Of a DNA stretch of 64,000 nucleotides, positions 1 to 64,000 are shown piece after piece. A program made the position numbers and the translations under genes. Numbering within the stretch: position 1 is the first letter of the stretch; each line of letters starts with the position of its first letter. The notes beneath the pieces were generated by a model, which worked only from the letters and a program-made list of their open reading frames with translations, searched no databases and was not told where the DNA came from. Origin of the DNA: an uncultured Alteromonas sp. (GTDB lineage Bacteria > Pseudomonadota > Gammaproteobacteria > Enterobacterales > Alteromonadaceae); assembly GCF_913058315.1 (NCBI RefSeq), contig NZ_CAJXQY010000007.1, positions 1 to 64,000 on the forward strand, given 5' to 3'.

Positions 1-31
1 ATTAAATGTATTGCTCATCTTTAGAGATGGC

Positions 32-96
32 ATCTAACAAGCAATTTAAGCGGACTCTGCCAAGAGCAGGCAGCGCCGCTTAATTGAGTGTTAGCA
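32..96 (+). repeat. attC recombination site 1 (end of a cassette whose gene lies off-window)
   Basis: The R'' core ATCTAAC (32-38) and the R' core GTTAGCA (90-96) bracket a short imperfect inverted repeat in which TTAAGCGG near 46-53 pairs with CCGCTTAA near 76-83. This is the folded layout of an integron attC site. The R' core does not complement this site's own R''. It complements the R'' of the next cassette (TGCTAAC, 477-483), as expected when the crossover lies between G and TT. About 65 bp long. Confidence 0.85.
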
Positions 97-119
97 GTCA
101 GGTCTTAGGATTTAGTTAA

Positions 120-482
120 ATGGAATTTTTTGAAGAAGTAATATATGAAATGTATGGTTTTACTTTACTGGAGTTTCTTTTTTACGCCTTAGATGCTTTC
201 GTCATCTGTGCTTGTTTCATCGCTTTGTTAGTAAGCTCAATTAAATTAAATCGTCGTATTAATTCCAAAGAGTCTCGCGTGTTTGTCTATTCTTGCGTAG
301 CTGTGCTGGTTCTGAGTGTCCTATCAGGCGTCGTATCAGAGTATAGCTATCAGCATAACGATACTGTGTCTTTAACAGAGTTGTTAGTGGTTTACTCCCC
401 ATCAGCAGCTGTCGTATTACTTACTATTAGTCTTCTTCGATTATTAAAAAGCTTAAGTGGCGGTTTAAGCAATGACTGCTAA
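120..482 (+). CDS. Integron cassette gene: small multi-pass membrane protein, unknown function
   Basis: A 120-residue protein that I do not recognise. Three hydrophobic stretches (about residues 15-42, 55-75 and 90-108) suggest an integral inner-membrane protein with a short basic loop (KLNRRINSKESR) after the first segment. A TAGGA motif about 9 nt upstream of the ATG supports the start. The stop codon TAA lies inside the R'' core of the following attC, so gene and recombination site are fused in the way usual for cassettes. It is the only gene of the cassette spanning 91-578. The composition is AT-rich compared with the chromosome to the right, which fits acquisition by transfer. The function is unknown and expression would depend on an upstream cassette or array promoter. 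Confidence 0.7.
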   Translation: MEFFEEVIYEMYGFTLLEFLFYALDAFVICACFIALLVSSIKLNRRINSKESRVFVYSCVAVLVLSVLSGVVSEYSYQHNDTVSLTELLVVYSPSAAVVLLTISLLRLLKSLSGGLSNDC

Positions 483-584
483 CAAAAAAAGATTATGTCG
501 CCCGCAGGCGGGCTGGGACACAAACAGGCAGGCGGCTTCGCCATTATAGCCTGCCTGTTCGTGCCCCATATTTAAAAGTTAGGT
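477..584 (+). repeat. attC recombination site 2
   Basis: The R'' core TGCTAAC (477-483) and R' core GTTAGGT (578-584) enclose about 108 bp with strong internal dyads: CCCGC/GCGGG near 500-514 and CAGGCAGGC/GCCTGCCTG near 525-560. The R' complements the R'' of the following cassette (ACCTAAC, 1540-1546). This confirms a genuine cassette junction. Confidence 0.9.
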
Positions 585-643
585 ACAAGGGACCGGTAAG
601 CTCAAAAGCTCAACCTTTTTGTCATTATTGATAAGGATGTCTG

Positions 644-1531
644 ATGAAAAAAATTACTATTTTTCTGTTGATGATTGCTTTTAATTCGCATGCTGTTGTT
701 AAACGGCATGATATTAAGTCGGAACTATACGAACTAGAAAGTCCTCCAGAATACTATGTAGATATGCCTTTTGAAGGAACTGCTGTTTTAATAGATAAAA
801 ATTGGTTGCTAGCCCCAGCACATGTGATTTATACGTTTTATTACGATTACCTTGGAAAGCCTCTAGAAGTAGGTGGTATCGAAAATAGAATCGAAAAAAT
901 TGTGTTCCACCCTGAATATGTGCAAGACCAAACTGACTGGGGAGATAGTAATCCTCAACCGCTGATGGACTTTTTGAATAATCATAGCGATATAGCGTTA
1001 ATAAAACTTACCAATTCTGTAACTCATATTAATCCAATTACAATTTTTTCTGGAAAAACTGAGCTAGGTCTTCAAGTCACTGTATACGGCAAGGGGGCCG
1101 TTGGTAATGGTTTAATTGGAGAAATAAGAGAAACAAAAAATGCAGGTTTTTTAGAAAGAGCTTATAACTGGTTTCGACAACCATTTACAGAGTTGGCACC
1201 GACCCAAAGATTCAGACAGCTTAATTATTATAATAATGTTATCACTGAAGTTGATGAACGCTGGATCAGGTTTAAATTTGATGCAGACGAAACTGCATTG
1301 CCATTAGAGGGTACTATAGGCGCAGGGGACAGCGGAGGTCCTGCCGTAATATTTGAAGATGATATACCTGTGTTAGTAGGTTTAGCTAGTTGGGTTGAAA
1401 TAGACTCTCCGTTAAATCAATTTGTCTCCGGAAAATATAACTCAGTTGCAGTTTTTGTCAGAGTGTCATCTTTCGAAAATTGGATTGATAAAGTATTAAA
1501 TGAAAATAGACGTTCAGATGAAAGGTTGTAA
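644..1531 (+). CDS. Integron cassette gene: secreted trypsin-like (S1 family) serine protease
   Basis: A 295-residue protein. An N-terminal signal peptide (basic MKK, hydrophobic core, cleavage probably after HA near residue 17) indicates export. The chymotrypsin-fold catalytic triad is visible: His in LLAPAH (about residue 59), Asp in HSDIALIKL (about residue 117) and Ser in GAGDSGGPA (about residue 230). It should therefore be an active periplasmic or secreted endopeptidase. The substrate is not predictable. The length is normal for a single-domain S1 protease with some loop insertions and there is no membrane anchor. The ATG is preceded by AAGGATG-like purines. It is the sole gene of the cassette 579-1649. 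The codon use and AT content are unlike the core genes, which fits transfer. Confidence 0.88.
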   Translation: MKKITIFLLMIAFNSHAVVKRHDIKSELYELESPPEYYVDMPFEGTAVLIDKNWLLAPAHVIYTFYYDYLGKPLEVGGIENRIEKIVFHPEYVQDQTDWGDSNPQPLMDFLNNHSDIALIKLTNSVTHINPITIFSGKTELGLQVTVYGKGAVGNGLIGEIRETKNAGFLERAYNWFRQPFTELAPTQRFRQLNYYNNVITEVDERWIRFKFDADETALPLEGTIGAGDSGGPAVIFEDDIPVLVGLASWVEIDSPLNQFVSGKYNSVAVFVRVSSFENWIDKVLNENRRSDERL

Positions 1532-1539
1532 TAGTGTGC

Positions 1540-1655
1540 ACCTAACAAGCGCATAAACACTCGCTTCGCTCGCGTGGGACAAATATACGTAGGCTCCCTG
1601 CGCTTCGCTTGTTATTTTAGCCTACATATTTCTGCCCGTTATGCGGGTGTTAGGC
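1540..1655 (+). repeat. attC recombination site 3
   Basis: The R'' core ACCTAAC (1540-1546) and R' core GTTAGGC (1649-1655) flank about 116 bp of imperfect dyad; TATACGTAGGCT pairs with AGCCTACATA. The R' complements the R'' of the next cassette (GCCTAAC, 2418-2424). The sites differ from each other in sequence, which is more like a mixed-origin array than the homogeneous repeats of a Vibrio superintegron. Confidence 0.9.
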
Positions 1656-1664
1656 AATTAGAGA

Positions 1665-2423
1665 ATGAACATGTCAGATTTCTATAATCAATTATCACCG
1701 TTCTATCACTTAATCTATGAAAATTGGGAGTCAAGCGTCGAAACTCAAGGATCGCAACTCCGTGAGATCATTGATAAAAAGGTGATAGGTAGCAATCGAA
1801 AAATTCTAGATGTAGCTTGTGGTATTGGAACTCAAAGCATTGGTCTTTCTTTAGAGGGTTTTGATGTTACTGCCTCCGACTTATCTTCTGGTGCTATAGA
1901 ACGAGCACGCTTTGAAGCTCAAAGTCGTGGGTGTGAAATAGATTTTTCGGTATGCGATATGCTTGATATTGAAGCTCACCATGTCGAAAACTATGATGCT
2001 GTTGTTTGTGCAGACAATTCTATTCCCCACCTTCTTAGTGATGAAGAAATCCTTTCTGCCTTAAAAGCTATGAAGTCTCGGCTTCGGCTTGGTGGCAGTT
2101 GTATTATCACTATGCGTGATTACGCTAAAGAGCCTAGGGGTAAGGGTATCCTAAAACCGTATGGAGTCCGTGAAATAGGCAATATTAGGTATCTTATATG
2201 GCAAGTTTGGGACTTCGATGGGGAACAATATACGGTTTCGATGTACTTCGTAGAAGATAACATGAAGAGTTTAAAGCCTAATTCTCAAGTTATGCGCTCA
2301 CGCTACTATGCAATATCAACAAATAAAATGTTGGAGCTTATGAGGGAGGCGGGTTTCGAGCGTGTTGAGCGTTTAGACAATGTATTTTTTCAACCCGTTT
2401 TAGTCGGCTCAAAAAATGCCTAA
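1665..2423 (+). CDS. Integron cassette gene: class I SAM-dependent methyltransferase
   Basis: A 252-residue soluble protein with the Rossmann-type methyltransferase fold. Motif I reads ILDVACGIGTQS (about residues 47-58) and binds S-adenosylmethionine. An acidic residue at the end of strand 2 follows (TASDLS, about 72), then the motif-IV-like YDAVVCADN (about 108-116). The N-terminus (DFYNQLSPFYHLIYENWE) is typical of small-molecule or UbiE/glycine-N-methyltransferase-like enzymes. The substrate cannot be assigned. ATG codons at 1665 and 1671 are both possible, with purine-rich TAGAGA just upstream. The stop overlaps the R'' core of attC 4. It is the only gene of the last cassette, 1650 to about 2528. 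Confidence 0.85.
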   Translation: MNMSDFYNQLSPFYHLIYENWESSVETQGSQLREIIDKKVIGSNRKILDVACGIGTQSIGLSLEGFDVTASDLSSGAIERARFEAQSRGCEIDFSVCDMLDIEAHHVENYDAVVCADNSIPHLLSDEEILSALKAMKSRLRLGGSCIITMRDYAKEPRGKGILKPYGVREIGNIRYLIWQVWDFDGEQYTVSMYFVEDNMKSLKPNSQVMRSRYYAISTNKMLELMREAGFERVERLDNVFFQPVLVGSKNA

Positions 2424-2534
2424 CAAAGCCATCAAGTGGGACGTCCAACACTCCGTTGCTTTTGTGTTGTCGCTGCGCTCCCTTATAACACAAAAGCAAC
2501 TACGCGTTGGCCGCCCCTTATGGCGGCGTGATGT
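2418..2534 (+). repeat. attC recombination site 4, terminal, with degenerate R' core
   Basis: The R'' core is GCCTAAC (2418-2424). The internal arms are well preserved: CAACAC...GTTGC with GCAAC...GTTGG, and GCCATCAAGTGGG with CCCCTTATGGC. The expected right core GTTRRRY reads GTGATGT (2528-2534), breaking the invariant GTT. No further cassette follows, so this is the far end of the array. A 63-codon open frame inside it (2416-2607) is judged spurious. Confidence 0.75.
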
Positions 2535-2774
2535 CCGCTTTAGCAAAATTTTTAGTTCTAGAGTGAGTTTGATGGCCTTTGTGGAAACGTCCGCTTTTGA
2601 CCAGTAGCAGAAAAAGTGAGAGTAGGAGAAGGACTGACTGAATTTTTCTACTGAGCCAGGTTTGAACGTAATCAGATAAACAGTTGCTTATTTCGATCGC
2701 TATAAGACAACAAAAAACAAACCGCAGGGGATAATGGGGCGGAGATAGGGAAACTGACTTTTAGTGGTTACATA
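2535..2774. other. Gene-free junction between integron array and chromosome
   Basis: About 240 bp between the last attC and the cspD terminator. I see no open frame with a plausible start, no second attC and no attI-like sequence. It probably marks the original array/chromosome boundary or a decayed cassette. Confidence 0.5.
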
Positions 2775-2810
2775 AACAAGCCTTACTCGATGTACCGGGT
2801 AAGGCTTGTT
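2775..2810 (-). terminator. Hairpin terminator downstream of cspD
   Basis: A 12-bp perfect stem, AACAAGCCTTAC (2775-2786) with GTAAGGCTTGTT (2799-2810), and a 12-nt loop. It lies 25 bp beyond the minus-strand cspD stop. The U-tract is short, so termination may be only moderate. Confidence 0.6.
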
Positions 2811-2835
2811 ACTTAATCTATTTCAGTGGAGTGCG

Positions 2836-3054
2836 TTAACGCTCTTCGTCTTCGACAATACCTATGTTCTCGGCATGCAAGCCTTTGGGGCCTTGCTGAA
2901 CCTCGTAGGTTACTTCCTGACCGGCTTTTAACGATCGATAGCCTTCCATTTGTATTGTTGAGTAGTGAGCAAAAATGTCTTCGCCACCTTCCTCGGGCAC
3001 AATAAATCCAAACCCTTTCGCGTTGTTAAACCATTTAACTTTGCCAACCGCCAT
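2836..3054 (-). CDS. cspD: Cold-shock-domain protein CspD
   Basis: A 72-residue single cold-shock domain (OB fold). It shows the RNP1-like KGFGFI (residues 13-18) and RNP2-like DIFAHYS (about 26-32) nucleic-acid-binding motifs. The length and acidic C-terminus (VEDEER) match the CspD subgroup rather than cold-inducible CspA. In Escherichia coli CspD binds single-stranded DNA and inhibits replication in stationary phase. It is divergent from clpS, the conserved cspD/clpS-clpA arrangement of gammaproteobacteria, which supports the CspD name. The shared upstream region (3055-3264) has no gene and should hold both promoters. Confidence 0.9.
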   Translation of the reverse strand: MAVGKVKWFNNAKGFGFIVPEEGGEDIFAHYSTIQMEGYRSLKAGQEVTYEVQQGPKGLHAENIGIVEDEER

Positions 3055-3264
3055 ACATCGACTTCCTCTTAATCCTTGAACTCACGGGAAACTGCCCCCA
3101 CAATACAATTAAGGCATGGGACAGCTAGTCTTGTGCGTCACTCACAAAACATATTAAAACTGTAGATATTTTGACCGCATTATGCAAGTGCATTTTATTT
3201 TTTTCCGAACAAATTAATGGTAAAAAAGATAATAAATTGCTTGCAGACGCACTATGATTAAATT

Positions 3265-3585
3265 ATGAGTAAAGGTAACGCCATTAGTATCGATAAGGAA
3301 CGGCTACTCGAGCAGGAGAGGAAGAAGACTGAACCGCCTCCGATGTATAAGGTCCTATTGAATAACGATGACTACACGCCAATGGATTTCGTAGTAGAAA
3401 TTCTGATGCGTTTTTTCCGGATGGATGCTGAAAAAGCAAACCAACTGATGCTGACTGTTCATTATCGGGGCAAGGCTGTATGTGGCATTTATACTGCTGA
3501 GATAGCAGAAACGAAAGTCATGCAGGTCAATCAATATGCCCGCAAGCATCAACACCCGTTGATGTGTACGATGGAACAGGCGTGA
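3265..3585 (+). CDS. clpS: ATP-dependent Clp protease adaptor ClpS
   Basis: A 106-residue adaptor and N-recognin that delivers substrates with N-terminal Leu, Phe, Trp or Tyr to ClpAP. The core is well conserved: the [15 protein letters not shown] segment (about residues 29-43), which shapes the hydrophobic N-degron pocket, then [19 protein letters not shown] (about 73-91), with the conserved pocket His in the TVHYRG stretch. The disordered N-terminal tail (ERKKTEPPP) that engages the ClpA pore is present. It lies just upstream of clpA, its functional partner, and is probably co-transcribed with it. Confidence 0.96.
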
Positions 3586-3612
3586 GTTATAAACCTAACA
3601 GGGGCAATGTAT

Positions 3613-5892
3613 ATGCTGAATAAAGAATTAGAGCAGACGTTAAACGAGGCTTTTGTATTCGCGAGAGAGCATCGTCATGAATTTATGACGGTGGAACACT
3701 TGCTGTTGGCCTTGTTAGATAATCCGGCTGCTCAGGAAGCCCTCAAGGCCTGTGGCGCGGATATAGATAATATCCGTGGCGAACTGGTCGAGTTTGTGAA
3801 GGACACCACACCGTTAATCCTGGACGACCAGGCGAGCGATCGCGAAACCCAGCCTACGTTAGGATTTCAACGCGTATTGCAACGCGCCGTCTTCCACGTA
3901 CAGTCGTCAGGTAAAGAAGAAGTCACCGGTGCTAATGTGCTGGTTGCCATTTTCAGCGAACAGGAAAGTCAGGCCGTTTATATCCTCAAAAAGTCGGATG
4001 TGACCCGCCTCGACGTGGTTAACTTTATTAGCCATGGCGTGAGTAAGGCCGAAGACGAAGCGCCTGAATCCAATGAAGCCAGTGAAGAAACAGCCGAAGG
4101 CGATGAATCCGGCTCGGCACTGGCTAAATATGCTACCAATCTTAACCGTCAGGCGCAGGAAGGTAAAATCGACCCGTTAATCGGCCGTGATACCGAACTG
4201 GAGCGGACCATACAGATTTTATGTCGACGCCGCAAAAATAACCCGCTATTGGTGGGTGAAGCCGGCGTAGGTAAAACGGCGATTGCCGAAGGCCTGGCGT
4301 ATCGTATCGTTGAAAATCAAGTACCTGAAGTCATTGAAGAGTGTACCGTTTACTCTCTGGACTTGGGTGGCTTACTGGCCGGTACCAAATACCGTGGAGA
4401 CTTTGAAAAACGTCTGAAAGGCATTTTAAAAGAGCTCTCCCGGGATAAAAACGCGATCCTGTTTATTGATGAGATCCACACCATTATTGGAGCCGGTGCG
4501 GCATCAGGTGGTGTGATGGATGCCTCTAACCTGCTCAAACCAAAACTGAGCTCAGGCGAGTTACGTTGTATCGGTTCAACCACTTATCAGGAATATCAGG
4601 GCATATTCGAAAAAGATCGGGCGCTGGCACGTCGCTTCCAGAAAGTTGATGTGGCCGAGCCAAGTGTGACCGATACCACGAAGATCCTTCAGGGGCTGAA
4701 GTCGCGCTATGAAGAGCATCACAGCGTACGCTTCACGCAAAAGGCCCTGCAGGCAGCGGCAGAGTTGTCGGCAAAATACATTAATGAGCGTCACTTACCC
4801 GACAAAGCTATCGACGTTATGGACGAAGCCGGTGCCAGCCAGCGCCTGTTACCCCAGTCTAAGCGTAAGAAAGTGATCAACGTTGGTGAGATTGAGCAGA
4901 TCATCGCCAAGATGGCGCGTATTCCGGAAAAATCGGTGTCTGCGTCAGACAAAGAAGTGCTTAAGAACCTGGGCCGCAACCTGAAAATGGTAGTGTTCGG
5001 TCAGGACAAAGCCATTGAGTCGCTGTCTGATGCGATTCACCTGTCCCGCGCGGGTCTTGGTACCGAAGAGAAACCTATTGGGTCATTCCTGTTCGCCGGT
5101 CCTACTGGCGTGGGTAAAACCGAGGTCACACAGCAGTTAGCCAAAATTATGGGCGTTGAACTGGTGCGTTTTGATATGTCTGAGTACATGGAGCGTCACG
5201 CAGTAAGCCGCCTGATAGGGGCGCCTCCTGGCTATGTGGGGTTCGACCAGGGTGGGCTGTTGACTGATGCGGTAATCAAACACCCGTATTCAGTGGTCCT
5301 GCTGGATGAAATCGAGAAAGCGCACAGCGATATTTATAATATTCTGCTGCAGGTCATGGACCACGGTACGCTAACCGATAACAACGGGCGTAAAGTGGAC
5401 TTCAGAAACGTGGTGCTGGTGATGACAACCAACGCTGGTGTACAGGAAACCATCCGTACGTCGATTGGCTTCAAACAGCAGGATCACAGTCACGATGCCA
5501 TGAGCGAAATTAATAAGATCTTTTCACCGGAATTCAGAAACCGTCTCGATTCGATTATCTGGTTTAATCATCTGGATACGGATGTCATTCTGCAGGTGGT
5601 CGATAAGTTTATTATTGAGCTTCAGGCGCAATTAGATACTAAAGGCGTGTCCCTTGAAGTATCACCTGCGGCAAGGGCGCACCTGGCCGAAAAAGGCTAC
5701 GACAAGTCCATGGGCGCGCGTCCTATGTCACGGCTTATTCAGGAGTCACTCAAGAAAGAACTGGCTAACGAGTTGTTGTTTGGTAAGTTAAGCAACGGTG
5801 GTGATGTCAGAGTCGATTTGGAAGATGATAAACTGGTGTTTGTTTATAATTCTGAAGACCAGCCTGAATCGGCGACTGAGTCCAGTGACTAA
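3613..5892 (+). CDS. clpA: ATP-dependent Clp protease ATPase subunit ClpA
   Basis: An AAA+ unfoldase that feeds ClpS-delivered and other substrates into the ClpP chamber. The order is a Clp N domain (about 1-145), an acidic linker, AAA module D1 with Walker A GEAGVGKT (about 215-222) and Walker B LFIDEIH, and module D2 with Walker A GPTGVGKT (about 496-503) and Walker [13 protein letters not shown]-terminal D2-small domain follows. At 759 residues it matches E. coli ClpA. An in-frame ATG at 3607 exists, but the ribosome site AGGGG (3600-3604) lies only 2 nt from it and 8 nt from 3613, so 3613 is preferred; the result then starts MLNKELE like E. coli. It is followed by a strong terminator. Confidence 0.96.
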
Positions 5893-5914
5893 ATCTTGAA
5901 TTATCAGCCTCTAA

Positions 5915-5947
5915 CAAAAAACCCGAACACTTGGTTCGGGTTTTTTT
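5915..5947. terminator. Bidirectional rho-independent terminator between clpA and infA
   Basis: The stem ACCCGAAC (5921-5928) pairs with GTTCGGGT (5934-5941) around a 5-nt loop. It is flanked by an A-run on the left and a T-run on the right. It can therefore stop clpA transcription on the plus strand and infA transcription on the minus strand. Confidence 0.9.
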
Positions 5948-5991
5948 ATGCTTATCACATTATCGCGTAAGCTGGCGTATGCCGGAATGAA

Positions 5992-6210
<219 letters not shown>

Positions 6211-6316
6211 CTAAAGCAATAACCTCAATTAATCACAAATTTTTCGCCGCGCAGACATTAACCAATTCATAGATATAAGTAAAGGATTAAATAAGCTTAT
6301 TAGCTAATTGCTGTGG

Positions 6317-7081
6317 CTAGCGGAGAAAATCGATCAGCAAATCGTTCTGACGGTCAGCGATCTCTGTCACCTGTTGTGCATTTTCAAAGCGCTGCCACTG
6401 ATGATTGATATACCGTTCGTGGGGTAAAAAGCGGTTTTTGTAGTTCATTTTATTGCAATCATCAATCTGATAGCCCAAATACAGATAGTGCCTGTTTTGC
6501 GCCTGCGTATGATAAATTTGCTGCAGGATCATCCAGGTACCCAAAGAACGATGGTGGTAATCCGGGTCGTAGAACGTGTACATGGCTGAAAAGCCGTCAA
6601 TATTGTCGTTGCTATCGATAATATCGGTTACCGCTACCGCAATCAGCTTGTCACCATCGTAGGCCTCTACGAATAGCGGCGAGTTCCATTCACAGGTCAG
6701 AAAGCTTTCAAATTGCGCTGGATTTGGCGGGTACATGGTACCGTCTGCGTGACGCTCGGTGATGTAGCGTTCGTACAGCGGGTAATACGCCGCGTTGGTG
6801 TGAGAGGCGGTGCGGGTGGTTAATGATTTATTTTTATTGAGTAATCGTCGCTGACTACGTGACGGCGTAAACTCGGCCACCGGCAGGCGGATAGAGTGAC
6901 AGGCTGTACACTGCTGGCAATAGGGGCGGTACACCTGGTCGCCGCTGCGTCTGAATCCGGCTTGTATAAGCTGCGGATAGTGCACTGCACAATCAGTATG
7001 GCTGCCCACATACACCAGCAACTGCTCTTCTTGATCAGGCAGGTAACTGCAGTCGAATGTTTGGGTAATGCCAAATTTCAT
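6317..7081 (-). CDS. bpt: Aspartate/glutamate leucyltransferase Bpt
   Basis: Transfers leucine from Leu-tRNA to proteins with N-terminal Asp or Glu, turning them into ClpS substrates. The N-terminal half carries the ATE-N domain with Cys motifs (CSYL near residue 12, YCQQCTACH near 53-61). The C-terminal half is the GNAT-like ATE-C domain (FSAMYTFYDPDYHHRSLGTW, about 165-185). At 254 residues it has family length. A GTG at 7093 could extend the frame by four codons, but the ATG at 7081 has AAGTGA at suitable distance and leaves no overlap with aat. It forms a likely trxB-aat-bpt unit. Confidence 0.92.
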   Translation of the reverse strand: MKFGITQTFDCSYLPDQEEQLLVYVGSHTDCAVHYPQLIQAGFRRSGDQVYRPYCQQCTACHSIRLPVAEFTPSRSQRRLLNKNKSLTTRTASHTNAAYYPLYERYITERHADGTMYPPNPAQFESFLTCEWNSPLFVEAYDGDKLIAVAVTDIIDSNDNIDGFSAMYTFYDPDYHHRSLGTWMILQQIYHTQAQNRHYLYLGYQIDDCNKMNYKNRFLPHERYINHQWQRFENAQQVTEIADRQNDLLIDFLR

Positions 7082-7085
7082 GGGG

Positions 7086-7820
7086 TTATTCACTTAAGTC
7101 TTGAGCGCACCAGGTACGTTGATAATCTGAACAAATATAACCGTCCTGATCAAGTGTTTGGTTATTGCGCGACAATCGCGAGATAAAGGCTTCCCGTTCA
7201 ATACTGATAGCCCCCAGGCTCATCAGGTGCTCGGTAGGCATCTGACAGTCAATAAAATCGCCGCCATGACACTGCATGTGCTTCACCAGAAACGCCAGAG
7301 CGAGTTTTGAGGTATTGGGCAGGCGGTGAAACATTGACTCGCCGCAAAATACTCTGCCAACGGCCACGCCGTATAGACCACCTACCAGTTCATCATCTTT
7401 CCAGACTTCAACAGAATGGGCCAGGCCCAGTTCGTGCAACGATTGATAAGCGGCGATCATCTCCGCAGTGATCCAGGTGGATGTCTGGCCATACTGAATG
7501 CGTGGGATATGGGCGCATTGGTCTATGACGGCGGCAAAGTCTTTATTCAGGGTCACCCGGTAGGTTTGTTTGCGCATCAGTTTACGCAGGCTTGAGCTGG
7601 CGCGAAACGTGTCGAGCGGGATAATCGCGCGCGGAGAAGGGCTCCACCACAACAATGGTTCGCCTTCACTGAACCAGGGGAATATTCCCTGACTGTAAGC
7701 GGTCAATAATCTGCCTGGCGATAAGTCGGCGCCGTAAGCGAGTAAGCCATTGGGCTCATCCAGTGCATGTTCGACCGGAGGAAAAGGGCTGTCAGGGTCT
7801 AAATAGGGCAGGGTAATCAT
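7086..7820 (-). CDS. aat: Leucyl/phenylalanyl-tRNA--protein transferase Aat
   Basis: Adds Leu or Phe from aminoacyl-tRNA to proteins with N-terminal Arg or Lys, creating ClpS-recognised degrons. Family blocks are visible: PNGLLAYGADLSPGRLLTAY and GIFPWF near the N-terminus, LLWWSPSPRAI, and GGLYGVAVGRVFCGESMFHR in the GNAT-like core. The open frame continues upstream to 7919, but that extension overlaps trxB by about 50 bp and matches nothing in the family. The ATG at 7820 gives 244 residues (MITLPYLD) and is preferred, although no clear ribosome site precedes it. Confidence 0.93.
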   Translation of the reverse strand: MITLPYLDPDSPFPPVEHALDEPNGLLAYGADLSPGRLLTAYSQGIFPWFSEGEPLLWWSPSPRAIIPLDTFRASSSLRKLMRKQTYRVTLNKDFAAVIDQCAHIPRIQYGQTSTWITAEMIAAYQSLHELGLAHSVEVWKDDELVGGLYGVAVGRVFCGESMFHRLPNTSKLALAFLVKHMQCHGGDFIDCQMPTEHLMSLGAISIEREAFISRLSRNNQTLDQDGYICSDYQRTWCAQDLSE

Positions 7821-7870
7821 GCTGTGAGCATGCCTGACGGCGGCTATCCAGCCACCGCCAGTCGTCAGGA

Positions 7871-9178
<1,308 letters not shown>

Positions 9179-9625
9179 ATGGCCCAGTCAGTTACCAACA
9201 TGCTTAAAGATGGTCAGGAATACATGAAAACCTGGCCCTTACGTCGCGAGCTGTACACCTTGTTCCCGGATTGCAGGGTAGTGGCCGCTACCCGGTTTGC
9301 AGTGCGCTTTATGCCGCCAGTGGCCGTTTTAGCCTGCGCCACCTTGCTTAATACCCTCGGAACCGACTATTTGCCTCAGGCACTTGCTGTGGGCGCATTC
9401 TTTCTGAGTATGCCTATGCAGGGGTTACTGTGGTTAGGCAAACGCTCTAACGAGAAACTGCCACCGCAATTGAGCCATTGGTATCAGGAAGTGTTAACCA
9501 AAATGCGTGATCAGGGGTGTTCAGTACAAAAACCAAAGCATGAGCCCCGTTACCGCGAGCTAGCGCGTTTACTGAAAACCGCATTCGAAGATTTAGACAA
9601 AGCCTTTACCCGCCAGTGGTTTTAA
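9179..9625 (+). CDS. yfbV: UPF0208 membrane protein YfbV
   Basis: A 148-residue inner-membrane protein of the YfbV family. The conserved block KTWPLRREL (about residues 17-25) precedes two hydrophobic helices (about 46-62 and 68-86, the second containing SMPMQGLLWLGKRS). A soluble C-terminal tail follows. In E. coli YfbV has been linked to insulation of the terminus macrodomain; whether that holds here is unknown. The 3' end overlaps the convergent sprT gene by 20 bp. Confidence 0.9.
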   Translation: MAQSVTNMLKDGQEYMKTWPLRRELYTLFPDCRVVAATRFAVRFMPPVAVLACATLLNTLGTDYLPQALAVGAFFLSMPMQGLLWLGKRSNEKLPPQLSHWYQEVLTKMRDQGCSVQKPKHEPRYRELARLLKTAFEDLDKAFTRQWF

Positions 9626-10124
9626 GCTGCCGGTTTAATTCCAATCTGCATAGAACCTGCCTGCACTGGCGGCACTGATACTGCCGCTGGCCGCGTACCA
9701 CGGCGTTATGCCGGCGGATACTCAACTCAACGTCTCCACAGCCACAGCGATAGCGTACGCTGGGAATATTCAGCGGTGATAAATCAAATTCATGGCGGGT
9801 TTCGGGAGCGCAGTTAAACACCTCCTGCATCATGGCCTGCCATTCCTTACCGTGGGGTTTTACCCGCCCGTACAACTGATAAACCAACAGGTGGCTGACC
9901 TCATGGGGCAGCACGTCGGAAGAGTAAGCTTGCTGATTGTGAGCAAACAATACCGGATGAAGATTTATCCGGTTTTGCTGCAAAAACGCGGTGCCTGCAT
10001 GGCGGCCACTGCGTCTGAAGGTCAGAGTGGGGCGTACGAACGTTCGCCTGAAATAGCTATCCGCCTCGAGGTATAACGCCTCGAGACGGTCATTGAGTAA
10101 CTGCTTATCGCTGGCGGATATCAA
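9606..10124 (-). CDS. sprT: SprT family zinc-dependent protein
   Basis: A 172-residue protein of the SprT/Spartan metalloprotease-like family. The zincin motif HEVSH is at residues 74-78 (PHEVSHLLVYQLYG). A C-terminal zinc ribbon has CGCG and CRQC pairs. Eukaryotic Spartan degrades DNA-protein crosslinks; the role of bacterial SprT is poorly defined, so activity is inferred from the motif. The start ATG overlaps the sppA stop in an ATGA arrangement, indicating translational coupling with sppA. Confidence 0.9.
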   Translation of the reverse strand: MISASDKQLLNDRLEALYLEADSYFRRTFVRPTLTFRRSGRHAGTAFLQQNRINLHPVLFAHNQQAYSSDVLPHEVSHLLVYQLYGRVKPHGKEWQAMMQEVFNCAPETRHEFDLSPLNIPSVRYRCGCGDVELSIRRHNAVVRGQRQYQCRQCRQVLCRLELNRQLKTTGG

Positions 10125-11995
10125 TGGTTATCCATCACCCGGCAGCGCACACAGAGGGTGTAAATGTTCTGTGGATCGTTGAGCGATGAAATCAGATCAA
10201 CCTGGGCCATCGTTTCGCGGACCAACCCGGTTAAAACATTATTGCTGTCAATCAGATTGAGCTTGAGGCCATAAATCACAGCCTGACCAAAAAACTCCTT
10301 CCAGAACAGTTCTTTTTCAGACAGCTTACGGGTAACGTAAACGGTATCGTAATCGTTTACACCGGCCAGTTCCGCCGCCGCTGTAACGGCATTTTCCAGC
10401 GTACCCAGTTCATCCACCAGGCCGATATCCAGTGCATCGGTACCAATCCACACCCGGCCCTGGGCGATTTCATCTACCGCACTGACATCCATACCGCGCT
10501 CGCTGGCAACCAGCGTTAAAAATTCACTGTACTTACTTTCGATGCTGCGCTGAATAATCTGCTTATACATCGGATCAATACCGCGCAGGGTTGAAAATCC
10601 GGCCATTTCAGTGGTTGCTACGCCGTCGGTATCCACACCAATATAGTCGGCCACATCTTCAAAGGTTGCTAAGGCCGCGAACACACCAATGGAACCCGTA
10701 ATGGTACTTGGGCTGGCGAAAATCTTGTCGGCAGAGGCAGAAATCCAATACCCACCGGAAGCCGCATAAGTATTCATAGAGGCGACGACAGGCTTACCGG
10801 CACTGCGCAGGTTGAGCACTTCCTGACGAATAATTTCCGAAGCTGATGCGCTGCCGCCGGGGGAGTCTACCTGTAAGACTACCGCTTTAACCTGATCATC
10901 AAGACGGGCCTGACGAAGCAATTCAGCGGTGCTGTTACCACCAATATTACCGGCTCGTTGTTCACCGTCCATGATGGTACCTTTAGCCACCACTACTGCA
11001 ATTTTATCGCCCTGGCGCATTGCCATCGGCATTGGCGGATTGATAACCCGGTTGTAATTACGGTAGGAGGTGAGTTTGAAACCAGCCCGGTTATCATCCT
11101 TACCCACCAGTGCAATGATTTCCTGGCGAATTTCTTCGCGGGTTTTCACTTCGTCTACCCAGCCTTTCTGAATAGCGTATTGCGCCGAGTTGCCACCGGC
11201 CTGCTCAAAGTTATCCAGCATCTCCTGCAGCGTTTCATCAAAGTTGTTGATGTCTACGCCGCGGGCCGCTGCCACATCCGCTTTGTATTGTTGCCAATAC
11301 TGATTAAGCCAACGCTCGTTCATTTCCTTGGCCGCGTCAGACATGTCTTCGCGAATATAGGGTTCAACGGCTGACTTAAAGGTGCCCACCCGGAATATGT
11401 GCATATTGACTTTAAGCTTTTCCAGCGCGCGTTTGAGATACATGCCGTAGTTGGCATAGCCGTCTATAGACACGCCGCCAATAGGGTTGAGATACACTTT
11501 GTCTGCATGGGCTGCCAGATAATACTGCGCCTGGGTGTAATAGTCGCCTACTGCAATCACGGGCTTTTCAGACGTTTTAAAGTCGTCGATGGCCCTGGCT
11601 ACGGTACGCAATTTATCCAGACCGCCGCCTTGAAACCCTTGCAGGTTCAGCACCACGGCCTTAATACGATTGTCCGCTTTGGCGTTTTCTAACACTTTAA
11701 CCACATCGCGAACCAGTACTTCCGGGTTATCAGGCTCTTCATCAAAGGCTTCCTGAAGAAACTCCGAGACCGGGTCGACGGCCGTTTTCTGAATTACCAA
11801 AGCGCCATTCAGGGTAAGCATCAGGGCACTGCCGGGCGTTACCTGAGGAACACTTTCTTCGCGACTGGCAACGGCGATAATACCGATAATAATGACCAGA
11901 AACACAACATTGAAAAATAATTTTCGACAAAAATTCAGGGCGGTCCATAACCCCACAAACAGAGCTTTGGTCCAGCTTTTACTTTTTTCGGCCAT
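10121..11995 (-). CDS. sppA: Signal peptide peptidase SppA, 67K type
   Basis: A 624-residue inner-membrane serine protease with an N-terminal anchor (about residues 28-43). It has tandem ClpP-like halves, as in E. coli protease IV. The catalytic dyad is split across the halves: the Lys in RVGTFKSAVEPY (about 207) and the Ser in AASGGYW (about 413), with DSPGGSASAS upstream forming the oxyanion region. It degrades cleaved signal peptides from the periplasmic face. It is followed by sprT with a 4-bp overlap. The length matches the family and no lesion is seen. Confidence 0.96.
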   Translation of the reverse strand: MAEKSKSWTKALFVGLWTALNFCRKLFFNVVFLVIIIGIIAVASREESVPQVTPGSALMLTLNGALVIQKTAVDPVSEFLQEAFDEEPDNPEVLVRDVVKVLENAKADNRIKAVVLNLQGFQGGGLDKLRTVARAIDDFKTSEKPVIAVGDYYTQAQYYLAAHADKVYLNPIGGVSIDGYANYGMYLKRALEKLKVNMHIFRVGTFKSAVEPYIREDMSDAAKEMNERWLNQYWQQYKADVAAARGVDINNFDETLQEMLDNFEQAGGNSAQYAIQKGWVDEVKTREEIRQEIIALVGKDDNRAGFKLTSYRNYNRVINPPMPMAMRQGDKIAVVVAKGTIMDGEQRAGNIGGNSTAELLRQARLDDQVKAVVLQVDSPGGSASASEIIRQEVLNLRSAGKPVVASMNTYAASGGYWISASADKIFASPSTITGSIGVFAALATFEDVADYIGVDTDGVATTEMAGFSTLRGIDPMYKQIIQRSIESKYSEFLTLVASERGMDVSAVDEIAQGRVWIGTDALDIGLVDELGTLENAVTAAAELAGVNDYDTVYVTRKLSEKELFWKEFFGQAVIYGLKLNLIDSNNVLTGLVRETMAQVDLISSLNDPQNIYTLCVRCRVMDNH

Positions 11996-12085
11996 ATTGA
12001 CTACTTACCTAATTTACACAACAGTCTAATGTTATCGATTCAAAAAATTATCGCGAGTTAATTTTGTAATGAAATGTTATTGCCG

Positions 12086-12274
12086 TTATCTCTGACGCTT
12101 TTTGCCGGCATTCTCTTTTGTAGATGGTGAAGTACTGCCATCCAACCAGTGTTGTAGTAATTTCGCGATGGCTTTGTGCTGTTCATCAGACAGAGTCATC
12201 AGCAAGCGCCCCTGACGTTGCCTGTAATTTACCTTACGCTGGCCTTGTTGCATTAACTGAGAAAAACGGCTCAT
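12086..12274 (-). CDS. Small basic protein of unknown function
   Basis: A 62-residue, strongly basic protein (SRFSQLMQQGQRKVNYRQRQ at the start, GKKRQR at the end) with a central amphipathic helix (SDEQHKAIAKLLQHWL). There is no signal peptide or known motif. It sits upstream of sppA on the same strand, about 90 bp away. AAGG lies about 16 nt before the ATG, which is weak. The conserved-looking composition argues for a real gene, but I do not recognise the family and confidence is limited. Confidence 0.5.
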   Translation of the reverse strand: MSRFSQLMQQGQRKVNYRQRQGRLLMTLSDEQHKAIAKLLQHWLDGSTSPSTKENAGKKRQR

Positions 12275-12339
12275 TGATTGAAAGAAATAACCTTAACTCA
12301 CGGTCTTTATCGTAATTCGCATTATTGAGGTAAACCGTA

Positions 12340-12954
12340 GTGAGCGCAATTATCCGTAAGTTAAATACTAAATTAAATGGGATGGCGGCATCCCTGAGCG
12401 GTATTCCCTTGCTACTGACAAGGTTATACCTGGCTCCGGTGATGGCGCAGGCGGGCTGGCAGAAACTGGTTAATTTTGAGAGCACGGTAGACTGGTTTGG
12501 TAATCCGGATTACGGGTTGGGCTTACCGCTGCCATTCCTGATGGCCGGACTGGCTGCACTAAGTGAGTTTATTGGAGCTGTGTTTCTGGTGTTTGGCTTT
12601 GCCACCCGGTTAACCGCCATTCCGTTAATGATTACCATGATGGTGGCCATGATTACCGTACACTGGCAGCACGGATGGCCTGCCATCGCCGATGCCGGCA
12701 GCTGGCTGGCCGATGGTACGCTGTTAACGAATGAGTCGGTGATGGCGGCCCCTGAGAAGCTCTCTGCAGCTAAGGCTATTCTCAACGAGCACGGTTATAT
12801 CGACTGGCTGACGTCCAGTGGTAACTTTGTGATCCTGAATAACGGGATAGAGTTCGCCGCTACGTATTTCATTATGCTCATGGTGCTGTTTTGCTTTGGT
12901 GGCGGACGTTATGTGAGTGTTGATTATTATCTGGCGCGGCATTTTAAGCGCTAA
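12340..12954 (+). CDS. DoxX family membrane protein
   Basis: A 204-residue protein with four hydrophobic segments typical of DoxX/DoxD proteins (about residues 24-40, 64-84, 90-108 and 170-188). It includes LYLAPVMAQAGWQKL and LAALSEFIGAVFLVFGFATRL. DoxX-family proteins are inner-membrane proteins linked to quinone or thiosulfate redox and oxidative-stress complexes; the precise role here is not predictable. It starts at GTG 12340, with GAGG at 12327-12330 (9-nt spacing). The soluble insertion around residues 105-160 is longer than in minimal DoxX proteins. Confidence 0.8.
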   Translation: MSAIIRKLNTKLNGMAASLSGIPLLLTRLYLAPVMAQAGWQKLVNFESTVDWFGNPDYGLGLPLPFLMAGLAALSEFIGAVFLVFGFATRLTAIPLMITMMVAMITVHWQHGWPAIADAGSWLADGTLLTNESVMAAPEKLSAAKAILNEHGYIDWLTSSGNFVILNNGIEFAATYFIMLMVLFCFGGGRYVSVDYYLARHFKR

Positions 12955-13066
12955 TAAATTATGTTGCAGGGATTGCACTAAAACGACTTGTCAGTATGCT
13001 GGTCTTTTTGTGAAATAGCCCGTATCAGCACGGGTATACTCATTATTTTGCCAGAAGGAGAGCACT

Positions 13067-13618
13067 ATGGATGCACTGGATCTTGTTATCAATCGTCGCT
13101 CACAGCCCCGATTAACCTCGCCGGCACCGGCCGGTGAGGCGTTGGATAATATTAAACGCGCAGCTTTGCGAGCGCCGGATCACGCGGCCCTTAAGCCATG
13201 GCGATTTATTGTGTGTGAGGGCAAAGGGCTCAACAAGCTCGGTGCGTTGTTTGAGCAGTCCGCTATTGATAATGATAAAACGGAGCGTGAAATTCAGCGC
13301 GCGCCGCAGTTACCCACCCGTGCGCCCATGATTATTGTGATCACAACGGCCTATCAGGAGCACGAAAAAGTGCCTCAGGTAGAACAGTTCGCCTCGGCCA
13401 GCTGTGCGGCGATGGCCATGCAAATGGCGGCTGTTGCCCAGGGCTTTCAGGGCATGTGGCGCACCGGCGAATATGCCCATTGCAATATTGTAAAAGAAGG
13501 GCTGGGTGTGTCTGCCGATAACGAAATTGTTGGCTTCTTATATCTGGGTACGCCAGCACAGGACGCCGGACCTAAGCCAGCATTAGAACCGCAAGACTAC
13601 TTTACGGTATTTGCATAA
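13067..13618 (+). CDS. YdjA-like nitroreductase family flavoprotein
   Basis: A 183-residue FMN-dependent oxidoreductase of the nitroreductase superfamily, closest in features to E. coli YdjA: a short single domain, an N-terminal INRRSQPRLTSPAP stretch, APDHAALKPWRFIV (about 38-51) and a C-terminal GFLYLGTP (about 154-161). These enzymes form dimers with two FMN and use NAD(P)H. The physiological substrate is unknown. AAGGAG lies just upstream. It stands alone between the doxX-like gene and a convergent DUF4168 gene. Confidence 0.88.
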   Translation: MDALDLVINRRSQPRLTSPAPAGEALDNIKRAALRAPDHAALKPWRFIVCEGKGLNKLGALFEQSAIDNDKTEREIQRAPQLPTRAPMIIVITTAYQEHEKVPQVEQFASASCAAMAMQMAAVAQGFQGMWRTGEYAHCNIVKEGLGVSADNEIVGFLYLGTPAQDAGPKPALEPQDYFTVFA

Positions 13619-13652
13619 CGGCCACTCTGGCCCAGACATTTACACAGAAAAA

Positions 13653-13672
13653 GCGCCGCCGACAGGCGGCGC
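13653..13672 (-). terminator. Terminator downstream of the DUF4168 gene
   Basis: An 8-bp GC stem, GCGCCGCC (13653-13660) with GGCGGCGC (13665-13672), and a GACA loop. A run of five T follows in the minus direction and none in the plus direction. It therefore serves the minus-strand gene ending at 13690. Confidence 0.8.
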
Positions 13673-13689
13673 ATTGCAAAGGGAAAAGC

Positions 13690-14094
13690 CTAGCTATTAT
13701 CCTGGTCGTTAACGATGTTCATCACACGTTGGCGCAGCGCTTCATCCTGACGCACCAGCTGAGCGATTGTGGTATAGGTTTTTACCTCAAGACCCGCTTG
13801 TTCTATTTCATCCACCATCGCCTCACGTGCGTTGGTTTGCAGTTGTTGCTGTTTTTCGGTGGATTGCGCTTGCTGTAATTTAACCTCAAACGCTTTCGCG
13901 ACATCTTGTACTGCATACATCGCCACGGTAAATTTTTCTAACGTTGAGTCATCAAACTGTTGTTGTTCAACAGAAGTCTGAATTTGAGTTATTGCTTTTT
14001 CGTTGTCCTGCACTTTCTGGGCTGCGTAAACCGAAGAAACTGCGCCGGTGGTAAGAGAAAGCGTTAAGGCAATGAGTTTTGCAAGTCGTGTCAT
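13690..14094 (-). CDS. DUF4168 domain-containing exported protein
   Basis: A 134-residue protein with a signal peptide (MTRLAKLIALTLSLTTGAVSSVYA) and then a helical domain of the DUF4168 type: FTVAMYAVQDV, then AGLEVKTYTTIAQLVRQDEALRQRV, the usual G-x-x-x-x-x-Y-x-x-I-A and D-x-x-L-x-x-R spacing. It is probably periplasmic with unknown function. The open frame extends 15 codons upstream, but the ATG at 14094 has TTGGAG at proper distance and begins the signal peptide. It is monocistronic with its own terminator. Confidence 0.85.
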   Translation of the reverse strand: MTRLAKLIALTLSLTTGAVSSVYAAQKVQDNEKAITQIQTSVEQQQFDDSTLEKFTVAMYAVQDVAKAFEVKLQQAQSTEKQQQLQTNAREAMVDEIEQAGLEVKTYTTIAQLVRQDEALRQRVMNIVNDQDNS

Positions 14095-14493
14095 AATACA
14101 CTCCAATTTGATGAATGACCCCATTACGGGGAATGTCATAATGTATAAAGCGAGTGCTATGCCAGGTTGTAATTCATCAATCTAAACAATGGCTTATTCT
14201 GTTTTTGGCGTAATTTTCCAAGCGCAGGCTGGTTATGCTTTCTAAATGTGTCGCAATTTTTCACGGTAACAGCATGCATGGCAGGCAAAATTACATGGGC
14301 ATTGGCTTTAATTTTATGACAGCGCCAGTGGCGGGTGACTTTTGTTGATAATTACAAGCGCTAACAAGTCGCTTAAGCTGTAACTGGCAAGAATATGTTG
14401 GGAAGTAATGGTTGTCGGGTGCTCTGGTGATTGATGAAAATGTTACGGGGCAGGGGATTAGATGGTTACGGAGTAGAGTTAATAGCGACGCCT
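14095..14493. other. Gene-free stretch between the DUF4168 gene and pykA
   Basis: About 400 bp without a supported gene. An open frame at 14431-14736 on the plus strand runs into pykA antisense and is judged spurious. The left part should hold the DUF4168 promoter and the right end holds the pykA terminator. Confidence 0.5.
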
Positions 14494-14513
14494 GAAAACG
14501 CCATTGGCGTTTC
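14494..14513 (-). terminator. Probable terminator of pykA
   Basis: AACGCC (14497-14502) pairs with GGCGTT (14506-14511) around a 3-nt loop, followed on the minus strand by TTTTC. It lies 30 bp past the pykA stop. The stem is short, so efficiency is uncertain. Confidence 0.5.
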
Positions 14514-14544
14514 CGGCATCAGCATATTGCTCGTCTTACTCGTC

Positions 14545-15981
14545 TTACTCAACTACGATAATTTTTATCGCGTCAGTGGCGCCGATGGTTTCCATGCGGT
14601 CACCATGGGTCAGGATCACGATATCACCGTTCTCCACCAGGTTTTTCTCTTTCAGCAGAGCGACGACATCTTTACGCAGCTCACCTGGTGCGCTGTCGCG
14701 AGAGTCAAAGAAAACCGGTTTTACGCCACGGTATAACGCCATCAGGTTAAGCGTTTCTTCGTGACGTGACATAGCAACAATAGGCAGGGTAGTGGTGATA
14801 CGCGACATCAGACGCGGCGTGCTGCCACTTTCTGTTAAGCCCACAATCGCCTTTACACCCGGTAAGTGGTTAGCGGCATAAACGGCTGATAAAGCAATAG
14901 TCTCGTGCACTGAACCAAAGAGTTCGTCCATACGATGTTTAGAGATTTTAACGCTCGGGTGGGTTTCTGCACCTTCACAAACCCGCGCCATTGCTTTAAC
15001 GGTTTCTACCGGAAAGCTGCCCGCGGCGGTTTCTGCTGACAGCATCACGGCATCGGTACCATCGAGTACGGCGTTCGCTACGTCCATCACTTCTGCACGA
15101 GTAGGCATCGGGCTTTCAATCATCGACTCCATCATCTGAGTGGCAGTAATGACTACTTTATTTAACTGACGTGAGCGGGCGATCAGCTTTTTCTGTACAC
15201 CAACCAGCTCGGCATCACCAATTTCAACACCCAAATCACCACGGGCAACCATTACTGCGTCAGAGGCACTGATAATGTCATCGATGGCTTCATCGGTGGC
15301 CACTGCCTCAGCACGTTCTACCTTGGCGCAAATTTTGGCTTTACAACCAGCGGCTTCAGCCAGTTCGCGGGCATAATTCAGATCTGCACCGCTGCGTGGG
15401 AAAGAAACAGCCAGATAATCTACGCCGATTTCAGCGGCAGTCAGAATGTCTCGCTTGTCTTTTTCAGTCAGTGCTTCTGCTGACAAACCACCACCGAGAC
15501 GATTAATCCCTTTGTTGTTAGACAGTTTACCGCCAACCGTTACCTTAGTGAGTACCTTACGGCCCTCAACGCCGGTCACCTGAAGCTGAATGCGACCGTC
15601 ATCCAGTAACAGGATATCGCCCGGGCTGACGTCGTCAGGCAGTGCCTTATAATCAATACCAACCTGTTGTTCATTGCCGGCGTCACGATCCAGTTCTGCA
15701 TCCAGTACAAACGGGTCGCCTTCAGTTAGGAACACTTTATCGTTGGCAAAACGTGAAACCCGGATCTTCGGTCCTTGCAAGTCGCCTAAAATAGCAACGT
15801 ATTTACCCAGTTTAGTGGCGGCAGCGCGGACACGCTTGGCGCGCTCAATGTGATCTTCGGCCTGGCCATGGGAAAAATTCATGCGTACTACGTTTGCTCC
15901 GGCGGCAATAATCGCTTCAATTTTTTCTTGCGTGTCTGTAGCAGGACCTAGTGTAGCCAGGATTTTCGTTCTTCTAGTCAT
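14545..15981 (-). CDS. pykA: Pyruvate kinase (PykA type)
   Basis: Converts phosphoenolpyruvate and ADP to pyruvate and ATP. A 478-residue protein aligning over its length with E. coli PykA. It has [11 protein letters not shown] at the N-terminus, the RMNFSHG and [11 protein letters not shown] substrate segments, AKVERAEAV with the active-site Lys, [12 protein letters not shown] for metal binding, and the [11 protein letters not shown] signature. The C-terminal allosteric domain is intact. A good match to the HexR operator lies 68-82 bp upstream of the start, so it appears to belong to the HexR regulon with zwf and gapA. Confidence 0.96.
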
Positions 15982-16048
15982 GTCTGTTATCGCTTGTTAA
16001 TAGTTTATGTGGGACAACCAGTGATTAAGTATAGCTGAAAATCTATTT

Positions 16049-16063
16049 CGTAATTTAATTACA
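16049..16063. promoter_or_regulatory. Candidate HexR operator upstream of pykA
   Basis: CGTAATTTAATTACA matches the known gammaproteobacterial HexR consensus TGTARTWWWATTACA at 14 of 15 positions. It is located between pykA and hexR, upstream of the minus-strand pykA start. HexR releases DNA when bound by 2-keto-3-deoxy-6-phosphogluconate. Confidence 0.75.
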
Positions 16064-16246
16064 AAATAGTAGACGAATTTGACCAAATTGTGAATGGTTG
16101 ATTAAAGATTCTTTATAATGGTCTGAACAGCTGTGGCAATAAAAAGTAACACAAATGAACCGCCAGGCCCTGATGCAGCGCATTGGTGCGGGGAATGGAA
16201 GGGAATGATTGAAAAATAAAAAATTTATCGGGAATTGATAAGAAGC

Positions 16247-16264
16247 GGGCAGGTGAGCCTGCCC
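16247..16264 (-). terminator. Hairpin downstream of hexR
   Basis: GGGCAGG (16247-16253) pairs with CCTGCCC (16258-16264) around a TGAG loop, 12 bp beyond the hexR stop. The downstream T content is modest (CTTCTTATC), so it is a weak or factor-assisted terminator. Confidence 0.5.
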
Positions 16265-16275
16265 ACTGTTACCGA

Positions 16276-17133
16276 TCAGGCATCGTTGCCGCGCTTTTCA
16301 AACCGCGAACCACGCAAAGTATCTTTCACGCGCTTGAGGTTTTCACGAAATTTATTGCCGCGACGCAAGGTAAAACCGGTAGCGAGCACGTCGATAAGGG
16401 TTAGCTGAGCAATACGCGACGCCATGGGCATATACATGTCAGTGTCTTCAGGCACTTCCAGCGACAATACATAGGTACACTCATTAGCCAGTGGACTGTC
16501 GGCCGACGTAATGCCGACAACTGTGGCATCATTGGCTTTGGCAATCTGAGCAATTTCTACCAGGCTTTTTGTTCGTCCGGTGTGTGAAAACAACATAACC
16601 ACGTCACCAGAGCTACAGTTCATGCAGCTCATGCGTTGCATCAGAATATCTTCAAAGTAAACCACCGGCACATTGAAGCGGAAAAATTTATTCAGTGCAT
16701 CGTGTGCCACTGACGCTGATGCGCCCAGGCCAAAGAAAGAAATACGTTGTGCCTGAGTGAGCAGGTCGACGACCCGGTTTACGGTGTTCACACAGACTGA
16801 CTGGCGGGCGACTTCCAGCGACGCCATAGTGGATTCAAATATCTTATTTGTATATTCGTCCGGGCCATCGTTCTCGTCTACATGCCGGTTAACGTAAGGT
16901 GTTCCGTTGGCAAGGCTTTGCGCCAGGTGCAGTTTAAAATCCGGAAAGCCTTTGGTGTCAAGGCGACGACAGAACCGATTAACCGTTGGCTCGCTGACAT
17001 CTGACATTTTTGCCAGAGTTGCTATACTGGAATGGATCGCCGATTGAGGATTTGCCAGTATCACTTCTGCCACCTTTCGCTCCGATTTACTGAACGCAGA
17101 TTTGTGCTGTGTGATTTTCTCTAGAATATTCAT
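16276..17133 (-). CDS. hexR: HexR, RpiR-family regulator of central carbon metabolism
   Basis: A 285-residue regulator with an N-terminal RpiR helix-turn-helix (about residues 1-77; SIATLAKMSDVSEPTVNRFCRRL is the DNA-reading region). A C-terminal SIS sugar-phosphate domain follows (about 120-250; FFGLGASASVAHDA, FSHTGRTKSLVE). In Shewanella, Pseudomonas and relatives HexR senses KDPG and controls Entner-Doudoroff and glycolysis/gluconeogenesis genes. It is divergent from the zwf-pgl-edd-glk-eda operon. Candidate operators lie at pykA, zwf and gapA, and a weaker one in front of hexR itself suggests autoregulation. Confidence 0.95.
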   Translation of the reverse strand: MNILEKITQHKSAFSKSERKVAEVILANPQSAIHSSIATLAKMSDVSEPTVNRFCRRLDTKGFPDFKLHLAQSLANGTPYVNRHVDENDGPDEYTNKIFESTMASLEVARQSVCVNTVNRVVDLLTQAQRISFFGLGASASVAHDALNKFFRFNVPVVYFEDILMQRMSCMNCSSGDVVMLFSHTGRTKSLVEIAQIAKANDATVVGITSADSPLANECTYVLSLEVPEDTDMYMPMASRIAQLTLIDVLATGFTLRRGNKFRENLKRVKDTLRGSRFEKRGNDA

Positions 17134-17215
17134 ATTATTTTTAATAACACTGAGTGTGAAAAGTGTGTTCTCCCAAGCGCTATACTACTGAATATGAAAG
17201 ATCGTACAAGAAAAA

Positions 17216-17230
17216 TGTAATTTATTAACA
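17216..17230. promoter_or_regulatory. Weak candidate HexR operator upstream of hexR
   Basis: TGTAATTTATTAACA keeps the left half and outer bases of the HexR consensus but differs at two right-half positions. It sits 83-97 bp upstream of hexR. Autoregulation is an inference. Confidence 0.4.
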
Positions 17231-17574
17231 TGATTTGCGGTATTTCATCTCGAAATTAATCATCAGGGTGATCAAATGTCAGGTTCGCTGTCGGGTAACG
17301 GCAGAGCTGAAAGTTAATATTGTATGATGAGTGACAGGAGGACTAGCCTTAATTGCTTCATATATAGTGTAAAAGGCGAAGAACCCTGAATCAAACATCA
17401 GACCGGTTCAAACCGGTAAATGAATAGGTAAAAGGGCCCTTTGAGGGCATTTTAAATGATTACTACTTTGGTTGTATTTGAGCTAAACTTATTCGATTAA
17501 GTCCGCGTCCGGCTTGCGATGTGGCAATGACGTAGAAAGAAAACATTTTGTTAATTCAAATGCGAAACAAAAGT

Positions 17575-17589
17575 TGTAATTTTACTACA
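17575..17589. promoter_or_regulatory. Candidate HexR operator upstream of zwf
   Basis: TGTAATTTTACTACA matches TGTARTWWWATTACA at 14 of 15 positions and lies about 89-103 bp before the zwf start, suitably placed for repression of the zwf-pgl-edd-glk-eda operon. Confidence 0.75.
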
Positions 17590-17677
17590 TTTGTTGTTAA
17601 CTATATGGCAACAAATTACCACGATGGCATGCTGTATCACAGCAGCCGACTGTATAAATTGAAATAAGGCCAAATTC

Positions 17678-19171
17678 ATGGTGATGGATAGTTCTTTTGA
17701 AGCCTGCGATTTTGTGTTGTTTGGTACCAAAGGCGACCTTTCTCGACGCAAACTACTGCCGTCTTTATATCAACTCGAAAAAGCAGGGTTGTTGCATCCC
17801 GATACAACAATTGTCGGTGTCGCTCGACAAGAGCTCAGTTCCGAAGATTATGTAGAAGAAGTTAAGAATGCTCTGGCTGAGTTTTCTGGTGAAACGGTAT
17901 GTGAAGATACCTGGAGCAAATTTAAAGACCGACTGGCGTACGCGCAAATCGATATGAAAGATATCGCCAGTTATGCTGCCCTGGAGCCACACGTAAACCC
18001 CGACCGCACCATGGTGTGTTATCTGGCTACGCCGCCGGCGATATACGGTGACATTTGTCGTGGTCTGCATGGCTGCAACATTATTGATTCCAGTGTACGT
18101 CTGGTACTGGAAAAGCCCATCGGTCATGACCTGAAATCGTCAAAGGTCATTAACGAACAGGTTGCAGAGTATTTCAACGAGACTCAGATTTATCGCATCG
18201 ACCATTACCTCGGTAAAGAAACGGTGCTCAACCTTATTGCATTGCGCTTTGCAAACTCCATCTTTACCACTAACTGGGATCACAACTGCATCGATCATGT
18301 GCAGATTTCGGTGTCGGAGTCAGTCGGTATTGAAGGGCGCTGGGGCTATTTCGATGATGCTGGTCAAATGCGTGACATGGTACAAAACCACCTGTTGCAA
18401 ATTTTGTCGCTGGTTGCCATGGAGCCGCCTGCGAACCTGAACGCCGATAGCATTCGTGATGAGAAACTCAAAGTTCTTAAAGCGTTACGTCCAATTAATG
18501 CCAGCAACGTAAACGATGTGACCGTTCGTGGTCAGTACACTGCCGGTTTCGTTAAAGGCAAGGAAGTGCCCGGGTATCTGGAAGAAGACGACGCTAATAC
18601 CGTTAGTAAAACCGAAACCTTTGTAGCGATTAAAGCAGAAATCGACAACTGGCGCTGGGCCGGCGTGCCGTTTTATCTGCGCACTGGTAAACGTCTGCCT
18701 ACCAAGGTGTCTGAAGTTGTTATCTACTTCAAGCGTCAGCCGCACAACCTGTTTACTGAAAGTTTCAGTGCGCTACCACCTAATAAGCTGGTTATACGTT
18801 TACAGCCTGATGAAGGTGTCGAAATCACCGTAATGAACAAGGTACCGGGACTAACCAGCTCAGGCTCTATGGATCTGCAAAAGTCCAAACTTAACCTGAG
18901 TTTCTCGGAAGAGTTTTCTGACGACCGGATTCCGGATGCTTACGAAAAACTGTTGCTGGAAGTGATGCTGGGTAATCAGGCGCTGTTCGTGCGTCGTGAT
19001 GAGATTGAACAAGCCTGGACCTGGGTAGATTCTATCCTGGCTGCATGGCGCAACAGTAATGAGCCGCCAGAGCCGTATCAGGCGGGTACCTGGGGCCCTG
19101 TTGCTTCCATTGGATTGCTGGCGCGTGAAGACCGCAGCTGGTACGAAAGCAAAATCACAAAGAAAAAATAA
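17678..19171 (+). CDS. zwf: Glucose-6-phosphate 1-dehydrogenase
   Basis: Oxidises glucose 6-phosphate to 6-phosphogluconolactone, the entry step of the Entner-Doudoroff and oxidative pentose-phosphate pathways. A 497-residue protein with the N-terminal nucleotide-binding FGTKGDLSRRKLLPSLY (about residues 14-30), EKPIGHDL and the active-site signature RIDHYLGKE (about 173-181). AAGG at 17666-17669 supports ATG 17678; ATG 17684 is an alternative. It is first of a tightly packed operon, with a 2-bp gap to pgl. Confidence 0.97.
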   Translation: MVMDSSFEACDFVLFGTKGDLSRRKLLPSLYQLEKAGLLHPDTTIVGVARQELSSEDYVEEVKNALAEFSGETVCEDTWSKFKDRLAYAQIDMKDIASYAALEPHVNPDRTMVCYLATPPAIYGDICRGLHGCNIIDSSVRLVLEKPIGHDLKSSKVINEQVAEYFNETQIYRIDHYLGKETVLNLIALRFANSIFTTNWDHNCIDHVQISVSESVGIEGRWGYFDDAGQMRDMVQNHLLQILSLVAMEPPANLNADSIRDEKLKVLKALRPINASNVNDVTVRGQYTAGFVKGKEVPGYLEEDDANTVSKTETFVAIKAEIDNWRWAGVPFYLRTGKRLPTKVSEVVIYFKRQPHNLFTESFSALPPNKLVIRLQPDEGVEITVMNKVPGLTSSGSMDLQKSKLNLSFSEEFSDDRIPDAYEKLLLEVMLGNQALFVRRDEIEQAWTWVDSILAAWRNSNEPPEPYQAGTWGPVASIGLLAREDRSWYESKITKKK

Positions 19172-19173
19172 TT

Positions 19174-19866
19174 ATGCCATTAACACAATCATTATATGAA
19201 AGTGCTGAATCGCTGAACGAGGAATTTGCCGCGGAAATTGCTGAAAAGCTTGCCGAGGGGATTGCTCAACGCGGTCGGGCGAGCCTGATGGTTAGCGGTG
19301 GTCGTACGCCGTTACCGCTGTTCAAGGCATTAAGCGAGAAAGACATCGACTGGGCTAAGGTAGATGTATCCTTAGTGGATGAACGTTGGGTTGAGCAGAG
19401 CAATGATGCCAGCAACACCCGTCTGGTAAAAGAAAATCTGTTGGTGGGTAATGCCAGCGCGGCGCGCTTCATTGAAATGAAGTCGGCAGAAGCCGATGCT
19501 ACCGACGCGGCCACTGCTTGTGAAAGCCGACTCGCTGCCATGTCTCAGCCATTTGATGTGCTGATCCTGGGCATGGGCGAAGATGGCCACACTGCTTCAT
19601 TGTTCCCGTGCTGTGAGCAACTGGCAGATGGCCTGGCCATGAACAGCGGCCGGGTGTGCATTGCCACGCAGCCAACTACCGCTCCACACCAGCGCATGTC
19701 GCTGACGTTGCCAGCGATTGTTGCCAGCCGAAATATCTATCTACACCTGACCGGTGATAAAAAACGTCAGGTACTTGAAGACGCAGTTGCCAATGCCACG
19801 GCCACTGAAAAGCCAATTGTTGCTGTGATTAACGCAGCACAAGTGACCTTGAAATGGGCACCGTAG
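19174..19866 (+). CDS. pgl: 6-phosphogluconolactonase
   Basis: Hydrolyses 6-phosphogluconolactone to 6-phosphogluconate. A 230-residue NagB/RpiA-fold enzyme of the DevB type. It shows the sugar-phosphate-binding MVSGGRTPLPLFKAL (about residues 39-53), LVDERWV (about 67-73), and the catalytic-region block LILGMGEDGHTASLFP (about 130-145). It lies directly between zwf and edd, so the three enzymes of G6P to KDPG are encoded consecutively. Confidence 0.96.
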   Translation: MPLTQSLYESAESLNEEFAAEIAEKLAEGIAQRGRASLMVSGGRTPLPLFKALSEKDIDWAKVDVSLVDERWVEQSNDASNTRLVKENLLVGNASAARFIEMKSAEADATDAATACESRLAAMSQPFDVLILGMGEDGHTASLFPCCEQLADGLAMNSGRVCIATQPTTAPHQRMSLTLPAIVASRNIYLHLTGDKKRQVLEDAVANATATEKPIVAVINAAQVTLKWAP

Positions 19867-19875
19867 GAGTCATTA

Positions 19876-21705
19876 ATGAATACACAGGTAAACGAAGTTA
19901 CGCAGCGCATTATTGAGCGCAGTAAAGCCAGCCGACAGGCCTATCTGGCAAAAATCGAGCGTGCCCGGGGGCAGGGTCCACACCGTGGTGTGTTGTCTTG
20001 CGGTAACTTAGCGCACGGATTTGCTGCCTGTAACACCAGTGACAAATCAGATCTGCGCAGCATGACAAAAGCCAATATCGCGATTGTCTCCTCGTACAAC
20101 GATATGCTGTCAGCTCACCAGCCTTATGAAACCTATCCTCAGATTATCAAGGATGCGGTGAAAGAAGTGGGCAGTGTGGCGCAGTTTGCTGGCGGTGTGC
20201 CCGCCATGTGCGACGGCGTTACCCAGGGGAATCCTGGCATGGAACTGAGCCTGATGAGCCGTGACGTGATTGCCCAGGCGGCAGCCGTAGCCTTGTCTCA
20301 CAACATGTTCGATGGTGCCATGATGCTGGGTATCTGTGACAAAATTGTCCCGGGACTGCTAATGGGCTCGCTGAGCTTCGGTCACCTGCCAACTATTTTC
20401 GTACCAGCAGGCCCAATGCCAAGCGGTCTGCCAAATAAAGAAAAAGCCCGGGTTCGTCAGGCGTTTGCCGAAGGTAAAGTCGGTCGCGATAAACTTCTCG
20501 AAGCAGAATCTCAGTCTTACCACTCAGCCGGAACCTGTACTTTCTACGGTACGGCTAACAGTAACCAGTTAGTGGTAGAAATGATGGGCCTGCATTTACC
20601 GGGTTCTTCCTTTGTTAATCCGGGTACTGAAATGCGTGATGCGCTGACCAAAGCAGCCTCACGTCAGGTAACCCGTTTAACCGCGCTGGGCGATAACTAT
20701 ACGCCAATTGGGCATATTGTTGACGAGAAGGCCATTGTAAACGGTATCGTAGCGTTACTGGCGACCGGTGGTTCAACCAACCACACCATGCACCTTATTG
20801 CGGTAGCGCGCGCTGCTGGCATTATCGTGACCTGGGATGATTTCTCAGAACTGTCTAATGCGGTACCGCTGTTAACCCGGATTTACCCGAACGGCTCTGC
20901 CGACATCAACCACTTTGTGGCGGCTGGCGGTATGGCACTGCTGTTTAAACAGTTACTCGATGCCGGACTTATTCATAATGATGTGAAAACCATCGTCGGT
21001 GATGGACTGGATCTGTACACCAAGGAACCTGCACTGGAAGACGGTGAAGTGACCTGGCGCGATGGTCCGGTTAAATCTCACGATGCTGAAGTTTTTGCCA
21101 GTGTTGAAGCGCCGTTTAAACCCGATGGCGGCCTGAATGTATTGTCAGGTAACCTGGGTCGGGCGGTGATTAAAACCTCTGCTTTACGCAACCCCCATTG
21201 CCAGCTTAAAGCCCCGGCTGTGGTGTTTGAAGATCAGTATCAACTGGATGCCGCGTTTAAATCCGGCGAGCTGGATAAAGATTGTATTGTGGTTGTACGT
21301 TTCCAGGGCCCTGCGGCCATTGGTATGCCGGAACTGCACCGCTTAACCCCGCCACTGGGTGTGCTGCAGGATCGCGGCTACAACGTAGCGCTGGTTACCG
21401 ACGGTCGTATGTCTGGTGCTTCCGGTAAAGTACCCGCTGCCATCCATGTCACCCCGGAAGCCTTTTTAGGCGGTCTGCTGTCAAAAGTAGAAACCGGCGA
21501 CATTATTGAACTGGATACTAAAACCGGTTCACTGACCCTGCACGTTGACGAAGCAACACTCGCCCAACGTACAGCAGCAGTAGCCGACCTGACCCTGCAA
21601 CACGAAGGCATGGGCCGCGAATTATTTGGCGGTATGCGTGGTGTTATCTCCGGTGCAGAAGAGGGTGCCTGCACCCTGTTTTACACGCAGGAGCAAAATG
21701 TATGA
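19876..21705 (+). CDS. edd: Phosphogluconate dehydratase
   Basis: Dehydrates 6-phosphogluconate to KDPG, the committing Entner-Doudoroff step. A 609-residue member of the IlvD/Edd Fe-S dehydratase family. The family signatures are clear: [20 protein letters not shown] (about residues 114-133) and [24 protein letters not shown] (about 506-529). Cluster cysteines occur at the expected places ([27 protein letters not shown]). TAGGAG precedes the ATG. It overlaps glk by 4 bp (ATGA), indicating coupling. Confidence 0.97.
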
Positions 21706-22652
21706 GCGCCTGGTTTGTCGCAGACGTAGGTGGCACGAACATTCGTGTTGCCACGATAAGCGAAAGCGGCCTGAGCAATATCAAAAAGTATCTTTGTAAC
21801 GACTTTGCCAGTATTGATATTGCTCTGAAACAGTATTTCTCAGATACCGGTGAAACCTTCAGTGCTGGCTGTATTGCCATTGCCTGTCCGGTTACCGGTG
21901 ATGAAGTTGCCATGACAAATCATAGCTGGACCTTCTCCCAGCGTGCGTTAAAGCAGCAGCTTAGTCTGCATGATTTGCATGTGATCAACGATTTTACCGC
22001 GGTGGCTCATTCACTGCCGGTATTAGGCGATGAGCAGCTTATTCAGATTGGTACCGGTCATTCAGTTGATAAGGGCAACGTAGCCGTATTTGGTGCCGGC
22101 ACCGGTTTAGGTGTTGAGCATATGATGCACACTGCTGAGGGCTGGAAAACCCTTGACGGTGAAGGCGGCCATGTTGACTTTGCGCCGGTGGATGAGACCG
22201 ACATCGTGGTATGGCGTCATCTGCAAAATGAATTGGACAGAGTCTCTGCCGAAGACGTTTTATCCGGACGCGGACTATTAAATATCTATCGTGCCCTGGC
22301 ATTGCATCAGGGCGTGGAGCCGGCGATTACCGATCCGGCTCAGGTGACTGAGCAGGCGTTAAGTGGTCAGTGTGCGATCTGTTTATCGGCGCTTACTCAG
22401 TTCTGTCGGATCATGGGCAGCTTTGCCGGTAACCTGGCGCTGAATCTGGCAACAACCGGCGGCGTATTTATTGGTGGCGGTATTGCTACCCGCTTCACGG
22501 AATTTCTGATTAACAGCGATTTCAGAGCCCGTTTTGAAGCCAAAGGACGCATGAAACATTACGTTAAAGATATTCCGACATACCTGATTAATGAGCCGGA
22601 CCACGGCTTATTAGGCGCATCAGCGTATTTACAACAACAGATTGCGAGTTGA
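21702..22652 (+). CDS. glk: Glucokinase
   Basis: Phosphorylates intracellular glucose with ATP to glucose 6-phosphate, feeding zwf upstream in the same operon. A 316-residue protein of the proteobacterial Glk family. The phosphate-1 motif [12 protein letters not shown] is at residues 5-16, the sugar-binding [14 protein letters not shown] at about 89-102, and the ATP-binding GAGTGLGV at about 128-135. Its presence in an Entner-Doudoroff operon suggests that glucose enters by a non-PTS route. It starts inside the edd stop and ends a few bases before eda. Confidence 0.95.
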
Positions 22653-22656
22653 TTTT

Positions 22657-23298
22657 ATGACTAATTGGAAAAGTTCACCTGCAGACATCTTTGCCGCAGG
22701 CCCGGTAGTACCGGTGCTGGTTATTGAAGATGTTGAAAAAGCGGTGCCGCTGGCTCATGCGTTAATGGCAGGTGGCATTAAAGTACTGGAAGTGACTTTA
22801 CGTACCCCAGCCGCGCTGGACGTAATTAAACGCATTGCAGATGAAGTCCCTGATGCGTTAATTGGTGCCGGCACCGTAACGAATGCGCAGCAGCTAAAAC
22901 AGGTTGTTGAAGCAGGTGCTAAGTTTGCTATCAGCCCGGGAATGACGGACGATTTGTTAAAAGCGGGTCATGATTTTGAAATCCCGTTGATCCCAGGTAT
23001 TTCATCAACCTCTGATCTGATGAAAGCAAAAGATGCAGGCTATACTTACCTGAAATTTTTCCCGGCAGAAGCCTCGGGTGGCGTGAAAGCCATTAAATCG
23101 ATTAGCGGACCATTCCCGGAGACGGTATTTTGTCCGACCGGTGGTATCGGCCCTAACAACTACAACGAGTACCTGGCGTTACCTAATGTACGCTGTGTAG
23201 GTGGTTCGTGGCTGGCCCCGGATGATGCCATTAATAACGGTGACTGGGATCGTATTACTCAACTGGCAAAAGAAGCGGTAGCTAACGCCAGCAAGTAA
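22657..23298 (+). CDS. eda: KDPG/KHG aldolase
   Basis: Cleaves KDPG to pyruvate and glyceraldehyde 3-phosphate. A 213-residue class I aldolase with the conserved [15 protein letters not shown], the Schiff-base Lys region [12 protein letters not shown] (about residues 129-140) and the C-terminal [19 protein letters not shown] at 22642 would extend the frame by five codons into glk, but ATG 22657 starts just after the glk stop and fits the family. It is the last gene of the zwf operon, followed by a strong terminator. Confidence 0.96.
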
Positions 23299-23320
23299 TG
23301 TAGCCCCTGTAATACCAAAA

Positions 23321-23354
23321 AAGGGTATGTCATCAGACATACCCTTTTTTTTAT
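23321..23354 (+). terminator. Rho-independent terminator of the zwf-eda operon
   Basis: A 10-bp stem, AAGGGTATGT (23321-23330) with ACATACCCTT (23337-23346), a CATCAG loop and a long T-run. It also has an A-run upstream, so it may work in both directions for the convergent yeaD gene. Confidence 0.92.
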
Positions 23355-23376
23355 GGCTGTCATCTCAGCCTGGCTG

Positions 23377-24222
23377 TCAGGTAATCACCTGCGTCAGCTT
23401 ATGAACCTCACCGGGGTTGAGGGTAGTGCCATTCGTCACGGCAGTTTCTACACACAGCATTTGTTTGTAACCAAAGGCATCCATGTCGCTCATGCTGGCA
23501 GCGGACTGCCAGGGATTCCATACGACAATACTATCGTGACCCGCAGAGCCAATTGTAATGTAAGGCGAATGATTGGCGACGATGGTTAGCGTTTCTGGCG
23601 CTTCCTGATGGATCCGATCGGTTTCACCAGTGAAAATATAGGGTACTGGTGCTGGCTTTACCGCCCAGTCTTCCAGTTTATCCTTATATTCACCGCTGAG
23701 GCCTTCCAGTGCCACGTCAGCGATGTTACTGACATCAAAGTAGGTATGCAGGGCACAATTTAGCGAAAAGGCCTCCTGCTGCTCCAGGCTGGTAGTTTCA
23801 AGGCTCACCGAAAGCTCACTGGCAATGTTGATACGCAATTTCACGGCGCATTCATACTGAAAGCCTGGTCCTTTGGTAGAGGCCGGTGTGAGGACCATTT
23901 CTGAACGGGTACCATCGCAGCTAAACTCACTGATGTCCCACATTTGGGTGCGAAGAAAACCATGCGAAGGCAGTTCGCCTTTGGCCTTGCCGTGGGCATC
24001 ACTAAACCAGGGCCAGCACAGTGGTATTCCACCACGGATAGGACGATCGCCGTTAAGCACTGCGACCGGGCTGACCCATAAGCGGTCACGATTATCGTGA
24101 CTTGGAATAAACGACAGCACGTGTCCGCCAAACAGGCTAATGCGACAACTGGCTGATGCGTTGGTCACCGTAACGAAGCGGTTACCGTCTTTCTCTTCTA
24201 TTTGATAAGATTGGTCATTCAT
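23377..24222 (-). CDS. yeaD: D-hexose-6-phosphate mutarotase (aldose 1-epimerase family, YeaD-like)
   Basis: A 281-residue galactose-mutarotase-fold protein. It shows family features of YeaD-type glucose-6-phosphate 1-epimerases: SLFGGHVLSFIPSHD, IRGGIPLCWPWF (about residues 60-71), SHGFLRTQMWDIS (about 85-97), ALHTYFDVSNI and CVETAVTNG near the C-terminus. It interconverts the anomers of hexose 6-phosphates, feeding G6P dehydrogenase. It lies downstream of gapA on the same strand, as in E. coli, but behind a terminator and a 316-bp structured gap, so it may have its own promoter. Confidence 0.9.
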   Translation of the reverse strand: MNDQSYQIEEKDGNRFVTVTNASASCRISLFGGHVLSFIPSHDNRDRLWVSPVAVLNGDRPIRGGIPLCWPWFSDAHGKAKGELPSHGFLRTQMWDISEFSCDGTRSEMVLTPASTKGPGFQYECAVKLRINIASELSVSLETTSLEQQEAFSLNCALHTYFDVSNIADVALEGLSGEYKDKLEDWAVKPAPVPYIFTGETDRIHQEAPETLTIVANHSPYITIGSAGHDSIVVWNPWQSAASMSDMDAFGYKQMLCVETAVTNGTTLNPGEVHKLTQVIT

Positions 24223-24490
24223 TCGTGATGTCCCTTGACCCTGTCAGTTGGTCAGTTAAGTGTGTACTTAACCCCATTTTTTGTTTTTGATATCTGCGTC
24301 ATCTCACAATGCATCTGGCTGCGCAGCACGCAGAATAGCGGCCCGGGTGAAAGGCCCCGGTCAGTCACCGTGCCAACAAGGTTGTTATCCGGCTTTGTCC
24401 GGTGTTGTTGGCATTGCCGTGGCCAGCACTGTCCGCCTGACGTCGATCATTCTGAGGTGGCGCGGGTATACTTATCTTGCCTGATAAATA
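24223..24490. other. Structured gene-free region between gapA terminator and yeaD
   Basis: A GC-rich stretch with nested dyads. TGCCAACAA (24371-24379) pairs with TTGTTGGCA (24405-24413), enclosing CCGG...CCGG (24389-24402). No credible open frame was seen. It may be a yeaD leader or a decayed repeat element. Confidence 0.45.
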
Positions 24491-24520
24491 AAAAAGGTGC
24501 GATAAAAATCGCACCTTTTT
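24491..24520 (-). terminator. Rho-independent terminator of gapA
   Basis: A 13-bp near-perfect stem, AAAAAGGTGCGAT (24491-24503) with ATCGCACCTTTTT (24508-24520), and an AAAA loop. It lies 19 bp past the gapA stop, with T-runs on both strands. Confidence 0.92.
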
Positions 24521-24538
24521 CGTCATCACCAGAAGGGA

Positions 24539-25555
<1,017 letters not shown>

Positions 25556-25627
25556 TTAATAAATTGAAAAATAATTACGTAAAGTATGGATCAAAACTAC
25601 ACCTAAGGCAAAACTTTATGCTAATTT

Positions 25628-25642
25628 TGTTGCAAAATTACA
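25628..25642. promoter_or_regulatory. Candidate HexR operator in the gapA/malQ divergent region
   Basis: TGTTGCAAAATTACA matches the HexR consensus TGTARTWWWATTACA at 13 of 15 positions with an intact right half. It lies between gapA (minus) and malQ (plus) and could influence either. Confidence 0.6.
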
Positions 25643-25766
25643 GAAATGCCAATGCAAACGTATTCAATTTTACGTCTGAACATCTTCAACAATAATGTAG
25701 AGTATTGTTAAATGGCCTATGCCACCCGGTTTGCTTATCAGGCAAACCTCACACACAGGAACAACT

Positions 25767-27977
25767 ATGACTAATCAGGTTTTGCAAAAGCTTGTCGAAA
25801 TGCGGGGCGTAGAAACCCAATACGTTGATGCATGGGGAAACCCAGCGACAATTTCCGAAACCAGTAAAGCGAAACTTCTTCAGGCTCTCGGATATGACAT
25901 CAGTAACGAATCAGTGATAGCTGAACAGCTCGATACGGAGATCGCTACAGTATGGTCGCAGCCTCTCGATCCGGTTTGCGTGCAACGAACTGCCGAGGAA
26001 AAACAAATTTGGCTGCGGTTGCCACTGGCTTTGGTCAATTCGACGTTAACCGTTAAACTTGACCTTGAAGAAGGTGAGAGCCATACCTTTACAGTTATAC
26101 CAGTTGATCAAACTTTGCTCAATGTTGGCGTGGTGGAAGAACTGGAATTTCATGAATACAGTATAGCACTGCCTGAAGATTTGCCCTGTGGCTACCATCA
26201 GCTTTCAGTGAGTGAAGCGCAAACCCTGATTGCTGAAATGCGATATATTGTTGCACCGACAGCCTGTTATCAGCCGGAGGCGATTACCGCCGGTCACAAA
26301 TTATGGGGCTTAAGTGTTCAGCTTTATTGTTTACGTAGTGAAAGTAACTGGGGCATTGGTGATTTTTCTGATTTGGCCCAGCTCGTCACCAAAGCGGGTA
26401 AGCAGGGCGCCGGCTTTATCGGCCTCAATCCCATCCATGCACTTTATCCGTCTAATCCCGAAGCCTGCAGTCCTTACGGTCCGTCTTCCCGTCGCTGGTT
26501 AAACTTCCTGTACATTGATGTAACCGCATTACCTGAATACGAAAGCGCTGCGGTGCAAGCGGTTGTTACTGATGAGGCCTTCCAGGCCCGGCTGGAAACG
26601 GCCCGAAGCGTTGAATATGTGGATTACAGCCTGGTCACAGACCTTAAAATGGCCGCGCTTAACCGCTTGTTTGATGAGTATTACACCGCTTACCTAAAGA
26701 AAAACACCAAACAAAACCGCGAATTTAAAGCGTTTATTCAAGCCGGTGGCGAAAGTCTTCAGATGCAGGCCACTTATGATGCGATGCAGGAATATCTGCA
26801 AAATGATGGGAAAGAAGCCTGGGGCTGGCCGGTCTTTCCAGAAAACTGGCGGGACTTTCACAATGAAGCCGTAGCGAAGTTTGCTAAGAAGCATAAAAAG
26901 CGGGTGCAGTTTTACATGTTCCTGCAGTGGCAGGCAGCAGCGCAGCTCGAAAAAGCCAATCAGGCTGCTATCGCTGCTGGTATGCCGGTAGGGATCTATC
27001 GCGATCTGGCTGTAGGCGTTAGTGAAGGCAGTGCCGAAATTTGGGGTAACAAAGACCTCTACTGTACCGCAGCCAGTGTTGGCGCTCCGCCGGATATTCT
27101 CGGCCCGCTTGGCCAGAACTGGGGCTTGCCTCCGATGGACCCTGAGGTCCTCTATCAGCAGGGCTATCAGCCAATCATCGATTTATTTGCCACCAATATG
27201 CAATCGTCCGGTGCATTGAGAATTGACCATGCCATGGGGCTGTTACGCTTGTGGTGGGTTTGTCAGGGAGACCACGCGAAGGAAGGCGGCTATGTTTATT
27301 ATCCGCTGGAAGACCTGCTGGGCATTCTGGCGCTGGAAAGTCATCGTCATCAGGCGCTGGTGATTGGTGAAGACCTTGGTACCGTGCCGGAAGAAATTCG
27401 CCAGGTACTGGCCGACAACGGCGTGTATTCCTACCGGGTGTTCTTTTTTGAGAAGGCCGAAGACGGTGGTTTTTACTCTCCCGCGCACTATCCAGAGCAG
27501 AGCATGTCTACTCTGACCACCCATGATATGCCAACCCTGATTGGTTACTGGCACTGTCTTGATTTGGAATTGGGTAAGCAATTGGGCTTGTATACCGACG
27601 ACGATGTGCTACAAACCCTGTATGCTTCTCGTCATGAAGACAAGCAGGAAATTCTAAATTCGCTGCACGGCCACGGTCGGGCTGGGAGTGAAGTAGGTAC
27701 CGATGTCAATGTGACGGGGATGAGCACAGAGCTTAACTTTGCACTGCAGACGCATATGGCCTATGGCAGCAGTGCGTTGCTGAGCCTACAGCTCGAAGAT
27801 TGGTTACAAATGGATAAGCCGGTCAATATACCAGGCACGTTTATGGAATATCCTAACTGGCGACGTAAGTTGTCACGCAATCTTGAAAGCATTTTTGCCG
27901 ATCAGGATATTCAGTCTCTGGCCGCCGGCATTGATGCGGGTCGCCAGGCCGCTGGTCGCAACGAAGACGAGCAGTAA
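25767..27977 (+). CDS. malQ: 4-alpha-glucanotransferase (amylomaltase)
   Basis: A GH77 enzyme that transfers alpha-1,4-glucan segments between maltooligosaccharides and releases glucose. A 736-residue protein. Conserved blocks include WGIGDFSDLAQL, SPYGPSSRRWLNFLYID, YRDLAVGVSEGSAEIWG, the nucleophile region ALRIDHAMGLLRLWW, the general acid in VIGEDLGTVP and the stabiliser Asp in TTHDMPTLIGYW. The N-terminal extension of about 140 residues is typical of MalQ. The frame is open to 25719, but ATG 25767 has CAGGA at proper spacing. It leads a malQ-glgB-glgX operon. Confidence 0.95.
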   Translation: MTNQVLQKLVEMRGVETQYVDAWGNPATISETSKAKLLQALGYDISNESVIAEQLDTEIATVWSQPLDPVCVQRTAEEKQIWLRLPLALVNSTLTVKLDLEEGESHTFTVIPVDQTLLNVGVVEELEFHEYSIALPEDLPCGYHQLSVSEAQTLIAEMRYIVAPTACYQPEAITAGHKLWGLSVQLYCLRSESNWGIGDFSDLAQLVTKAGKQGAGFIGLNPIHALYPSNPEACSPYGPSSRRWLNFLYIDVTALPEYESAAVQAVVTDEAFQARLETARSVEYVDYSLVTDLKMAALNRLFDEYYTAYLKKNTKQNREFKAFIQAGGESLQMQATYDAMQEYLQNDGKEAWGWPVFPENWRDFHNEAVAKFAKKHKKRVQFYMFLQWQAAAQLEKANQAAIAAGMPVGIYRDLAVGVSEGSAEIWGNKDLYCTAASVGAPPDILGPLGQNWGLPPMDPEVLYQQGYQPIIDLFATNMQSSGALRIDHAMGLLRLWWVCQGDHAKEGGYVYYPLEDLLGILALESHRHQALVIGEDLGTVPEEIRQVLADNGVYSYRVFFFEKAEDGGFYSPAHYPEQSMSTLTTHDMPTLIGYWHCLDLELGKQLGLYTDDDVLQTLYASRHEDKQEILNSLHGHGRAGSEVGTDVNVTGMSTELNFALQTHMAYGSSALLSLQLEDWLQMDKPVNIPGTFMEYPNWRRKLSRNLESIFADQDIQSLAAGIDAGRQAAGRNEDEQ

Positions 27978-28014
27978 ATTAACCGCTTAGGCGCAAAAGA
28001 AGTAGGAGTCAGGA

Positions 28015-30201
28015 ATGCATTTTGAAGGACAGTTAGCGCAGGCACATTGCCAGCATCCCTTTGCCGTGTTGGGCCCGCAATATAATGGCACGAATACCTT
28101 TGTGCAGTACTGGCAACCTGGTGCGCAAGCGGTGGAAGTTGTCAATGCGGCTTCAGGTGAGTCGCTGGGCATGCTAAACGCCATCAATGGAGACGGATTG
28201 TTTAATGCCGTGATTGAGGGCCTTAGCAGCGCATCGGCTTATCAGCTTAAAGTGACCACTGATGAAGGGCAATCGCTGGTTACCGACCCCTATCAGTTCC
28301 AGGCCGAAGCTTATCATGCGGTGCATTTTATCGATCACGAGCCGCAAAACTTATACCGCCAGGCCGGCGCCCAGCTTATTACGCTGGAACGTGATGGCTT
28401 CAGCGCCGAAGCGGTTAGGTTTGCGGTGTTTGCGCCTAATGCATCAGCGGTTTCCGTTATCGGTGACTTTAACGGCTGGGACGGCCGTTGCCACCCTATG
28501 CAAAAGACCGACATGGGTTACTGGGTGCTGGTTGTGCCGGGCTTAACAGAAGGCGTGCGGTATAAATATCAGGTAAAAGATGCCAATGGTCATCAGTTAC
28601 CTCACAAAGCTGATCCGCTGGGCTTTTATGCAGAACAGTATCCCTCTCATGCATCGCTGATTTACGACCACAAGCAGTATGAATGGCATGACGCTGACTG
28701 GCTGCAAGCGGCGGCACAGCAAAATAAATATCACAGCCCCATGAGTGTTTACGAGGTGCATCTGGGGTCGTGGAAGCGGCCGGGAAACCCCGAACAGCGT
28801 TACCTTAGTTACCGCGAACTGGCCCAGGAGCTGGTCGCCTACGTTACAGAAATGGGGTATACCCACGTTGAGCTATTGCCGGTATCTGAATTTCCCTTTG
28901 ATGGTTCATGGGGGTATCAGCCGGTAGGGTTATTTGCACCGACCAGTCGTTTTGGTTCGCCGGACGATTTTAAATATTTTGTCGATACCTGCCACCAGAA
29001 TAATATTGGTGTCATCATCGACTGGGTACCCGCCCACTTCCCGGAAGACGGCCACGGCCTGGCCCGGTTTGATGGCACCCATGTTTACGAATATGCCGAT
29101 CCGCGCCGGGGCTGGCATCCTGACTGGAACTCCTGTATTTACGACTTTGGTAAAGAGACCGTCAGGCAGTTTCTGGTTGCCAACGCGTTGTACTGGCTGG
29201 AGCATTTCCACGTAGATGGTTTGCGGGTGGATGCAGTGGCCAGTATGCTGTATCTGGATTATTCACGGGAAGAGGGCGAGTGGATCCCCAATGTACACGG
29301 TGGCAATGAAAACCTTGAAGCCATCAGCCTGCTTAAATGGATGAACGAGGAAGTTTATCGTCACTTTCCCCATGCGATGACTATTGCCGAGGAGTCCACC
29401 AGCTTTCCAAAAGTATCGCGACCGGTGTTCGACGGTGGTCTTGGCTTTGGCTTTAAGTGGAATATGGGGTGGATGCACGACTCATTGCACTACATCAGCA
29501 AAGACCCTGCCTATCGTACCTATCATCACTCTGAAATGACCTTCAGTATGGTGTACGCTTTCGACGAGAATTTTGTTCTCCCCATTTCCCACGACGAAGT
29601 TGTGCATGGCAAAGGCAGTCTGCTGGGGAAAATGCCGGGTGACGAATGGCAACAGGCGGCGAACCAACGCTGTTATGCGGCATTTATGTTTGGCCATCCG
29701 GGTAAAAAGCTTAATTTTATGGGCATTGAAATTGGTCAGAGCAGCGAATGGAACCACGATGCGTCGGTTGACTGGCGCTTGCTGGACTTTGACAAGCACC
29801 AGGGCATACAGCGCCTGTACCGTGATTTGAATCACCTGTACAAGCAATTACCCGCTTTGCATGAGCGCGATCACGATCCCGCGGGTTTTGATTGGATAGA
29901 CTTACACAACCATGAACAAAGCGTGTTCTCGTTTGTTCGCCATAACCTCAGTGACACACAGCAGGTTTATGTGATCAGTAATATGACCCCTGAGCCGCGG
30001 CAACAGTTTCGTGTTGGCGTGCAACAGGCGGGTGAATACCAACTGGTATTGAATACTGATGATAGCGTATATTGGGGAAGCGGCGCAGCAACGCCTGAAA
30101 CTTGTATCGCTGAGCCGGTGCCATGGAATCATCAGCCTTATTCAATCAATGTGAATTTACCCCCATTGGCAACATTATTTATTGTATTTAACAAGGAGTG
30201 A
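28015..30201 (+). CDS. glgB: 1,4-alpha-glucan branching enzyme
   Basis: Introduces alpha-1,6 branches in glycogen. A 728-residue GH13 enzyme with an N-terminal N1 domain, a CBM48 domain (about residues 125-210; VSVIGDFNGWDG) and the catalytic barrel: DWVPAHFP, the nucleophile Asp in DGLRVDAVASMLYLDYSR, the acid Glu in TIAEESTSFP, and ISHDEVVHGK. The length matches E. coli GlgB. A good TAGGAGT ribosome site precedes the ATG. The 3' end overlaps or abuts glgX. Confidence 0.97.
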   Translation: MHFEGQLAQAHCQHPFAVLGPQYNGTNTFVQYWQPGAQAVEVVNAASGESLGMLNAINGDGLFNAVIEGLSSASAYQLKVTTDEGQSLVTDPYQFQAEAYHAVHFIDHEPQNLYRQAGAQLITLERDGFSAEAVRFAVFAPNASAVSVIGDFNGWDGRCHPMQKTDMGYWVLVVPGLTEGVRYKYQVKDANGHQLPHKADPLGFYAEQYPSHASLIYDHKQYEWHDADWLQAAAQQNKYHSPMSVYEVHLGSWKRPGNPEQRYLSYRELAQELVAYVTEMGYTHVELLPVSEFPFDGSWGYQPVGLFAPTSRFGSPDDFKYFVDTCHQNNIGVIIDWVPAHFPEDGHGLARFDGTHVYEYADPRRGWHPDWNSCIYDFGKETVRQFLVANALYWLEHFHVDGLRVDAVASMLYLDYSREEGEWIPNVHGGNENLEAISLLKWMNEEVYRHFPHAMTIAEESTSFPKVSRPVFDGGLGFGFKWNMGWMHDSLHYISKDPAYRTYHHSEMTFSMVYAFDENFVLPISHDEVVHGKGSLLGKMPGDEWQQAANQRCYAAFMFGHPGKKLNFMGIEIGQSSEWNHDASVDWRLLDFDKHQGIQRLYRDLNHLYKQLPALHERDHDPAGFDWIDLHNHEQSVFSFVRHNLSDTQQVYVISNMTPEPRQQFRVGVQQAGEYQLVLNTDDSVYWGSGAATPETCIAEPVPWNHQPYSINVNLPPLATLFIVFNKE

Positions 30202-30203
30202 CT

Positions 30204-32282
30204 TTGAGCGGCGCACGGAATTTTACCTCCAGGGAAGTAGATTTAGGCAGTCCTTTTCCGTTAGGCGCAACGCTTACGGATAAAGGGTGCAATTTTGCCG
30301 TGACCTGCACGGACGCCAGAGCGGTGATTTTATGTCTGTTTCATGCCGATACCGAAGAAACGCTCGATGAAATTGTCATGCCGGCAAAATCCGGTGACGT
30401 GTGGCATGTCTGTCTTAAAGGCGTAAGTGAAGGCATGCTTTATGGTTACCGGGTCGACCGCGGCACGGAAAGTCTGCACTATTCACCCACCGACAAATTA
30501 TTAATTGACCCCTACGCACGGCAACTGAGCCGGCCAATACACTGGAATGCCCGTCAGTATCAGGGGGACAGTCAGTTTATGGTGGCTAAAGGGGTTGTTG
30601 TCGCAACTAATACGGCGTCACGGCCAGCTAAACCGAATATTGAGAAACATCGCCGAATCCTTTACGAGGCGCATGTTAAGGGACTCACTCAGCGTCATCC
30701 CGAGGTGCCCGCAGAACAGCAGGGTAAATATCTTGGCGCCTGCCATCCGGCGGTGCTCAGCCACCTCAAATCGCTGGGTATCACGTCGGTGCAGTTTATG
30801 CCGCTGGCGTCATTTATGCCTGAGCCATACATTACCGAAAAAGGACTGACCAACTACTGGGGTTACAACCCGGTTAACTATTTTGCGCCTGAGCCGCGTT
30901 ATGGTCACAGCGATCCGCTCAATGAATGCAAAACAATGGTTGATGCCTATCATGAGGCGGGTCTGGAGGTCATTGTTGATGTGGTCTATAACCACACAGC
31001 TGAAGGCGGCAAAGACGGTCCGGTACTGTGTTTCAGAGGGATGTTTCCCCATCAGGCCTATCTGATGGAGCAAACGGCCAAAGGTGGACTGGTTTACAGC
31101 AATCACTCCGGCTGCGGTAACACCGTGTATTCGGCTCACCCGATTATGACCACAATGATTATGGACGCGCTACGCTACTGGGTGAGCGAAATAGGCGTCG
31201 ACGGTTTCCGTTTTGATCTGGCCGCCTGCCTAGGGCGGGATCCTCAGCAGTTTTCCGTATTTGCCGGGTTGCTCAGAGCCATTCATCAGGATCCGGTTTT
31301 AAAGACGGCGGTGTTAGTGGCAGAGCCCTGGGACATTGGGCCCGGCGGTTACCAGTTAGGCACCTTTGGGGCCCGGTGGTTGGAGTGTAACGATAAGTTT
31401 CGTGATTGTGTCAGAGCGTTCTGGCGCGGCGATAAAGGGACTACCGCTGACTTTGCTACCCGGTTGATGGGCTCGCGTGATGTGTTTCACAAAGGGTATC
31501 GCACCATCAATACTTCGGTGAATAACGTTACCTATCATGATGGCTTTACGTTACAGGATATGGTGAGTTACGCCGAACGCCATAATGAAGCCAATGGTGA
31601 AGAAAACCGCGACGGTCACGGCCATAATTTGTCGGCGAATTACGGCGTTGAAGGGGAGACTCAGGATAAGTCAATCCTGGCTATTCGTGCGCAGCAGAAA
31701 CGTAACCTGTTTGCCACGCTGCTGTTTTCTCAGGGCACGCCGCACATTCTGGGCGGGGACGAGTTGAGTCGTACTCAACAAGGTAACAATAATGCCTACT
31801 GCCAGGATAATGAAATAAGTTGGTTTGACTGGGAACTGGATAAGTATAAACAGGACTTTTTAGCCTATTGTCAGAAAGTCATTGCTATTCGTCAGCAGTC
31901 AGAACTGTTAAGCCGCATGTACCTGCCTGATGATGCGTATCAACTGCATTCCAATGTCTCTGCAGTTAACTGGTATAAGCCGGATGGGTCTGGAAAAGGT
32001 GATGACGACTGGCAATCCGGTGGTAACAAAGCGTTTGCAGTGGAAATTATTGGCCATCAGGAAGCCGGCGACAATTGTGAACACTGGCTGCTGTGTTTTA
32101 ATGCCAGCAATCGGGATATAAAGTTTAATACGCCGCTGAAATCGCCTAATGGTGGCTGGTCGCTGGTATTGGATACCCGTTATAGTCACCCGGCGAAACA
32201 ACCGGGATTGCGGATCCAGCACCTGTTTTTGCAAGCGGCGCATTCTTTCGCCTTGTTCCGCTACACCGACTTTCCCCGTTAG
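30204..32282 (+). CDS. glgX: Glycogen debranching enzyme GlgX
   Basis: A GH13 isoamylase-type enzyme that hydrolyses alpha-1,6 branches of phosphorylase-limit glycogen. A protein of about 692 residues with an N-terminal CBM48-like domain (SPFPLGATLTDKGCNFAV), barrel motifs VIVDVVYNHTAEG, the nucleophile Asp in VDGFRFDLAACLG, the acid Glu in LVAEPWDIGPGGYQLG, and NVTYHDGFTLQDMVSY. The start is ambiguous. GTG at 30198 overlaps the glgB stop, but AAGGAG (30193-30198) would coincide with it; TTG at 30204 has 5-nt spacing and is preferred. Confidence 0.93.
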   Translation: MSGARNFTSREVDLGSPFPLGATLTDKGCNFAVTCTDARAVILCLFHADTEETLDEIVMPAKSGDVWHVCLKGVSEGMLYGYRVDRGTESLHYSPTDKLLIDPYARQLSRPIHWNARQYQGDSQFMVAKGVVVATNTASRPAKPNIEKHRRILYEAHVKGLTQRHPEVPAEQQGKYLGACHPAVLSHLKSLGITSVQFMPLASFMPEPYITEKGLTNYWGYNPVNYFAPEPRYGHSDPLNECKTMVDAYHEAGLEVIVDVVYNHTAEGGKDGPVLCFRGMFPHQAYLMEQTAKGGLVYSNHSGCGNTVYSAHPIMTTMIMDALRYWVSEIGVDGFRFDLAACLGRDPQQFSVFAGLLRAIHQDPVLKTAVLVAEPWDIGPGGYQLGTFGARWLECNDKFRDCVRAFWRGDKGTTADFATRLMGSRDVFHKGYRTINTSVNNVTYHDGFTLQDMVSYAERHNEANGEENRDGHGHNLSANYGVEGETQDKSILAIRAQQKRNLFATLLFSQGTPHILGGDELSRTQQGNNNAYCQDNEISWFDWELDKYKQDFLAYCQKVIAIRQQSELLSRMYLPDDAYQLHSNVSAVNWYKPDGSGKGDDDWQSGGNKAFAVEIIGHQEAGDNCEHWLLCFNASNRDIKFNTPLKSPNGGWSLVLDTRYSHPAKQPGLRIQHLFLQAAHSFALFRYTDFPR

Positions 32283-32480
32283 ATGACGCCGTTACCGGCA
32301 CAACGTGGCGACACGTAGTCAACTAGTTGAGTGAGACTTTCGTACAGGGTAGTAAGCCATGCCTTATTTGTGTCCGGTAGCGGGGATTAGCACAAATTGA
32401 CGATAATCGGCACGGTTGTGCTTTTCATTCCGTAAGTCGATGGTATTATGCCCACCCATCGAAGTGTAGAGGGTTTTTTG

Positions 32481-34025
32481 ATGCAAAATAATGGCGGTTC
32501 TCAGCCGAATAATTCATGTGATATTGGTGTCATTGGTTTAGGTGTTATGGGTAAGAACCTGGCGCTTAATTTAGCCGACCATGGTTACCAGGTGGCGTGT
32601 TTTGATTTAGACGCTAATCGAATTGATGCCATTGTTGCTCAGGACCGCAAGGAAAATGGCGCGGATTCAGCCAGAATCGTGCCGGTCGATACCCTCGAAG
32701 CGCTGCGCGGTGCGCTAATTTCGCCAGCCGTTATTTTGCTGTCTATCCCTGCCGGTAAGCCGGTGGATATGGTCTGCGAGCAACTTATTGCCGCTGGTAT
32801 CGATACCGATGATGTGATCATTGATACCGGTAACAGCTTATGGAGCGACTCCGTTGAGCGCGAAAAACGCTTTGCGGATAAATTCCTGTTCTTCACTACC
32901 GCGGTGTCTGGCGGCGAGGTAGGGGCACGTTTTGGCCCTTCGTTAATGCCCTCCGGCTCAGAAAAAGCCTGGCAACGTGTTGGCCCGATGTTGCGTGCTA
33001 TTGCTGCAAAGGTTGACCCGGACACTGGTAAACCCATCGAAACGGCAACGCCGGGAGAGCCGGTTAAGCATGGTGAGCCCTGCGCGGCTTACATTGGCCC
33101 TAATGGCGCCGGTCACTACGTCAAAATGGTTCACAACGGTATAGAGTATGCCGATATGCAGTTAATTTGCGAGGCTTACCAGATCATGCGCGTGGCGCTG
33201 GGCATGACGCCAGGCGACATTGCCGCAGTGTTCCGCCGCTGGAATCAGGGCCCACTGGACTCGTATTTAATTGAAATCAGCGCTGAAGTGTTAGATCAAA
33301 TCGATCCGGACACCCAGGCGCCACTGGTTGACGTAATTCTCGACAAAGCCGGTATGAAAGGCACCGGGCTGTGGACGGCCGTCAGTGCTTTACAAACCGG
33401 CAGCCCGGCACAAACCATTGCTCAGGCCGTGTTTGCCCGCAGTTTGTCAGCGCTCAAATCAGAGCGCGTTGAAGCCGCAAAAGTGCTGGCTGGTCCTGAC
33501 GTTCAAGCGGTGAGTGATGAGCAACGTGAGAGTGTAATTAGCCAGTTAGAGCACGCGCTGTATTGTTCAAAGATCTGTGCCTATGCACAGGGTTTCCAGC
33601 TTATGAATGCGGCGGCGCAAGAGCAGGGCTGGACCTTACATTTTGCTGAAATTGCCAAAATCTGGCGCGCCGGATGTATTATTCGTGCGGTGTTCCTGCA
33701 GTCTATTTCCAATGCTTTCGACCGGGATATTAACCTGCCTAACCTGCTGGTGGATCCGTTTTTTGCTGAGCAGGTTGCAACTTACCAGTCTGACTGGCGA
33801 GCTACGGTGGCGCTCAGCGCGGTACAAGGCGTAGCCTGTCCGGCTATGATGTCGGCGTTAAGTTATTATGACTCCTATCGCACGGCTGTTCTGCCCGCTA
33901 ACCTGTTGCAGGGACAACGGGATTTCTTTGGCGCTCATACATTTTCGCGCACCGATAAGCCCGCAGCTGAGAAATACCACATTGAGTGGAGTGATCCATC
34001 CCGTCCTTTGCAGCTTATCCAGTAG
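32481..34025 (+). CDS. gnd: 6-phosphogluconate dehydrogenase, decarboxylating
   Basis: Converts 6-phosphogluconate to ribulose 5-phosphate with reduction of NADP. A 514-residue protein with the N-terminal Rossmann motif IGVIGLGVMGKNLALNL, the substrate signature GPSLMPSGSEKAW, HYVKMVHNGIEYADMQLI with the catalytic Lys, and DKAGMKGTGLWTAV. It is about 45 residues longer than E. coli Gnd, with an extra segment near KPIETATPGEPVKHGEPC, like the long variant of marine gammaproteobacteria. ATG 32481 follows AGAGGG (32468-32473); the frame open to 32448 is not favoured. It competes with Edd for the same substrate. Confidence 0.95.
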   Translation: MQNNGGSQPNNSCDIGVIGLGVMGKNLALNLADHGYQVACFDLDANRIDAIVAQDRKENGADSARIVPVDTLEALRGALISPAVILLSIPAGKPVDMVCEQLIAAGIDTDDVIIDTGNSLWSDSVEREKRFADKFLFFTTAVSGGEVGARFGPSLMPSGSEKAWQRVGPMLRAIAAKVDPDTGKPIETATPGEPVKHGEPCAAYIGPNGAGHYVKMVHNGIEYADMQLICEAYQIMRVALGMTPGDIAAVFRRWNQGPLDSYLIEISAEVLDQIDPDTQAPLVDVILDKAGMKGTGLWTAVSALQTGSPAQTIAQAVFARSLSALKSERVEAAKVLAGPDVQAVSDEQRESVISQLEHALYCSKICAYAQGFQLMNAAAQEQGWTLHFAEIAKIWRAGCIIRAVFLQSISNAFDRDINLPNLLVDPFFAEQVATYQSDWRATVALSAVQGVACPAMMSALSYYDSYRTAVLPANLLQGQRDFFGAHTFSRTDKPAAEKYHIEWSDPSRPLQLIQ

Positions 34026-34052
34026 CAGGTCTGCCAGCACGAGGAGAGAAGA

Positions 34053-34433
34053 ATGACTGATAACGATAAATGGCGTGACAAGCTCAGCGAAGAAGAATAC
34101 CGGGTGACTCGCTTAGCCGGTACTGAGCGTCCTTTTTCCGGTACTTTGTTGTATGAGTCACGCAGTGGTACTTATGCGTGTAAATGTTGCGGCGTGGCGT
34201 TGTTCGACAATACCAGTAAGTTTGAATCGGGTTGTGGCTGGCCTTCGTTTTTCTCGCAAACAAACGACGATAACGTAGGCTATCGTTTTGATGAAAGCCA
34301 TGGCATGCGCCGCACCGAGATTTATTGTAAAAACTGTGAGGCGCACCTTGGCCATGTGTTTGACGATGGTCCGGCGCCGACCGGACAGCGTTATTGTGTT
34401 AATTCCGTGAGTCTGGATTTTAATCCGGAGTAA
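34053..34433 (+). CDS. msrB: Peptide-methionine (R)-S-oxide reductase MsrB
   Basis: Reduces methionine-R-sulfoxide in proteins using thioredoxin. A 126-residue SelR-domain protein with two zinc-binding CxxC pairs (CKCCG, about residues 43-47; CKNCE, about 93-97), SGCGWPSFF, and the catalytic Cys in RYCVNSVSLDF (about 116). GAGGAGAG upstream gives a strong ribosome site. It lies 27 bp after gnd and is probably co-transcribed. Confidence 0.96.
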   Translation: MTDNDKWRDKLSEEEYRVTRLAGTERPFSGTLLYESRSGTYACKCCGVALFDNTSKFESGCGWPSFFSQTNDDNVGYRFDESHGMRRTEIYCKNCEAHLGHVFDDGPAPTGQRYCVNSVSLDFNPE

Positions 34434-34448
34434 ATTGCACTATCTTGC

Positions 34449-34481
34449 CAGGAGCCGGCAGCAGACTTTGCCGGCCTCCTG
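34449..34481 (+). terminator. Long hairpin downstream of msrB
   Basis: CAGGAGCCGGCA (34449-34460) pairs with TGCCGG-C-CTCCTG (34469-34481) with a single bulged C and an 8-nt loop. It is 16 bp past the msrB stop. The T-run after it is interrupted, so it could be a terminator or an mRNA 3'-end stabiliser. Confidence 0.5.
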
Positions 34482-34569
34482 AATAACATTTCCCTTTATT
34501 TCGCCACGCAATAACCATTATTTGAAAAAAAATTAAGTTTTTTTCTGTAATTAAATTTCAAATTTCTTA

Positions 34570-35382
34570 TCACAAGCGATCAATTTTTAAGGTGTGGGCA
34601 TCAAACTCCCGGGCCTCAATTGCGCTGGCAATATCATCGGCCAGTCGATCAAGAATATCTACCGGTAAACTGTGCTGAGTACTCAGAGCTACCAGCTGAC
34701 TACTATCGATGCTGTCGGCAAAATGGTTGGTTACCCTGGTCCAGACATACGCCATACGGTAATTTTCAATGTCCATCGACAGCGTCATCAGCATACTGCT
34801 GATATGACCGTCAATTTCCTGTTCCACGTTAGCGTACTGACTCAGTGCCATGAACAACGCATCCCGGGCCGCCAGTGGATCGTCGGCAATCAGAATGCTG
34901 GCCAGGTCGATATAGTACTTCGGTTCACTGAACACACCTTGTCTGGCTGCCGCCACAAAACGCGCTCTGGCATCCTCGTAGCCAAATCTAGACCATTGAT
35001 AATACGAGATATAAGGGTCTTGTGAGTTCTTGGTTTGCCATTGTAACTGCTTTAGCGATTTGTTGATGGAGACGGTGGCTTCCTTACGGGCAAATTCTTT
35101 ATCACGGTATTTGATATATTCAATCTGTGACGCCTTGGCAATACAGGACTCGTAGTTTTCGTAGTTGATCAACAAATCGTACTTAGGCCGGTCGCTGTCA
35201 TCGTCTTTAAAGTTAAAGCGGTGACGAATAATTTCTGACCGTTCAGCCCGACACCAGCCATCGGTGTTTAAATCGGCACAAAAATGCGGGTAGTCTTCGC
35301 AAATAGTTTTAACGCTGGGCGCAAAAAAATCGCCACACGCACTGAGCAGCAGGGCAGAAGTCAGACAAATCCCCCCTTTCAA
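34570..35382 (-). CDS. DUF2989 domain lipoprotein
   Basis: A lipoprotein with lipobox LLLSAC-G. The mature part begins CGDFFAPSVKTICEDYPHFCADLNTDGWCRAERSE and matches the DUF2989 family of Alteromonas- and Shewanella-like bacteria. The rest is helical with TPR-like character (ARDALFMALSQYANVE). The function is unknown and it is probably outer-membrane anchored. The frame is open to 35751 but runs under the divergent gap gene. No ATG lies near the signal sequence, so TTG at 35382 (MKGGICLTSALLLSAC, 270 residues) is proposed with low certainty as to the exact start. Confidence 0.75.
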   Translation of the reverse strand: MKGGICLTSALLLSACGDFFAPSVKTICEDYPHFCADLNTDGWCRAERSEIIRHRFNFKDDDSDRPKYDLLINYENYESCIAKASQIEYIKYRDKEFARKEATVSINKSLKQLQWQTKNSQDPYISYYQWSRFGYEDARARFVAAARQGVFSEPKYYIDLASILIADDPLAARDALFMALSQYANVEQEIDGHISSMLMTLSMDIENYRMAYVWTRVTNHFADSIDSSQLVALSTQHSLPVDILDRLADDIASAIEAREFDAHTLKIDRL

Positions 35383-35587
35383 AACTGTGGAAAAATTACT
35401 TAATAAATCCCTCTGCTTCCTTGTTTTTATTGATTTTCTGAAACTTTTCAACAATTTGGAGTTACCTCTTTGATTATTTAGAATACCTGCCGACGGGAAT
35501 AAGAGGTAGGAGTGTTCTGACGTACAACCACATATTCCTGTACACATCGTCAATTTTATACATGATTTATTTGATGAAGGCACTAGT

Positions 35588-37033
35588 ATGAACCAACCCT
35601 TTGAGCAAGAATTGCAATCCAGCTGGCAGGAGCGCCAGGAATACGCAGAAATGATGTTACCGATTATAGGTAAATTATACCGTAATAAGTCTATTGAAAT
35701 CTCTGTGTACGGTCGCACACTGTTAAACGCCAGTGCGATTGATGTAATCAAAGCTCATCGTAAAGTCCGTCTGCACGAAGGCATTAAATTACGCCTGCGC
35801 GAGAGCTATCCTATTTTAGAAGCCATCAACGCTATGCAACTGGCACCAGCCCAGATTGACATTGGTAAACTGGCTTTCGATTTTCACTATGGCAGTGCCG
35901 TCGACAAAACAGACCTTAACGCCTACCTGAAGGACAAGTTAGCGGACGTGGTCGATAAATCAGATGATCATGAACCCCAGGACGTTGTACTGTACGGTTT
36001 TGGCCGTATCGGTCGGTTACTGGCTCGCTTAATGATTGAGCGTCAGGGACAAAATAATAAACTCCGCCTGCGCGCCATTGTAGTGCGTGGTGGTCGTGAC
36101 GGTGATTTGGAAAAACGTGCCAGTCTGCTGCGTCGTGACTCGGTCCATGGGCCGTTTAACGGCAGTATTACTATCGACCACGAGCGTAACGCCTTAAAAG
36201 CCAATGGCTCATATATTCAGGTGATTTACGCTAACAGCCCGGATGAGATTGATTACACCGAGTATGGCATTAACAATGCGCTGGTGATTGATAACACCGG
36301 TATCTGGCGCGACCGGGATGGCCTGGGCCTGCACCTGAAAGCGAAAGGCACAGCAAAAGCACTGCTGACAGCGCCGGGTAAGGGCGATATTAAAAACATC
36401 GTGTACGGGGTAAACAACGCCGATATAGGCGAATCTGATACCATTGTGTCGGCGGCAAGCTGCACCACCAATGCTATTACGCCGGTGTTAAAAGCCCTCG
36501 ACGAAGAATACGGTATTGTTAACGGCCACGTTGAAACGGTTCACTCGTACACCAACGATCAGAACCTGATTGATAACTACCACAAAGGCGAGCGTCGCGG
36601 GCGGAGTGCACCATTGAATATGGTTATCACGGAAACCGGTGCTGCCAAGGCTGTAGCGAAAGCTTACCCGAAACTGGCGGGTAAACTGACCGGCAACGCA
36701 ATCCGTGTGCCTACACCCAATGTGTCGATGGCCATTCTGAACCTGAACCTGGATAAAGCGACCGATAAAGTGGCGGTAAATGAGTTTTTGCGTGATACCG
36801 CGCTGTTCTCCTCTTTACAGCATCAGATTGACTACACTGCGTCGACTGAAGTGGTGTCAACCGATATGGTAGGCACCCGTGCGGCATCCGTAGTTGATTC
36901 ACAGGCGACTATCGTAGCTGACAATCGTTTAACCCTTTATGTTTGGTACGATAATGAATTTGGTTACAGCTGTCAGGTAATGCGTGTGGCGATGGATATG
37001 GCCGGGATCACCGTGCCGACACTGCCAGCGTAA
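35588..37033 (+). CDS. Long-form glyceraldehyde-3-phosphate dehydrogenase
   Basis: A 481-residue protein whose C-terminal 350 residues are a GAPDH: Rossmann motif [15 protein letters not shown] (about 134-148), catalytic Cys in SAASCTTNAITP (Cys292), and VWYDNEFGYSCQVMRVA near the end. The N-terminal 130 residues are an added helical domain found in the long GapB-like GAPDHs of Pseudomonas, Vibrio and Shewanella. Such paralogues are often gluconeogenic or NADP-using; this is inference. The nucleotide-proximal sequence VVRGGRDGD, where classical NAD enzymes have an Asp (AINDL in GapA of this window), suggests different cofactor preference. It is divergent from the DUF2989 gene. Confidence 0.92.
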   Translation: MNQPFEQELQSSWQERQEYAEMMLPIIGKLYRNKSIEISVYGRTLLNASAIDVIKAHRKVRLHEGIKLRLRESYPILEAINAMQLAPAQIDIGKLAFDFHYGSAVDKTDLNAYLKDKLADVVDKSDDHEPQDVVLYGFGRIGRLLARLMIERQGQNNKLRLRAIVVRGGRDGDLEKRASLLRRDSVHGPFNGSITIDHERNALKANGSYIQVIYANSPDEIDYTEYGINNALVIDNTGIWRDRDGLGLHLKAKGTAKALLTAPGKGDIKNIVYGVNNADIGESDTIVSAASCTTNAITPVLKALDEEYGIVNGHVETVHSYTNDQNLIDNYHKGERRGRSAPLNMVITETGAAKAVAKAYPKLAGKLTGNAIRVPTPNVSMAILNLNLDKATDKVAVNEFLRDTALFSSLQHQIDYTASTEVVSTDMVGTRAASVVDSQATIVADNRLTLYVWYDNEFGYSCQVMRVAMDMAGITVPTLPA

Positions 37034-37053
37034 GACGCAATTGTACAAGCTTT

Positions 37054-37084
37054 AAACGGCACCTTCACAGGTGCCGTTTTTTTA
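37054..37084 (+). terminator. Rho-independent terminator after the long GAPDH gene
   Basis: An 11-bp stem, AAACGGCACCT (37054-37064) with AGGTGCCGTTT (37069-37079), a TCAC loop and a run of T. Confidence 0.93.
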
Positions 37085-37225
37085 TCCGCGGCTAACTGAC
37101 TAATAGTTGGCCAGAATCCACAAAAATCCGCTTTTCACCGTTTAAGTGCATAGTATTGTTAAACTCTACTGTGTTAAATTAAAGCCATTCGCACACCAAA
37201 ATAAAACAGATAACTATAACGACAG

Positions 37226-38356
37226 ATGCAGATATCCAGCCTTTTTGACAGCGGTAACATCCGCGTAATCCGTGCCGAGCAACCTGACGACATCATGCTC
37301 GCGATCAATAAAGACAATCAATCCGATTTTTATCAGTGGTTTCACTTCCGCCTGACCGGAGAGGTCAACCGCTTGCATACACTGCATATCAGTGATCTTG
37401 CTTCATCAGCCTATCCAAAAGGCTGGGAAGGGTATAATGTACTGGCGTCCTACGATCGCCAGACCTGGTTTCGGGTCGACAGTGAATTTAACGGTGACAT
37501 TCTGACGTTCAGTATTGCGCTGGAGCAGCCGCAGGTATACTTTGCTTATTTCATTCCTTACAGCTACGAGCGACATCTGGACTTATTAGCCGATGCGCAG
37601 TGCTCGCCGTTGTGTGAACTTAAGTATCTGGGCGATACCCTGGACGGACGCGACATGTCGCTATTGGTGATAGGTGAGCCAGGAGAAGATAAGCGCAATA
37701 TCTGGATCACGGCTCGTCAACATCCCGGTGAAAGCATGGCCGAGTGGTGTGCGGAAGGTATTATTGGCCGTCTGTTAGATGAGCAGGACGGTATAAGCCG
37801 CGCCCTGCTGGAAAAGGCGGTGTTTTATATTGTGCCAAATATGAACCCGGATGGCAGCGCACGGGGGCACCTGCGCACCAATGCGGTGGGTGCAAACCTA
37901 AACCGTGAGTGGAAAACACCTAGCCTTGAGCGCAGCCCGGAAGTCTATTACGTACTCAATGCCATGCATGAGGTGGGCGTTGACATGTACCTCGATTTGC
38001 ACGGCGATGAAGCTCTGCCCTACAACTTTGTGGCAGGCAGCGAAGGGATTCCGGCCTACAGTGACAAGCTGAAAGCGCTGGAAAACCAATTTAAGGACGC
38101 CTTGCTGATGGCGACTCCCGAATTTCAGGATGAGTTCGGCTACGCCAAGGACGAGCCCGGACAAGCCGACCTGACCATTGCGTCTAACGCAGTAGGGCAG
38201 GCGTTTGAATGTCTGGCCTATACGATAGAAATGCCTTTTAAAGATAATAATAATTTACCTGATCCATTATTCGGCTGGTCTGTGCAACGATGCCAGCAGT
38301 TTGGTGAAGATATCCTGGTAGCCGCGAACAACGTGGTTGGCAGTTTAAGGACATAA
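37226..38356 (+). CDS. M14 family zinc carboxypeptidase, cytosolic carboxypeptidase-like
   Basis: A 376-residue protein. The N-terminal beta-sandwich domain (about 1-115; YQWFHFRLTGE, YFAYFIPYSYERH) is typical of the CCP/Nna1-like subfamily. The C-terminal peptidase has zinc ligands His166 and Glu169 (RQHPGES) and His259 (DLHGDE), and the catalytic Glu335 (TIEMPF). PNMNPDGSARGHLRTN and NLNREW provide substrate-binding Arg and Asn. There is no signal peptide, so it is cytoplasmic. Eukaryotic relatives remove C-terminal glutamates; bacterial substrates are unknown. It is followed 34 bp later by an amino-acid symporter, perhaps co-transcribed. Confidence 0.88.
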   Translation: MQISSLFDSGNIRVIRAEQPDDIMLAINKDNQSDFYQWFHFRLTGEVNRLHTLHISDLASSAYPKGWEGYNVLASYDRQTWFRVDSEFNGDILTFSIALEQPQVYFAYFIPYSYERHLDLLADAQCSPLCELKYLGDTLDGRDMSLLVIGEPGEDKRNIWITARQHPGESMAEWCAEGIIGRLLDEQDGISRALLEKAVFYIVPNMNPDGSARGHLRTNAVGANLNREWKTPSLERSPEVYYVLNAMHEVGVDMYLDLHGDEALPYNFVAGSEGIPAYSDKLKALENQFKDALLMATPEFQDEFGYAKDEPGQADLTIASNAVGQAFECLAYTIEMPFKDNNNLPDPLFGWSVQRCQQFGEDILVAANNVVGSLRT

Positions 38357-38390
38357 CAACAATAAACATTAACAACAAGGGGAAACTGGT

Positions 38391-40058
38391 TTGGAAGGCT
38401 TGTTTAATTTTTTAACGTCGCTTGACGGGATGCTCGGGGGGGCTGATTGGTTTCCCTTTGTGCTGTTGGGTGTCGGTCTGTTTTTTACGATATACCTGAA
38501 ATTTCCACAAATTCGCTTTTTCAAGCACGCATGGAAAGTGGTCACCGGTAAGTACGATCATAACGACGATCCCGGCGATACCACGCATTTCCGAGCGCTC
38601 ACCACCGCACTCTCGGGGACGGTAGGTACCGGTAACATCAGCGGTGTGGCGTTTGCTATATTCCTGGGCGGTCCGGCGGCGCTGTTCTGGATGTGGGCCA
38701 CGGCATTTTTGGGTATGACCACCAAGTTTGTGGAAGTCACGCTCTCTCATAAATACCGGGTACAAACCGAAGATGGCACCATGGCTGGTGGACCCATGTA
38801 CTTCATGGACCGGGGCCTGAACATGAAATGGCTGGCGGTGGCTTTTGCTATCGCGACGGTTATCTCTTCTTTCGGTACCGGTAACCTGCCACAAAGTAAC
38901 GGTATTGCCACCAGTATTGAGACCACCTTTGGATTTGAGCCATGGATAGTAGGTAGCGTACTGGGTATTTTACTGGCACTGGTTATCCTCGGCGGTATTC
39001 AGCGCATCGCAGCTTTTACGGCGCGGGTCGTGCCTTTTATGGCGGTGGTTTATCTGATTGGTGCGTTGGCGGTGATTTTTGCCAACATCGAAAACGTGAT
39101 CCCGTCGTTTATGTCGGTAATCAGCGATGCCTTTACCGGTTCAGCAGCGGCCGGGGGCTTCCTTGGTGCGTCACTGGCTTATGCCTTTAACCGCGGGGTA
39201 AACCGGGGATTATTCTCTAACGAAGCGGGCCAGGGTTCTGCGCCCATTGCTCACGCTGCGGCAAAAACCAAGGAACCGGCTTCTGAAGGCATGGTGTCAC
39301 TGCTCGAGCCATTTATCGATACGATTATTATTTGTACCATCACTGGTCTGGTGATTTTGTCATCGGGTGTGTGGAAGGAAAAACACGAAAACGTGTTTGA
39401 TCGCTCCGACATGGTGTTTGTAGCCGGTGAATATACCGATAGTGTTGATGCCGATAAAAGTCAGTTGTATGGTTTCCTGAATGGGGTGGACGGTAATGAA
39501 GTGGAAAGCTATACCGGTGCCATTACCGTGGTCAATGGTTCTGCTGTCACCGGTGGCTACACCTTAATCAACGCCCGTTCTGTTGCTGAAGATGTTCAGT
39601 ATCTGGTGGGCAGTGAAGATCCGTTCTCCGGCACGTTGCAAATTAAAAATGGTAAGCCGGTGAAAGAGAACCTCATCATAGAAGGTAAATCACTGGTTCA
39701 CTCAGCCTCGCTGACGACCATTGCCTTTACCCGTGGCTGGTTTGGCGACTTTGGCCAGTACATTGTATCGATTGGTTTATTGTTATTTGCCTTTTCAACC
39801 GCCATTGCCTGGTCTTACTACGGTGACCGTGCCATGACCTATTTGTTAGGGCCACGTTCAATCATGCCGTACCGGGTAATTTATGTGGCCGGGTTTGTTT
39901 GGGCGTCTTTCTCTGATACAACCCTGGTCTGGGCACTCTCTGCGGTGGCAATTGTGGTGATGACCCTGCCTAACCTGTTCGGTATTGTATTACTCAGCAA
40001 AGAGATGAAGGCGACTGTCGATCACTACTGGCAGCGTGTAAAAGAGAACGAAAAGTAA
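38391..40058 (+). CDS. Alanine/glycine:cation symporter (AGCS family) with a large loop insertion
   Basis: A 555-residue sodium-coupled amino-acid transporter with about 10-11 membrane helices. It shows the AGCS signatures [15 protein letters not shown] (about 72-86) and [21 protein letters not shown] (about 271-291). A hydrophilic segment, about residues 329-435, splits two helices near the C-terminal part. Standard AlsT/DagA proteins of about 450-480 residues lack it. It starts at TTG 38391 behind AAGGGG. The substrate is probably alanine or glycine, and specificity is not provable from sequence. Confidence 0.9.
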
Positions 40059-40113
40059 AAGTAAACCAGAGCCGGTTTCTGTCAGTAAAAAGACTGGCAC
40101 CGGCATTGTTTTT

Positions 40114-40142
40114 AAAAAGCCAGGGCTGACTCCTGGCTTTTT
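40114..40142 (+). terminator. Rho-independent terminator after the AGCS gene
   Basis: An 11-bp stem, AAAAAGCCAGG (40114-40124) with CCTGGCTTTTT (40132-40142), and a 7-nt loop. Confidence 0.92.
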
Positions 40143-40250
40143 GATATGGTGTCTTACTGCTCCTGATCAGGGTAAAAAACGAAGCGTCGTTAGTTTACCT
40201 TACAGAGCGAGCAGTTAGTCACCCTGGAAATAACGATTAGAGGAGATAGA

Positions 40251-40580
40251 ATGGCGTTAATTGATTGTCCGTCGTGTGGTAAGAAGATGTCAGATAAAGC
40301 CAAGACTTGTTCTCACTGTGATTTCTCTTATGGCGAAGCCTCGGTAGAGGATATTGAGCGTAAAGAGAACATGAAACGGTTTAAGAAAATGCATAGCATT
40401 CAAAACCAGTCTATGCTCGCTATGCTGTTGTTCATTGGTGGTTTCGGATTTATGTACTGGGGTGGTGTGTCGCCAGGCGATACCCAGCATTCGGTAGCGC
40501 TCATGACCTGTGTGATTGGGTTTTTATGGTATGGCATCAATCGGGTTCGAATTGTGCTTTTAAAACGGTCGGGTAAATGA
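40251..40580 (+). CDS. Zinc-ribbon membrane protein of unknown function
   Basis: A 109-residue protein with an N-terminal zinc ribbon (Cys6, Cys9, Cys20, Cys23) followed by a charged helix and two membrane segments (about 54-72 and 81-100). The AGAGGAGA ribosome site is strong. It overlaps the next gene (YeaC-like) by 4 bp, so the two are translationally coupled. The function is unknown. Confidence 0.8.
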   Translation: MALIDCPSCGKKMSDKAKTCSHCDFSYGEASVEDIERKENMKRFKKMHSIQNQSMLAMLLFIGGFGFMYWGGVSPGDTQHSVALMTCVIGFLWYGINRVRIVLLKRSGK

Positions 40581-40870
40581 ATGTAGAACAACTTCTCGCC
40601 GCCATGACACCAGACGTTTACGAACGTCTGCGCCTGGCGGTTGAAACGGGTAAATGGCCTGATGGTAAAGTACTGTCTGACGAACAAAAAGAAAACTGTC
40701 TGCAGGCGGTATTGCTGTATCAGGCCAGGGTAGCTCAATCCAACGAACATATGACCGTTGGCGAAAGTGGCGAAATTATCCACAAGAGCAAAAGTGAGCT
40801 GCGTCGCGAATTACGCGAAAGCCAGTCTAATGAACAATCCATTGCGCGGTTTAAACAGGATGATATTTAG
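40577..40870 (+). CDS. yeaC: YeaC family (DUF1315) protein
   Basis: A 97-residue soluble protein matching YeaC/DUF1315: LAAMTPDVYERLRLAVETGKWPDG (split over about 8-31) and a conserved EQKENCLQAVLLYQA (about 36-50). The charged C-terminal tail is lysine- and arginine-rich. The function is unknown. Its start overlaps the zinc-ribbon gene and its end overlaps the DUF349 gene by 11 bp, giving a three-gene coupled unit. Confidence 0.88.
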   Translation: MNVEQLLAAMTPDVYERLRLAVETGKWPDGKVLSDEQKENCLQAVLLYQARVAQSNEHMTVGESGEIIHKSKSELRRELRESQSNEQSIARFKQDDI

Positions 40871-43640
40871 TCGATTTTTTTCGCCTTCCCATAGTAGTAA
40901 TGATCCGGACACAAGATTAAAAGCCATTGAAAATTTATCGCCAGATTCGCCTAATGAACGGCGTATCCTGCATGAACTGGCCTTCAATGATTCGGTTGCG
41001 GCAGTGAGTCTGGCGGCACTGGAGAAACTTAATTCCTTTGCCCTGTGGTTAAAGATGTCTCAGATTGCCAGGGAGCCCCGTTTATTAACCGCTGCTCAGG
41101 CCAAAGTCGAGTGCGCTCTGATTGATGGGGATGCTGAAATCAGCATGCCGGAGATCAAAGAGTACCTGCTGAAGTCGGCACCGGCTGAACAGGTTATAAA
41201 ATGCCTGCCGTTGATGACCGAGCTGCACCAGGATAAACCGTTCTGTCTGGCAATAATTAACAAGCTGGGACGGAGCAGTTTTACGCAGCAGTTGATTTCA
41301 GCGACGCCGGAAACGGGGTTAAAGCTTGCTATCATCGAGCAGAGTCAGGATTCCGATTTATTGCAGAAGCTATTGCGTAAAGCAACCGATACCTCGGTAC
41401 AGCAAGCAATTGCAGAGCGCCTGGCTTATTTACAGGAACAAGCACAAAAACCCGTACGTCTGGGCCGTGAGGTCACTCTGGTGCTGTCAAAACTATTGGC
41501 ACTGCTGGAGAAGTCAGATTACCTGCAAATCGGCGCTGACCAGACCTCACTTAATCAGGAGTTTGAAACACTCAAAGCGGATTTTGCGTGCCTGGATGAC
41601 GAAACCCGTGACGAATATAACACCAAATTGCAGTCTTTGAATGAGCGGGTATCCGCGCTACTTGCCCGCCTTAAACCAGAGTTTGAAGCCCAGCAGCAAG
41701 CCGCCGCTCATCAGGCAGCCAGGCAGGCATGTAGCAAAGCCGTTGCCGAAGTAAAACAGCTTCACAAACAATTGCAGGGTGAACAGATTCTGAGTCTGAC
41801 ACTGGGTGAGGTGACGGTATTTCAGCAAGCCGTAGAAGCGGCTGAGCAGGCTTTGGTGACCTTACAGGCATTTGAAGCGCCGGCCGACGAAATTGAAAGC
41901 ACCCTCGACAGTTACCGGCATATCTGGGATCGTCTGCCGGATTTACAGCGTCAGGTGGCGGCATTACAAACGCAGTTGCAAACCTGGCAACAGTGGCTGG
42001 CCGACCCAAATGTTACCTGGCAGCTCGAAGAGATCAAAAACAGTTGGCGGGAGCAAACCGCTTCCATGGCATTGGTGCCGGCCTTTCTACGTACCCAATG
42101 GCAAGCATTGCTGGATCAACTGAAGGTGCGTGAGCAGCAGCGACAGTCCAGTCAACAGCGCCATTTAAAACACTGCCGTAAGCACCTTAACATTATTAAT
42201 AACATGGTAGAGCAGGGCAAATACCGCGCCGCCATGGCCCGTTTTCAGCACCTTGAAAACGATTATCAAGACCTGCCGGCAGACACGCAGGCGATGCTAG
42301 AAAAACGCTTCGAACAAACCCGAGAGCAGATAGCCCGCCTGGAAGGCTGGCAGATTTATCTGGCAGCACCGCGCAAGCCTGAATTAATTGAGCAGGCTGA
42401 AGGGCTGCTTAGAGAGAGTCAGAATGATATGCCGGGCCGGGCTCGTTCGATTAAATATCTCAGGCAACAATGGCAAAGCCTGGGCGAGTCGAATACGGTG
42501 GAAGATCAGGCTTTAAACCGTCGTTTTGATGAGCTCCTGGAACAGGCATTTGAGCCTTGCCGTCGCTATTACGCAGAGCTGGAATTACAAAACGATAAGG
42601 CCGCCGCTGAGCGTCAGCAACTTATCGAGCAAATGCTGGCTTTACCGGCATCCGGTGACGATAACAGCCAGCGCTTTCAGCAATTTGAAACCCTGAAGAA
42701 ACAATGGCAGCAGGCGGGACAAACAGACAGTGAGCGATACCGTCATTTGCGTGAGGCCTGGGATCAGGCGTGCAGTGCCGTTACCGAGGTGATTACCCCG
42801 TGGCTACAGCAAAATCGCCAGGCCAAGCAAGCGTTAATCGATAAGGTTAATGCCTTAAGCGAACTCGATGATATCCAGCAGGCAAGAGCGGAAGCGAAGG
42901 CTTTACAAGCTCAGTGGAAAACGCTGGGGCCAGCCGGCAAGCGCTTTGAATCAAAATTGTGGTTTGCCTTTAAAGCGGCGAATGACAACTTGTTTAACAA
43001 AGCCAAGTCGGTCCAGGCGCAACAAAAAGCGGCTCAGTCACAAGCCGCAGGGCAATGGCGCGAACAATTGCAGACGGTTATGCAAGCGTTGGACACTCAG
43101 TCTGAGTCAGTCACTGCTATCCAGCAAATGCTTGACGAATGCCAGTTAACACTTAAGGAAGTTAACGACAATAAGCTGCAGAAGACGCTGGCAAAAGAGC
43201 TGGCATCCGTCCAGGCCGGTCTTGATAAACAGCTTGAACAGCAGTTGAACGAAGCCTTTATCAGTGCCACCGAACAACTGGTGGCGCAGGTGTTAAGCGA
43301 CGTGCAATCGGTGTCGACGCTGAGCTCAGAGTATCCTATGTTGCCGTCCACGTGGTTTAAGGGCAAAGGCGTAGAGGCGCCACAGGACTGGCTTAAAGCA
43401 CTGTTAACCCTTGAGGTACTGGCGCAACTTGATTCACCCGAGGCCGATGGTTCCTTACGTTCAACCGTGCAGTTACAGCTGATGCAGGCAAAACTCAATG
43501 GCGAGCCTCTGTCTTCGTCTAATCAGCTGATCGGTGAGTTACTGGCCAGTCAGGCGGTGCTGTCTGAGCTGGATACCTTACCCTTTAAACAACGATTGTT
43601 TGAAGTGTGTGTGTATTTTGGTCTGGCCGGAGACGAATGA
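40860..43640 (+). CDS. Large DUF349-repeat protein
   Basis: A cytoplasmic protein of about 926 residues. The N-terminal 180 residues resemble HEAT-like helical repeats (LKAIENLSPDSPNERRILHE). The rest is highly helical and coiled-coil-rich with repeated DUF349 units, recognisable by W-x-x-x-G motifs (YLRQQWQSLGES, LKKQWQQAGQTDSERY, LQAQWKTLGPAGKRFESKLWFAF). The function is unknown. The frame is open to 40758, but that extension overlaps yeaC fully; ATG 40860 gives MIFSRFFSPS and an 11-bp overlap. It is co-transcribed with yeaC. Confidence 0.85.
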   Translation: MIFSRFFSPSHSSNDPDTRLKAIENLSPDSPNERRILHELAFNDSVAAVSLAALEKLNSFALWLKMSQIAREPRLLTAAQAKVECALIDGDAEISMPEIKEYLLKSAPAEQVIKCLPLMTELHQDKPFCLAIINKLGRSSFTQQLISATPETGLKLAIIEQSQDSDLLQKLLRKATDTSVQQAIAERLAYLQEQAQKPVRLGREVTLVLSKLLALLEKSDYLQIGADQTSLNQEFETLKADFACLDDETRDEYNTKLQSLNERVSALLARLKPEFEAQQQAAAHQAARQACSKAVAEVKQLHKQLQGEQILSLTLGEVTVFQQAVEAAEQALVTLQAFEAPADEIESTLDSYRHIWDRLPDLQRQVAALQTQLQTWQQWLADPNVTWQLEEIKNSWREQTASMALVPAFLRTQWQALLDQLKVREQQRQSSQQRHLKHCRKHLNIINNMVEQGKYRAAMARFQHLENDYQDLPADTQAMLEKRFEQTREQIARLEGWQIYLAAPRKPELIEQAEGLLRESQNDMPGRARSIKYLRQQWQSLGESNTVEDQALNRRFDELLEQAFEPCRRYYAELELQNDKAAAERQQLIEQMLALPASGDDNSQRFQQFETLKKQWQQAGQTDSERYRHLREAWDQACSAVTEVITPWLQQNRQAKQALIDKVNALSELDDIQQARAEAKALQAQWKTLGPAGKRFESKLWFAFKAANDNLFNKAKSVQAQQKAAQSQAAGQWREQLQTVMQALDTQSESVTAIQQMLDECQLTLKEVNDNKLQKTLAKELASVQAGLDKQLEQQLNEAFISATEQLVAQVLSDVQSVSTLSSEYPMLPSTWFKGKGVEAPQDWLKALLTLEVLAQLDSPEADGSLRSTVQLQLMQAKLNGEPLSSSNQLIGELLASQAVLSELDTLPFKQRLFEVCVYFGLAGDE

Positions 43641-43643
43641 GTC

Positions 43644-43859
43644 GTGAAAAACAGCGTTGAATATCAGTTTCCTTCACAGCCGCTGGCTTATCGTTTTTTA
43701 AATACGGTAAAGCACTTTGACGCTGATCAGTTGGTCGTCAGGTATGGCAAATCTAACCACCATGTAAAAGTGAGTTACCGGATAAAAACGGAAGGCTTTG
43801 ATTCCACCCTTGGCGAGCTCGATGACTTAGCGCGCCAAATGGAGGGCTCGGAAGTTTAA
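43644..43859 (+). CDS. Small hypothetical protein after the DUF349 gene
   Basis: A 71-residue soluble protein starting at GTG 43644, 3 bp after the DUF349 stop, with GGAG about 11 nt upstream. It has a possible alpha-beta arrangement (PLAYRFLNTVKHF, then YGKSNHHVKVSYRI). I recognise no domain. The tight spacing and following terminator support a real last gene of the operon. Confidence 0.6.
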   Translation: MKNSVEYQFPSQPLAYRFLNTVKHFDADQLVVRYGKSNHHVKVSYRIKTEGFDSTLGELDDLARQMEGSEV

Positions 43860-43867
43860 TCTCAGTG

Positions 43868-43906
43868 GCAGGCCAGTGTTATTTAACTGGCCTGCTGCGA
43901 TTTTTT
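43868..43906 (+). terminator. Rho-independent terminator of the yeaC/DUF349 operon
   Basis: A 10-bp stem, GCAGGCCAGT (43868-43877) with ACTGGCCTGC (43886-43895), an 8-nt loop and TTTTTT at 43901-43906. The T-run overlaps the end of the convergent DUF2797 gene. Confidence 0.88.
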
Positions 43907-44741
43907 ACCCGGCGCTAAACGCCACCTCATAACCTGCGTATTTACGAATATTGATCACCCGATCGCCATCGAGCATCCAGTACTGGCCTTTAATGCCCGT
44001 CAGCACACCACTGAACTCAGGTGTTTTATCCAGATTAATCGATTTAATTTTTACCGGATAATCGTTTACCGGGTAGTTAATCTGATGGCTGACATCCTCT
44101 ACCGGCGTGACAGCCTGAATACCTTTTTCTGCGGCTATCTGCGCTAAATCATCGGCAAGTTTCTCCAGCATCTCATGCTTTAAGGCGATCAGATCCTGCT
44201 GGTCGGGCTGCCCTTTCAGCATTGTCCGCCAGTTGGTTTTGTCACCGATATACTGAGTACACAGCTGTTCTACCTTCCCACTGGTGAGGCGGTCGGGGAC
44301 TCTTAGCATTACGGTAGCCTGGCTGGCGCCCTGATCAATCCAGCGACTGGAAATTCCTTCAGTGACATGACGGGTAATACCCACTTTTAAATTTCCGGTG
44401 TTGGCCAGATACACGAAGTGGTCGGAGAAACAATTTTCTTCACCCCATTCCGGTTCGCGACACGTCCCTTCATGGTAATGACACTTCTCCGGTTTGATAA
44501 TACAGGTATCACACTGGGCCAGTGAGATTACGCAGGGGTAACAATAGCCCTGGTTAAAGCTTTTCTTGGTTTTACGCTGGCAATGGGTGCAATAAATATT
44601 GCCACTGAACGTCAGGCTTACCGGTTTACCGATAAGCTCATTCATTGATACGGTGGCATCGCCCACTGGTAGCTCATACAGAGCTACGTGTTCGGCATCC
44701 GTGGCGACCCGCATCTTTCTTAGTGTTCCTGAATACTGCAT
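43905..44741 (-). CDS. DUF2797 domain protein
   Basis: A 278-residue cytoplasmic protein of the DUF2797 family. It has a cysteine-rich putative metal-binding segment (CTHCQRKTKK, then CYPC, CDTC, CHYHEGTC, about residues 51-95), followed by HFVYLANTGNLKVGITR and RWIDQGASQATVMLRV, resembling GIY-YIG-like family sequence. The function is unknown. It lies downstream of ansA on the same strand with a 15-bp gap, so it is probably co-transcribed. Confidence 0.88.
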   Translation of the reverse strand: MQYSGTLRKMRVATDAEHVALYELPVGDATVSMNELIGKPVSLTFSGNIYCTHCQRKTKKSFNQGYCYPCVISLAQCDTCIIKPEKCHYHEGTCREPEWGEENCFSDHFVYLANTGNLKVGITRHVTEGISSRWIDQGASQATVMLRVPDRLTSGKVEQLCTQYIGDKTNWRTMLKGQPDQQDLIALKHEMLEKLADDLAQIAAEKGIQAVTPVEDVSHQINYPVNDYPVKIKSINLDKTPEFSGVLTGIKGQYWMLDGDRVINIRKYAGYEVAFSAG

Positions 44742-44756
44742 GATTGTGTGTTCCTG

Positions 44757-45764
44757 TTAATTGCTCAGTTCACCCTGCAAACTCTGGCTCAGCTGGTGCT
44801 TAAGCTCATCGAATGACAGTGACTGACTGAGCAGATAATGTAATTTTGCCAGTGTGGCTTCCGGGGTCATGTCAAAGCCGGAGACAACGCCCGCCTGGGA
44901 CAGGCCATGGCCGGTTTTATACCCCCCCATATTCACCCGTCCTTTAAAGCACTGGGTACAATTAACGACGACAATTTGGCGCTCTGCAGCGGTTTCTAAC
45001 TGTGCTAACAGCTGCTTGTTCTGCGGCGCGTTACCCACCCCATAACTGAGTAAAATGAGTGCATTGACCGGCTGTTGCAAAGTATTCTCTATGACCATAG
45101 GGGAAATCCCCGGATACAGACTCACCAGCCCGATGGGCTGGGCGGTTACCTTACTCACTTTCAGTTCAGTGCTACTGGCTCCGGCAATTTTACCGGCTTT
45201 TACACGGATATTGATACCCGCTTCCAGTAAGGGAGGGAAGTTAGGTGAATCAAAGGCGTCGAAGCCATCGGCATCGACCTTACGGCTGCGATTGCCGCGA
45301 AACAGTTTATTGTTAAAAAACAGACTGACTTCGGCAATGGGATAATTGGCAGCGATGTATAAGGCATTGAGTAAATTTACCTGGCCATCGGAACGAAGTT
45401 CTGCCAGCGGGATTTGCGAGCCGGTTACGATCACCGGTTTGCCCAGGCCCTGTAACATAAAACTCAGTGCCGAGGCAGTATAGGCCATGGTGTCGGTGCC
45501 GTGAAGGATGATAAAGCCATCAAATTTATGGTAGTTGGCGGCTATGTCATCGGCGATAAATTGCCAGTCTGCGGGGCTCATATCCGATGAGTCCATGAGT
45601 TCATCATATTCACGCAGAGTGAATTGTGGCATCTCCGGGCGATGAAATTCCGGCATCGAGGCCAGGGTATTCGCCAGGAAGCCGGCGGCTGGCACATAGC
45701 CCTGGGATGAGGGGCGCATTCCGATTGTGCCGCCGGTGTAGGCAATATAAATTTGTTTACGCAT
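44757..45764 (-). CDS. ansA: Type I (cytoplasmic) L-asparaginase
   Basis: Hydrolyses asparagine to aspartate and ammonia. A 335-residue protein without a signal peptide, so AnsA rather than periplasmic AnsB. The two threonine motifs are intact: YIAYTGGTIGM (about 5-15) and ILHGTDTMAYTASAL (about 86-100), plus VIVTGSQIPLAELRSDG. The frame is open eight codons upstream to 45788; ATG 45764 fits the family start MRKQIYIAYTGG. Neither start has a strong ribosome site. It is divergent from the borosin-type locus. Confidence 0.94.
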   Translation of the reverse strand: MRKQIYIAYTGGTIGMRPSSQGYVPAAGFLANTLASMPEFHRPEMPQFTLREYDELMDSSDMSPADWQFIADDIAANYHKFDGFIILHGTDTMAYTASALSFMLQGLGKPVIVTGSQIPLAELRSDGQVNLLNALYIAANYPIAEVSLFFNNKLFRGNRSRKVDADGFDAFDSPNFPPLLEAGINIRVKAGKIAGASSTELKVSKVTAQPIGLVSLYPGISPMVIENTLQQPVNALILLSYGVGNAPQNKQLLAQLETAAERQIVVVNCTQCFKGRVNMGGYKTGHGLSQAGVVSGFDMTPEATLAKLHYLLSQSLSFDELKHQLSQSLQGELSN

Positions 45765-45856
45765 AGTGTTATCACAAACTGCTGACATTTTAGTGATTGT
45801 AACAAGGGAATGGTGCCAGGCTAAATGCTTAATGTGCCTGGTTGTGGATTGTTGAG

Positions 45857-45885
45857 TTCACTTTGGTTGAAAGTTGGCTGATAAT
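45857..45885 (+). promoter_or_regulatory. Candidate promoter for the borosin-type locus
   Basis: TTCACT (45857-45862) and GATAAT (45880-45885) with 17-bp spacing resemble a sigma-70 promoter (4 of 6 and 5 of 6 matches). It would give a leader of about 28 nt before the methyltransferase start. Confidence 0.45.
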
Positions 45886-45919
45886 GCGGGTGGCTTACTC
45901 AGTAATAGCAGGGAAAAAG

Positions 45920-46741
45920 ATGAATTATAAAAAGGGAACGCTGGTCTGTGTCGGGCCTGGAATGGTACTTGGTGCACATATAACCGAGCGTTGTAAAAAT
46001 CATATTAAGCAAGCCGATATAGTGTTTACCAGTTGCCATCCGGTGATTGAGAAATGGCTGGCGACGCTCAACTCATGTACCTATTCATTGCAGCATCTTT
46101 ACGCTGACAATAAAGACCGCCGTAATACTTACCAGCAAATGCAGGCTGCTATGCTTGCTGAGGTGCGCAACAATAAAAAAGTGGTGGGCGCGTTTTATGG
46201 CCATCCGGGCGTGTTTGCTCAGGTGCCACATCATTCCATTAAACAAGCAACCGAAGAGGGCTTTGAGGCATGGATGGAGCCGGGAATTTCCGCTGACGCT
46301 TGTTTGTACGCTGATATGGGCATCGACCCTGGGGCCTATGGTTGCCAGCAATTTGAGGCAAGTCAATTTATGTTTTATCAGCGCAAGCTTGACCCCAGTG
46401 CCTATGTTATATTGTGGCAATTGGGTCATGCTGGCGACTTATCGCTAACGCCGCGTCTGACCGGCGCGCCGGAAAGACAGGTTCTGGTGGATATGCTGCT
46501 AGAGTATTATGCGCCTTCACATCAGGTAGCGATATATGAGTCGCCTTTTTTGCCTACTCAACAACCGCGGATCATCTGGCAACGCCTGGATGAATTGCCA
46601 AAGGCGGATATTTCATTAATTTCGACACTGGTGATCCCGCCCGGGCGACGGTTAATACCGAATGATGAAATTGTCATACGATTAAAGTCGATTTATCCGG
46701 CGTCACATGGTAAAAATACAAATAAAGCATTAGGCGAATAA
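45920..46741 (+). CDS. Borosin-type peptide backbone alpha-N-methyltransferase (SonM-like, tetrapyrrole methylase fold)
   Basis: A 273-residue SAM-dependent enzyme of the tetrapyrrole methylase superfamily. Its motifs are those of borosin alpha-N-methyltransferases (SonM of Shewanella, OphMA of fungi), not of cobalamin or siroheme enzymes. It has the SAM loop LVCVGPGMVLG (8-18), Tyr61-x5-Arg67-Arg68-x2-Tyr71 matching the catalytic Tyr/Arg/Tyr set, FYGHPGVFA (92-100), EPGISADACLYADMGIDP (120-137) and FEASQFM (145-151). The usual role is iterative methylation of backbone amides of a separate precursor peptide. No precursor is fused, so it is the split type. ATG 45920 has AGGGA at good spacing. 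The stop is doubled (TAATAA), and the candidate precursor starts 15 nt later. Confidence 0.9.
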   Translation: MNYKKGTLVCVGPGMVLGAHITERCKNHIKQADIVFTSCHPVIEKWLATLNSCTYSLQHLYADNKDRRNTYQQMQAAMLAEVRNNKKVVGAFYGHPGVFAQVPHHSIKQATEEGFEAWMEPGISADACLYADMGIDPGAYGCQQFEASQFMFYQRKLDPSAYVILWQLGHAGDLSLTPRLTGAPERQVLVDMLLEYYAPSHQVAIYESPFLPTQQPRIIWQRLDELPKADISLISTLVIPPGRRLIPNDEIVIRLKSIYPASHGKNTNKALGE

Positions 46742-46756
46742 TAAGGAGCAAAAAAG

Positions 46757-46963
46757 ATGGGAGCAATTTCTTTGTTAGAAAAGTTGGGGGTAGACCCTAG
46801 CTTAGAAATAAATAATTTGTCACCGGCAGAACGGGCCGAACTTGACCAGTTGTTAACCACAATTGCACAGGACAAGAATAACCCTACACTGTCAATTTAT
46901 GATCCTACAGACCCTGATGATGACGATAACGAACAACCCGAAGAACCTGCAAAAGACGCATAA
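46757..46963 (+). CDS. Candidate split-borosin precursor peptide
   Basis: A 68-residue peptide that I do not recognise as a known family. Residues 1-40 form two likely amphipathic helices (ISLLEKLGV, then LSPAERAELDQLLTTIAQ), resembling a leader or borosin-binding domain. Residues 42-50 (NPTLSIYDP) are a short hydrophobic stretch and 51-68 are Pro/Asp/Glu-rich with four consecutive Asp. The ribosome site AAGGAG (46743-46748, 8-nt spacing) is much stronger than that of the methyltransferase, as expected for a stoichiometric substrate. Position directly after a SonM-like gene suggests it is the methylation substrate, with residues 43-50 or the tail as core. This role is inference. Confidence 0.7.
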   Translation: MGAISLLEKLGVDPSLEINNLSPAERAELDQLLTTIAQDKNNPTLSIYDPTDPDDDDNEQPEEPAKDA

Positions 46964-47001
46964 ACGTATTTTTAGATAGCGGTAGGGTAATAACTGTATA
47001 G

Positions 47002-48726
47002 ATGCGACGATTTATTTGGTTCGGTTTTTTTCTGTGCCTGAGTTGGTCTGTATTGAGTTCAGAGCATATCGACAAACTGCGGCATATCGATAGTGTTCGT
47101 TTGTCCGATCACCAAATGGCAAAAGCCAAACTGGCGAGCATTCCGATGGCGTCTCTGGATACGGATGAAGTGTTCTACTATCGTTATTTGCTAGGTTTGA
47201 TCCTAACGGTTGACAATGACCTCACCGATATTATTGCCCGTTACGATAGTTTGCTGGAAGAACCTGTGCAGCCGGAACTGCGGCTGCGCATTCTCGGTTC
47301 GCTGATAAATTTGCTCGGCGTAAAGCGCGATTGGAAAAGTGGCTTACAGCGGGTCGAGGAATTATTAGCCCTGTTGCAGGAAGTCCCGGATTCCACCTAT
47401 AAGCCGGATGCTTATCTAAATCTTGCGCTTTTTCATTTGAATATCGGCCAACCTGAAACTGCGTTGCATTTTGCCGAAAAGGCGTTTTCCAGCGAAGCAC
47501 TGGTACCGCGAATTCGCTGCGGGTTGCATCTGGTCATTATTTCTACCAAGTCTAAATTGCAACTGGATGACCTGTCGCTGGCCGAATTTTCCCAGGCCGA
47601 CCAGGTCTGTAACAACGCAAATCAGAATTACACCATTGTTAATATTAATATCTGGAAAGCCAAGTGGTTGTTACAGCAAAATCGGCTTGATGAAGCGCAA
47701 ACAGTATTAACGACCACTCTGATGAAAGCGGAAAAATTCCCTACCGATGGACAACTTATTGAGATTTTCAGTTTGTTTGCTATCGTTTACTGGAAAAATG
47801 AAGCCTTTGACAACGCCCGGCACTACGCCGACAAAGTCATGGAAGTGGAGTTTAAAGAAGACTTTCCGCAGCCCTTAATCGATACCTACGATATAAAGCG
47901 CCAGCTGGCCGAGCGCAATGGTGATTACAAACAGGCATACCAATACCTGACGGCCCGTCAGCAATTAGAACAAAACATGTATGAACGCCAACTGGCGGAC
48001 GAAATTGCCATTCAGCAGGCCCGTTTTGACATAGATGCCAAACAAAGTGAAATTGAGCTGCTGGATAAACAAAATGAACTGCTAAAAGCGGAATCCATGC
48101 TCATTAATGAGCGCCTGGAAAATTCATTATTGGCACTGGCGCTGGTTTCTATCCTGTTATCATCGTTGTTATTCTGGTCGTATCGTAGCCGTAAAGTGCA
48201 ATCAAAGTTAAAGATGTTTGCGCAAACCGACGCGCTGACGCAGATTGCCAATCGTGGCCACTTTACCGATTGTTTAACCGAAAAATTATCTCAGGCGCAG
48301 AAAAACGGCAGCCTGGTTGGCCTGATCCTGCTCGACCTCGATCATTTTAAAAATATTAATGATACCTATGGCCATCAGGTGGGTGACTGGGCACTAATAC
48401 AAACCGCTAAAGCCATAAAAGAAAGTGTTGGCGACGATGCCATTGTCGGCCGTCTGGGCGGAGAAGAATTTGGCGCGGTGATTACCGGCAAACAGGAAGC
48501 CGAAATTATGCACATCGCCGAGCGCTGCCGGATGGCAATTGAACATATCCAGTCAAGCATGAGCGAGTATCAGTTTAAACTGACTGTCAGTGCTGGCGTA
48601 AGTAATTCTTCTCAGGCGGGCTACAAGCTTGAAAACCTCTATGCAGCCGCTGATTTGGCGCTCTATCAGTCCAAACATTATGGTCGCAATCGGGTTTATG
48701 AATACTCTTCGACAATGGTAGGTTAA
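47002..48726 (+). CDS. Membrane-anchored TPR-GGDEF diguanylate cyclase, first of a tandem pair
   Basis: A 574-residue protein with a signal peptide (MRRFIWFGFFLCLSWSVLSS), a periplasmic region of TPR-like helical repeats (about 60-340), a coiled coil, one membrane helix (about 375-393) and a cytoplasmic GGDEF domain. The active-site motif GGEEF is at 486-490, with DLDHFKNINDTYGHQVGD upstream. It should synthesise c-di-GMP in response to a periplasmic signal. No RxxD inhibitory site lies at the usual position before GGEEF, so product inhibition may be absent. It starts 38 nt after the candidate precursor gene with no terminator between, so co-transcription is possible. Confidence 0.88.
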   Translation: MRRFIWFGFFLCLSWSVLSSEHIDKLRHIDSVRLSDHQMAKAKLASIPMASLDTDEVFYYRYLLGLILTVDNDLTDIIARYDSLLEEPVQPELRLRILGSLINLLGVKRDWKSGLQRVEELLALLQEVPDSTYKPDAYLNLALFHLNIGQPETALHFAEKAFSSEALVPRIRCGLHLVIISTKSKLQLDDLSLAEFSQADQVCNNANQNYTIVNINIWKAKWLLQQNRLDEAQTVLTTTLMKAEKFPTDGQLIEIFSLFAIVYWKNEAFDNARHYADKVMEVEFKEDFPQPLIDTYDIKRQLAERNGDYKQAYQYLTARQQLEQNMYERQLADEIAIQQARFDIDAKQSEIELLDKQNELLKAESMLINERLENSLLALALVSILLSSLLFWSYRSRKVQSKLKMFAQTDALTQIANRGHFTDCLTEKLSQAQKNGSLVGLILLDLDHFKNINDTYGHQVGDWALIQTAKAIKESVGDDAIVGRLGGEEFGAVITGKQEAEIMHIAERCRMAIEHIQSSMSEYQFKLTVSAGVSNSSQAGYKLENLYAAADLALYQSKHYGRNRVYEYSSTMVG

Positions 48727-48845
48727 TTCTCACTATTTACTGCTATATTTACCCCTGCGAGCGCATTCAACTGGCATGGGTAGTTAGCCTTGATTATCCG
48801 TGCAATGATTAATAAGTCCGTCTGTCTGAAGTAAAGGCAAGTTAT

Positions 48846-50627
48846 TTGGTATTGCGAGTAATTCCCAGACCGTTATGGCAGCAATCCGGTGTCATCGGAT
48901 TGCTGATAATAATGCTTTCGTTGCCGGTAAGCGCAACAGAAGCCCCTGTACAGTTGTTGGCACAAGCCGATACGCTGAGAGTCACCGATCCTGCCAAATC
49001 GCGGCAGTTATTACAGGCATTGAGCAACCAGTCTTTAACGCCGGCTGAGCAGGATTACCGTGACTATCTGCTGGGATTTCACGCTGCAATCGCCAGTGAT
49101 TCTGACCGCGCCGTTAGCATTATAGAGCCTATAAGTCGCAGGCACCCGGCTGATGAACTTGGCTTACGTGCCAGAGCTACGCTACTTAGCATTTACTACG
49201 GTTACCGGGAGTGGTCAGAGGGCTTGCTACTGTCTGCTGAACTAAAGGCACTGTTAGGCCAATTGCCGAGAAACAATACCTGGTACACAGCGAACATTAG
49301 CGTGGTGAATTACTATAGCAACCTGCAAATGTATAACGAGGCGCTTCAGTTACTTGAACGGGTTACCGGCCCGGAACTGGCGAAGGTGAGCGGCGAGATG
49401 CGCTGTCGCTATATTGCACAGGAATTCCGAGCGCAAAAGGGGCTCGATATTAACGCCATTACGCCTCGTTGGCTGGCAACGCTGGAGGCCGCTTGTCTGT
49501 CGTTGCCAAAATCACTTTATACCGTTGAACCCTTTATTAACTGGACGCGTTATTTACTTGACTCCGGGCAATATGAGGCCGTTTTAGCGGCCGTCGGTCG
49601 TTATGAACCAGCCATTAAAGCACTCAACTATTTTTACTATTGGGTGGTCCTTAAAAACATTGAAGCCCAGGCTCTCTATGCATTAGGCCAATACGACGAA
49701 GCCGAAGCGAAAGTAGACCCAATACTGGCTCGACAGGAGATGGCTGACTATTCAGAAGGGCTGGTCACCGCAGCTACTCTGAAAGCAAAAATCCGCAAAC
49801 AACAGAACGATTACCCGCAGGCTTATCACTGGCAGCAGGTCGCCATTGAGAGCGAAAACAGTCAAAACCGCCTCGCCGCGACCCAATACCTGGCAGTGAA
49901 TAATGCTCAGGCGACTTTGCGTCAGGCCGACGAGGAACTTCGGCTGTTATCCAGCCATCAGGCATTGTTGGCTAACCAGGTGGCACGGGCCGAACAAAAC
50001 GTTATCGGCACTTATTTACTTATTGCGCTGGCAGCTTCACTGTTATTTATTACGGTTTTCGGTATTCGTAGGCTGCAAAAACAGCAACAATTGCTGGCCA
50101 GGCTTGCCTCAACAGACTCGCTCACAGGGCTCGATAACCGCCGCGAGTTTATGCAGGTAACACAACAGGCACTGCAGCATAATAGCAGTGCAGAACCGCT
50201 CAGCCTGATCATGTTTGATCTGGATAATCTGAAGTGGGTTAACGACAATTATGGCCATCAGGCGGGTGATTGGGTGTTGATGCAGGTTGGCGAAGTATTA
50301 GCCGCGCATCTGACTGATGCGACGGTGAGTTGTGCACGAGTTGGCGGGGAAGAGTTCGTGTTGTGCTTAAAGGACACTGATGTCAATCAGGCCCTGGCCT
50401 ATTGCCATGACATTCAAAACTGGCTGGGAGATATTGATACCCAAACACAACTCGATGGTTTACAACTGAGTGCCAGCTTTGGGGTGTGTGATACTGATCA
50501 GGTGGGCAAGCAACTGGACTCGCTTATTAGCGGCGCCGACCTTGCTATGTATAAAGCGAAAAAAGCCGGACGCCGTCGGGCAGTTAAGTACTCCATGGAC
50601 AAGAAAGATAAAGAAGAGGCTATTTAA
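48846..50627 (+). CDS. Membrane-anchored TPR-GGDEF diguanylate cyclase, second of a tandem pair
   Basis: A 593-residue protein with the same architecture as its upstream neighbour: signal peptide ([14 protein letters not shown]), a periplasmic TPR-like region (about 30-370), a membrane helix (about 385-405) and a GGDEF domain with GGEEF at 500-504 and [20 protein letters not shown] upstream. The I-site RxxD is also absent. The start is TTG 48846 with AAAGG 8 nt upstream. The sequence has diverged strongly from the first copy, so the tandem duplication is old or the pair was assembled independently. It ends 8 bp inside the convergent lipA gene. Confidence 0.86.
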
Positions 50628-51582
50628 CCTCTTCTCCGGCCGCCTGACGGTCGGCATGATAACTGGAACGTACCATGGGGCCACAGGCGGCATGGGTAAA
50701 GCCTAATGCCTTAGCGGTATCACCAAGTGCATTAAATTCATCCGGGTGCACATAGCGTTTTACCGGGAAGTGGTGACGGCTAGGTTGCAGGTACTGACCC
50801 AGTGTCAACATCTCCACATCGTGCGCACGCAGGTCTTTCAGAACCTCAGCAATCTCTTCCTGACTTTCACCCATGCCCATCATCAAACCAGATTTGGTAG
50901 GGACGTCAGGATGCTGCGCTTTGAATTTTTTGAGTAAGTCGAGTGACCACTGGTAGTTAGCGCCTGGACGACATTCGCGGTACAAACGCGGAATGGTTTC
51001 CAGGTTATGGTTAAATACATCCGGTGGTGTGTCTTTAAAGATGTCCAGTGCGCGGTCCATGCGGCCGCGGAAATCCGGTACCAGTACTTCAATTTTAGTC
51101 GCCGGGCTGTGTTCCCGAATGGCTTTAATGCAGTCAACAAAGTGCTGGGCGCCACCGTCACGCAAATCGTCGCGGTCTACGGAAGTAATTACCACATATT
51201 TGAGCGCCATTTCCTTAATGGTTGTTGCCAGCTTCAGTGGCTCTTCAGCACTTGGTGGTAACGGTTTACCGTGGGCAACATCACAAAACGGGCAACGACG
51301 GGTACAAATATCACCCAAAATCATAAAGGTAGCAGTACCATGATTAAAGCATTCCGCCAGGTTAGGGCAGCTGGCTTCTTCGCATACCGAGTGCAGGTTA
51401 TTTTTGCGCAGGGTTTTCTTGATGTGATCAATGCGATCCGTTGTGCGTGGCAGCTTAATCTTTATCCATTCAGGCTTACGCAGCATTTCCTCTTTTTCAG
51501 TAGGAACGATGGTAACCGGAATGTGCCTGACCTTTTCATCATCGCGGAGTTTAACTCCGGCTTTTGCCTTTACGTTACTCAT
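50620..51582 (-). CDS. lipA: Lipoyl synthase
   Basis: A radical-SAM enzyme that inserts two sulfurs into octanoyl groups on lipoyl domains. A 320-residue protein. The auxiliary cluster motif [12 protein letters not shown] (C-x4-C-x5-C), the radical-SAM motif CTRRCPFC, and the C-terminal RSSYHA with the auxiliary-cluster Ser are all present. It overlaps lipB by 8 bp and lies downstream of it on the same strand, the usual ybeD-lipB-lipA arrangement. Confidence 0.97.
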
Positions 51583-52246
51583 TAAAGCCTTCTATAGTTT
51601 GCAAAGTTGGCAGAGCGAGTTCAGCCTGTAAGTGGCTTAACATTAACTCTGTCGCTTTTTGAATGTTATCCGGCCCGCCTAGACGGGCGCAATCAGTCAT
51701 GGCCATGCCCTGGTAGCCACACGGATTAATCCGCTCAAACGGCGTAAGGTCCATGTTAACGTTGAGTGCCAGACCATGAAAAGAGCAGCCTTTACGGATG
51801 CGTAATCCCAGTGAACAAATTTTCTGACCGTCAACGTAAACGCCGGGCGCATCGGGGCGGGCATTAGCCACAATATTACTGGCTCCCAGGGTGGCTATTA
51901 CCGCATTTTCCATGGCAGTCACCAGTTCGCGGACGCCCATTTTGCGGCGTCGTACGTTCAGCATCAGATATACCACTAGCTGGCCGGGACCGTGATAGGT
52001 AACCTGACCACCGCGGTCAACCTGAACCACCGGAATATCGCCGGGCATGAGGATGTGCTCAGCCTTGCCAGCCTGCCCCTGAGTGAACACCGGCTCGTGC
52101 TCTACCAGCCAAATTTCATCGGCATCATCAGTGGTGCGTTGATCCGTGAAGGTTTGCATGGCCTGCCAGACGGGCTCATAAGCTCGTTTGCCTAAGTGCC
52201 TGACAATCACCGTTTCCCGGGCGACCTTATCAAGGGTGTCTGTCAC
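51575..52246 (-). CDS. lipB: Octanoyltransferase LipB
   Basis: Transfers octanoate from acyl carrier protein to lipoyl domains, supplying LipA. A 223-residue protein with [19 protein letters not shown] (about residues 78-96), [23 protein letters not shown] (catalytic Lys and substrate His region) and [12 protein letters not shown] with the catalytic Cys. It directly follows ybeD without a gap and overlaps lipA. Confidence 0.96.
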
Positions 52247-52519
52247 TTAAAGTACAACTCTCACTAATTCAATTTTTGCCAGTTCGGTATAAATTAATTC
52301 CATATGTTCTTTGCTCGTTACCGTTACAGCAACTGACACAGAGTGGTAATTCCCTTTAGCGCTTGGCTTTACCGTGGGCGCATAATCGCCCGGGGCATGT
52401 TCCTGCAAGCAGGATACCACATGTAACGGCAAATCGTGGTGAGCAATGCCCATCACTTTAAAGGTTTGAACCGTGGGGAAGTCCAGCAGTTCATCAAATC
52501 GAGTGTCTAATTTAGTCAC
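52247..52519 (-). CDS. ybeD: YbeD family (DUF493) protein
   Basis: A 90-residue ACT-like small protein matching the YbeD/DUF493 family: [40 protein letters not shown] (split over about 53-81) and a hydrophobic C-terminus VRVVL. The function is unknown; its position between dacA and lipB is conserved across gammaproteobacteria. It ends exactly where lipB starts. Confidence 0.92.
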
Positions 52520-52612
52520 TTTGTTTACCTCTCAAAATAGCACGGCACGAATTCTACCAATTCGTGCCGTACACCACCAGACTGCATGTAATAAACAAGC
52601 GGTTATCTGGTA

Positions 52613-53806
52613 TTAATCATTCAGACCTAACTGTAAAGTTACATAGTCGAGTAACCTGTCGAAGAGTCCACCTTCTTTGACTTCCTGAAGAGTCACTAAC
52701 GGGTACTGAGCCACGTCTTCCCCTTCTAACTGGATATACAGGGTACCTACGACTTCGCCTTTGGCTAGCGGCGCTTCAAGATTCTTATCCATTTCAAAGT
52801 TAGCTTCCAGGTTTGCCACCTGACCGCGTGGAATCGTAATAGGGGTAGACTGGTTAATACCTAAATCAACCGTGTCACGATCACCCATATAGATACGATG
52901 AGACACAAAGCTGTCTCCGGCCTTGTAGGGGGTGACGGTTTCATAAAAGCGGAAACCGTAGCGAAGTAACTTTTTGTTCTCCACTTTACGTGCACGCTCA
53001 CTGTCGGTACCCATTACCACTGACACCAGGCGCATATCACCCTGGGTGGCTGAGGTAATCAGCGAGTAACCGGCATCTGAGGTATGACCGGTTTTAATGC
53101 CGTCTACGTTAAGGCTTTGATCCCATAACAGGCTGTTGCGGTTGTACTGCTTAATGCCGTTGTAAGTGAATTCTTTTTCACTGTAAATCTTATACATGTC
53201 TGGCGTTTCTTTAACCAGCGCGCGGGACAGGGTAGCCATGTCGCGCGGCGACGTATAGTGATCCGGATCGTGCAGACCATGAGAATTCACAAAGTTACTT
53301 GCATTCATACCGAGGTTGGCGGCATGAGCGTTCATCATACTGGCAAACGCACTTTCTGAACCAGCAATGTGCTCTGCCATGGCCACGCAGGCATCGTTAC
53401 CAGACTGCACGATAATACCGCGAAGCAGATCGTGAACGGTCACCGTGGTGTTCACTTCAATAAACATTTTTGAAGAATCCGGAAAATTCTTCGCCCAGGC
53501 GTTTTCGGAGATTTTCACTTCGTCATCTAACGAAATATTACCGGCCTGTATCTCTTTGCCAATGACGTATACTGTCATGATTTTAGTCAAACTGGCGGGC
53601 GCCAGCTGCATGTCAGCATTTTGCTCGGCAATACTGGTGCCGGTTTCATAATCGAGTAACACGAAGCCTGCAGCGGCAACGGTTGGTGGTGGGGGAATGA
53701 CTACTGCGGCCCTGGCGGTTTGCCAGTAAGCACTGAGTAGCAGGGCAATGCTTAATAGCAAGGCAGAGATAAAAGACGGTTTAGCGCGCTTTATTTTATT
53801 ATGCAT
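52613..53806 (-). CDS. dacA: D-alanyl-D-alanine carboxypeptidase (PBP5/6 type)
   Basis: Trims the terminal D-Ala from peptidoglycan stem peptides in the periplasm. A 397-residue protein with a signal peptide, the SxxK motif SLTK (72-75), SGN (135-137) and KTG (238-240) of penicillin-binding proteins, a PBP5 C-terminal beta domain, and an amphipathic C-terminal helix (LFDRLLDYVTLQLGLND) for membrane attachment. The frame is open to 53854, but ATG 53806 begins a proper basic signal peptide (MHNKIKRAK). Confidence 0.95.
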   Translation of the reverse strand: MHNKIKRAKPSFISALLLSIALLLSAYWQTARAAVVIPPPPTVAAAGFVLLDYETGTSIAEQNADMQLAPASLTKIMTVYVIGKEIQAGNISLDDEVKISENAWAKNFPDSSKMFIEVNTTVTVHDLLRGIIVQSGNDACVAMAEHIAGSESAFASMMNAHAANLGMNASNFVNSHGLHDPDHYTSPRDMATLSRALVKETPDMYKIYSEKEFTYNGIKQYNRNSLLWDQSLNVDGIKTGHTSDAGYSLITSATQGDMRLVSVVMGTDSERARKVENKKLLRYGFRFYETVTPYKAGDSFVSHRIYMGDRDTVDLGINQSTPITIPRGQVANLEANFEMDKNLEAPLAKGEVVGTLYIQLEGEDVAQYPLVTLQEVKEGGLFDRLLDYVTLQLGLND

Positions 53807-53942
53807 GGTTTTACCGTTTGAGTTGAAAGCGAAAATCTGATGTATCGACAGCATTTTAACGTATGCCGTAGGCTTGGACTAGAGTCGGGGCAAAAAGTTT
53901 AATTTCAATGAGGCTACGGGACTATTTCCAGGAATTTTATGC

Positions 53943-54866
53943 TTAAAGACTCGCTGCCACCTTATAAGCGCCCGGATAGCCGTTTTGTTTGAGTTCGTCG
54001 AGCAGCATATTGAGCTTAAATCTATCGGTGAGCGGCCCCAGTCGTAGCCGGTAGATATCGTCGATCAGCGGAAATTCTGCCGGTACCTGATACAGCGACG
54101 ACAGGCCGTCAGAGAGTTGTTTGGCCCGTTTGGCATCAGACAGCGCTGCTACCTGAATATAATATCCCTGACTGGCCGCGATATCAGACAGGGCGGCACT
54201 GTCACTTGTTTCTGTCTGCAATGTGCCAGCCACGGTTTCTACGGCAGGCTTGCTGGCGGTTTGTAATACGTCTTCCGCCGGCAGTTCTCCGGCATACAGC
54301 GCATAAGGGACGGCAGGTTCAGTCCCCACGGTCACCATATCGTCAGTGTCGACGTGGATAACCTCGAGTTTTACCTTTGTAGTGCCATGCTGATGAAAGC
54401 CGAGCTTTTTGGCCGCTGCATAGGATAAATCGATGATCCGTTCAGAATGAAACGGACCACGGTCGTTAACGCGCACGATGGCCTGCTGTTGATTTTCCAG
54501 ATTGGTAACGCGCACGTAAGAGGGCAAGGGCAGTGTTTTATGCGCCGCCGTCATGGCGAACATGTCATAGACTTCACCATTGGACGTAAGATGACCATGA
54601 AACTTCTGACCATACCAGGATGCTTTGCCGGTGGCGGCATAGCCTTTGCCGGTTTTCAGCGGTCGGTAATGTTTACCGAGCACTTCATAGGGTAAGCTGT
54701 TTTGTTCGCGATAAGGCTCGTATCTGGGCTCTGCATCTTCCATTAGCGGTTCCGGATACACAAAGTCCGGCGCGGAATCCGTGGTTTGGGTATAGCGTGA
54801 CGGCGCCTGACAGGCGCTCAGCAATAACATTGCAGAAAAGCTAAGTAAGAATGAATATCGGGTCAT
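53943..54866 (-). CDS. rlpA: Septal ring lytic transglycosylase RlpA family lipoprotein
   Basis: A 307-residue lipoprotein (lipobox LLLSACQ, Cys19). The double-psi beta-barrel domain has GKASWYGQKFHG (about 81-92), TAAHKTLPLPSYVRV with the conserved His, and RVNDRGPFHSERIIDLS with the catalytic-type Asp. A C-terminal SPOR domain (about 230-305; YYIQVAALSDAKRAKQL) binds denuded septal glycan. The stop is adjacent to dacA and the start touches the rodA stop, within the mrdA-rodA-rlpA-dacA elongation cluster. Confidence 0.94.
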   Translation of the reverse strand: MTRYSFLLSFSAMLLLSACQAPSRYTQTTDSAPDFVYPEPLMEDAEPRYEPYREQNSLPYEVLGKHYRPLKTGKGYAATGKASWYGQKFHGHLTSNGEVYDMFAMTAAHKTLPLPSYVRVTNLENQQQAIVRVNDRGPFHSERIIDLSYAAAKKLGFHQHGTTKVKLEVIHVDTDDMVTVGTEPAVPYALYAGELPAEDVLQTASKPAVETVAGTLQTETSDSAALSDIAASQGYYIQVAALSDAKRAKQLSDGLSSLYQVPAEFPLIDDIYRLRLGPLTDRFKLNMLLDELKQNGYPGAYKVAASL

Positions 54867-55981
54867 TAGCGCGACAATAATCTTTTTTGTGTGCCGATAC
54901 CCATTAGCATGCCAAATCCGGCTAATAAAGTCACCATTGAAGTGCCGCCGTAACTCACCAGCGGTAATGGTACGCCAACCACCGGCAGAATGCCTGATAC
55001 CATGCCCATATTGACAAAAACGTAAACGAAAAACGTGAGTGTAATACTGCCGGCCAGTAATTTACTGTAAGCATTTTGGGCGCGTACCGCGAGCATCAGC
55101 CCACGGATAATAATAAACAGATAAATGGCCAGTAACAGCAACACGCCGGTGAGGCCAAATTCCTCACTGAACACGGCAAAGATAAAGTCAGTGTGACGTT
55201 CCGGCAAAAACTCCAGCTGTGACTGGGTACCTTGCAGCCAGCCTTTACCTTCCAGTCCGCCAGAACCTATGGCAATTTTTGACTGGATAATGTGGTAACC
55301 GGCACCCAGCGGATCGCTTTCGGGGTTCATAAAAGTGATCACGCGCTGTTTTTGATAATCCTGCATCAAAAAGTACCACATAATAGGCAGAAAAGCGCCG
55401 CCCAGTCCGGCCACAATAGTAATAAGACGCCAGCTCATACCGGCCAGAAAGATGGCAAAGATACCGGAACTGGCGATCAGCAGGGAGGTGCCGAGGTCGG
55501 GTTGTTTAGCAATTAAAATGGTCGGCACAACGACCAGCATAAAGCCAATGATAATCTGCGGTAGTCGCGGTGGCAGGGTAAATTTGCTGATATACCAGGC
55601 CACCATCATGGGCACGGCCAGCTTCATTGCTTCAGAGGGCTGGAAGCGAATAAAGCCCAGGTCGAGCCAGCGCTGGGCGCCTTTACCTACATCACCAAAC
55701 ACCAGTACGGCGATGAGCATTAATATGCCAGCGCCATAGGCATAGATACTCAGGCGCCGAAAAGCCATTGGCGGCACCTGGGCCAGAACAACCATTACGC
55801 CTATGGCAATACCAAGGCGGACCACCTGGCGTTCAATAAGAGCCATGTCCTGACCGCCGGCCGAATAAATGGTGATCAGACCCACTCCCATTAAGACCAG
55901 CAAGCCGAGTAGCAAAGGCAGATCAATGTGGATACGATCCCAAAAACTGATGTGATTTTCTCTTAACCTGCTGCGCTTCAC
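54866..55981 (-). CDS. rodA: Rod-shape glycosyltransferase RodA
   Basis: A SEDS-family peptidoglycan polymerase of the elongasome. A 371-residue protein with about ten membrane helices. Conserved loops include [35 protein letters not shown], and [35 protein letters not shown] (split over about 229-263), and the C-terminal [15 protein letters not shown]. It partners with PBP2 encoded immediately upstream, the two genes overlapping by 4 bp. Confidence 0.96.
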
Positions 55982-57885
55982 TGATCCGGCTCTCCGTTAC
56001 TTGCCGGTGCGGAGGCGAATAACTCCGGCTGATAAAGTTCAAAATAGGCATCCATCATAACCCGCGCCATCGGGGCGGCATTTTTACTGCCTCCGCCGGC
56101 GTTTTCGAGTACCACTGCCACCGTTATTTCCGGCTTTTCATAAGGCGCGTAGCCAATATACATGGCGTTATCCCGTAAGCGCTCGGCGACTTTTTCAGCG
56201 TCGTACTTTTCACCCTGGGCAACTGAGAATAATTGCGCGGTGCCAGTTTTGCCCGCTGATATATAGGGGGTGTCGGCGAAAGCAAAGCGAGCGCCTCCTC
56301 GTTCGCCATTAACTACCATGTACATAGCGTTCTGGATTACATCCCAGTTTTCGCGGTTAACAATATCGATAGGGCGCAAAAATTTAAGCGGCTCTGGTTG
56401 CAGGGTGCCGTCGGCCTCACGGTAACCCTGCAGGATCTGTGGCACAAACCGGGCACCGTAGTTAACCAGTGCATTGGTAGCATGAACCAGCTGGATTGGG
56501 GTGGTTGTCCAGTATCCCTGGCCAATGCCTACCGCGATGGTATCGCCGATGTACCATGGCTGATTAAAGCGAGCCCGTTTCCAGCCTCGACTGGGCATGT
56601 TGGCGTCGCTCTCTTCGTATAAGTCGATACCGGTATAATCACCAAAGCCAAACTCAGACATGTAATCACTGATCCTATCGATACCCATTTCATAGGCCAG
56701 ATCATAAAAATAAGTATCGCAAGACACCTCGACCGCGCGGGTCAGGTCTACTTCGCCATGACCCCATTTACGCCAGTCGCGCCACACATGAGAGACATTG
56801 GGTAAACGGTACTGACCGGTATCGGTAATTGAATATTCTGGTGTGACGGTATCGGTTTCCAGCCCCAATAAGCCCAGCAGCGGTTTGACTGTTGAAGCCG
56901 GCGGATACTGACCCTGAGTGGCGCGGTTAATTAAGGGTCGGTCCGGCGAGTTAAGCAGTGCGGAATAATTTTTACTACTGATACCATGAACAAACAAATT
57001 GGGGTCATAACCGGGATTGGAATACATCGCCAGAATACCGCCGGTATGTGCCGATGAAATAATGATGGTTCCACGTTGATCCTTAAGCGCTTCCTGCGCA
57101 GCCTGCTGCAGACGAATATCAATGTTCAGCACAATGTCACGACCGGGGGTGGGAGGTTGTACATCCAGGGTGCGAATGATCCGGCCCTGACTGTTAACTT
57201 CCACCTGCTGATAACCCACTTTGCCGTGGAGAATGTCTTCGTGGTATTTTTCGATACCCAGCTTGCCTATGTCGTAAGTCGCCGCATAATTGGCTTCTTC
57301 ACCGGCTTCCTGAATTTTTTGTAAATCTTTTTTGTTGATTTTAGAGACATAACCCAGAGTATGGGTGAGGGTTTCCTTAAACGGATAGTGCCGGGCCAGC
57401 CGTGCTTCGATGGAAACGCCGGGGAAGCGATGGCTGCGACTGGCAAAGCGCGCGACTTCTTCTTCTGTCAGGCGGGTACGTAGCGCCACCGGTTTAAAGC
57501 GACGCTGACCTCGCAGGGATTTTTTAAAATCCTCTACTTCTTCATCTGTGATCCCCATCAGGGCCTGCAGAAAGATTAAAGTATGCTCAAGGTTATCGAC
57601 TTTTTCCGGAATAATTTCCAGACTGTAAACCGGACGGTTTTCAGCCAGTAGCACGCCATTGCGATCGTAAACCAGTCCACGATTAGGCGCGATAGGCAGT
57701 ACTTTAATCCGGTTACCATTGGAGCGCGTCTGGTAATCCTCAAAATGTTCTACCTGCAAATAATAGAGATTACTGACAACCATCACCAGTAGGGCAAAAA
57801 CCACCAGCGCTGCGATAACCGCACGGCGGGCAAACAGATTTGCCTCAGCCGTGTGGTCACGAATTGTCTGACGCTTAATGGGCAT
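55978..57885 (-). CDS. mrdA: Penicillin-binding protein 2 (elongation transpeptidase)
   Basis: Cross-links peptidoglycan during lateral wall growth together with RodA. A 635-residue protein with an N-terminal membrane anchor (about 22-42), a PBP dimerisation domain, and a transpeptidase domain with the SxxK motif at 331-334 (PPASTVK) and KTGTAQ near the C-terminus. The gene is also called pbpA. It follows rlmH by 3 bp and overlaps rodA. Confidence 0.97.
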
Positions 57886-57888
57886 GCA

Positions 57889-58359
57889 TTACTCTCTGTG
57901 GTAAGGGTGGTTCTGGGTAACAGACCATGCCCGGTACAGAGATTCAGCCACAATAATACGTACCAGCGGATGCGGTAGCGTGAGAGGTGACAGTGACCAG
58001 CGTTGTTCGGCCAGTTCACAGCAGGCAGGAGCAAGTCCCTCCGGTCCGCCAATCAACAGGCTGACATCGCGACCGTCCATTTTCCAGCTGTCGAGCTGAC
58101 GGGCCAGGACAGGGGTATCCCAGGGGCGACCGGTGACTTCCAGGGTAACCACTTTATCTGATTTACCAATGGCCGCTATCATCGCTTCGCCTTCTTTTTG
58201 CAGAATGCGTTTAATATCGGCATTTTTACCCCGCTTGCCAGGCGGGATCTCAGTAAACGTCACCGGCATATCTGCCGGAAATCTGCGCAGAAATTCATTG
58301 GTGCCGGTGCTTACCCAGTCTGGCATTTTATTACCAACCGCAATTACCTGTATGCGCAC
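57889..58359 (-). CDS. rlmH: 23S rRNA pseudouridine-1915 N3-methyltransferase RlmH
   Basis: A 156-residue SPOUT methyltransferase that modifies the pseudouridine at position 1915 of 23S rRNA on assembled 70S ribosomes. It has the N-terminal [16 protein letters not shown], the knot-forming [12 protein letters not shown] (about 101-112) and the C-terminal [21 protein letters not shown] with the catalytic C-terminal NHPYHRE. It is conserved next to rsfS and mrdA. Confidence 0.97.
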
Positions 58360-58387
58360 AGCTTACTAACTCCGTGTCGACAAGGGG

Positions 58388-58705
58388 TTAACCCCAGAGT
58401 TTTTCCAATTGATAAAAGTCGCGGGCTTCATCCTGCATGATATGCACAATAATGTCACCTAAGTCGACCAGTACCCAGTCTCCGGTTTCTTTGCCTTCAA
58501 CATTTAACGGGGCGTGACCAGCGTGTTTGGCTTCTACCTGGACATGTTCTGCAATAGAACTGACATGCCGTTTGGAGTTACCCGAACAGATGACCATGGT
58601 ATCAGTGACGGTTGATTTTCCTTTTACATTTAATTCAACGATATCCCGTCCTTTCATATCGTCAATTTTGTCTAAGACAAACGCTTTGAGTTGCTCGTGT
58701 TGCAA
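58388..58705 (-). CDS. rsfS: Ribosomal silencing factor RsfS
   Basis: A 105-residue protein that binds uL14 and prevents joining of the 30S and 50S subunits under starvation. It shows the family core: KAFVLDKIDDMKGRDIVELNV (about 7-27), TMVICSGNSKRHVSSIAEHV and GDWVLVDLGDIIVHIMQDEARDFYQLEKLW. It lies between nadD and rlmH. Confidence 0.96.
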   Translation of the reverse strand: MQHEQLKAFVLDKIDDMKGRDIVELNVKGKSTVTDTMVICSGNSKRHVSSIAEHVQVEAKHAGHAPLNVEGKETGDWVLVDLGDIIVHIMQDEARDFYQLEKLWG

Positions 58706-58725
58706 AAGTTCTCCTCACTGACACC

Positions 58726-59370
58726 TTAAATGGTGCCGTATAACTTATGTTGTTTAATATAGTGCAAGACTGCTGGGCTAAGCCAGTCAGTCACCACACT
58801 GTCAGATATCTGGTTTGTGGTCAGGGCATCACGCAATTGTGTTGATGACACGGCATAATCCTGACTATCCGTAAAATACACCAGGCCGGATGGTTGATTA
58901 TAAAAAGCGTTCAGCTGTGAACTGTGACGCTCTGCAAGCCATGCTTGTAATGCTTCGTCCGGCTCGCCGGTTGAGGCAGGGCGGCGCATTACTACAATAT
59001 GACAATAGTCAGTCAGCGATTGCCACTCATACCAACTGGTCAGATTATACAGTGAATCTTCGCCTAACAGAAAAAACAATGGTTCATCGCCGCGCATGTT
59101 GCGTAAATACTGCAGGGTTTTTACCGTATACGAAGGTGCCGGTAAGGATAATTCCAGCGGCTCAACGTAAAGTGCCGGCTCCTCTTTGCAAGCCAGTTCA
59201 AGCATTTTTAAGCGATGGGCACTGGTCGTCTCGGGGGCCGTTTTATGGGGCGGTAACTTGCACGGCAATAACCCCAGCCGCTTAACACCAATTTCGTTTA
59301 TCGCTTCCAGACCGGCCTTAATGTGCCCCTGATGCGGCGGATTAAAGGTGCCCCCTAATAATGCCCGCAT
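58726..59370 (-). CDS. nadD: Nicotinate-nucleotide adenylyltransferase
   Basis: Forms deamido-NAD from nicotinate mononucleotide and ATP. A 214-residue protein with the nucleotidyltransferase motif GGTFNPPHQGHIKAG (residues 6-20), FLLGEDSLYNLTSWYEW and the SSTQLRD motif near the C-terminus. The frame is open upstream to 59445 inside holA, but ATG 59370 shares bases with the holA stop (TGATG), indicating translational coupling and giving the family start MRALLGGTF. Confidence 0.95.
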   Translation of the reverse strand: MRALLGGTFNPPHQGHIKAGLEAINEIGVKRLGLLPCKLPPHKTAPETTSAHRLKMLELACKEEPALYVEPLELSLPAPSYTVKTLQYLRNMRGDEPLFFLLGEDSLYNLTSWYEWQSLTDYCHIVVMRRPASTGEPDEALQAWLAERHSSQLNAFYNQPSGLVYFTDSQDYAVSSTQLRDALTTNQISDSVVTDWLSPAVLHYIKQHKLYGTI

Positions 59371-60410
59371 CAGACGCTGTCTGCACTTTCTGCAAAGGCC
59401 ATATGCCCCAGCGGTACGCCAGTGAATAGCAGACATAAATGGCAAAGTTTGATGTAGGGTCTGACCACCGAGGTCTGTTTAAACAGCTGATCGGCTTCTG
59501 TAAGTTGCTCACCGATAAGGGTTAGTTCACCCTTGGATAAACGCTGCATGGCCTGTTGGTAGAAGCCCTGGCGGTTTTTCCAGATGCCGAGTTTGGGCCA
59601 GGTGATGGTTTGCCCGGTATTCTGTAAATGGTTAAGCTTCCAGAGTGTCTGCCATTCCCGCACCAAAGCCCAGATGATGATATTCGGCTCAATACCTTCA
59701 CTTTCCAGGCGCTGGAGAATTTTAACGCACCGGGTGCGATCGCCCTGCAGCATGATGTCGACCAGCTGAAAGACATTAAAGCGTGACTGGTCCACTAAGG
59801 CGCTGGCCAATCGCTCTTCATCCAGTTGTTTATCCGGGTAAGCGAGGCTGAGCTTTTCGATTTCCTGGGCGGCAGCCATCAGGTTGCCTTCACTAAAATC
59901 AGCGATTAATTTAACGCAGGCCGGACTAAACTGAAACGCCTCCGATTGCAGGCGTTGCTGGATCCATTTATGCAGCTGAGCCCCTTCCAGCGGGTAGCAA
60001 ATGGTAAACACGCCAATGGCGTCGAGAGCCTTAAACCATTTGGTGCGCTGCACATCTTTACCGATCCTTGCCCCATGGATGATCAGCAGGGTATCGGCAG
60101 ATAAATTGCCAGCGAGCTCGGTAAGCAGGCCCGCACCTTCGGTACCCGGTTTGCCTGTGGGTAATTCCAGTTCAATTAACTGCCGGGCCGCGAATAATGA
60201 CATACTTTGGCTGGCATCGATTAAACGTGACCAGCTGAATTCCCCATCAGCGACCAGCACGGTTCGCTCATCGAACCCCTGTTGTTTTGCTGCAGTTCTC
60301 AGCGCCTGCAGGATTTCAAACTTTTGCTGTGGTTCATCGCCAAATATCAGGTAACAGCCTTTGAGCCCTTCTTTTAAGGTTTGTCTGAAGCGATCGGGAT
60401 AAACCTGCAC
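59370..60410 (-). CDS. holA: DNA polymerase III subunit delta
   Basis: The clamp-loader delta subunit, which opens the beta clamp. A protein of about 346 residues aligning with E. coli HolA (VYPDRFRQTLKEGLKGCYLIFGDEP at the N-terminus, split over about 3-27; SMSLFAARQLIELELP; SRFNVFQLVDIML in domain III). The open frame reaches 60482 but overlaps lptE; GTG 60410 starts 4 bp after the lptE stop and matches the family start. The ribosome site is weak, so coupling from lptE is likely. Confidence 0.93.
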   Translation of the reverse strand: MQVYPDRFRQTLKEGLKGCYLIFGDEPQQKFEILQALRTAAKQQGFDERTVLVADGEFSWSRLIDASQSMSLFAARQLIELELPTGKPGTEGAGLLTELAGNLSADTLLIIHGARIGKDVQRTKWFKALDAIGVFTICYPLEGAQLHKWIQQRLQSEAFQFSPACVKLIADFSEGNLMAAAQEIEKLSLAYPDKQLDEERLASALVDQSRFNVFQLVDIMLQGDRTRCVKILQRLESEGIEPNIIIWALVREWQTLWKLNHLQNTGQTITWPKLGIWKNRQGFYQQAMQRLSKGELTLIGEQLTEADQLFKQTSVVRPYIKLCHLCLLFTGVPLGHMAFAESADSV

Positions 60411-60414
60411 CTTG

Positions 60415-60932
60415 TTATAGCCCCGCGTACTGGCTGGATAACAGGCGGATAATTCGGTCTGCCGCTTCCAGGCGCATTTCACTCAGCACCAGGTTGAGTT
60501 CGCGTGACTTTGCCAGTACCTGATCAGGGTCGTCCTGATATTCACGTAATACTTCGAAAGCGGTTTTTAACTCTTCACCGTTGGGAAATACCACCGTGTA
60601 GCGAACGCTGTAGATCAGCTCGTATTCCGCCACCTGACCGGTAGCAAAGACCGAGAGTAACCGACGGTCCAGTTTTTCTGGCTGTAGCCGAAGGGTAATA
60701 GTCGTTGCTTTTAACGCAGGTTCAGCTTCGGCGCCGCCGTTAATCTGATACACATTCATGCGACTTTCCAGCGCTCTGATCAAAGGCGCGTTCTGGCTGC
60801 TGGCCTGAACGTACAAATAGTCAGTGTTACTGGGTAAAGTTTTTTCACTGCGCAAATGAAAACCACAGCTGGCAAGTGCCAGTGTGGTAATCAAAATAAG
60901 CAGCGTTTTGCTGATAGCTGTCAGGTTGTGCA

Positions 60933-60933
<1 letters not shown>
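60415..60933 (-). CDS. lptE: LPS assembly lipoprotein LptE
   Basis: An outer-membrane lipoprotein that plugs the LptD barrel in lipopolysaccharide export. A 172-residue protein with lipobox LALASCG and the mature start CGFHLRSEKTLPSNTDYLYV. The C-terminal half has the LRYTVVFPNGEEL-like and DPDQVLAKSRELNLVLSEMR segments. Its start shares bases with the leuS stop (TAATG). The leuS-lptE-holA order is conserved. Confidence 0.95.
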
Positions 60934-63536
<2,603 letters not shown>

Positions 63537-63720
63537 TTACCTGAGGCTTCCGCTTTATTTAAACTTTGACAACTGTGCTGGCAGCAGGCGTGAAAAGGCG
63601 TCTAAACACTACCGTCAGCATGTTACGGGTATAATAACCCCATAGAATAACTTAGCGGTGGCATCTCTCACAATAGGCTGAACCGAATGAAGCGGAATAA
63701 TTGGCTTAATTGACCGTAAT

Positions 63721-64000
63721 TTAATCGTTATTCAGGTAATTTACCAAACCTTGCAATTGTAAACCCTGCACCTGGGCAACGATGGGGGCCAGTTTGGCAA
63801 ATCCATCCGGGGTAAATCCCTGCACGCGATAGGTGAGCGTAATCTGTGTGCTGGTCTCAGTGGTTGTAAAGGCCCAGTCCAGTGAACCGAATACGCCCAT
63901 GCCCTGAAGCGGGCCGAGCCCGCCGGTCATTCTGAGCAATTTTTCCGGATCCACAAATATAATTTGCATGTGCTGTGCAGAGCGCGCCTGTGACACTTCG
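63721..64000 (-). CDS. SRPBCC (START/AHSA1-like) domain protein, 3' part only
   Basis: The C-terminal 90 or so residues of an SRPBCC ligand-binding-fold protein. The block MQIIFVDPEKLLRMTGGLGPLQGMGVFG, split over two strands, then DWAFTTTETSTQITLTYRVQGFTPDGFAKLAPIVAQV is typical. The reading frame remains open at the right edge of the window, so the GTG near 63996 is not taken as the start and the gene is truncated by the window. The ligand is unknown. Confidence 0.75.
   Translation of the reverse strand, partial: EVSQARSAQHMQIIFVDPEKLLRMTGGLGPLQGMGVFGSLDWAFTTTETSTQITLTYRVQGFTPDGFAKLAPIVAQVQGLQLQGLVNYLNND

Follow-up and report, generated by a model that had tools for sequence, protein, structure and literature searches.

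What does a methyltransferase gene followed directly by a very short open reading frame (ORF) produce, and what would the product serve for? This question is raised by a locus within a 64,000-nucleotide stretch of DNA from an uncultured Alteromonas sp., called here the window. A sequence-only reading of positions 45920-46963 had recognized a two-gene borosin-type unit in which a SonM-like enzyme would methylate a separately encoded peptide. We observed that the unit reaches beyond these positions, which omit an adjoining gene encoding a TPR-GGDEF protein. We lean slightly towards an explanation in which the whole locus couples a split borosin unit to a signal receptor.

The SonM-like methyltransferase

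The first gene of the unit (45920-46741, + strand) encodes a protein of 273 aa. A phmmer search of the PDB at E<=0.001 gave 25 sequences, all of them borosin proteins, with SonM as the best match (E 4.8e-68), followed by dbOphM, OphMA (E about 7e-41) and MroMA. Such an E-value places the SonM match above chance, and 123 of the 251 aligned residues are identical between the two proteins. According to the accessible text of PMC8429565 (PDB 7LTC), SonM and its precursor SonA constitute a type IV split borosin of Shewanella oneidensis, and the roles of SonM Y58, R67, Y71 and Y93 were measured in that study. These residues align with Y61, R67, Y71 and Y93 of the window enzyme; the motifs quoted in the sequence-only reading are all present as well, together with Tyr61, Arg67, Arg68 and Tyr71. 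Related enzymes were collected from a first set of 141 loci, made of the window, 60 loci of the genus and 80 loci of the order. Three of these loci (L196, L200 and L202) hold no ORF labelled methyltransferase under the ORF selection used and five hold two, which gives 143 enzymes; the gene labels rest on purpose-built HMMs and score limits of this analysis. We aligned 141 of the 143 enzymes (the two longer than 400 aa being left out) with SonM and, once again, the window protein, and the four active-site residues are identical in all 143 rows. The 273 aa contain neither a fused core nor a clasp, and the enzyme is separately encoded. This differs from OphMA and the other fused borosins, whose methyltransferase is homologous but carries the core on the same chain, and resembles SonM/SonA, with separate genes for enzyme and precursor, the same active-site residues and an L-x-I in the core. 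In the accessible part of PMC8429565, it is the separate genes and not the five-helix binding domain that define a split borosin.

The Pfam family of this protein, TP_methylase, spans the whole superfamily and would also suit a tetrapyrrole or rRNA methylase standing next to an unrelated small ORF. A weak match to YabN, the best among the NCBIfam tetrapyrrole models (E 1.7e-9, 37.2 bits for a cut-off of 525), points the same way; the CobA model gives 16.3 bits for a cut-off of 185, and none of these models reaches its curated cut-off. The window's own genome encodes three other TP_methylase proteins, each of which outscores the window enzyme on the general TP_methylase profile, and the window enzyme used as query finds one match in this genome. 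No cobalamin or siroheme gene was recognized among the neighbours, as the sequence-only reading had stated, the Pfam scan behind this result covering four flanking proteins only. We rejected the tetrapyrrole reading, which is extremely improbable given the SonM match, scores lying far under the NCBIfam cut-offs, the borosin residues kept and the precursor conserved together with the enzyme. The borosin assignment proposed earlier thus held when the protein was compared with SonM, OphMA and tetrapyrrole profiles. Judged by its sequence, the 273-aa protein is a split-borosin peptide alpha-N-methyltransferase whose methyl transfer itself is predicted, and we consider this borosin part of the explanation, taken alone, very probably correct.

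A short precursor with a putative core

The second ORF (46757-46963, + strand) starts 15 bp after the enzyme ORF and encodes 68 aa; an AAGGAG ribosome site precedes it at 46743-46748 on the same strand, in agreement with the earlier description of a peptide with a ribosome site after the enzyme. Compared with its nearest homologue (L044), it shows 4, 3 and 21 changes at codon positions 1, 2 and 3 (dN 0.082, dS 0.478), and the third position is again dominant in comparisons with three other homologues, for which dS is saturated or undefined. An iterated profile search from the peptide yielded 39 homologous ORFs at genus loci, and a detectable precursor lies behind 124 of the 143 enzymes, these precursor counts coming from iterated profiles, which may drift. 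The bias of the changes toward the third position and the homologues behind related enzymes show the 68-aa ORF to be a genuine gene, and the co-occurrence of peptide and enzyme in other genomes, which the earlier reading had proposed to look for, was thus found. Used as query in the PDB, Pfam and NCBIfam, the precursor gave nothing meaningful; a match to PF13446 (E 0.12) was dismissed as chance, and Foldseek found no match to the model of the precursor.

AlphaFold2 predicts, at moderate confidence (mean pLDDT 69.4), two helices at residues 3-12 and 23-38, the remainder of the peptide being unstructured. From this model, the profile links and the alignment of homologues, we delimited a short leader (residues 1-42, 46757-46882), a putative core PTLSIYDPTDP (residues 43-53, 46883-46915) and an acidic tail (residues 54-68, 46916-46960), all on the + strand. 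Among 20 aligned homologues, L10, P50, P53 and P64 are invariant, and [LM]x[IV]xx stands ahead of the invariant core prolines, giving a putative core motif [LM]x[IV]xxPxxP. Acidic tails are kept in many of the aligned precursors. SonA carries its methylations on L63 and I65, in an L-x-I arrangement (PMC8429565, accessible text), and by analogy Leu45 and Ile47 would be the most likely methylation sites in the putative core.

The SonA binding domain comprises five helices and 53 residues, whereas the window leader has about 40 residues, with two helices modelled at pLDDT about 70, and the proline-rich acidic tail of the window precursor is also unlike SonA. Compared directly, the precursor profile matches SonA-like profiles weakly (E 0.003, probability 10), but intermediates from other genera link to both profiles (E 3.7e-7, probability 93, and E 8.1e-11, probability 97). 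The window precursor therefore looks like a shortened relative of SonA with a reduced borosin binding domain, as judged by profiles and model.

Related loci hold other arrangements of precursors and additional genes. Tandem precursor genes lie 21-511 bp past the enzyme stop at L052 and L053, the first with a truncated core, and a precursor-like ORF after the enzyme of L171 (near 3952, - strand) carries seven ALII-type units in tandem and may represent a multi-core borosin. A GNAT acetyltransferase gene stands beside the enzyme in 44 loci (a one-linkage cluster with three members checked in Pfam), and GNAT is fused to the enzyme at L074 (3398-4813, - strand), a possible second modification. A gene for a pepsin-like aspartic protease is found upstream of the enzyme in 31 of the 141 loci (for example L073, 4774-6093, - strand; PF00026 on one scanned member). 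This protease occurs in 10 of the 59 genus genomes, every copy adjoining a borosin enzyme, and could remove the leader; it has no match in the window's own genome. The precursors of the GNAT and protease relatives (alignment A4, for example) show cores like VVCLMVPAED or KMWCMMFPED, in which Cys and Pro are conserved, and have a long acidic tail. Other peptidase genes upstream of the enzyme encode M17 (6 loci, such as L161 and L146) and M24 proteins (4 loci: L055, L058, L059 and L062). Finally, the enzyme matches at L210 (near 599, + strand) and L240 (near 1405, - strand) lie within ORFs of 638 and 1174 aa, respectively, possibly representing fusions.

The adjoining TPR-GGDEF gene and its position

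A gene for a TPR-GGDEF protein (47002-48726, + strand), our proposed receptor, begins 38 bp past the precursor, and a second one (48846-50627, + strand) follows 119 bp further. In the second protein GGDEF is above the Pfam cut-off and TPR_12 below it, and the tie of this gene to the locus is less certain. Upstream, on the opposite strand, Pfam identified a DUF2797 gene (43905-44741) and an asparaginase gene (44757-45788); downstream, lipA and lipB (50620-51582 and 51575-52246), read by eye, are converging. The window unit itself holds neither a protease nor a transporter gene. The promoter scan returned 5 sites, fewer than the mean of 6.9 obtained with shuffles, and we thus claim no promoter; the only two terminator-like sites listed on the + strand both lie within the methyltransferase gene.

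We then asked how constant this arrangement is. The enzyme is present in 52 of 59 genus genomes and, within the order, in 95 of 394 genomes and 24 of 114 genera. The order search gave 146 matches (summed from the table), 140 of them outside the genus, and the 80 order regions were hand-picked, best-ranked first and then spread across genera, with 9 added later. One TPR-transducer cluster is represented downstream on the same strand at 61/61 genus loci (at L069 the nearest downstream ORF is a GGDEF fragment, and L100 stops at the contig end). In the first set, 128 of the 143 enzymes have a same-strand downstream TPR transducer starting within 1.4 kb, at a median of 278 bp, comprising 83 TPR+GGDEF, 39 TPR+kinase-like and 6 TPR-only proteins. 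Precursor and TPR gene occur together at 120 of 143, separated by a median of 11.5 bp counted to the longest-ORF start. These counts are not independent, because the loci share descent. No near downstream TPR gene accompanies the remaining 15 enzymes (L142, L143, L152, L159, L160, L162, L171, L176, L183, L185, L186, L193, L203, L197 and L210). A divergent TPR-GGDEF gene adjoins at L143, a downstream kinase has no TPR label at L152, a TPR-GGDEF gene lies directly upstream on the same strand at L203, and L197 meets a contig end; the TPR-less enzyme is the first of a tandem pair at L159, L160 and L162, and one of two enzymes at L171.

Position was used as a control. TPR transducers make up 129 of 179 near downstream same-strand ORFs. 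Farther downstream on the same strand they still account for 20 of 101 ORFs, as second copies of the kind present in the window, against 12 of 309 upstream same-strand, 2 of 197 upstream opposite-strand and 0 of 131 downstream opposite-strand ORFs. The window's own genome has 67 GGDEF matches but 3 to this TPR sensor, two of them inside the window. Sensor matches across the genus cluster with the enzyme, 44 of 50 having an enzyme gene within 5 kb, a count made on the 50 of 70 matches with E<=1e-9 and on 43 of 61 enzyme places, and left unchanged when the other 18 places were checked by eye. In a second set of 20 loci, the downstream TPR gene is present at 12 and absent at 8 (L230, L232-L237 and L240; no enzyme ORF is labelled at L230). 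All 8 belong to the 11 loci outside the order, where the TPR gene is found at 3, indicating that it is not a trait of all split borosins. A mirror-tree comparison of 83 loci gave 0.70 for enzyme versus TPR and 0.68 for enzyme versus GGDEF, with nearest neighbours agreeing in 55 of 83; since the two values are alike, the TPR part is not singled out.

The output part of the transducer varies. The GGEEF motif is found in the first transducer ORF of 36 genus loci and is absent from 25; two of the latter, scanned in Pfam, encode HisKA, HATPase and receiver domains after the TPR repeats, and the precursors of ten that were inspected are SonA-like with a longer leader. Locus L178 combines an enzyme 98.8% identical to SonM with two SonA-like precursors (88.7% and 71.0%) and, like the window, a downstream TPR-GGDEF gene. 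Nine further loci of the same genus (L241-L249), probably Shewanella, resemble it.

The window receptor has its GGEEF motif intact, a GGDEF domain at residues 407-564 after the TPR region and, by hydropathy, a single transmembrane (TM) segment at 375-393; its N-terminus resembles a signal peptide by eye and stays under the hydropathy threshold used. Exactly one middle TM segment is predicted in 120 of 122 receptors and a hydrophobic N-terminus in 96 of 122, placing the TPR domain, by prediction, outside the cytoplasm and GGDEF inside. Cys 173 and Cys 203 are invariant in 33/33 aligned receptors, a pattern that would fit an extracytoplasmic disulphide. The receptor model is confident (mean pLDDT 88.9). 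The best 50 entries listed by VIA-align for the full-length model are mostly GGDEF structures. The other entries listed are APPBP2 bound to a degron peptide (Z 24.4) and two peptide-bound Rap proteins, one from a phage (Z 23.5, 4.5 A over 306 residues) and RapF in complex with its inhibitory peptide (Z 22.8, 5.3 A over 316 residues). TPR superhelices are common, and the modelled resemblance to Rap-peptide complexes speaks for a fold rather than for a function or a ligand.

A proposed peptide signal and its alternatives

In the explanation that we favour, the SonM-like enzyme would bind the 68-aa precursor through its short leader and transfer methyl groups from SAM to backbone amides of the core PTLSIYDPTDP. 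A protease encoded elsewhere would free a short peptide, which would reach the periplasm or the medium and bind the TPR superhelix of the adjoining membrane protein; binding would alter the cytoplasmic GGDEF activity and hence c-di-GMP. We propose the released methylated core as the ligand because the receptor model matches the peptide-bound Rap fold and because, in RcbB of Vibrio vulnificus, the TPR domain holds the cyclase in check until a partner lifts the repression (PMC12282931, accessible text). That the peptide is the ligand of the adjoining TPR sensor is, in our estimation, an even call. RcbB shares an N-terminal TPR and a C-terminal GGDEF with the window receptor; the partner of RcbB, RcbA, is another TPR protein, whereas a peptide is proposed here, and the terms methyltransferase and peptide ligand are absent from the main text of PMC12282931 as available. 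The arrangement also recalls the RRNPP systems such as Rap-Phr, defined by a TPR receptor gene that adjoins the gene of a small peptide (PMC10075063, accessible text), and the Rap structures match the TPR model. RRNPP systems, however, are described for Firmicutes, with intracellular receptors, whereas the window receptor is a predicted membrane protein with an outside TPR, as the middle TM segment in the receptors suggests, and a borosin precursor serves as the peptide. Moreover, hydropathy finds no hydrophobic segment in the window precursor, and thus no export signal of the kind carried by RRNPP propeptides.

An ordinary borosin product could instead act on an outside target, the TPR-GGDEF or TPR-kinase protein sensing something else and only controlling production or behaviour. 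Four genus genomes (L250, L251, L252 and L255) speak for this: they keep TPR-GGDEF beside ansA with no enzyme or precursor match at the site (two also beside lipA, and two genomes having no enzyme match anywhere). The sensor is also replaced or absent at the 8 loci of the second set, and the products of type IV borosins are given as unknown in the accessible text of PMC8429565. We nevertheless find it unlikely, as a production regulator would be expected to vary more in its placement than a sensor that trails the precursor so closely across several genomic contexts and with either type of output. The methylated precursor might also stay uncut, the whole small protein being the partner of the TPR protein. 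The window unit without a protease and the retained acidic tails would fit; the pepsin-like protease gene of related loci, and a TPR domain predicted outside the cytoplasm for a precursor without signal peptide, make it quite improbable. Mere hitch-hiking by shared descent, with no functional link, could be suspected from the 24 of 61 genus-set loci that share one site beside ansA/DUF2797, but the enzyme-sensor pair is also found at other sites with other flanks, and the clustering of genus sensor homologues near enzyme genes leaves this a very improbable account.

We therefore retain the coupling of a split borosin unit to a signal receptor as our working explanation. A literature search for borosin and GGDEF found PMC11395268 alone, where a figure legend gives the GGDEF abbreviation and a class with no BBD identified, so that the connection to GGDEF may already have been made in that paper or in those it cites; its main text, as available, contains no c-di-GMP, diguanylate or signal. 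Searching borosin with Alteromonas found no paper, and no receptor proposal for borosin peptides appeared in the literature searched, most subscription journals lying outside its scope. Split borosins are already known, and the window holds one with a shortened precursor and a testable, possibly new function. More tentatively, and with somewhat less than even confidence, the split borosins of Alteromonas-like, Shewanella-like and related bacteria may represent a form of Gram-negative peptide signalling with Rap-like membrane TPR receptors and c-di-GMP or phosphorelay output, the window being a version with a reduced precursor. The much shorter precursor leader would be useful for peptide engineering. 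With a conserved receptor-like gene beside enzyme and precursor, found also at a near-identical copy of the model sonM locus, the role of bacterial borosins becomes open to direct tests. If true, our proposal would provide a natural example of a signal peptide with a methylated backbone, and the receptor, if right, would suggest a purpose for N-methylated peptides.
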